A DNA stretch of 36,404 nt, from NCBI GenBank assembly GCA_030605195.1, contig JAUWBB010000005.1, forward strand, positions 1-36,404. The letters are read 5' to 3'. Numbering within the stretch: position 1 is the first letter of the stretch; the number at the start of each line of letters is the position of its first letter. This document shows, piece by piece, positions 1 through 36,404 of this stretch. The translations under genes and the position numbers were made by a program. The stretch is from Bacteroidota bacterium. GTDB taxonomy: Bacteria > Bacteroidota > Bacteroidia > Bacteroidales > VadinHA17. The notes under the pieces were generated by a model. The model had not been told where the DNA came from and ran no database searches. It saw only the letters and a list, made by a program, of their open reading frames with translations.

Positions 1-119
1 GTAAGGATCATATCCCATTCATCAATATCTTTGGATAGTTAACATATATTCTACCGCGAATTATCATATAATATTTGTAAATGCAAGTAAAAACGTAACA
101 CGGATAATACCTGATATTG

Positions 120-275
120 AACCCCGACAGGGTTGCAACCATTTCATGAACGAAGTGAATGGAATGTCTCATGAGCACGCTTGAGCGATGGACTTGCCCC
201 GTGAAATAAATCGTAGATTTAATGCGAAGCATTATTTCACGGGGTAAATGGGAGCAAGCAACCCTGTCCGGGGTT
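120..275. repeat. Nested inverted-repeat (cloverleaf-like) intergenic element
   Basis: Outer arms AACCCCGACAGGGTTGC (120-136) and GCAACCCTGTCCGGGGTT (258-275) are complementary apart from a 1-nt indel. Inner perfect arms are CCCCGTGAAATAA (197-209) and TTATTTCACGGGG (232-244). Two mini-hairpins, AAATC-GTA-GATTT and AATGC-GAA-GCATT, lie inside. Confidence 0.85.
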
Positions 276-319
276 TTTAAATTTTTTGTATACTTGTATA
301 TTACTATCACAACTTTTTA

Positions 320-1180
320 ATGAAAAAATCTGAATATATTTTTCCCACCACCATTAATCCAAACAATGTGAAGAAGGAAATACTGGAAATAAAGAAAAAA
401 GCAAAAGATCTATATACCGTTGAAAACCTGAAAACCATTTACGGACTGATAGACCTTACCTCATTAAATACAACCGATAACGAAGAAAACATTAAGGATT
501 TATGCCGGAACGTAAATCAATTCCCGTCAGTTTATCCTGATATTCCAAATGTTGCCGCAATTTGTGTGTATCCTTCCCTTGTTCAAACAGTAAAAAAGTC
601 CTTATCGGATCCAAGAGTTAGAATTGCTTCTGTTGCGGCAGGATTTCCGTCGTCGCAGACCTTTTTGGAAGTAAAAACCCTCGAGGCAAAACTCGCTGTT
701 GATGCCTGGGCGGATGAAATTGACGTGGTTATGTCTCCTGGAATATTTTTGTCGGGTGATTATGGAACCGTATCACAGGAAATAAAAGAAATTAAAACGA
801 TCATTTGTGACGTTAAACTAAAAGTGATCCTTGAAACCGGCGCCTTGCCGGATCTAAATCTTATCAGGATTGCCAGTTGGCTGGCTATGGAGGCTGGTGC
901 TGATTTTATAAAAACTTCTACAGGAAAGCTAAATCCTGCTGCAACCCTGGAGGCAACATATGTTATGGCACAAGCCATTCATGAATATTACCTCAAAACC
1001 CGCAAACAAGTCGGCATTAAACCTGCCGGTGGAATTGCCACTGCTGAACAGGCAATGGATTATTTTTCTTTGGTTAAAACAATATTAGGTGACAACTGGT
1101 TAAATCCCGCCTTATTCCGCATTGGAGCAAGCCGGTTGGTTAACGACTTGCTTACCAAAATTCTGAATGCCAGAACCTAG
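320..1180 (+). CDS. deoC: Deoxyribose-phosphate aldolase
   Basis: 286-aa ORF with DeoC-like motifs (DEIDVVMSPG, KVILETGALPD, GADFIKTSTGK, VGIKPAGGI). Confidence 0.95.
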   Translation: MKKSEYIFPTTINPNNVKKEILEIKKKAKDLYTVENLKTIYGLIDLTSLNTTDNEENIKDLCRNVNQFPSVYPDIPNVAAICVYPSLVQTVKKSLSDPRVRIASVAAGFPSSQTFLEVKTLEAKLAVDAWADEIDVVMSPGIFLSGDYGTVSQEIKEIKTIICDVKLKVILETGALPDLNLIRIASWLAMEAGADFIKTSTGKLNPAATLEATYVMAQAIHEYYLKTRKQVGIKPAGGIATAEQAMDYFSLVKTILGDNWLNPALFRIGASRLVNDLLTKILNART

Positions 1181-1340
1181 ATACTGCATACAGGAAGCAT
1201 GGAGCAGATGGAAGGACTAACGATGAAAGATGATTTATGAGCAGGCAATAACAGTTACAAGAGGCAGGAAGTGAAAAAGTGAGATTGCGAGACTTGTAGA
1301 CAAGGTGACTGGGAGAAAGAAGGGGAAGGGAATTGAATAA

Positions 1341-1410
1341 TGAATATCCAATATCGAATATCCAATATCGAATATCCAAATATCCAATATCCAAGTATCC
1401 AATATCGAAC
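1341..1410. repeat. Short tandem repeat, unit about 14 bp (GAATATCCAATATC), degenerating 3'
   Basis: Direct reading: GAATATCCAATATC x2, then GAATATCCAAATATCC, AATATCCAAGTATCC, AATATCGAACG. Confidence 0.9.
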
Positions 1411-1579
1411 GTTTTGCTCAGTAAAACATCACGCCTGTCCCGTTTTTTCGGGGAGTGGCATGTGTGTTAAATTGTGGGAACGAGTAATTTTGAATTACGG
1501 ATTTCTGATGGTGAACCCAGCACCCAGTATCACTGAATTTGATTATCTTTGCACAAATTTTACCTGATTTAGCCAGCGA

Positions 1580-2686
1580 ATGATTGTGGAAAGACAAAAT
1601 AAATTTATCCATCCCCAGGATACTCTTCTCATCAGGCAAAAAGCAGATACTCTTATCTTCTTCCTTCAGCCCGACAGCCTGACTCAGCAAAAAGAACAGG
1701 ATACGGTAAAAAAATATTCACTTGATGAAATACAATCCATTTTTGAGCGAAGTGACCAACGTTTTGAACGGATTGATTCAGCCGAAAAAGCAAAATCTCA
1801 GATAGTCCGGGCTGCTCCTTTAAGAACAGAAACTTCCGAAACCGTTTTTCGCCTGGATTCAAATCATATCATTTTTTCCGTTGACAGCACTGAAGCTTTG
1901 GCCAATCCAAATTTTCTATCCAATCTAAGAGTAACCCCGTTAAAGGAGTACAAATACGCTCCGGATCTGTTTGTTAATGAAACCAGTGCGGTGGTTGAAA
2001 AACAACCCGATCAGCTTTTTCCAACAATAAAACAGCCTGCAACATCAGAAAACTGGATCATCGGAATCATCCTTGTTTCCTTTATTATTCTTGCCTGGAT
2101 CAGGCTATTTTACAACAAATTACTGGTTCCAACATTCCAGTCATGTTTAAATTACCAAACATCCTATAATTTATTCCGCGACCGAAGCAGTCTTTCCTTA
2201 AAAGCATCCTTTGGCCTGAACATTATTTTCTATCTGAACACCGGATTATTTTTGTACATGGTTTTTAATTATTTCGGTATCACATTCTTTAATGTTTACG
2301 GAATAATAACTTTTCTTTTATATGCCGGATTTATAATGACCGTTTATATTGCCAAGCGGATTGTATGCTCTGTTACCGGATATATCTCGCTGACACAAAA
2401 AGCCTTTTCCGAATACTTGTTTAATGTTTTTCTTTTTAACCGAAATCTTGGGTTGTTTTTGTTTCCCTTTCTAATCGGAATTCCCTATATAGCTGATTAT
2501 CTTACTCCTATATTCGTTTATACAGGAATTGTTGTTATTGTAATTCTCTATCTTTTAAGGATATTCAGAGGCATAACTATATTTTTTAAAGAAGGATTTT
2601 CAATATTTTATATGATTTTATACCTTTGTGCCCTGGAATTTTTACCGCTTATACTTTTTTTCAGGTTATTTCAATCTTTTATTTAA
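1580..2686 (+). CDS. DUF4271-type multi-pass membrane protein
   Basis: 368-aa ORF with a soluble N-terminal half and several hydrophobic segments. It sits directly upstream of hemD, as expected for Bacteroidota DUF4271 proteins. Confidence 0.75.
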   Translation: MIVERQNKFIHPQDTLLIRQKADTLIFFLQPDSLTQQKEQDTVKKYSLDEIQSIFERSDQRFERIDSAEKAKSQIVRAAPLRTETSETVFRLDSNHIIFSVDSTEALANPNFLSNLRVTPLKEYKYAPDLFVNETSAVVEKQPDQLFPTIKQPATSENWIIGIILVSFIILAWIRLFYNKLLVPTFQSCLNYQTSYNLFRDRSSLSLKASFGLNIIFYLNTGLFLYMVFNYFGITFFNVYGIITFLLYAGFIMTVYIAKRIVCSVTGYISLTQKAFSEYLFNVFLFNRNLGLFLFPFLIGIPYIADYLTPIFVYTGIVVIVILYLLRIFRGITIFFKEGFSIFYMILYLCALEFLPLILFFRLFQSFI

Positions 2687-2732
2687 GAAAATAACCAGTT
2701 AATTCTGAATTGTAAACAAAAATTTTGGTGCT

Positions 2733-3491
2733 TTGAAAATTAAGAAGATTTTGGTTTCTCAACCGAAACCACAAAATGAGAAGTCGCCTTACTTCGAGTT
2801 AGCAAAAAAGCATAATTTAAAAATCGATTTCAGATCATTTATTCATATCGAAGGTATTGCCGCAAAGGAATTCAGGCAATCAAGAATAAATATTAGCAGT
2901 CATTCTGCCGTGATTTTCACAAGCAAAACGGCAATTGATCACTTTTTCAGGATTTGTGAAGAAATGAGAGTACCCATTCCGGATTCCCTTAAATATTTCT
3001 GCGTTTCCGGATCCATCGCAAATTACCTGCAGAAGTATATTGTTTACAGGAAGCGAAAGGTATTCGTTGGAATAAATAATTTCAAAGGGTTAATGGATCT
3101 TATCCTTAAGCATAATAAAGAAAAATTTCTCGTTCCCCTATCAGATATGCATAAACCTGAAATTCCCGAGCAATTGGATAAAAACAAGATTAATTATTCC
3201 ATTGCCATTTTGTACCGGACTATTTGCAGTGATCTTTCCGACCTGTCTGATGTTAATTACGATATCCTGGTATTTTTCAGCCCCTCAGGAATAAAATCCT
3301 TATTAAAGAACTTTCCTGATTTCAAACAAAATAACACGAAAATCGCTGCTTTTGGACCTACAACTACCCGGGCGGTAAAAAAAGCAGGGCTTCACCTTCA
3401 CATTGAAGCACCTACTTCCAAAGCTCCTTCCATGACCATGGCGCTTGAGCAATACATAACAAACCATAACAAAAACAATAAACAAGCCTAA
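2733..3491 (+). CDS. hemD: Uroporphyrinogen-III synthase family protein (TTG start)
   Basis: 252-aa ORF beginning MKIKKILVSQPKP, with AVIFTSKTAIDHFF, DILVFFSPSGIKSLL and KIAAFGPTTTRAVKKAGL typical of HemD. Confidence 0.85.
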   Translation: MKIKKILVSQPKPQNEKSPYFELAKKHNLKIDFRSFIHIEGIAAKEFRQSRINISSHSAVIFTSKTAIDHFFRICEEMRVPIPDSLKYFCVSGSIANYLQKYIVYRKRKVFVGINNFKGLMDLILKHNKEKFLVPLSDMHKPEIPEQLDKNKINYSIAILYRTICSDLSDLSDVNYDILVFFSPSGIKSLLKNFPDFKQNNTKIAAFGPTTTRAVKKAGLHLHIEAPTSKAPSMTMALEQYITNHNKNNKQA

Positions 3492-3506
3492 AACCGGATG
3501 TTAAGT

Positions 3507-3530
3507 AAGGGGAAGCAATTCCCCTTTTTT
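3507..3530 (+). terminator. Rho-independent terminator downstream of hemD
   Basis: Stem AAGGGGAA / TTCCCCTT, 8 bp, with GCAA tetraloop, running into a T-tract (TTTTTTC). Confidence 0.75.
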
Positions 3531-3563
3531 CTTATCTTTCATCCAAAATTATCGCTTTTCCAA

Positions 3564-3956
3564 ATGGGAAAATTCACTTTCAGAAAGAAAGAACGTCTCA
3601 GCAGCCAAAAAATCATCGGTAACCTTTTCCGGGATGGAAATTCTTTTGCTCTGTTTCCATTCAGGATTTACTGGCAAATCACAACCAGCGAACAACTTTC
3701 ACCTGCCCGGATTGCCATCAGCATTCCGAAGAAAAAATTCAAAAAAGCCGTAGATCGCAATCTTATTAAACGTAGAATCAAAGAGGCATACCGGAAAAAC
3801 AAGCAAAATCTTTATCATGACCTAAAAAGTAAAAATCTGAATATAGCATTTATCCTCATCTATTTGGTCCATGATCTGATGACCTATCCTGAATTGGAGG
3901 AAAAAATGATCCTAACGTTGCAAAAACTAATGGAAAGCTATGAAAAGGCTTCTTAG
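3564..3956 (+). CDS. rnpA: Ribonuclease P protein component (track ORF starts at 3498; ATG 3564 preferred)
   Basis: [25 protein letters not shown]...[27 protein letters not shown] is a classic RnpA signature. The upstream ATG at 3498 would put the terminator hairpin inside the ORF. Confidence 0.93.
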
Positions 3957-4161
3957 TATACTTATAATTGGTCTGGTAAAAATATACCAACGTCTTATTT
4001 CTCCGTTATTTCCTTCGACCTGCAGGTACACTCCTACCTGTTCCAATTACAGTATAGAAGCCATTAAGAAACACGGTGCTATTAAAGGATCATGGCTTGC
4101 TATAAAACGTATTCTGTCCTGTAACCAATGGGGCGGGCATGGACACGATCCGGTCCCTTGA
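3940..4161 (+). CDS. yidD: Membrane protein insertion efficiency factor YidD
   Basis: 73 aa; [62 protein letters not shown]. Overlaps the rnpA 3' end. Confidence 0.96.
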
Positions 4162-4360
4162 TCCCGGAAAGCGCTGAAGGCACGTTATGGGCTCTTACAG
4201 GAGTTTATTCAGGTTTTGCCAGGGGAAGACCACTTTAATGAAAATCCCGGGAAATACTTTAAAAACGATATCTGGGAGCCAACATTTATTTTGTATCTAA
4301 GGTGACAAAATAATCTCCCTGTAATTAGTAAACTCATATCATAATTCTTCTGTTAATCGT

Positions 4361-4368
4361 TATCTTTG
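4361..4368 (+). promoter_or_regulatory. Candidate Bacteroidetes-type -7 element (TAnnTTTG)
   Basis: TATCTTTG about 56 nt upstream of the S41 protease ATG matches the phylum -7 consensus. No clear -33 TTTG was seen. Confidence 0.4.
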
Positions 4369-4423
4369 TAGACTTTTAGACAAAACAATTTATATTACCG
4401 AATTATTAAAGAAAGCATAAATC

Positions 4424-6121
4424 ATGAAATCAAATCAAATGAAGAAGCCGGTTAAAGCGAAGCTGATTGGTGGATTTTTAATCGTTGTTTCGATTCTTAT
4501 CCTGGCTTTCACCGAAAGCAAAGATTTTAAGTATATCAAGAACTTAGAAATTTTCAGGTCGCTTTTTACCGAACTCCGGTTATTTTATGTTGATGAAGTT
4601 GATTCTGATAAACTGATAAAAACCAGCATCGACGAAATGCTTAAAACCCTTGATCCGTATACCGTTTTCATTCCTGAATCCAAAATGGATGATTTTACCT
4701 TTATGACTACCGGCCAGTACGGAGGCATTGGATCATTAATTCGTAAGAGTGGTGATTATGCTGTCATATCTGAGATATATAAAGGATTCCCGGCAGATAT
4801 GGCAGGATTTAAAACCGGTGATTTGATTATTGAAGTAGGTGGTCACTCAACCAAGGGACTTCTGCTGGAAAAGGTCAGTGACCGGCTTAAAGGACTCCCT
4901 AATACTGAAGTCGTGGTTACAGTCAAACGATATGGTGCTGAAAAACCCATTAAGAAGACCCTTACACGAAAGAATATCCAAATTAAAAGTGTTCCATATT
5001 ATGGAATGGTTAGTGATAAAACCGGGTACATTAGGCTTTCCAACTTTACCCGGAATTCAGGAAAAGAGGTAAAAAAAGCTTTGCTTGGCTTGAAGGAAAA
5101 CAGTCATGTCCAGGGTATTATCCTTGACTTAAGAGGCAATCCCGGTGGTTTACTTATAGAATCTGTCGAGGTTTCAAACGTGTTTGTTGAAAAGGGTTTG
5201 GAAATCGTCAGTACCCGTGGCAGAATGAAAGAATTTGATAATACCTACAAAGCAAAAAATCATCCTTTGGATACTCAAATTCCGGTGGCTGTATTGGTCG
5301 ACCGCGGATCGGCATCCGCGGCTGAAATCGTTGCCGGAGCATTTCAGGATCTTGACCGTGGTATAATTATCGGTGAAAGAACCTATGGAAAGGGACTGGT
5401 CCAAACTACCCGTCCGGTTGGTTATAACAATCAACTGAAGATTACCGCCGCAAAATACTATATTCCCAGTGGCCGGTGTATTCAGGCATTGGACTTTTCC
5501 CACCGCAATAAAGATGGTAGTGTGGGCCATATTCCTGATTCCCTGATTTCAGAATATTCAACAAGAAATGGCCGCAAGGTTTACAATGGAGGCGGAATTA
5601 TGCCGGATATTGAAATAAAACCGGAAAAATTAAGCCAGATTACCCTTGAACTCTACGCCAAATTTATCATATTTGACTATACCAACAAATATTTTTCAGA
5701 ACACGAATCGATTTTACACCCAACACAATATACCTTTACAGACGATGAATACCAGGATTTTATTAAGTTCGTCGACAGTAAGAACTTTGATTATAAAACA
5801 CAAACAGAAATTGCTTTAGAAAAACTTGAAGATTTAGCTGAAAAGGAAAAATATTACCAACATTCAGCTAAAGAATTTATGCTGCTCAGGGAAAAACTTT
5901 CCCATAATAAAGCTAAAGATCTGGAATCTTTCAAAAAGGAAATAAAAGAACTAATTCAGACAGGAATTGTGGGCCGTTATTACTATATGGCGGGCAGGAT
6001 TCAATCTTCGTTACCATATGATGTACAAGTAAAAAAGGCGGTTGATGTATTAGAGGATCAAAACCTTTACACCAGCATTCTTGAAGGGAACGCCCGAAAA
6101 GAAGTCGCAGAAGGAATGTAG
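4424..6121 (+). CDS. S41 family C-terminal processing peptidase with PDZ domain
   Basis: 565 aa; PDZ region (GGIGSLIRKSGDYAVISEIYKGFPADMAGFKTGDLI) and catalytic region (GNPGGLLIESVEVSNVF, VDRGSASAAEIVAGAFQDLDRGIIIGERTYGKGLVQ). Confidence 0.95.
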   Translation: MKSNQMKKPVKAKLIGGFLIVVSILILAFTESKDFKYIKNLEIFRSLFTELRLFYVDEVDSDKLIKTSIDEMLKTLDPYTVFIPESKMDDFTFMTTGQYGGIGSLIRKSGDYAVISEIYKGFPADMAGFKTGDLIIEVGGHSTKGLLLEKVSDRLKGLPNTEVVVTVKRYGAEKPIKKTLTRKNIQIKSVPYYGMVSDKTGYIRLSNFTRNSGKEVKKALLGLKENSHVQGIILDLRGNPGGLLIESVEVSNVFVEKGLEIVSTRGRMKEFDNTYKAKNHPLDTQIPVAVLVDRGSASAAEIVAGAFQDLDRGIIIGERTYGKGLVQTTRPVGYNNQLKITAAKYYIPSGRCIQALDFSHRNKDGSVGHIPDSLISEYSTRNGRKVYNGGGIMPDIEIKPEKLSQITLELYAKFIIFDYTNKYFSEHESILHPTQYTFTDDEYQDFIKFVDSKNFDYKTQTEIALEKLEDLAEKEKYYQHSAKEFMLLREKLSHNKAKDLESFKKEIKELIQTGIVGRYYYMAGRIQSSLPYDVQVKKAVDVLEDQNLYTSILEGNARKEVAEGM

Positions 6122-6128
6122 ATTAATT

Positions 6129-6366
6129 CTTTCAAGCCCTACGGGCTGGGTGTATTGCTGTTCCATTTAATACAGCCACTAAAGTGACTGCGTATTACCT
6201 GTTAGTCCCTACAGGACATTAATTTGAAACATGTCATTAAGGTTTTGCATCAATAAAAATGATATTCAGAAACCATGTCCCTTAGGGACAAGAAGGTAAT
6301 AGACAGGTATTTCAATGCTTGGTAAAGGAATGCATATTCATGTTCACGTCCCGTAGGTACTGAAAG
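6129..6366. repeat. Composite palindromic intergenic element between convergent genes
   Basis: Ends CTTTCAagccCTACGGG...CCCGTAGgtacTGAAAG are inverted. Inner arms TATTACCTgttaGTCCCTacaGGACAT (6193-6219) and ATGTCCcttAGGGACaagaAGGTAATA (from 6275) are inverted. An additional hairpin lies at 6169-6196. Confidence 0.8.
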
Positions 6367-6376
6367 AAAGCAACTT

Positions 6377-9166
6377 TTAATGTGCTTCCAGCCAGTTGTT
6401 TCCTGTGTCCAGATCAACCAATAGGGGAATTTTTAGCTTTACAGCATTTTGCATGGCATCCTTAACCATTTCGGTGATAGCCTGAAGTTCCGGTTTATAA
6501 ACATCAAAGACCAGTTCATCATGAACCTGAATGATCATCCTTGATTTATAATTCTTTTCTTTTATGGCTTTATGGATGCAAACCATAGCCATTTTAATAA
6601 TATCGGCAGCCGATCCCTGAATCGGGGCATTTATGGCATTTCTTTCTGCCATTCCCCGGATAATTGCATTTCTTGAATGAATATCCCTCAAATATCTTTG
6701 TCTTCCCATTATGGTTTCAGCATAACCTGTATCCCTGGCAAATTGTATGCTTTTATTCATATAAGCCTTTACGTTGGGATAGGTGTTAAAATATCCGTCA
6801 ATGAGCTCTTTGGCTTCTTTCCGTGAAATATATAACCGTTGTGATAACCCAAATGCTGAAATCCCATAGATAATTCCAAAATTTGCTGTCTTGGCCTTAT
6901 TTCTCATTTCTTTAGTAACCATATCAACCGGTATTCCATTTATTTTTGCAGCAGTGGCAGCATGAATATCCTCATTGGCAAGAAAAGCTCCGAGCATATT
7001 CGGGTCTTCACTCATATGGGCCATTAGCCTGAGTTCAATTTGTGAGTAGTCAGCCGACAATAAAATATAATTTTCATTGGTTGGCACAAAAGCCTTGCGG
7101 ATTTCCCGGCCTTTTTCTTCACGTATTGGAATATTCTGAAGGTTTGGGTTATTCGAACTTAACCTGCCGGTTGAGGTTATTGCCTGATTAAATGAAGTAT
7201 GTATCTTTCCGGTTTTTGTATTAATCAATCGTGGAAGTACATCAACATAGGTGGTTAAAAGCTTTTTCAACGACCGGTATTCGAGGATCCTGGGTATGAT
7301 TTCATGTTTGTCAGCTAATTGCATAAGGACTTCTTCACTTGTTGAATATTGCCTGGTTTTGGTCTTTTTTGCAGTTTCCACAATCTTCATCTTCTCAAAT
7401 AACACATGTCCCAACTGTTTCGGAGAGGCGATATTGAAATCAACACCTGCCATTCTAATAATTTCCTGATCCAACTTCAAAATGTCCTCTCGCAATACGT
7501 CTCCGTATTTTCTTAAATTTTCAACGTTAATCCTCACTCCTGACCGTTCCATATCGGCAAGGACATATACCAGGGGCATTTCGATTTTTTCCGACAGGTT
7601 TTCCAGATTGCTTTCTTTTACCTTCTCTTCCAACTTCATTTTTAATTGCCAGGTAATATCGGCATCTTCGGCGGCGTAGTCTGCAACCTTTTGGTTTGGT
7701 ACCATACGCATACTTAATTGCCCTTTACCCTTCCCTCCAATCAATTCCTCAATGGACACCGGTTTGTAATCAAGGTATGCTTCTGCTAAATAGTTCAGAT
7801 TATGACTCATATCGGGCTGCAAGATATAATGGGCCAGCATCGTATCGAACAGCTCACCCTGAACCTGAATCCCGTAAGATCGAAGAATCTGTATGTCATA
7901 TTTGATGTTTTGACCGATTTTTCTTATTCCCGTGTCTTCAAAAATGCTCTTTAATTCATTAAGAATACTCTGTGTTTCTTCACGTTTTTCCGGTAATGGC
8001 AGATAATATGCCTCATGCGTTTTAAAAGAAAAGGAAATACCAACCAGTTCTGATTCATACACATTTAATCCGGTAGTTTCCGTATCAAAACAGAACTCCT
8101 GCAGGTTACTCAGGTTTTTGGCTAAACCGGAAATTTTTTCCTCTGAATCAATGATATAATAAGAATGTTCTGTTGAATTAATATCCCTAAGCTTATCTTT
8201 TTGCACCGTATGGGTATTATCACCAAAAAGAGTGGTCTGAACGGTTTTTTCTCCGGTTGCCGTTCGTCCGCCTCTTTCCAGCATTTTTTTGGCAATTGTT
8301 TTGAACTCCAATTCGTTGAATAAATCAATTAATTTCCCTCTGTCCGGTTCACTAATTTTCATCTCCCTTTCATTTAATTCAACCGGAACATCAAGAACTA
8401 TCGTAACTAATTCTTTATAAAGCCGTATCTGTTCTATATTTTGTTCGATGTTTTCTTTTTGTTTTCCCTTAAGTTCTTCTGTATGGTTAAAAAGTTCTTC
8501 TATACTACCATAATCACCAATCAGTTCCCTTGCTCTTTTTTCTCCAATACCGGGCGCTCCGGGTATATTATCGGACGAGTCACCCCATAAAGCCAGTATA
8601 TCAATAACCTGACCCGGATGTTCCACGTGAAAACGTTCTTTTATTTCATGTTCTCCCAAAATTTCAGGATCATTTCCGCCTCTTCCCGGTTTATATATAA
8701 ATATCTTGTCCGATACCAATTGTGCAAAATCTTTATCCGGTGTGATCATATAGGTCACAAAGCCTTTTCTTTCCGCTTTTTTTGCCAGTGTACCAATTAC
8801 ATCATCAGCCTCATATCCTTCAACTTCAACGATCGGGATGTTAAAAGCACGTATTAAATCCTTAATATAAGGAACCGACTTTTTAATGTCCTCCGGTGTT
8901 GCTTCCCTGTTGGCCTTGTATTCTTTGAACATTTTATGACGAAATGTTGGAGTGGGGAGGTCAAATACAACAGCAATATGTGTTGGATTCATTTTTTTTA
9001 TCAATTCGTCCAATGTGTTTGTAAATCCAAAAATGGCAGATGTATTCAAACCTTTTGAACTGTATCTTGGATTCCTGATAAATGCATAATACGCCCGGTA
9101 TATTAAGGCATACGCGTCTAGTAGCAGTAACTTTTTTTGGCTGTCGGTTCTGTTTGTTTCTTTCAT
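6377..9166 (-). CDS. polA: DNA polymerase I
   Basis: 929 aa; 5'-3' nuclease (LLLDAYALIYRAYYAF, WGDSSDNIPGAPGIG), 3'-5' exonuclease (FCFDTETTGLN) and polymerase motifs (LLSADYSQIELRLMAH, NFGIIYGISAFGLSQ, IQVHDELVFDV). Confidence 0.97.
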   Translation of the reverse strand: MKETNRTDSQKKLLLLDAYALIYRAYYAFIRNPRYSSKGLNTSAIFGFTNTLDELIKKMNPTHIAVVFDLPTPTFRHKMFKEYKANREATPEDIKKSVPYIKDLIRAFNIPIVEVEGYEADDVIGTLAKKAERKGFVTYMITPDKDFAQLVSDKIFIYKPGRGGNDPEILGEHEIKERFHVEHPGQVIDILALWGDSSDNIPGAPGIGEKRARELIGDYGSIEELFNHTEELKGKQKENIEQNIEQIRLYKELVTIVLDVPVELNEREMKISEPDRGKLIDLFNELEFKTIAKKMLERGGRTATGEKTVQTTLFGDNTHTVQKDKLRDINSTEHSYYIIDSEEKISGLAKNLSNLQEFCFDTETTGLNVYESELVGISFSFKTHEAYYLPLPEKREETQSILNELKSIFEDTGIRKIGQNIKYDIQILRSYGIQVQGELFDTMLAHYILQPDMSHNLNYLAEAYLDYKPVSIEELIGGKGKGQLSMRMVPNQKVADYAAEDADITWQLKMKLEEKVKESNLENLSEKIEMPLVYVLADMERSGVRINVENLRKYGDVLREDILKLDQEIIRMAGVDFNIASPKQLGHVLFEKMKIVETAKKTKTRQYSTSEEVLMQLADKHEIIPRILEYRSLKKLLTTYVDVLPRLINTKTGKIHTSFNQAITSTGRLSSNNPNLQNIPIREEKGREIRKAFVPTNENYILLSADYSQIELRLMAHMSEDPNMLGAFLANEDIHAATAAKINGIPVDMVTKEMRNKAKTANFGIIYGISAFGLSQRLYISRKEAKELIDGYFNTYPNVKAYMNKSIQFARDTGYAETIMGRQRYLRDIHSRNAIIRGMAERNAINAPIQGSAADIIKMAMVCIHKAIKEKNYKSRMIIQVHDELVFDVYKPELQAITEMVKDAMQNAVKLKIPLLVDLDTGNNWLEAH

Positions 9167-9210
9167 TGGCTATAGAATGTCTTTCTTTTTGGTTTCTTTT
9201 AGCTCTTTTC

Positions 9211-9229
9211 AGCCGAATGCAATTCGGCT
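9211..9229. repeat. Perfect hairpin AGCCGAAT-GCA-ATTCGGCT upstream of polA
   Basis: 8-bp perfect stem with 3-nt loop, read directly. Confidence 0.8.
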
Positions 9230-9591
9230 CTACATTAAATGGTTTTTGGTTTACTCGCTCCCACTATCGTTATTCGCTCCCACAATCCAGGCTCTGGAAC
9301 CAGCTCATGAAGATTGGTTCTTACTTCGTTCGAGTCAATCGTTCGCTCAATCCCGCTCGTGAGACATTTTGTTCGCAAAGCTCACGGAATGGTTATAGTT
9401 TTCAGTTTTTAGTTCAATTATAATCAAGTATACATCAACCAGTATCATCTCTCACCGTCACCTCAACCTATTCCTGTTTCCCCCTTTTCACTCTTCACTT
9501 TAAACTTCAAACCTCAAACTTTTTCAAACACAACCACTTACCCACTTAAACACCATAACACATAAACACATTAACACTTCCCTGCGTTTTC

Positions 9592-10038
9592 CTAATTATC
9601 CTCTGCATACCACTCTGCATATGATGTGGCTGTTTCCACGAGCCTTAAGCTAAACAACTTCAAATTCTCCGGTAATTTCTCCATCAATCTGCCGGCAAAA
9701 TCCACAACCAGGTTTTCGCACGTTGGTTGATAGTCCATCACATCGTACTTCTCGAACATCTGTTCAATGTTTTGCAACAATTGGTGTGGTGCTTCCTTGT
9801 TTACAACCACAGAATGATCGAATTTATTAATTATAGTTGTTTTTACAATCTTTTTCAAATCGCCAAAATCGATTACCATTCCATGTTTGGGATCCGTTTG
9901 ACTATTTATGGGTTCACCTATCACAGTTACATACAACCGGTATGAATGGCCATGAACATTCCTGCATGGACCATCATAATTCCATAAAGCATGAGCCATT
10001 TCGAACCCAAATTCTTTTGTAACTCTAACTTTTGTCAT
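9592..10038 (-). CDS. queD: 6-carboxy-tetrahydropterin synthase / 6-pyruvoyl-tetrahydropterin synthase family
   Basis: 148 aa; FEMAHALWNYDGPCRNVHGHSYRLYVT, DFGDLKKIV, DHSVVVN, PTCENLVV, VETATSYAEW. Confidence 0.88.
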   Translation of the reverse strand: MTKVRVTKEFGFEMAHALWNYDGPCRNVHGHSYRLYVTVIGEPINSQTDPKHGMVIDFGDLKKIVKTTIINKFDHSVVVNKEAPHQLLQNIEQMFEKYDVMDYQPTCENLVVDFAGRLMEKLPENLKLFSLRLVETATSYAEWYAEDN

Positions 10039-10135
10039 TTGCCAACGATTTAAACTGTTCGTAACAATTTTATTTTCAAGAGTTTCTTTGCTATATTAAA
10101 GTTATCGGTTATGCCAAGGCATCCCTTTGGGAAAA

Positions 10136-10171
10136 GTTATATGTTATACGCTACAAGTTATAACATATAAC
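10136..10171. repeat. Perfect 13-bp inverted repeat GTTATATGTTATA / TATAACATATAAC
   Basis: Arms 10136-10148 and 10159-10171, 10-nt loop, upstream of queD. Confidence 0.85.
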
Positions 10172-10373
10172 AGAATATTACAACTTAATACAAAGATAAC
10201 ATACAAACAGGGTTTTTGCTGTAAATTTCAAAAAGGATAATAATTAAGGTATGAAGTCTCAGGGCAGGCCGTGTGAAATCGAAGATATGAAATATATTTT
10301 TCCCTTCCCTTTTTGAAGCCAACACTCCTTTTCTCATAAATTGCTATCTTTAAGGCGTAAACTTGCGCCGGGA

Positions 10374-11348
10374 ATGTCGACAATGGATTTGATTAAAGCA
10401 CCGATTGCTGCGGAAATGAAAAAATTTAATTCGTTTTTCAATTCCTCCATGAAAAGCAATGTGCCTTTGCTAAATATTATCATGAATTATATCCTCCGGA
10501 AAAAAGGTAAACAAATGCGACCAATGCTCGTTTTTCTTACAGCCAAATTAAATGGTGATATCCGGGAATCCAGTTATACTGCAGCTTCGCTGATTGAACT
10601 TCTGCACACTGCAACCTTAATCCATGACGACGTCGTTGATGAATCGTATGAGCGTAGAGGATTCTTTTCAATCAATGCCTTATGGAAATCAAAAATCGCG
10701 GTATTGGTGGGAGATTATCTCCTGTCCAAGGGATTGTTGCTCGCAATTGAAAAAAAAGAATTTGAATTATTGCAAATTGTTTCTGAAGCAGTAAAAGAAA
10801 TGAGTGAAGGAGAGTTGCTGCAAATACAAAAATCACGTAAATTAAATCTTTCTGAAAAGGATTATTTTGATATTATCCGAAAAAAAACAGCTGCGCTAAT
10901 TGCTTCATGCTCTGCCTGTGGCTCTAAATCGGTTAAAGCAAACAATGAAGTTGTTGAAAAAATGAAGAAATTCGGAGAAAATGTAGGTATTGCTTTTCAA
11001 ATCAGGGATGATCTTTTTGATTATCAGAAAAAAGGTATACTTGGTAAACCCACCGGTAATGATATTAAAGAAAAAAAATTAACACTACCCCTGATTCATT
11101 CACTTAAAAGCACCGCTTATTCGGAAAGAAGAAGAATTTTGAACATCGTCAGACATCACAATAAAAACTCAAAAAAAGTCGATGAGGTAATTCAGTTCGT
11201 TAAAGAGAATGGGGGCATTGAATATTCAACAAAGAAAATGCAGGAATTCAAGGACACGGCACTGGAAATATTATCTCAATTTCCTGAAAATGATGCCAAA
11301 TCTTCCTTAATTGAATTTGTAAACTATACCATTACCAGGGAAAAATAG
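10374..11348 (+). CDS. Polyprenyl synthetase (trans-isoprenyl diphosphate synthase); track ORF starts at TTG 10341
   Basis: LIELLHTATLIHDDVVDESYERRG (FARM-type DDxxD region), LVGDYLLSKGL and IAFQIRDDLFDY (second Asp-rich motif). Confidence 0.93.
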   Translation: MSTMDLIKAPIAAEMKKFNSFFNSSMKSNVPLLNIIMNYILRKKGKQMRPMLVFLTAKLNGDIRESSYTAASLIELLHTATLIHDDVVDESYERRGFFSINALWKSKIAVLVGDYLLSKGLLLAIEKKEFELLQIVSEAVKEMSEGELLQIQKSRKLNLSEKDYFDIIRKKTAALIASCSACGSKSVKANNEVVEKMKKFGENVGIAFQIRDDLFDYQKKGILGKPTGNDIKEKKLTLPLIHSLKSTAYSERRRILNIVRHHNKNSKKVDEVIQFVKENGGIEYSTKKMQEFKDTALEILSQFPENDAKSSLIEFVNYTITREK

Positions 11349-11416
11349 TTGTTCCTCATGGTTATTTCCTTCCTTATTGTTGCTCGTTTCTTTTTTACAT
11401 TGAATCAACCACCTCC

Positions 11417-11436
11417 CCCTGACGGTACCGTCAGGG
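11417..11436. repeat. Perfect 20-bp palindrome CCCTGACGGTACCGTCAGGG
   Basis: Read directly; no loop. Confidence 0.9.
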
Positions 11437-11585
11437 TACTCCCCGCCTGAATAAAAAAATTCATTCTTTCGGGCAGGTTCCTTTCCAAGGAGGAGAATTT
11501 GGTGTTAGTATAAATACAAGTAAACAGCATCCAGAACCCAGGAATAAGCTACCGGCATCACTTCTATGGTTCTGACGGTTCCTTT

Positions 11586-11610
11586 ACCCCGTTGGAAATT
11601 CCTACGGGGT
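11586..11610. repeat. Near-perfect 25-nt palindrome ACCCCGTTGGAAATTCCTACGGGGT overlapping the uvrC stop
   Basis: 11 of 12 paired positions. The uvrC TAG stop (11602-11604, - strand) lies in the arm. Confidence 0.8.
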
Positions 11611-13428
11611 TAATCCAGTGTGATTTTTATGAAAGTGCCTATATACAATTTCTGCCTTCGATTTTCCCACGACCCTTTCCATATCCGCCAACTGTGTTTT
11701 CTTAACCTCCTTAATAGACTTAAAATGAGATAGTAAGGTGCGTGTGGTTTGAGGCCCGATTCCCTTCAGGTTGTTTAATTCCGAGGTGGTAAAACTTTTT
11801 GATCGTTTTTGACGATGAAAACGGATGCCAAACCTATGTGCCTCATTCCTGATATATTGAATGGTTTTCAGCGTTTCCGAACTCTTATCAAGATAGACAG
11901 GCACTGAATCCCCAGGAAAGTAAATTTCTTCCAGTTTTTTTGCAATCCCAATAATGGCAATTTTACCGCGCAGGTTTAGTTTTTCGAAACTTTTAAGCGA
12001 AAAACTTAGTTGTCCCTTCCCACCATCGATGATAACCAATTGGGGCAAAGACTTTTGTTCATCCAGTAATTTCTTATATCTTCTGAAAATCACTTCTTCC
12101 ATTGATGCAAAATCATTGGGTCCCTTAACGCTTTTAATATTATAATGACGGTAATCTCTGGCACTGGGTTTAGCATCTCGAAACACAACACATGCAGCAA
12201 CCGGGTGAGCTCCATGAATATTGGAATTATCAAAACATTCGATATGAACCGGTAATTCCTTCAGATTCAAATCTTTTCGTATGTTTTCCAGCTTCCTGAC
12301 AGTCCTGGACCGTGAAATATTTTTCTCGAGACGTTTTCTTTTTTCTAACCGATAATACTTAACGTTCCTCTCTGATAATTCCAATAATTTTCTTTTGTCC
12401 CCTCTTTTGGGAATAATATATTTTGCACCAGGAATATTTACATTGATTTTAAAGGGTAGTATAATTTCATTAGCATTGCTTGATACTTTCTCCCGGATTT
12501 CAGTAATGGCAAGCAAAAGTAAATTCTCTCTGCTTTCATCCAGTTTCTTTTTCATCTCAAGCGTATGTGCTTGAATAATAGACCCATTTGCGACTTTAAG
12601 AAAATTTACATAAGCATATTCTTTTTCATCGATTATGCTGAAAACATCCACATTTTTGATTGCAGGACTAACGATGGTGGATTTGCTTTTATATCTCTCC
12701 AGTATTTCAATCTTTTCTTTTATCAAACGCGCCTCTTCAAACTTCAAAAAATCTGAATATTGTTTCATTAATTTTTTAAGGTAACTCAAAACATCCTGAA
12801 TATTACCTTTTAAGATGTTCCTGATATTGGCAATTGCTTTATTATAATCATCTGTAGTCTGTAAGCCTTCACAAGGACCCTTGCAGTTTCCCAGGTGATA
12901 TTCCAGACATATTTTAAACTTTTCTTGTTGAATGTTCTTCTCCTTAAGTTTATATTTGCAGTTTCTTAAAGGATATATCTGCCTTATAAGATCCAGAACG
13001 GTTTTAACCATCAGCATTGAGGTGTATGGACCATAATACCGCGAACCGTCGTTAATAATATTCCTTGTGTAAAAAATCCTTGGAAAGGGCTCATTTTTAA
13101 TACAAATCCATGGAAAGTTCTTATCATCCTTGAGCAAGACATTGTAACGAGGCTGATGCTTTTTGATCAGGTTGTTTTCCAATAACAATGCATCGGATTC
13201 CGAATCTACAATAATGTTTTTAATATCAGTTATTTTGCTCACTAAAATTCTCATTTTCCCTGTGAGTTTTTTCATAAAATAGGAAGAAACTCTCTTTTTC
13301 AAATTTTTTGCCTTTCCAACATAGATGATCTCCCCGTCTTTATCCATATACAAATAAACCCCTGGCTTTTCCGGCAGAATGGATAATACATCTGTAAGCT
13401 TATTTTTCAGTTGTTTTAACTGATCCAT
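11602..13428 (-). CDS. uvrC: UvrABC system protein C
   Basis: 608 aa; GIY-YIG region (LPEKPGVYLYMDKDGEIIYVGKAKNLKKRVSSYF), CLEYHLGNCKGPCEG, ECFDNSNIHG, LVIIDGGKGQL, C-terminal HhH. Confidence 0.97.
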   Translation of the reverse strand: MDQLKQLKNKLTDVLSILPEKPGVYLYMDKDGEIIYVGKAKNLKKRVSSYFMKKLTGKMRILVSKITDIKNIIVDSESDALLLENNLIKKHQPRYNVLLKDDKNFPWICIKNEPFPRIFYTRNIINDGSRYYGPYTSMLMVKTVLDLIRQIYPLRNCKYKLKEKNIQQEKFKICLEYHLGNCKGPCEGLQTTDDYNKAIANIRNILKGNIQDVLSYLKKLMKQYSDFLKFEEARLIKEKIEILERYKSKSTIVSPAIKNVDVFSIIDEKEYAYVNFLKVANGSIIQAHTLEMKKKLDESRENLLLLAITEIREKVSSNANEIILPFKINVNIPGAKYIIPKRGDKRKLLELSERNVKYYRLEKRKRLEKNISRSRTVRKLENIRKDLNLKELPVHIECFDNSNIHGAHPVAACVVFRDAKPSARDYRHYNIKSVKGPNDFASMEEVIFRRYKKLLDEQKSLPQLVIIDGGKGQLSFSLKSFEKLNLRGKIAIIGIAKKLEEIYFPGDSVPVYLDKSSETLKTIQYIRNEAHRFGIRFHRQKRSKSFTTSELNNLKGIGPQTTRTLLSHFKSIKEVKKTQLADMERVVGKSKAEIVYRHFHKNHTGLTP

Positions 13429-13905
13429 CTTCGGGAGAAAATAATTAATTCAGGTTGTTTAATTAGAGTCTGTCTATTAATTCAGAACTTATGAAGTGAA
13501 TGAGAAAATTCCAAAATACTCACGAAGTGATGCTTATTGCAAAATAACAAATCTCAACCGATCCGCCAGCGGAGAGCTCATGAACACCTTTGAAATATTT
13601 TTCTTGTGAATAAATAAATTACAATTTTCTAAATCTCAATGTTTCAAACAGTTTTGAATTTTGTGCCGATACCCGATACGTTAAATTATTCCTGAGGAGC
13701 CAGGAAGGAAACAAAGCCAGATATCAAATGTAGAATTTAGAATGTTCAATGATGAATGTAGAATAAAAATAAACAAATTTTACATTTTTTACGATATTAA
13801 CCCGCAACCACGGTGAAATATGCTCCCGCATCACATTTTACCACGTAGGATAAATCCATAAATCCAACGGGGTGAACGTGGCAGGCCTGTAACTAGCAAC
13901 TTAAA

Positions 13906-15552
13906 TTAATCAGCCCCATTAACAAACAAAGGTGTGATCTCAAATTTGTTTACATCAAACAATCCTTTATCGCTAATTTTCAAACTCGGAATTACTAGCA
14001 ATCCCATAAAGGAAAGGGTCATAAGGGGGGCATGTAATTCAGACCCCATTTGTCTTATTTTTTTATTGATTTCCAGGTATTTACTTGCTACCGTGCTTCC
14101 ATTTTCCGATGCTATTATTCCGGCTATTTCCAGTTTTAACTCCATTGTTTCAGCATTGTCTGACACCACGATTCCCCCCTTATTTTCAACAATACGATTC
14201 ATCGCATTTACAATATCTTCATCAGAAGCGCCAACAGCAATAATATTATGACTATCATGAGCAATGCTGCTGGCAAAAGCTCCTTTCTTTAATCCAAACC
14301 CTTTAATAAATCCAATGACCGGTTTTGCCTTCCTGTACCTGCTCAATACTACGATTTTCAAAATATCCTTTTCTGTATCTGTTATAACCTCTCTGTTTAA
14401 TATGTTTTGACTTACGATTTTTTCCCTGGTTACCAATTCACCATCGATTGCTTCAATGACTTTTATTTCATTTCCTTTCGCAATAATTTTTATATCATTT
14501 ACTGTTATCCTGTTTTTGTAAAACTGATTTGGTTTTGTACTGCATTGGTACAAAAATCCCACCGTTCCGTTTTTATATACGCACCGTCCATCGATATACG
14601 ATTCACTTATATTTAAATCTCTTAAATTATCAACCACAATAAAATCAGCAGGATCATTTTGTTGTAATAATCCAACCTTCAATCCATAGTGTTTAACCGG
14701 ATTCAATGTTGCAGATCGTATCAGATTAAATAAATTAACTTTTCTTTCCAGCCCTTTCTTAATAATTGAATTTATATGCCCATTTACCAGATCATGGGGG
14801 TGAATATCATCGGTACAAAGCATAACCTGTTCCGGAAATTGGTCTATTAAGGAGTATAATGTATTGAAATTCTTTGCTGCGCTACCTTCCCTGATTTGTA
14901 TCTTCATTCCCATTGTTATTTTCTCTATCGCTTCCTGCAGGTCAAAACATTCATGATCGGTTGTTATACCTTCGTTCACATATATTTTCAAATCTTTACC
15001 TCTTAACCCCGGAGCATGTCCGTCAATTCTTTTATTCATCTCTCTCGCAATCTTAAGTTTTTCCATTACCTTCTTATCCTTATTTATTACTCCCGGATAG
15101 TTCATCATTTCAGATAGAAAATGAATATCCTTTCTTTTTAGCAGCTTTTTTATACCGTGATTATTAATATCAGCACCAGAGGTTTCAAATGGTGTGGCCG
15201 GCACACAGGATGGTGCGCCAAAGTAAAATTTCATTGGCACTCTGTACCCATCATTTATCATAAAATTGATCCCCTTTTCTCCCAGAACATTAGCAATTTC
15301 ATGAGGATCTGAAACGGTTGCTACCGTACCATGCCTAACGGCAAGCTTTGCAAATTCCCCGGGTGTGAGCATGGAGCTTTCAATATGGACGTGTGCATCA
15401 ATAAATCCCGGTAGAATGTAGTGGTCATTAGCATTCTCATATGGCGTTATTTTTTGGATAAAACCATCCCGGACAGAAATTTCACCTTTATAAATTCGTT
15501 TTTCCAGTACATCAACTATATTTCCGGAAAATTTCTTTATTTTTTTTTTCAT
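13906..15552 (-). CDS. ade: Adenine deaminase
   Basis: 548 aa; HYILPGFIDAHVHIESSMLTPGEFAKLAVRHGTVATVSDPHEIANV, LCTDDIHPHDLV, SIAHDSHNIIAVG. Confidence 0.95.
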   Translation of the reverse strand: MKKKIKKFSGNIVDVLEKRIYKGEISVRDGFIQKITPYENANDHYILPGFIDAHVHIESSMLTPGEFAKLAVRHGTVATVSDPHEIANVLGEKGINFMINDGYRVPMKFYFGAPSCVPATPFETSGADINNHGIKKLLKRKDIHFLSEMMNYPGVINKDKKVMEKLKIAREMNKRIDGHAPGLRGKDLKIYVNEGITTDHECFDLQEAIEKITMGMKIQIREGSAAKNFNTLYSLIDQFPEQVMLCTDDIHPHDLVNGHINSIIKKGLERKVNLFNLIRSATLNPVKHYGLKVGLLQQNDPADFIVVDNLRDLNISESYIDGRCVYKNGTVGFLYQCSTKPNQFYKNRITVNDIKIIAKGNEIKVIEAIDGELVTREKIVSQNILNREVITDTEKDILKIVVLSRYRKAKPVIGFIKGFGLKKGAFASSIAHDSHNIIAVGASDEDIVNAMNRIVENKGGIVVSDNAETMELKLEIAGIIASENGSTVASKYLEINKKIRQMGSELHAPLMTLSFMGLLVIPSLKISDKGLFDVNKFEITPLFVNGAD

Positions 15553-15565
15553 TTCTAAAAATAAA

Positions 15566-15585
15566 AATGTTCCACGTGGAACATT
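15566..15585. promoter_or_regulatory. parS-like ParB-binding palindrome (AATGTTCCACGTGGAACATT)
   Basis: Perfect 20-bp palindrome containing TGTTCCACGTGGAACA (15568-15583). This matches the widely conserved chromosomal parS consensus TGTTnCACGTGnAACA and overlaps the mnmG stop codon. Confidence 0.85.
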
Positions 15586-17458
15586 ATCTTCCCATATAAA
15601 TTAAAAGTACACTAATGTCCGATGGAGAAACTCCACTAATTCTTGAAGCCTGTCCGATTGTTCTTGGCTTTATTTTCGACAGTTTTTGTCTTGCTTCAGT
15701 CGAAAGCGATAATATTTGATTGTAATCAAAATCGTTTCTTACTTTTATATTTTCGAGCCTCTTTATTTTTTCTGCTATTTTTTTTTCTCTATTAATATAT
15801 CCTTCATATTTAATAAATATTTCCGTTGATTCTATTATTTCCCTTGTACTTTTTTTTATTCCTGCTATTTCCTGTTTCAAGTCTGTAATAATATCTATCA
15901 GATCTTCTAATTTTACTTGCGGCCTCACCAGTATATCTTTCAATTTTATTTTTTGCTTAATTGGAGCTGTTCCCAATCTTTTTAACATTTCATTTATTAC
16001 TTCTGGTTTTATACTAAATTCCTTTATAAACTTTATAATCTTATCTCTTTTTGAATATTTCTCTTTGCATAGCTTATATCTTTTTTTACTCGCTAAACCG
16101 ATCTTATATGAAAGTTCTGTTAAACGATAATCTGCATTATCCTGTCTAAGCAATATTCTGTATTCTGCTCTTGAAGTGAACATCCTGTAGGGTTCATCAA
16201 CGCCTTTTGTTACAAGATCATCGATTAATACACCAATATAAGCCTGGTCTCTGCCCAAAACAAATTTTTCTCTTTCATTTAATTTTAAATGTGCATTTAT
16301 TGCTGCAATCAAACCTTGTGCTCCAGCTTCTTCATATCCTGTTGTTCCATTTACCTGTCCCGCAAAATATAAGTTTTTTACCATTTTTGTTTCCAGGGTA
16401 TGTTTTAACTGTTTAGGCGGAAAATAATCATATTCTATAGCATATCCCGGTCTGAATATTTGTACATTCTCCAATCCTTTAACTTTTCGCAATGCTTTTA
16501 GTTGTATATCCCATGGTAATGAGGATGCGAAACCATTTATATAATATTCAATTGTATTTTCTCCCTCCGGCTCTATAAACAATTGGTGTGATTTCTTATC
16601 TGCAAATGTCACTATTTTATTTTCAATACTTGGGCAATATCGTGGTCCAATGCTTTTTATTGTTCCATTAAACAACGGTGATTCATTCAATCCTTTTTCA
16701 AGCATTTTATGAACCTCTATATCAGTGTGCGCTATATAACAGCTTTTTTGTTCTTTTATTATCCTTTCCTCCTGCAAAAATGAAAAACGTCCACCCTTTT
16801 CATCTCCCTTTTGTTCTATCAATCTTGAGAAATCAATTGTTCGTCCATCAACCCTTGCAGGTGTCCCTGTTTTCATTCTCCCAACCTTAAATCCGTACTC
16901 TTTCAACTGTTTTGATAATCCTACAGATGCAGGTTCCGATGCCCGTCCTCCCTCTATCATATTTTTACCTACATGCATAAGGCCATTCATAAACGTACCA
17001 CTTGTAATTATAATAGCCTTTCCACAAATTTTTATCCCTAACCTTGTTACTACACCTATTGCTTTATCTTCTTCTATCACAACTTCTTGTACTGTATCCT
17101 GCCAAAATTCCAGATTTTTTATCGCTTCCAAATTTTTTCGCCATACTATTGAAAATTTCATCCTGTCGCATTGAGCCCTCGGACTCCACATCGCTGGTCC
17201 TTTTGATCTATTCAGCATCCTGAACTGTATCATACTTTTATCTGTTACCATTCCCGAATATCCACCTAATGCATCAATTTCTCTTATTATCTGTCCCTTT
17301 GCAATTCCTCCCATTGCAGGATTACATGACATTTCTGCAATTTTTCTCATATCCATAGTAATCAATAATACTTTTGATCCCATATTTGCTGCAGCAGCTG
17401 CAGCTTCGCTTCCAGCATGCCCTGCCCCAACAACAATTATATCATACTCAGGTAACAT
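15584..17458 (-). CDS. mnmG: tRNA uridine-5-carboxymethylaminomethyl modification enzyme MnmG/GidA
   Basis: 624 aa; YDIIVVGAGHAGSEAAAAAANMG, CNPAMGGIAKGQIIREIDALGG, GLYFAGQVNGTTGYEEAGAQG-type motif, C-terminal ARISGVSPSDI-like. Confidence 0.97.
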   Translation of the reverse strand: MLPEYDIIVVGAGHAGSEAAAAAANMGSKVLLITMDMRKIAEMSCNPAMGGIAKGQIIREIDALGGYSGMVTDKSMIQFRMLNRSKGPAMWSPRAQCDRMKFSIVWRKNLEAIKNLEFWQDTVQEVVIEEDKAIGVVTRLGIKICGKAIIITSGTFMNGLMHVGKNMIEGGRASEPASVGLSKQLKEYGFKVGRMKTGTPARVDGRTIDFSRLIEQKGDEKGGRFSFLQEERIIKEQKSCYIAHTDIEVHKMLEKGLNESPLFNGTIKSIGPRYCPSIENKIVTFADKKSHQLFIEPEGENTIEYYINGFASSLPWDIQLKALRKVKGLENVQIFRPGYAIEYDYFPPKQLKHTLETKMVKNLYFAGQVNGTTGYEEAGAQGLIAAINAHLKLNEREKFVLGRDQAYIGVLIDDLVTKGVDEPYRMFTSRAEYRILLRQDNADYRLTELSYKIGLASKKRYKLCKEKYSKRDKIIKFIKEFSIKPEVINEMLKRLGTAPIKQKIKLKDILVRPQVKLEDLIDIITDLKQEIAGIKKSTREIIESTEIFIKYEGYINREKKIAEKIKRLENIKVRNDFDYNQILSLSTEARQKLSKIKPRTIGQASRISGVSPSDISVLLIYMGR

Positions 17459-17517
17459 TTTCTATCTTGCTTTATGCCTGCAAATTTACTTAATATAACC
17501 TACATTAATATATATAG

Positions 17518-17569
17518 TAATTTATTCTCCGCTTCCCGATATCCATCTGGTCTAAGTTCAATGCTTATT
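17518..17569 (-). repeat. Copy of a dispersed GCGGAGAATAAATTA element upstream of mnmG
   Basis: TAATTTATTCTCCGC...GGTCtaAGTTCAAtgcTTATTG is shared with 22451-22495. A related core lies at 34608-34637 on the opposite strand. Confidence 0.65.
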
Positions 17570-17587
17570 GCTTGCTAACTTTTAATT

Positions 17588-17684
17588 TCATTATATTTTG
17601 ATTTTTTAAGTTGGCAATCTTCAGTTGGCCCGAACGTATCTTTCGGTACTGGTGGGCATCCGGCAATCTGAATACTGGGTTATT
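17588..17684 (-). repeat. Long copy of dispersed 3'-end repeat (ybeY stop)
   Basis: Minus strand: TAAATAACCCAGTATTCAGATTGCCGG...CTGAAGATTGCCAACTTAAAAAATCAAAATATAATGAAAT. Homologous to 25004-25051. Confidence 0.7.
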
Positions 17685-18112
17685 TATACTTGCATTTTAT
17701 CAAACATGTACAAATACTCATCTTCTTTCTCCCTCATTTTTGTTTGCTCTTCATTCTTTTTATCTCCATATCCAATCATATGCAGAATCCCATGTATTAT
17801 TACTCTTAGAATTTCCCTATCAACCTGCTCATTGAATTTTAATGCATTTTCTCTAACGCGTTCAACACTTAGGTATATATCCCCTGAAATTTTCTTTTGC
17901 TGGTTGTATTCAAAAGTAATTACGTCGGTGAGGTATTTTCTGGAAAGGTATATTTTGTTTAGCTCAAGTAGTTCCTTGTCTTTAGCAATAATAATATTCA
18001 GCTCTCCTAATTCTTTCCCTTCATTTTCAACTACTTTCTTGATCCACTGTCTTATCTTTTGCTTTTTTCCGATATCAAAATTTATTCCTTCTTTATGGAA
18101 AAAAATACTCAA
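17684..18112 (-). CDS. ybeY: Endoribonuclease YbeY (rRNA maturation)
   Basis: 142 aa; YLTDVITFEYN, SGDIYLSVERVRENA, VIIHGILHMIGYGDKKNEEQTKMREKEDEYL. Confidence 0.93.
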   Translation of the reverse strand: MSIFFHKEGINFDIGKKQKIRQWIKKVVENEGKELGELNIIIAKDKELLELNKIYLSRKYLTDVITFEYNQQKKISGDIYLSVERVRENALKFNEQVDREILRVIIHGILHMIGYGDKKNEEQTKMREKEDEYLYMFDKMQV

Positions 18113-18116
18113 TCTT

Positions 18117-18512
18117 TTATAATTTATAAATTAATTCCACCATTGAACCGTTTTCATAAAATACAATTTTATCCGATAGTTTTGTCATCAGAAAGAATCC
18201 TCGTCCATGTATATTTTCTATATTTTCAGGTGCTGTAGGATCAGGTACGTTTCTATAATCAAATCCTTCTCCCTCATCCTTTATAATAATATGTAATTCT
18301 TTTTTTGTCTTGTAAATTCTAATATTAACTACTTTTTCCGGATTTGATTTATTTCCGTGTATAATCGCATTATTTACAGCTTCAACTGTTCCTATCAAAA
18401 TCCTACCGTATATATCTGCTTTCAGTTCCTGTTTTGATGATACTTCATCAATTAAAGCTTCAACAAGCCTTATATTTTTTTGCAACGAAGTAATTTTCAG
18501 TTTCTTTTTCAT
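18117..18512 (-). CDS. ATP-binding protein, RsbW/SpoIIAB-like anti-sigma kinase (HATPase_c)
   Basis: 131 aa; N-box EAVNNAIIHGN, G1 DEGEGFDYRNVPDPT, G2 GRGFFLM. Confidence 0.9.
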   Translation of the reverse strand: MKKKLKITSLQKNIRLVEALIDEVSSKQELKADIYGRILIGTVEAVNNAIIHGNKSNPEKVVNIRIYKTKKELHIIIKDEGEGFDYRNVPDPTAPENIENIHGRGFFLMTKLSDKIVFYENGSMVELIYKL

Positions 18513-18601
18513 ATTTTAAACTTAAAATATTTTTCTTTTTTCCTTCTCTGATATAACATACATTATACTCATTTATTCCATAATAGTTACATTTCTTTTT
18601 A

Positions 18602-19798
18602 TCATTGATAATTTGATAACCATACAGATGGGTCCAGTTTTGTATTTTCCTCCCATATTTCAAAGTGTAATACGGTTTTATTGTCATTATTTGTATCTGT
18701 AAATACAGTTCCTATCCCTTCCTTAACTCCAACATTATCACCAGTTTTTACAGCAACATTTACTAAATTCTGGTAGACAGACAAATAATTACCATGCCTG
18801 ATTATCACTGCCTGATTTGCTCCTGGAATTGCAATAATTTTTCTAACTTCGCCTTCAAAAACCGTCCTTGCTATTGCTCCCTGTGATGTAGCAATATCAA
18901 CGCCATTGTTTCTTACCTGTACTCCTTTCAATATTTCATGGTTTTGTAACCCAAATTTTTCTGTAATAATTCCTCGTTCTGTAGGCCATGGTAACCTACC
19001 CTTATTACTCCTAAAATTATCAGCTATCAATTTTTGTTCTGGTGTTAATCTGTCCAGTCCCCGTGCCTTTCTGGCTTCTTCAGCTATTAATCTTTCAATT
19101 TCCTTTTCCAGCTCTTTTGCTATACGCCGCTTTTCCCTGAGTTTTCTTCTTAATTGCTTTTCTTCATTTTGAAGTTTCACCACAAGGCTGTTTTCTTCTC
19201 CTTTTTCTCTGTTCAATTTATACCATTCTTTTTGTTCTTCGACAAGCAGTAATTCTTTCTCCTTTTTGTCTTCTTCCAAATCTTCAATATTATCTGTTAA
19301 AACTTTCTGTAGTCTTTGAATAAGTTTTGCTTGTTTTTGTCTTAATTCTCCAACCTTTTGCAGGTATTTTATTCTTTTATACGCTTTATTAAAATTCTCC
19401 GCCTCAAAAATAAAACTTAAGTTGCTTTTATATTTTTTGTTTCTATATGCAAAATAAATCATAATCTCATACTGTTTCCTGATTTCCTTCACATCATCTT
19501 CCAACGATTTTATAACGCTTTCCTTCTCTTTTATTGTTTCACTTATCAATTTAATTTCTTCGTTTATACTGGAAATGAGGTTTTTTCTTCTCTTAATTTT
19601 ATTTTTTAATAATATTAGATTATTTAGTGACGTTTTTCTGTTTTTTTGGGTTTGCTCTAATAGTTTATTGGTATAATTAATTTCCTTTAACGCTTCGTCT
19701 TTTCTTTTCTCAAGTTCCAAACGGTTTTGTGTATACCCAGCTGCTCCAATTATTAAACAAATTGCTATTATCTTAATTTTCTTTGCACAAATATGCAT
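18602..19798 (-). CDS. Murein hydrolase activator EnvC-like (coiled coil + M23/LytM domain)
   Basis: 398 aa; signal peptide, long charged coiled coil, C-terminal LytM-like domain (GRLPWPTERGIITEKFG...HFEIW). Confidence 0.9.
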   Translation of the reverse strand: MHICAKKIKIIAICLIIGAAGYTQNRLELEKRKDEALKEINYTNKLLEQTQKNRKTSLNNLILLKNKIKRRKNLISSINEEIKLISETIKEKESVIKSLEDDVKEIRKQYEIMIYFAYRNKKYKSNLSFIFEAENFNKAYKRIKYLQKVGELRQKQAKLIQRLQKVLTDNIEDLEEDKKEKELLLVEEQKEWYKLNREKGEENSLVVKLQNEEKQLRRKLREKRRIAKELEKEIERLIAEEARKARGLDRLTPEQKLIADNFRSNKGRLPWPTERGIITEKFGLQNHEILKGVQVRNNGVDIATSQGAIARTVFEGEVRKIIAIPGANQAVIIRHGNYLSVYQNLVNVAVKTGDNVGVKEGIGTVFTDTNNDNKTVLHFEIWEENTKLDPSVWLSNYQ

Positions 19799-19808
19799 TT
19801 TTTTCTTT

Positions 19809-20642
19809 TTAAAATTCCATTCTTTTGTATTTCTTACCCGCTTTTATATTTACGTTAACCTCTTCATTTATATTCATTTTTTTAATTCTAATATCGGCCT
19901 TTAACAAATTGTTTATTTCTCTAAATTCAATCCCTATTCTGAAAGGAACAAATACATTTTCTACTTTTCTTAAATCGCTATATCTAATTTCATAACTCTT
20001 TTTTTGTTCAAGTTCCTCTACAAATATTCTTTTAACCGTAAAATGCTCTTTATCAATTTCTATTTCCTGCATCCATTTTATTTCATCTTTTCGAGTATCC
20101 AAGTTCTTTTCATCCTCATTCCAAAACTTTATTAAATAATTTCCATTAACTACTTTTGCCTTTTCTTTTCCTTCCATTTTTGAATAATTTCCTAATTCTC
20201 TTATAATATCACCATTGTTTAATAAAACATTTTGCAATGAATTGTAATCTACGTCAAACTTATTGTACTTTTTGAAATCACTGTAATCCCCGGAAAAATA
20301 TACCTTGTTTATCCTGTCAACAAAAAATATTGAATCAGGCATAAATAATATTCTAACACCCTCAATACCAAGTACTGATCCTAATGATATAAGAACCAAA
20401 CTATCTTTAATTATCTTATAATTTCCTCTAAACGCTTTTTCTTTATCTCCCACATAGTAAATTGCGTTATACCTTTTTACCCACATGCTCATAATTTTGT
20501 TATCTCTCTCCTTGGTCTTTCGCATAATCCTCTTAATCCTCATTGTTTTAACGTCTTTTCTGAGCAGGGTTTCATGTGTTTTGCATGCTGATAATATTAT
20601 TATTATCACCAACATAACTATAATAAATTTAAATATTTTCAT
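19809..20642 (-). CDS. DUF4292-type lipoprotein
   Basis: 277 aa; lipoprotein signal (VIIIILSACKTHE). Position between TPR and EnvC genes is as in other Bacteroidota. Start overlaps the TPR stop by 4 nt. Confidence 0.75.
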   Translation of the reverse strand: MKIFKFIIVMLVIIIILSACKTHETLLRKDVKTMRIKRIMRKTKERDNKIMSMWVKRYNAIYYVGDKEKAFRGNYKIIKDSLVLISLGSVLGIEGVRILFMPDSIFFVDRINKVYFSGDYSDFKKYNKFDVDYNSLQNVLLNNGDIIRELGNYSKMEGKEKAKVVNGNYLIKFWNEDEKNLDTRKDEIKWMQEIEIDKEHFTVKRIFVEELEQKKSYEIRYSDLRKVENVFVPFRIGIEFREINNLLKADIRIKKMNINEEVNVNIKAGKKYKRMEF

Positions 20643-22435
20643 TCTTTTACATGTTCTTTCTCATTTTTATTGATTTTCATTCCCATTTTTTCTTCCACAT
20701 CTGATATCTTCCTATCCAGTTCTCCGGATATTTTTCCTAACTGTCTTGCTTTTTCCCAATATTCCAATGCTGTTTCCTTTTCACCAATAATAAATAATAC
20801 ATCTCCATAGTGTTCAACAATTTCACTACTCTTACTTCCATTATTTTTTAACGCTAATTCAAGGTATTTTTTCGCCTTCTTATAATTCTTCATCTTAAAC
20901 AGTATCCAGGCATATGTATCAAGATAGGTAGAGTTTTCTGACTCTTTTTTTATACATACCTTGCTCATTTCCAGTGCTTCTTCTAATTTTTCTTCCCTTA
21001 ATGATAAATAATAACTATAATTATTCAATACATATAAATTTTTTTTATCAATTTCCAATACTTTATTAAATGCGTCATCTGATAAGTGATTTTGCCCTTT
21101 ATTCCGATATGCTTCACCCAACATAGAATACAACTGTGTGATCAGATCTTTATTTTCTCCGGCTATTTTCAATCCTTTCTTCAGTGTTTCTATTGCTTCA
21201 TCCTCATTCCCAATCTCAATACAAGCAATCCCCTTAAATAAATATAAGGTTGGTGCCATCGGGAAAATTTTAATTGCCTCAATGCTTTCTTCATAAAGCC
21301 TTTCATATTCCCCCAACGCGTTTTCAACAAACATCAAATGCTCCCATACCATATAATTATCCTTAACACTTTCAATCACATATCTTAATTCTTCGGCTGC
21401 ATCTTCATGTCTGGACAGTCTTACATAATAATCCGCATACAGTAACCTGATCCTATTATCTTCAGGATATATATTCTTCAACAAACCCAGTGCCCTGTTT
21501 ACCTCTTTTTTATGTTCCTTTAATTCTCTCTGATCACGAATAAATGATATCATCATTTCTATTTTCGCTTCGATATTAATGTTCTTATTGTTTATTATTT
21601 TTTCTAAAATAGTAAAAACCTCTCTGTATTCACCTTTTTTCCTGTAAAATTCAAGAATAGACAATTGCGCTAATCCATAATCCGGATCTTTCCTGAATAT
21701 AGTATTATATATTTCTTTCGCTTTTTCATCCATATCCTTTGCAGAGTATAACTCTGCCAGCATTCCGTAAAATCTTAATTCTTCCGGATATGTCTGAATT
21801 AAATATATTAGTTCATTTTCTGCCTTTTCTACTTTTCCAATCTTTGAATATATTTGTTCTTTTGCAATTGATATCTTTGCATTTTTTCCGTATTTCTTTT
21901 CCAGCTCTTCATATATTTTTAACGCTTTTCTTATATTACCATACTCTACATGGAGACCAGCCAAATTAAAATACAGGTCTATTCTTTCAGGATATTTTTC
22001 TATAATATTATTATAAACAACTATTGTACTATCCTTTTTATCCACAGCATGATACAAGTTTGCTAATAGCAATTGGTACCATATATTACCAGGATCAATT
22101 TCTGCTGCTTTTTTTGCATATAACATTGCATTTTCATAATAGCCTCCCATTACCAATATATTGGATATTTGATACATTGATGCATCACTATAAGGATTTA
22201 CATCCAGGCATTTTCTATAATATGCCAGGGCTTTGGGGATGTCTTCAACCCTTCCTCCCATTTTTAATTTTAGTGCTTCCGTAAAAAAGTAATTAAAATT
22301 TATTTTATCCTTTCCTGATAATTCTTTCCTTTTCTGCATTTGGCTGCTTTCCTGGTAAATATTCCTTGAACATCCTGACATTAACATCAATAAACAAACC
22401 AATATTAAATAGCCCATTGCTTCTTTTTTTCTCAT
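20639..22435 (-). CDS. TPR-repeat lipoprotein (track ORF begins 22477; ATG 22435 preferred)
   Basis: MRKKEAMGYLILVCLLMLMSGCSRN is a lipoprotein signal. Many TPR units follow. The 14-aa N-terminal extension is encoded by a dispersed repeat. Confidence 0.9.
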   Translation of the reverse strand: MRKKEAMGYLILVCLLMLMSGCSRNIYQESSQMQKRKELSGKDKINFNYFFTEALKLKMGGRVEDIPKALAYYRKCLDVNPYSDASMYQISNILVMGGYYENAMLYAKKAAEIDPGNIWYQLLLANLYHAVDKKDSTIVVYNNIIEKYPERIDLYFNLAGLHVEYGNIRKALKIYEELEKKYGKNAKISIAKEQIYSKIGKVEKAENELIYLIQTYPEELRFYGMLAELYSAKDMDEKAKEIYNTIFRKDPDYGLAQLSILEFYRKKGEYREVFTILEKIINNKNINIEAKIEMMISFIRDQRELKEHKKEVNRALGLLKNIYPEDNRIRLLYADYYVRLSRHEDAAEELRYVIESVKDNYMVWEHLMFVENALGEYERLYEESIEAIKIFPMAPTLYLFKGIACIEIGNEDEAIETLKKGLKIAGENKDLITQLYSMLGEAYRNKGQNHLSDDAFNKVLEIDKKNLYVLNNYSYYLSLREEKLEEALEMSKVCIKKESENSTYLDTYAWILFKMKNYKKAKKYLELALKNNGSKSSEIVEHYGDVLFIIGEKETALEYWEKARQLGKISGELDRKISDVEEKMGMKINKNEKEHVKE

Positions 22436-22450
22436 TACTATAACTTTTCG

Positions 22451-22495
22451 TAATTTATTCTCCGCCCAGTGGGTCAAAGTTCAAAATTGTTTATT
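22451..22495 (-). repeat. Copy of dispersed GGCGGAGAATAAATTAC element upstream of the TPR gene
   Basis: Shares TAATTTATTCTCCGC...GGTCAAAGTTCAAaattgTTTATTG (plus-strand reading) with 17518-17569. Confidence 0.65.
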
Positions 22496-22751
22496 GATTT
22501 ACAAAATGAATTTTCTCTGCTTGTATTGATTTTTATTTGTCGTGATTTAATAATTTTGTTTACTTCCACTCCTAATCTTTAATTCCCAATAACCTAATTG
22601 GGACTTGGTTTTTTGAATTTATTTATGCCATACCCTTCCTTTCTCCCGGAAGGCTCCCTTTGGCAGGGCGAAATTAGGTTAATTAGATTAATTTAATTTT
22701 TCTTTATTTTCTTTTTTTACCCCAACACACCGATTATTTTTTAACCCTTTT

Positions 22752-23186
22752 TTAGCTTTTTCCTGTATGTCCAAATCCTCCTTCGCCACGTGTTGTTTCA
22801 ACAAGACATTCTTCTTCTTTCCATTCAACTTTTTCATGCTTCGCTATTATCATCTGACAAATTCGTTCACCATCAACGATAACCACTTTCTTTTTTGATA
22901 AATTTATTAAAATTACACCTATCTCCCCTCTGTAATCGGCATCTATCGTTCCCGGTGTATTCAACACCGTAATTCCCTTTTTCAGTGCAATTCCGCTCCT
23001 TGGTCTAATCTGGGCCTCAAGGTTTTCCGGAAGTTCAATATATATTCCTGTTGGAATCAAAGCCCTTTCCAGTGTTTTAATAACTATTGGGTGTTCCAGA
23101 TTAGCCCGTAAATCCATTCCTGCAGATAAAGGAGTACTGTATTCTGGTAATGAATGCTTTGATTTGTTTACAATTTTTACTTTCAT
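22752..23186 (-). CDS. dut: dUTP diphosphatase
   Basis: 144 aa; [63 protein letters not shown]. Confidence 0.97.
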
Positions 23187-23352
23187 CCTTTTTGTGTTTA
23201 ATTTCTCTCTCTTTTTTGCTTTAATAATCCACTTTTGATAGCCAGATAAATTGTTATACGATTAAAACTATCCGTTATAAATTTAACTACTTACAATTAA
23301 CCAATAACTTTCAACACATAACTTATAACATTCTATCCTTCCTTTTTATCAA

Positions 23353-24825
23353 TCATTTTCCGTTAAATAAACCCTTTAAATCTTCTTTCCACATAATGAA
23401 TACAATAAAAATTAAATATATTATTGTGTTAATCCCTAATTTTCCTATTGTTGAATCAATATTTATTATTTCACTAACAAAATACAAAAACAGCGCTATT
23501 CCAATATAAACACTTATTGAAACTAAATCATATTTTATTTTGTAAAATTTGCGACCCCAAAAAAATGAAATGATAACCATTATTAAGTAACAGAAAAAAT
23601 GAGCCCACGCCGATGCATAGTATCCATATTCCGGTACAAAACCAATGTTTATTATAACAGTAACCATGGCCCCTGTCATAACAATAACTGCTCCGTATTT
23701 TGTCAGATCATTCAATTTATACCATATTGAAAGATTCACAAATATTCCATAAAAAAGATTCGCTATCAAAACAATCGGAACGATATCCAGCGCTTCCCTG
23801 AATTCAGGTCCTATAAAATGTTTTACTATTTCAATATACATCATAACACCCAGGAAAATGATCAAACAAAATATTACAAAATACTTCATAACATCAGCAT
23901 AAAGCTCCTTTGCATTTTTCTCTTTAGCTTTTGAAAAAAAGAACGGTTCTGCAGCATACCTGAACATTTGTATAAATAATGTCATAATCACCGCCACTTT
24001 AAAATTAGCTCCATAAATACCAACTTGATCAATAGCTGTACCTGAATCCGGTAGTAAATGCTTCAAAATAATCTTATCCAGCGCCTCATTAATACTCCCG
24101 CCCAGGCCGGCAATTAATAGCGGAAAAGAATAAATAACCATTCTTTTAAATAATTTCACCTCGAAATATAATTTTACCTGAAATATTTCAGGAACCAATA
24201 AGATTAACGTAATAATACTTCCCATCAAATTTGCAATAAATACGTAACCTACACCGATTTCCGGAGAATATATCCTTTCTATCCAGTTTTGTTTACCGTC
24301 TTCCAATAGTTTTGGTGCAGCATAGAGGAAAAAGAAAACTAAACCGATAATCACCCCGGTATTAATCAATTTAATTGTAACAAAACGAAGACTGCGGTTT
24401 TCTCTTCTAAGCTTTGCAAAAGGAATTGCTGTAAAAGCATCGATTGATATTATTATTGACAATATGATAATATATTCCCTGTTCAACGAATAACCAATAA
24501 TACCAGCAATTTTGTTATTAAACAAAAGTACTATTAGTACAAATGCCACAGAGGTTGTTAACAAAGACAAAAGTGCCGTGGTAAAAACTTTTTCGTTATT
24601 CTTTTCTTTCTCAGCGAACCTGAAAAAACCTGTTTCCATCCCATAAGTCAGTATAACAAGCAATACAACAACATATGCATATAATTCTGTTACGACACCA
24701 TATTCTCCAGGCATAAAGATCCGCGTATAAAACGGTGTTAATAATGCATAATTTAAAAATCTTGGAGCCATTGTTCCCAATCCATAAATGGCGGTCTGTC
24801 CTGCTAATTGTTTTATGTGATTCAC
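23353..24825 (-). CDS. Polysaccharide/lipopolysaccharide flippase (MATE-like); track ORF starts 24906, GTG 24825 is plausible
   Basis: About 490-aa multi-pass protein; HIKQLAGQTAIYGLGTMAPRFLNYALLTPFYTRIF is the usual N-terminus of Bacteroidota flippases. Confidence 0.85.
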   Translation of the reverse strand: MNHIKQLAGQTAIYGLGTMAPRFLNYALLTPFYTRIFMPGEYGVVTELYAYVVVLLVILTYGMETGFFRFAEKEKNNEKVFTTALLSLLTTSVAFVLIVLLFNNKIAGIIGYSLNREYIIILSIIISIDAFTAIPFAKLRRENRSLRFVTIKLINTGVIIGLVFFFLYAAPKLLEDGKQNWIERIYSPEIGVGYVFIANLMGSIITLILLVPEIFQVKLYFEVKLFKRMVIYSFPLLIAGLGGSINEALDKIILKHLLPDSGTAIDQVGIYGANFKVAVIMTLFIQMFRYAAEPFFFSKAKEKNAKELYADVMKYFVIFCLIIFLGVMMYIEIVKHFIGPEFREALDIVPIVLIANLFYGIFVNLSIWYKLNDLTKYGAVIVMTGAMVTVIINIGFVPEYGYYASAWAHFFCYLIMVIISFFWGRKFYKIKYDLVSISVYIGIALFLYFVSEIINIDSTIGKLGINTIIYLIFIVFIMWKEDLKGLFNGK

Positions 24826-25003
24826 CTTAAAAATATTTATTACACCTAAACAGATCCTGTTCACAAACTCCAAAGCTACCATGAAAGCCAAAATCTCAAA
24901 TATCAAAACCCAAAATATAAATAAATCACAACCGTTTTAATTAAAAAATAATTAAACGTAACTATTCAGTGTCTTAAGTTTGTAATGCCTAAAATTGCTA
25001 ATC

Positions 25004-25051
25004 TCATTATACTTTGCATTTTTAAGTCGGCAATCTGAAGACCGGACTATT
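25004..25051 (-). repeat. Short copy of dispersed 3'-end repeat (CDF transporter stop)
   Basis: Minus strand: TAAATAGTCCGGTCTTCAGATTGCCGACTTAAAAATGCAAAGTATAATGAG. Homologous to 17588-17684. Confidence 0.7.
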
Positions 25052-25929
25052 TAATGTATGCTTTTAGTGTCTATATGAATTGTCGCCAAAATATTCATTT
25101 CTTTTTTAATTTCCCTAAATAAAAAATCTGTGATTTCTTTTGCTTCCTCCAATTTCATTTCCGCGGCTAGCACAATATGAAAAGTCATTTCACTATGTTG
25201 CCCATATTGATGAATATGAAAATGGTGCAACCTAAGTTCGGAAGTATCAATTTTTTCCGCTATGCCTTTGATTTTTTGAATTAACCTATCATCTGGTTTT
25301 TCGCCTAATAACGAGCTGCTTGTCTCCCTTATTATACTAAATGCAGCATAAAATAACATGAATGAAACAAAAATACCCAATAACCCGTCAACCCACCATA
25401 ATTTATTCCCCAGGATTATTCTAATCAGGATTATTATGGATGAAAACGCATCGGTACGATGATGCCACGCATCTGCTTTAAGCGCTTTAGAACCGATCTT
25501 TTTTGACGCCCAATAGGCGTATTGTGCCATTCCTTCTTTAATAATGATAGAAATTACCATTACAACAATTGCAAAGTTGTCAAATTCGACTGCCCGGTGC
25601 TCCCTAATTCTTAAAATGGATTCGCTTAAGAAATTAAACCCTATCAGTCCTAAAATTATACCCACAACCAAAGATGAAATCAACTCTGCCCGACCGTGTC
25701 CAAATGGATGTTCTTTATCGGGCGGTTTTGAGGCTAGCTTAAATCCTATTAAAATAATTACGGATGAAAAAGAATCAGAAATGGTATGCCATGCATCTGC
25801 AACTATGGCAATCGATCCGGTAACTATCCCTGCCCAATACTTCAATCCAAAAAGAATAACATTAAAAACAATGGATAACCATCCTTCAATTAATCCAAGT
25901 CTGTATGGGTGCTTCTTGTTTTTTGTCAT
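25051..25929 (-). CDS. Cation diffusion facilitator family transporter
   Basis: 292 aa; SIAIVADAWHTISDSFSSVIILIG, HPFGHGRAELISSL, KADAWHHRTDAFSSI, C-terminal cytoplasmic domain. Confidence 0.95.
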   Translation of the reverse strand: MTKNKKHPYRLGLIEGWLSIVFNVILFGLKYWAGIVTGSIAIVADAWHTISDSFSSVIILIGFKLASKPPDKEHPFGHGRAELISSLVVGIILGLIGFNFLSESILRIREHRAVEFDNFAIVVMVISIIIKEGMAQYAYWASKKIGSKALKADAWHHRTDAFSSIIILIRIILGNKLWWVDGLLGIFVSFMLFYAAFSIIRETSSSLLGEKPDDRLIQKIKGIAEKIDTSELRLHHFHIHQYGQHSEMTFHIVLAAEMKLEEAKEITDFLFREIKKEMNILATIHIDTKSIH

Positions 25930-26198
25930 AACGCAAATCCTTTATCAAAAATTTTCCTTAGCGAAAATATATAATATTTATGTAAATCTGCTGTTGATTT
26001 TATCGTATAAACATTCATAAGCAAAATGGACCAATATTCAATATTATCTGCATTTAAAAACTATCTTTACTTGATTTTTTTTAAACGAATTATAGCTTCA
26101 ATATTTTCTGCATGTTTTTTTCTTGCATCCGGTTAATAATCTTTCAACCGTATATGTAACTTTTGTTAAATAAAGCTATAATCTTAAACCTTATTTTT

Positions 26199-27005
26199 AT
26201 GTTATCCACTAAACATTACACATTGTTAACCCTCCTTGTTTGTCTTATTTTCTCATCCGCCTGTAATTCCTACAAGAACAATAAGGAGCCACTTGTAAAT
26301 ATCAAAACCAGCATGGGCATGATTAAAGTCAAATTATACAATGAAACACCCTTGCACCGCGACAACTTTTTAAAATTGGTAAAAAGCAAATTTTATGATG
26401 GTTTGACTTTTCATCGTGTAATTAATCATTTTATGATACAGTCCGGTGATCCCGCCACCAGGCAAAACCCAAAAGGGTTATCAGAAAATCCTGACCTTGC
26501 CGAATATACTGTTCCTGCCGAGTTCCATTCTTCTTTATTTCATAAAAAAGGTGCGTTAGCTGCCGCCCGTAAAGGTGACGAAGAAAATCCTGATAAAGAA
26601 TCTTCTGGTTCTCAATTTTATTTTGTGCAAGGGGAAATCCTCAATGATATTCAATTAAACCAGCTTGAGCAAAGAATAAACAACATGAAAAAGCAATCTA
26701 TTTTTTTCAAAAACATTAATATTGAAAAAGAAAAGGCATTTGATTACGCTAAAATACAAGAGGCCGCCTCTTTAAAAACCGAAGAAGAATTCGCTAAACT
26801 TACCCCCTATATAATCCCTGAAATTCATAGGTCTGTTTACAAAACGATCGGCGGGACTCCACATCTTGATGGAAGCTATACTGTATTCGGTGAAATACTT
26901 GAGGGTCTGGAGCTAATTGACAAAATCGCTTCGGTAAAGACCGACGATTTTGATCGGCCATCAGAGAATATCATCATAATAAAGATGAAACGGGTTAGAA
27001 AATAA
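26199..27005 (+). CDS. Cyclophilin-type peptidyl-prolyl isomerase, predicted lipoprotein (track ORF starts 26163 at TTG; ATG 26199 preferred)
   Basis: LLTLLVCLIFSSACNS lipobox; FYDGLTFHRVINHFMIQSGDP; GSQFYFVQG. Confidence 0.93.
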   Translation: MLSTKHYTLLTLLVCLIFSSACNSYKNNKEPLVNIKTSMGMIKVKLYNETPLHRDNFLKLVKSKFYDGLTFHRVINHFMIQSGDPATRQNPKGLSENPDLAEYTVPAEFHSSLFHKKGALAAARKGDEENPDKESSGSQFYFVQGEILNDIQLNQLEQRINNMKKQSIFFKNINIEKEKAFDYAKIQEAASLKTEEEFAKLTPYIIPEIHRSVYKTIGGTPHLDGSYTVFGEILEGLELIDKIASVKTDDFDRPSENIIIIKMKRVRK

Positions 27006-27077
27006 AATTATTAAACCAGTCCAAACCAAAAATCCATTAAATTTGTTTTTATTTCATTTAGAAAACCCAAGCTTGAA

Positions 27078-28118
27078 ATGCTATCTAAAATCGAAGAAAT
27101 CCTTAGAGAAGTAAAAAACTTCAGTGCTTCAAGCAAGAAAGATATTGAAAGTTTTCGAATAAAATACTTAAGTAAAAAAGGAATCTTATCAGCGCTATTT
27201 GAAGAATTCAAAATAATACCCCCGGATCAGAAGCGGGATTTTGGTAAAAAGCTCAACGAACTTAAAAATTTTATTCAGCTTAAAATTGACACATTACATT
27301 CCGAATTAAAAAAAAAGCCCCCCTCCAAAATCGATCTTGACCTAACCCTGCCCGGTGATTCCTTTAACCTCGGCTCCCGGCATCCTATTTCGATTGTCCG
27401 AAACGAAATTATTTCAATATTCACCCGTTTAGGCTTTACTATTTCCGAAGGACCAGAAATTGAAGACGATGCTCATGTTTTTTCCAAATTAAACTTTCCG
27501 CCCGAACACCCGGCAAGGGATATGCAAGATACCGTGTTTATTGAAAAATGTATTGATTCCGAAGGCAAAATTGCAGATATTTTATTGCGTACACATACCT
27601 CATCCGTTCAGGTGCGTGTAATGGAAAAACAAAAGCCCCCTATTCGTACTATTTCTCCGGGCAGGGTTTACCGCAACGAGGCTATTTCCTCCCGTTCACA
27701 TTGTATTTTTCACCAAGTAGAAGGATTGTATATAGACGAAAATGTTTCTTTTTCCGATTTGAAACAAACACTACTTTACTTTTCAAAGGAAATGTTTGGC
27801 GAAAAAACCCGAATCAGATTAAGACCATCTTTCTTTCCTTTTACGGAACCTTCAGCAGAAATGGATATTTCCTGTAAATTATGTAACGGTAAGGGTTGTA
27901 CGGTTTGTAAATACACCGGTTGGCTAGAAATTTTAGGTTGCGGAATGGTTGATCCCAATGTGCTTGAATATACAGGAATAGATAATCAAAAATTCACTGG
28001 TTTTGCTTTTGGAATGGGAATTGAAAGGATAACAATGTTAAAATACCAAATAAAAGATATCCGCTTGTTTTTTGAAAACGATATACGTTTCCTGCAACAA
28101 TTTAAATCAGCACTCTGA
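27078..28118 (+). CDS. pheS: Phenylalanyl-tRNA synthetase alpha subunit
   Basis: 346 aa; [68 protein letters not shown]. Confidence 0.98.
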
Positions 28119-28136
28119 ATTGCCTCTTCCAACCTT

Positions 28137-28574
28137 TTATACTTCGTATAACTCAATTTTATAGGTTAATTCCAGTACATCTTTATACATTGCGCTAACC
28201 CCACAAGACCTGTCCTGTGATAATTCAACGGCACGCTTAATTTTATCATAACGCAGATCTTTTCCGAAAATTTCATATATTATATGCATCCTAATATATT
28301 GCTTCGGGTGCTTTTCTGTTAGATCCGCATCAACTTTTATGTTAAACTTATCAAAATTTACCTTCATTTTTCGCATAAGAGAAACAACATCCATTCCGGT
28401 ACATCCAGCCAGAGCAACCAACATTAACGGCTTCGGCTTTGGTCCCAAATTATCACCACCCACTCCAACATCAGCATCAATTGTTATTTTATGGCCACCT
28501 ATTTCGGCCTCAAATGCCATGTTCTTAATCCAGTAAACATTAACAGAATCTTTTCCTGTTATTTTATCCGTCAT
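28137..28574 (-). CDS. OsmC family protein
   Basis: 145 aa; GGDNLGPKPKPLMLVALAGCTGMDVVSLMRKM and ELSQDRSCGVSAMY (conserved Cys residues). Confidence 0.93.
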   Translation of the reverse strand: MTDKITGKDSVNVYWIKNMAFEAEIGGHKITIDADVGVGGDNLGPKPKPLMLVALAGCTGMDVVSLMRKMKVNFDKFNIKVDADLTEKHPKQYIRMHIIYEIFGKDLRYDKIKRAVELSQDRSCGVSAMYKDVLELTYKIELYEV

Positions 28575-28741
28575 TCCATAATATTATTAAGAATTACATA
28601 AACTATAAAACCCCCAAGAATTAAGCTTCCGCTTATTACCAAAATCTTATTGCTTTCCATTCCACCCAATTCGGAAACCCCAAGCAAAACGACACCTGCA
28701 ACGATAAAAACAAGGCCTATGCGTTTAATTAAATCTTTCAT
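28571..28741 (-). CDS. 56-aa predicted two-helix membrane microprotein (absent from the ORF track)
   Basis: Manual translation: MKDLIKRIGLVFIVAGVVLLGVSELGGMESNKILVISGSLILGGFIVYVILNNIME*. Stop overlaps the osmC start (ATGA). Confidence 0.75.
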   Translation of the reverse strand: MKDLIKRIGLVFIVAGVVLLGVSELGGMESNKILVISGSLILGGFIVYVILNNIME

Positions 28742-29123
28742 ACTAATTTGTTTAAGAGAATATTACTAAACTTTTTGCCTTATAAATATATAAAAAATTA
28801 TATTAGAAATATGATATTACTCCGTAGAACTTGCCTTTATTAGAAAACTTTTTATTTTGATTATTAACTTGAATAATTCATTTGGATTTCCAATCAAGTT
28901 GGGAATGAAAGACTTATGTTACTTTTATATCCTTCCCGCGAACGGCTTTAGCACTCATGAGCGTAACGAATAACGCAGGAACCGAAGACCGAAGGGATGA
29001 GCTCAGCGAAGCTAATCCATTCATTTTAAATAGTTTATCAATGTTTATGAACTAAGCCCCGATAGCTATCGTGTCGATCTCACTTAAATTATGAATGCTT
29101 AAAATTTAAAATGCCTCCAATTC

Positions 29124-30146
29124 TTAAAATAACAAACCGGTTCTTCCTGTTTGTTTTATTTTAAGGTGGTTATAGGCAAATTCTGTTACCTCTCTGCCTC
29201 TGGGTGTACGTTTTATATATCCTTCTTTTATTAGAAAAGGTTCATAAACTTCTTCAATTGTACCGCTGTCTTCTCCAACTGCCGTGGCTATCGTTGAAAG
29301 ACCAACTGGCCCACCATTAAATTTTTCTATGATTGTCAATAAAATTCTTAAATCCATTTCATCAAGACCGTGTTTATCAATATTCATTGCTTTCAATGAA
29401 TATTCTGCTATATCTATATCGATATCACCACTTCCTTTTACCTGGGCAAAATCTCTTACTCTGCGAAGCAAAGCATTTGCTATTCGAGGTGTTCCCCTGC
29501 TCCTTTTAGCAACTTCATCAACAGCATCATTTTCTATCTTCACCTTCAGTATTCCTGCTGACCGGTGTATAATTTTTGTCAATATCTTTGCGTCATAATA
29601 CTCGAGATGAAACCGGATACTAAACCTTGCTCTCAACGGGCTTGTTAATAGTCCTGATCTAGTTGTGGCTCCAATTAAAGTAAATGGGTTAAGATTTAAT
29701 TGTATTGATCTTGCATTCGGACCCTTGTCGATCATAATATCAATATTATAATCTTCCATAGCTGAATATAAATATTCTTCCACTACTGGGCTTAACCTGT
29801 GTATTTCGTCAATAAACAGAACATCGTTTTCTTCAAGGCTGGTTAAAAGACCCGCCAGATCACCTGGTTTGTCCAGCACCGGCCCGGAAGTTATTTTTAT
29901 GTTTACAGCCAATTCGTGAGCAATAATGTTTGCCAGAGTGGTTTTACCCAAACCCGGCGGGCCATTAAGAAGTACATGATCCAATGCCTCTTTTCTCATC
30001 ATCGCTGCTTCAACAAATACTTTTAAATTCTTTATAACTTTTTGTTGACCGCTAAATTCAGCAAACTCCACCGGTCGAAGTTTCTTTTCATACTCCCTTT
30101 CCGTTGCCGATAACAAATCCGCTCTGACATTAAATTCTTTTTCCAT
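29124..30146 (-). CDS. ruvB: Holliday junction DNA helicase RuvB
   Basis: 340 aa; [89 protein letters not shown]. Confidence 0.98.
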
Positions 30147-30173
30147 ATAGCTTAATTCAATAATATAGCAGAT

Positions 30174-31733
30174 TTATTTTACCAATCTCACATCGCTCTC
30201 CGGAAGTTTTACTTTTATTCCGTTAATCCGGTACTCAACATCATTCCTATAGGTAATGGTCATGATCAGATTTCCTTCCTGATTATACTTTTTCCATGTT
30301 TTCTCCATGATTCCCATCGAATAAAATTGCTCTTCTTTCAGGTTTCCGTTCTCCCAAAATTTTTTATGCTTCCCGTCCGGATTATCCTGCTTATAGTTAC
30401 CTATGTATTTCATCGATCCGTTATCGTAAAAATATTTCCATATACCTTCTCTTAATCCGACTATATATTTTCCTTCTTCTGTATGATCTCCAACATTATA
30501 AAACCATTCGCCCTCTTTTTCACTTTCCAGATAATCACCTTTCGCAATTAAATCTCCTTTCTCTGAATATTCTATGGATATTCCATCTTCTTTTCCATTA
30601 TAATATTCTTCTTCCCTGAGAATATTGCCATTCTTGTGATACCATGTCCATAATCCTTCCGGCTTATTACTCCTGAAACTACCCTCCTGCTCAATGGCGC
30701 CATTCTTAAAATAATATGTCCATTTTCCTGACTGTTGATTACGTATATATTCTCCATCCGATCTTTTTTCTCCTGACGAATAATAATTCTTCCATGCACC
30801 CAGCTTTTCTCCCTTTTCATTCACTATGCCCACCGAAACAACATTACCATTATCATTGTATATCTTTGAACTAACAACATCCCCTTCAGAAGAATATTTT
30901 CGGTGTATTCCTATCGGTACGTTCTTCCTGAATGGTCCTGTATATATAAGATTTCCATTTTTATCGTATTCTCTTTTTATCTCTACAGTCTGGCTATCTT
31001 CAATATTTTCCTCAACAATTTTTCCTTCACTATACTGAATTGTTAAAATTAAATCTCCTTTATGATCATACTCCTTGTATAACCCGTGTAAAAGGTCACC
31101 CTTGTATGATCTTTCAACAGATACTTTTCCATCATTATTAAAATCTTTCCACACTCCCTGTTTAAGTCCGTCTTTGTCTTTTCTATTGATTCTCTGCCGG
31201 TCAATTAAAACACCTTTATGATATTCAAATAAAGTTATTATAACGTTTTCCTTAGAGTATTCTTTTGCTAATCCCTGTTTCCCGCCATTTACATAATTTA
31301 CTACTCTATATATTTTTCCATCGTTGTAATAATAAAAGGATAATCCTTCTTTTTTTTCGTTAACATAAAGTTCTTTAGAAATAATATTCCTATTTTGAGA
31401 GGTAACACCGCTTTTATTTTCATATTTATAATAATAACCATTTCTTTTTCCATATACATAACTTATTCTTTCAATCGTATCACCTACTTGATTATAAAAC
31501 ACCCAAATACTATCAAGTAAAAAATTTCTTCTTTTTCCTTCCGATTTTTTTATCCCCGTTACATAATACGTTTTCCAGTATCCATCAGGTTTTCCGTTTT
31601 TCATAAATCCTTCGCTCGAAATTTGACCGTTTGGATAATAAAAAATATTATAGCCATCAGGATCAATTTCTGCCTTTTGTCCAATACATACAATAGAGCT
31701 AAATAATATAACCAAAAGAAAATAATTTCTCAT
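30174..31733 (-). CDS. Secreted MORN_2/YwqK-like repeat protein
   Basis: 519 aa with signal peptide. Repeated units of about 23 aa of type 'GxxxxYYxNGxxxxEGxYxxxxxxGxWxxY' (e.g. KNYYSSGEKRSDGEYIRNQQSGKWTYYFKNGAIEQEGSFRSNKPEGLWTWYHKNGNIL). Confidence 0.9.
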   Translation of the reverse strand: MRNYFLLVILFSSIVCIGQKAEIDPDGYNIFYYPNGQISSEGFMKNGKPDGYWKTYYVTGIKKSEGKRRNFLLDSIWVFYNQVGDTIERISYVYGKRNGYYYKYENKSGVTSQNRNIISKELYVNEKKEGLSFYYYNDGKIYRVVNYVNGGKQGLAKEYSKENVIITLFEYHKGVLIDRQRINRKDKDGLKQGVWKDFNNDGKVSVERSYKGDLLHGLYKEYDHKGDLILTIQYSEGKIVEENIEDSQTVEIKREYDKNGNLIYTGPFRKNVPIGIHRKYSSEGDVVSSKIYNDNGNVVSVGIVNEKGEKLGAWKNYYSSGEKRSDGEYIRNQQSGKWTYYFKNGAIEQEGSFRSNKPEGLWTWYHKNGNILREEEYYNGKEDGISIEYSEKGDLIAKGDYLESEKEGEWFYNVGDHTEEGKYIVGLREGIWKYFYDNGSMKYIGNYKQDNPDGKHKKFWENGNLKEEQFYSMGIMEKTWKKYNQEGNLIMTITYRNDVEYRINGIKVKLPESDVRLVK

Positions 31734-31786
31734 TTAATATTTATTTTTCAATACTTTCCGCTTATGTTATATACTTCCTTTGAACA

Positions 31787-32785
31787 TTATAGTCCTAGTT
31801 TTTCAGATATTTCAAGCATTCTTATTATCGGAATTTCAGCCTTTATTCGCATTTCTTCATTTAAAACGATCTCCGGTTGCTCATACTTCAAACAATTATA
31901 AACTTTCTTTGTTGTAATTAATTTCATAAAATTACAATCATTGCACCCGCATGTTGAATCTTTTGGTGGAGCAGGAATGAAAATTTTCCCAGGATTTTTT
32001 TTCTTCATTTGATGAATTATTCCAGATTCTGTTGCAACAATAAACTTTTCTGCTCTATCTTCAACTGTAAATTTCAACAAAGAAGAAGTTGATCCTATAT
32101 GATCAGCTACTATCAAAATTGGTTTCTCACATTCCGGATGAGCAATTATTTTCGCTTCAGGATTTTCCTTTTTTAATTCAAGTATCCTTTCCAGGCTAAA
32201 TTCCTCATGAACATGACAAGCTCCATCCCATATAACCATTTTTCTTCCAGTAATACTATTTATATAATTACCTAAGTTTTTATCAGGTGCGAATATTATT
32301 TTTTCATTTTTTGGTAATGATTCTACAATCTGAACTGCATTTGAAGAAGTACAAACAATATCAGTAAGCGTTTTTATCCTTGCCGTGGTATTTACATAAC
32401 AAATTACGGTATGATCCCTATATTTATTTTTAAATGTTTCGAAATCTTCATACAAACAGGACTCTGCTAATGAACAGCCTGCATTTAAGTCAGGTAATAA
32501 AACTTTTTTATTTGGTGCAAGTATTTTTGCTGTTTCAGCCATAAAATGCACACCTGCAAATACAATAATATCAGCTTTTGATTTTGCTGCCTTTTGTGAC
32601 AAAGCTAAGCTATCCCCAACAAAATCAGCAATATCCTGAACATCTCCTTCCTGATAATAATGTGCTAACAGAATAGCATTTTTACTTTTTTTCAATTTCT
32701 TAATCTCATCAACAATATTTATTGAATTATCAATTTCTTTATCGATGTAACCTTTTTCTTTTAATTCTTCATAATTAACATTCAT
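31787..32785 (-). CDS. nadA: Quinolinate synthase (track ORF starts 32872; ATG 32785 preferred)
   Basis: ILLAHYYQEGDVQDIADFVGDSLALSQKAA, VFAGVHFMAETAKIL, LPDLNAGCSLAESC, HPECEKPI, CGCNDCNFMKL. Confidence 0.96.
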   Translation of the reverse strand: MNVNYEELKEKGYIDKEIDNSINIVDEIKKLKKSKNAILLAHYYQEGDVQDIADFVGDSLALSQKAAKSKADIIVFAGVHFMAETAKILAPNKKVLLPDLNAGCSLAESCLYEDFETFKNKYRDHTVICYVNTTARIKTLTDIVCTSSNAVQIVESLPKNEKIIFAPDKNLGNYINSITGRKMVIWDGACHVHEEFSLERILELKKENPEAKIIAHPECEKPILIVADHIGSTSSLLKFTVEDRAEKFIVATESGIIHQMKKKNPGKIFIPAPPKDSTCGCNDCNFMKLITTKKVYNCLKYEQPEIVLNEEMRIKAEIPIIRMLEISEKLGL

Positions 32786-33278
32786 ATTATATATGTTTAT
32801 TTTATATTTTTTATAATATAATACATTTATTCGGTTAATTGTGTTATTAAAATATATGTTTTTTAATTGCAAATTATGATATTAAATAAATCAAAACACT
32901 TTATTAACATATATATTTATTATATATATTTTATTTTTAGTATGTTATATAAATAATTAACACTCTGTTAATTATATTTTTTGTTAAAAAAAATTAGGAA
33001 AATATACAAAAACAGATGTGAAAACCATGTTAGTTATTCATGATACAAAATTGAAAAATAAATTTTGAAAAATCATGGAAAATATTATATGAATTTCAAT
33101 ATTTATATTACAAATGAAATTTTGAAAAATAATTAAAAATAATTAACCGCATATTAAATATAGATTGTTAATTTATTTTTATACAATTTTATGAATAGAA
33201 ACTATATTATTTTCAAAACAAGTTTTAAAATAAAGCCACCTTCGGCGGGATTGTCAAATTTAGTACTATTAGCTTACA

Positions 33279-33326
33279 GTCATTCATTGTCATTTGTTGT
33301 ATTTCAATGACAGCGTAGCGAATGAC
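33279..33326. repeat. Double inverted repeat of GTCATT/AATGAC
   Basis: GTCATTcattGTCATTtg...cAATGACagcgtagcgAATGAC, read directly. Confidence 0.75.
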
Positions 33327-33341
33327 CCAAATATATTTTAA

Positions 33342-33365
33342 TTACTATCGATAACATGATAGTAA
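33342..33365. repeat. Perfect 8-bp hairpin TTACTATC-gataacat-GATAGTAA
   Basis: Read directly in the nadA/rpiB divergent intergenic region. Confidence 0.75.
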
Positions 33366-33509
33366 GTTTTGTTTTGTAAGCGCCTATTGTTTACTATAGA
33401 CAGGAAAAAAACATTAAAATGTAGATTTTCAGAATATTAAGATAACAAAAAATACTTAAAAATGTTAAATTGATTTATTTTGTTAAATTTGATAGTAAAT
33501 AAAGATAAA

Positions 33510-33959
33510 ATGAAAAATTTAAAAATTGCAATATCAAGTGATCATGCAGGTTTTTTTTTGAAGGAGAAGTTAAAATCTTTTTTAACAAGTGAAGAGTATA
33601 TAATAAAGGATTTTGGAACATATTCAAAGGAAAGTGTTGATTATCCTGATTATTTTCATCCATTGGCAAGAGCGATGGAGGATAAGGAATTTAATTTTGG
33701 AATAGTTATATGTGGAAGTGGAAATGGCGCAAATATGACCTTGAATAAATATCAGGGAATAAGATCTGCTTTATGTTGGAATACAGAAATAACAAGATTA
33801 GCCAGGTCACATAATAATGCGAATGTTTGCGCATTGCCAAGCCGGTTTATCGATCTGGAACAAGCCATTGTTTTTGTAAGGACTTTTCTGAATACAACAT
33901 TCGATGGTGGACGTCATGAAAGACGAGTAATGAAAATACCTTTATGGCAAGTTGGCTAA
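33510..33959 (+). CDS. rpiB: Ribose-5-phosphate isomerase B (track ORF starts 33480; ATG 33510 preferred)
   Basis: MKNLKIAISSDHAGFFLKEKL, DYPDYFHPLARAM, GIVICGSGNGANMTLNK, RSALCWNTEITRLARSHNNANVCALPSR. Confidence 0.97.
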   Translation: MKNLKIAISSDHAGFFLKEKLKSFLTSEEYIIKDFGTYSKESVDYPDYFHPLARAMEDKEFNFGIVICGSGNGANMTLNKYQGIRSALCWNTEITRLARSHNNANVCALPSRFIDLEQAIVFVRTFLNTTFDGGRHERRVMKIPLWQVG

Positions 33960-34042
33960 ATTGTTGGCCCATCATCAATATTTTAGCAATTTAACAACTT
34001 AGTTCCGCCTGGGCGGGGCGATCTCATGAGCGAAACAAGTAA

Positions 34043-34417
34043 TTAAAAAATTTTGATGAAAAAAGCATAATAAAATGTTGCAATTAATGCGCCGGCCAGA
34101 TTTGCAACAATATCCATAAATTCGGCGCTACGGTCATGAAATAAATATTGCTGAAAAATCTCTATTATCATACCATAAAATACGGAAATAACTAACGAAT
34201 AGACCAGTGAATATCTTGCACCAAGAAAATTAACAAACTTCTTAAAACCCGGGATAAGCAATATTGTCAGGGTAAAATATAAAAACACATGAATCAGCTT
34301 ATCGAGATATAATAGATCGAAGATATTTGCTTTGTCAAGATTTTTCCCGGGAATAGAACTGAGGAGAAAAATTATTATAGCCCATAAAATTGATTTCCAG
34401 AATGCCCTTATAAACAT
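34043..34417 (-). CDS. VanZ-like family membrane protein
   Basis: 124 aa; FLLSSIPGKNL, LDKLIHVFLYFTLTILL, YGMIIEIFQQYLFHDRSAEFMDIVANLAGALIA. Confidence 0.88.
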   Translation of the reverse strand: MFIRAFWKSILWAIIIFLLSSIPGKNLDKANIFDLLYLDKLIHVFLYFTLTILLIPGFKKFVNFLGARYSLVYSLVISVFYGMIIEIFQQYLFHDRSAEFMDIVANLAGALIATFYYAFFIKIF

Positions 34418-34670
34418 ATTCTATTTTTAGCTCTTAAAATTAAGAAATAAATTTAATAAACTTTTATCAGAATTAAATATAGAACATAGCTTCGCGAATT
34501 TATTAAAAAAATATATTATTGAGAGAGATGTGTTAAATTTGTTTGATTGTAGCACAAGGCTGTCCAAAGGACTCCTACGGAGATGCTAAGGCTGATCCCG
34601 AAACCCGATAACTATCGGGAGGCGGAGAGTAAATTCCGATACATATTAAAACCGATGTAAGGGAAAAAAA

Positions 34671-36404
34671 ATGCAGAAAAGAATAACAACAGATGAAATT
34701 CTGAAACAACTGAAGGAAGAAAGGATAAATACCTGGTTTGATCTGGGTTTATTTATTGACAGAATGAAGGAACGCAGAAAAGTACCGTCTGTAGAATTTA
34801 AAGGTTCGTATGAAGAATATAAAGATTATATAAGAAAAGGAGGGGTTGCCTTTGTTACCTTTGGGTATTCTGTTGATGGGGTAACAATTGAAATTGAAAA
34901 ATACGCGAAAATATACCGTACAAATTACCAAGGTATTAATATCCATTATATTGGAGGACTATTTAAACCGGAGTCGTATCAAATAATCGATACAAGGACA
35001 AAACGTTTTATTATTAAGGAAGCAGAAGGATTTGACAGTTGGGAACTCTACAAGGATTTCTTTTTTACAAAGCTGGAAAGAGGAAGCTCTGAATACAATA
35101 CATTGATTGTTAAATTCTGGAAACAAGTACTTACCATAACCAAAAAACTGGCGAAATACATTGAAACAAATAACATCAGGTTGTTATTTACGGTAAATGT
35201 ATGCTCAAATCCTGGAAACGTTTCTCTTGCTTTGGCTATTGTTCTGGTATCAGAATACCTTGGAATACCTGTAATTTGCAATAATCATGATTTCTATTGG
35301 GAAGGAGGAAGCAAACCGGCGGAAATTGAAGTAAAAAGATCACAGGCTGGTCCTCGCGATTTCTTTTTTATCAATTCACATCTTGGAGAATTCTTTTCAT
35401 TGGTTGAAGTTTTATTCCCATGGGAATCAAGGTCGTGGGTATCGGTGAACATTAATTACAATCAAAATAAACATCTAATTAATGTAAACGGACACAATCC
35501 GGCAAATATAAAACTAATTGGAACAGCTGTTGACACACTTGAATTCACGAATACAAATAAGAGGAAAAAGATAAACACCTTTTATCAGTTCGAAAAAATT
35601 CTCAGCAGGTATGAGGATACTCTGGTAGCATATTCTGCCGAAGATGTACTTAAACGAAAGCTGGTTAATGAAAATAGCCCAAGACCCATTCTTGTAGGAT
35701 ACCGGAGAACAAAACCCATAAGAAATTTCCTTGCTGAGAATATTGTTTTTTTACAACCAACAAGGATTATTTCACGAAAACGCATAGAAGTAGGCTTCGA
35801 ATTGATAGATAAATTACTGAAATATTCTGATTTCTCTAACAAATTCAGGGAGACAAAAAATCTAAAACTAACCATATTGGTAACCGGACCGATAGCCGCA
35901 GGTCATTATCGGTATTTTGAAAAATTATTAAAGCGTTTCTTTATTCTTCTGAATTCAATTGACAGGGAATTCAGGGACAAGGTTTATCTTGCCTTTATTT
36001 TTAGTGAACTTGACAAAGAGAAATTTAAAAAGAAGTTTGAAAACCCCGTTGGAATTACAGAGCTTTATAATATAGCCTCACTGGTGTTACTACCTAGTGA
36101 AACAGAGGGCAGGGGGTTACCAATAATAGAGTCTACTGCATGTGGTACTCCAATTTTTTGCAGTCGGTATTTTCCTGAGGATGTTTATTCTAATGTAATC
36201 GGTGAACATTTACCAGAGGAGGAAAGGCTGAACGTAATTGAATATGATGGGAAAAAGATAACCACGAACCATGTTAAAAATATTTTCGAGAGGGTATTTT
36301 TCCCACACAGGTTTAGCGAAGAAATAATGCACAATAAAAAAGCCGTTCAAATGCGGTATAGTCTTAAAGCGCTAAATGAAAATATTAAGGAAATTTGTTA
36401 TGTT
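34671..36404 (+). CDS. GT4-like glycosyltransferase, 3' truncated by window edge (absent from the ORF track)
   Basis: Manual translation gives 578 codons with no stop. IPVICNNHDFYWEGG and a GT-B C-terminal signature LYNIASLVLLPSETEGRGLPIIESTACGTPIFCSRYFPEDVY are present. Confidence 0.88.
   Translation, partial: MQKRITTDEILKQLKEERINTWFDLGLFIDRMKERRKVPSVEFKGSYEEYKDYIRKGGVAFVTFGYSVDGVTIEIEKYAKIYRTNYQGINIHYIGGLFKPESYQIIDTRTKRFIIKEAEGFDSWELYKDFFFTKLERGSSEYNTLIVKFWKQVLTITKKLAKYIETNNIRLLFTVNVCSNPGNVSLALAIVLVSEYLGIPVICNNHDFYWEGGSKPAEIEVKRSQAGPRDFFFINSHLGEFFSLVEVLFPWESRSWVSVNINYNQNKHLINVNGHNPANIKLIGTAVDTLEFTNTNKRKKINTFYQFEKILSRYEDTLVAYSAEDVLKRKLVNENSPRPILVGYRRTKPIRNFLAENIVFLQPTRIISRKRIEVGFELIDKLLKYSDFSNKFRETKNLKLTILVTGPIAAGHYRYFEKLLKRFFILLNSIDREFRDKVYLAFIFSELDKEKFKKKFENPVGITELYNIASLVLLPSETEGRGLPIIESTACGTPIFCSRYFPEDVYSNVIGEHLPEEERLNVIEYDGKKITTNHVKNIFERVFFPHRFSEEIMHNKKAVQMRYSLKALNENIKEICYV

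Follow-up and report, generated by a model that had tools for sequence, protein, structure and literature searches.

Repeats downstream of ybeY and a CDF transporter gene in a Bacteroidota genome are very probably remnants of a mobile-element family

Two repeat copies at gene ends

The stretch of DNA that was analyzed, in the following called the window, comprises 36,404 nucleotides of a Bacteroidota bacterium (assembly GCA_030605195.1, contig JAUWBB010000005.1) and contains ybeY and a gene for a CDF transporter, both of which end on the minus strand. The initial annotation had described a dispersed repeat that begins exactly at the stop codons of the two genes and had placed its copies at 17588-17684 and 25004-25051. 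Both minus-strand stretches indeed read as described, and copies were found throughout the genome. However, the homology to other copies already begins 4-5 nt before the stop codons, at 17691 in the ybeY copy (AAGTA-TAA) and at 25057 in the CDF copy (ACAT-TAA), and the repeats extend further than proposed, to about 17512 and 24958, respectively. The annotated features of the window are:

17512..17691, minus strand: ybeY-side copy, left-truncated type A with a degenerate right end (matches to the tail, the palindrome and the type-A right part)
17684..17686, minus strand: TAA stop of ybeY, contributed by the element (AAGTATAAATA; alignment with other copies and relatives)
17628..17656, minus strand: degenerate nested copy of the palindrome CCCGCCCGTACCGAACGGTACGTTCGGGCGGG, which accounts for most of the about 50 additional nt of the ybeY copy (tail comparison)
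24958..25057, minus strand: CDF-side copy, left-truncated type B with a short-form tail and a B right end (tail match 93-95%, right-end match 97%)
24958..24969, minus strand: inverted repeat CTGAATAGTTAC at the right terminus of the type-B CDF copy (inverted-repeat comparison)
25051..25053, minus strand: TAA stop of the CDF gene, contributed by the element (ACATTAAATAG; comparison with relatives)
34480..34642, plus strand: third copy, with type-A ends (TAGAACATAGCTTCGC on the left, GTAAATTCCGATAC on the right) and an unrelated interior

The repeat is a multicopy sequence far beyond chance. The 16-mer TTCAGATTGCCGACTT has four matches with up to 3 mismatches in the window, compared to 0.35 expected from shuffles. 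The genome-wide search that the initial annotation had proposed, performed with a 131-nt stretch of the ybeY copy against the 3.04-Mb MAG (393 contigs), yielded at least 62 local matches, with a best E value outside of the window of 1e-16. At least about 30 tail copies are present in this MAG; all copy numbers are lower bounds among the matches listed. The repeat was found in 9 of 60 genomes searched, namely, the own genome and eight related genomes, which represent several genera. A scan of the window against Rfam at gathering thresholds gave no match.

The ybeY copy has a long-form tail and is composed of matches to the tail (17661-17686 and 17583-17629), the palindrome (17628-17656) and the type-A right part (17535-17574). 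Where it ends on the right was estimated by comparing the degenerate sequence AAATTACTATAT with AAATTCCGATAC. Neither window copy has kept its left half. For the CDF copy a left end was looked for and not found; only the right end is left (24958-24969), and the copy is therefore classified as a remnant. At both loci the host frame continues into the interior of the element, where it ends at the first in-frame stop. The own IVP gene of the element stops at a TAG, which lies 4 nt past the TAA of ybeY and in another frame. The CDF protein ends with ...HIDTKSIH*, compared to ...HIDTKSKY* or ...HIDTESKY* in its closest relatives. In the relatives, no element follows ybeY or CDF; this pre-insertion sequence stems from other genera only, as neither of the two genes was found in the sole congener, G001, which is 74% complete. 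Since ybeY and CDF share one contig in five relatives (G003, G005, G010, G014 and G019), an assembly chimera is unlikely here. A third left-truncated copy, in G001 (L251), is located 1 nt behind the stop codon of its host gene.

Architecture and ends of the complete element

A complete copy consists of a left arm, a 120-aa IVP gene (or a deleted or non-coding substitute) and a tail (TAAATAGCCCAGTCTTCAGATTGCCGACT...TATAATGA). In the full copy on contig C33 of G000, read in sense direction, the left region AAGAACATAGCTTCGCAAATTGATTAAAAAAACCC...AATAGTCGGCAGTCCACAATCGGCAGTCCAC...AACAATTATAACACA is followed by the 120-aa gene (MATGFRNLTVYKKAF...NHMIQNPEKYK), the tail (TAAATAGCCCAGTCTTCAGATTGCCGACTGCCGACTG...GACTTAAAAATGCAAAGTATAATGAAATTAGCC) and the right end. 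This gene contains one in-frame stop, and a copy in G022 (L316) is intact. The encoded protein belongs to the 23S rRNA intervening-sequence protein/four-helix-bundle family (PF05635, E 6.8e-32; TIGR02436, E 1.4e-29), and it has a weak match to Avd/bAvd, an accessory protein of retroelements.

Among the 113 tail matches listed, there are many copies in which the IVP gene is internally deleted, missing, or replaced by an AT-rich non-coding block, which ends with ...GACTTTATGGACTGACAT. In many copies of G009, positions 1-37 are joined to about 276-338, which represents an internal deletion of the gene. The junction TAAATAG is preceded by the IVP gene of the element or by AT-rich cargo in most tail copies that keep it. 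The short-form tail recurs in several copies and species among these matches, and it is best read as a probable deletion between direct repeats. It had been left open whether the CDF copy is a deletion product or the ybeY copy an expansion; the former is favored, as the long form with TTCAGATTGCCGACTGCCGACTGAAGATTGCCGACTT is commoner and the short form joins the near-direct repeats.

Several further observations concern the interior of the element. The palindrome CCCGCCCGTACCGAACGGTACGTTCGGGCGGG is nested at the same points of the left or right arm in many copies of G000 (L069, L074, L075 and others), and thus seems to be a second, smaller repeat within the element. On the antisense strand, the consensus core of the type-A tail resembles a Bacteroidota promoter (TTG, 17 nt, TATACTTTGC), e.g., at 24993-25036 on the plus strand of the window, and antisense transcription through the element might be possible. 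AT-rich slipped repeats of the window (1357-1394, 13609-13665 and 24890-24926) resemble the non-coding cargo of some copies. The copy at 34480-34642 (plus strand) lies upstream of a possible gene start, and the sequence between type-A ends seems to vary. Isolated matches to the palindromic middle of the type-A right end, the rest of which is absent, occur at 29048-29082 and 34014-34029 (both plus strand).

Two kinds of outer ends can be distinguished, and the left end of intact elements is either AAGAACATAG or GTAACTAATCAG. Type A has AAGAACATAGYTTCRC as left and AAATTCCGATAC as right outer end. Comparison of type-A copies with empty orthologous sites in congeners revealed plain insertion without a target duplication, and the DNA immediately to the right of the type-A right end fits RWWWAAWTA. 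The outer ends of type B, GTAACTAATCAG on the left and CTGAATAGTTAC on the right, are terminal inverted repeats, and 9-12 of 12 positions of the left end match in the copies with duplications. Ten type-B copies are flanked by perfect 8-bp target duplications (8/8), one more by a duplication with 7/8 matches. The B inverted repeat was found in all nine genomes searched, with 33-101 copies in five of them (at least 36 in G000, 33 in G009, 55 in G013, 48 in G028 and 101 in G033), compared to 0-2 for the reversed control. In four contigs of G033 (C72, C262, C328 and C347), pairs of type-B inverted repeats are only about 100 bp apart, which suggests a very short B derivative with a high copy number.

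Ends with GTAA and 8-bp duplications are typical of IS66. In G009, a transposase of the IS66 family (PF03050) is enclosed by GTAACTAATCAG ends and an 8-bp duplication (GTTTTATT). The number of IS66 transposases is 0-2 per genome, and in some genomes with B copies none was seen; B ends were also looked for at the IS66 transposase of G000 and could not be shown there. A search around 76 IVP genes of other genomes found no generic inverted repeat with an 8-bp duplication, and the IS66-type ends therefore seem to be a peculiarity of this bacterial family. Most simply, type B would be a MITE-like element that is mobilized by an IS66-family transposase. Like a MITE with IS66-type ends, type B is short and transposase-less, it has inverted repeats starting with GTAA and 8-bp duplications, it shares its ends with an autonomous IS66-family element in G009, and derivatives with internal deletions have been amplified. 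In contrast to such a MITE, however, the complementary heptad-repeat arms of the full-length form enclose an intact IVP gene, and the same cargo is also found between the unrelated type-A ends, which make no duplication. Both MITE ends of the IS66 type and an IVP gene are thus present in this family. An earlier description of IVP genes in MITEs was not found in the open-access literature, a coverage that excludes most subscription journals. Variable left and constant right edges had initially pointed to a TPRT-like retroelement. This was rejected as the main reading, since the left ends of complete copies are defined (AAGAACATAG or GTAACTAATCAG) and type-B copies are flanked by 8-bp duplications.

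Gene ends and the history of the window copies

The initial annotation had suggested a repeat family at gene 3' ends and a tabulation of the distances to stop codons. This tabulation revealed a clear enrichment for intact type-A left ends, 18 of 31 of which are located at most 15 nt from a facing upstream stop codon (8.3% expected, p 2e-12). Likewise, 29 of 45 type-A right ends lie 1-25 nt before a facing start codon (11% expected, p 3e-17). Type B has a weaker association, with 4 of 14 left ends near a stop and 6 of 22 right ends near a start. For these counts, orthologous duplicates and the window were removed, simple ORF calls were used, and uniform intergenic placement was the null model; the enrichment pools target choice with selection against promoter damage. 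The suggestion is therefore partly right: it applies to intact type-A elements, but not to the two window junctions, which are probably not element ends.

Most simply, both window junctions represent left-truncation scars, i.e., deletions, and we are confident that the repeats behind ybeY and CDF belong to a dispersed mobile-element family and are what is left of two of its members after loss of their left parts. The whole explanation, to which we assign a high probability, would comprise two separate insertions of small transposase-less elements, each bearing an IVP gene between complementary arms. Type-B copies would be moved in trans, now or formerly, by an IS66-family transposase. The elements would have inserted just downstream of ybeY and CDF, and in each case a later deletion would have eliminated the left part of the element and, along with it, the spacer or the final codons of the host gene. 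The survivors would be those deletions that left a near-native C-terminus and a quick stop, such that the TAAATA of the element now serves as the host stop. As the left end and one copy of the target duplication are gone at both sites, the two insertions are not individually provable. It also counts against remnants that two copies of different types, located on one contig, would by coincidence have been truncated at almost identical positions of the element. The family illustrates how ordinary genes can come to obtain their stop codons and final residues from element debris.

It might instead be argued that the family recognizes stop codons for insertion and that the copies at ybeY and CDF are not truncated but represent short, complete members. 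At both window sites the host frames end only a few nt from the start of the homology, and the left-truncated copy in G001 likewise follows its host stop closely. However, in most tail copies starting at TAAATAG this sequence is preceded by the IVP gene or by AT-rich cargo, intact elements start with AAGAACATAG or GTAACTAATCAG, and ybeY and the IVP gene use stops of the same sequence in different reading frames. Among the copies examined, none was an intact insertion with target signatures and a start at TAAATAG, and stop-codon targeting is hardly credible. The position at gene ends could also reflect function, if the repeat were an exapted 3'-UTR or terminator-like module that is kept there for mRNA processing or stability. 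Type-A elements do lie between a stop and the next start, they contain strong hairpins, and they are mostly oriented with the flanking genes (26 versus 4). This co-orientation is, however, not above that of ordinary genes with their neighbors, which behave likewise in the same loci. In addition, the sites in congeners are empty, the copies are degenerate and internally deleted, and type-B copies are spread more loosely, which makes such a module quite improbable.

The palindromic, intergenic nature of the repeats and the lack of a target duplication for type A are shared with REP/REPIN-RAYT systems, in which the palindromes would be mobilized by a RAYT (Y1) transposase. Of the genomes searched, G000 and G001 have the highest numbers of Y1 matches, 11 each. 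But most relatives without the repeat have Y1 genes as well (1-6 matches each), only one of 30 Y1 loci (L407) has a tail copy, and none of the 30 Y1 genes has the repeat on both sides, so that a repeat-flanked Y1 gene, as expected for such systems, was not found among these loci. Type B moreover has true inverted repeats and 8-bp duplications. Y1/RAYT was thus rejected as mobilizer of type A for lack of a consistent link, and we consider it very improbable that the family consists of REP/REPIN palindromes.

The IVP cassette

The arms AGTCGGCAGTCC and GACTGCCGACT are complementary, and the predicted fold closes around the open reading frame. Across 66 IVP loci, upstream and downstream arms are better complements of one another than of the arms of other loci, and the own arms surpassed all 24 mismatched arms in 13 cases, compared to 2.6 expected. 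Intervening sequences (IVS) of 23S rRNA genes can contain an S23p/IVP ORF, e.g., in Coxiella burnetii (PMC4990558). As in these IVS, a protein of the same family (PF05635/TIGR02436) is encoded here inside complementary arms that are able to close a long stem. In contrast, the cassette described here is multicopy and enclosed by transposon-like ends. Its copies were found between protein-coding genes and not inside a 23S rRNA gene. The cassette, as predicted from its layout, is therefore IVS-like but not an rRNA IVS, and it represents an IVS layout outside of rRNA.

IVP genes are sense-oriented in a ratio of 46:3, but ordinary genes are co-oriented as well (83%). At 60 of 68 loci (L412-L491), the IVP gene has a co-directional upstream neighbor, compared to 229 of 334 for ordinary genes (p 0.0006), a control that comprises genes of this bacterial family only. 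The sense orientation was dropped as a striking feature, as the control leaves only the upstream co-directional excess. According to a more far-reaching idea, the IVP cassettes would be a second kind of intervening sequence with an mRNA context, which spread among Bacteroidota genera into operon junctions beside gene ends in sense direction, via an RNA intermediate (in view of the weak match to Avd/bAvd) or a duplication-free recombinase (type A) and by hitch-hiking on IS66 ends (type B). We regard this as unlikely, albeit conceivable.

The IVP gene has 92% DNA identity between G022 and G000, whereas the amino-acid identities of the host proteins between G000 and G013, which belongs to the genus of G022, are only 46% (YbeY) and 52% (CDF), which points to horizontal movement. 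Free-standing IVP genes are common in Bacteroidota. Here, they are the cargo of transposon-like elements with defined ends. Either target duplications or empty sites were found for these elements, as were derivatives with deletions and a candidate for the transposase, which makes the mobility of the IVP genes testable. IVP genes with the same heptad arms are also present in other Bacteroidales MAGs and on one contig labeled Planctomycetes. The IVP gene on the latter (L419) has a similar arm and encodes a protein that is 77% identical to that of the element, which might be due to horizontal transfer or to misbinning.
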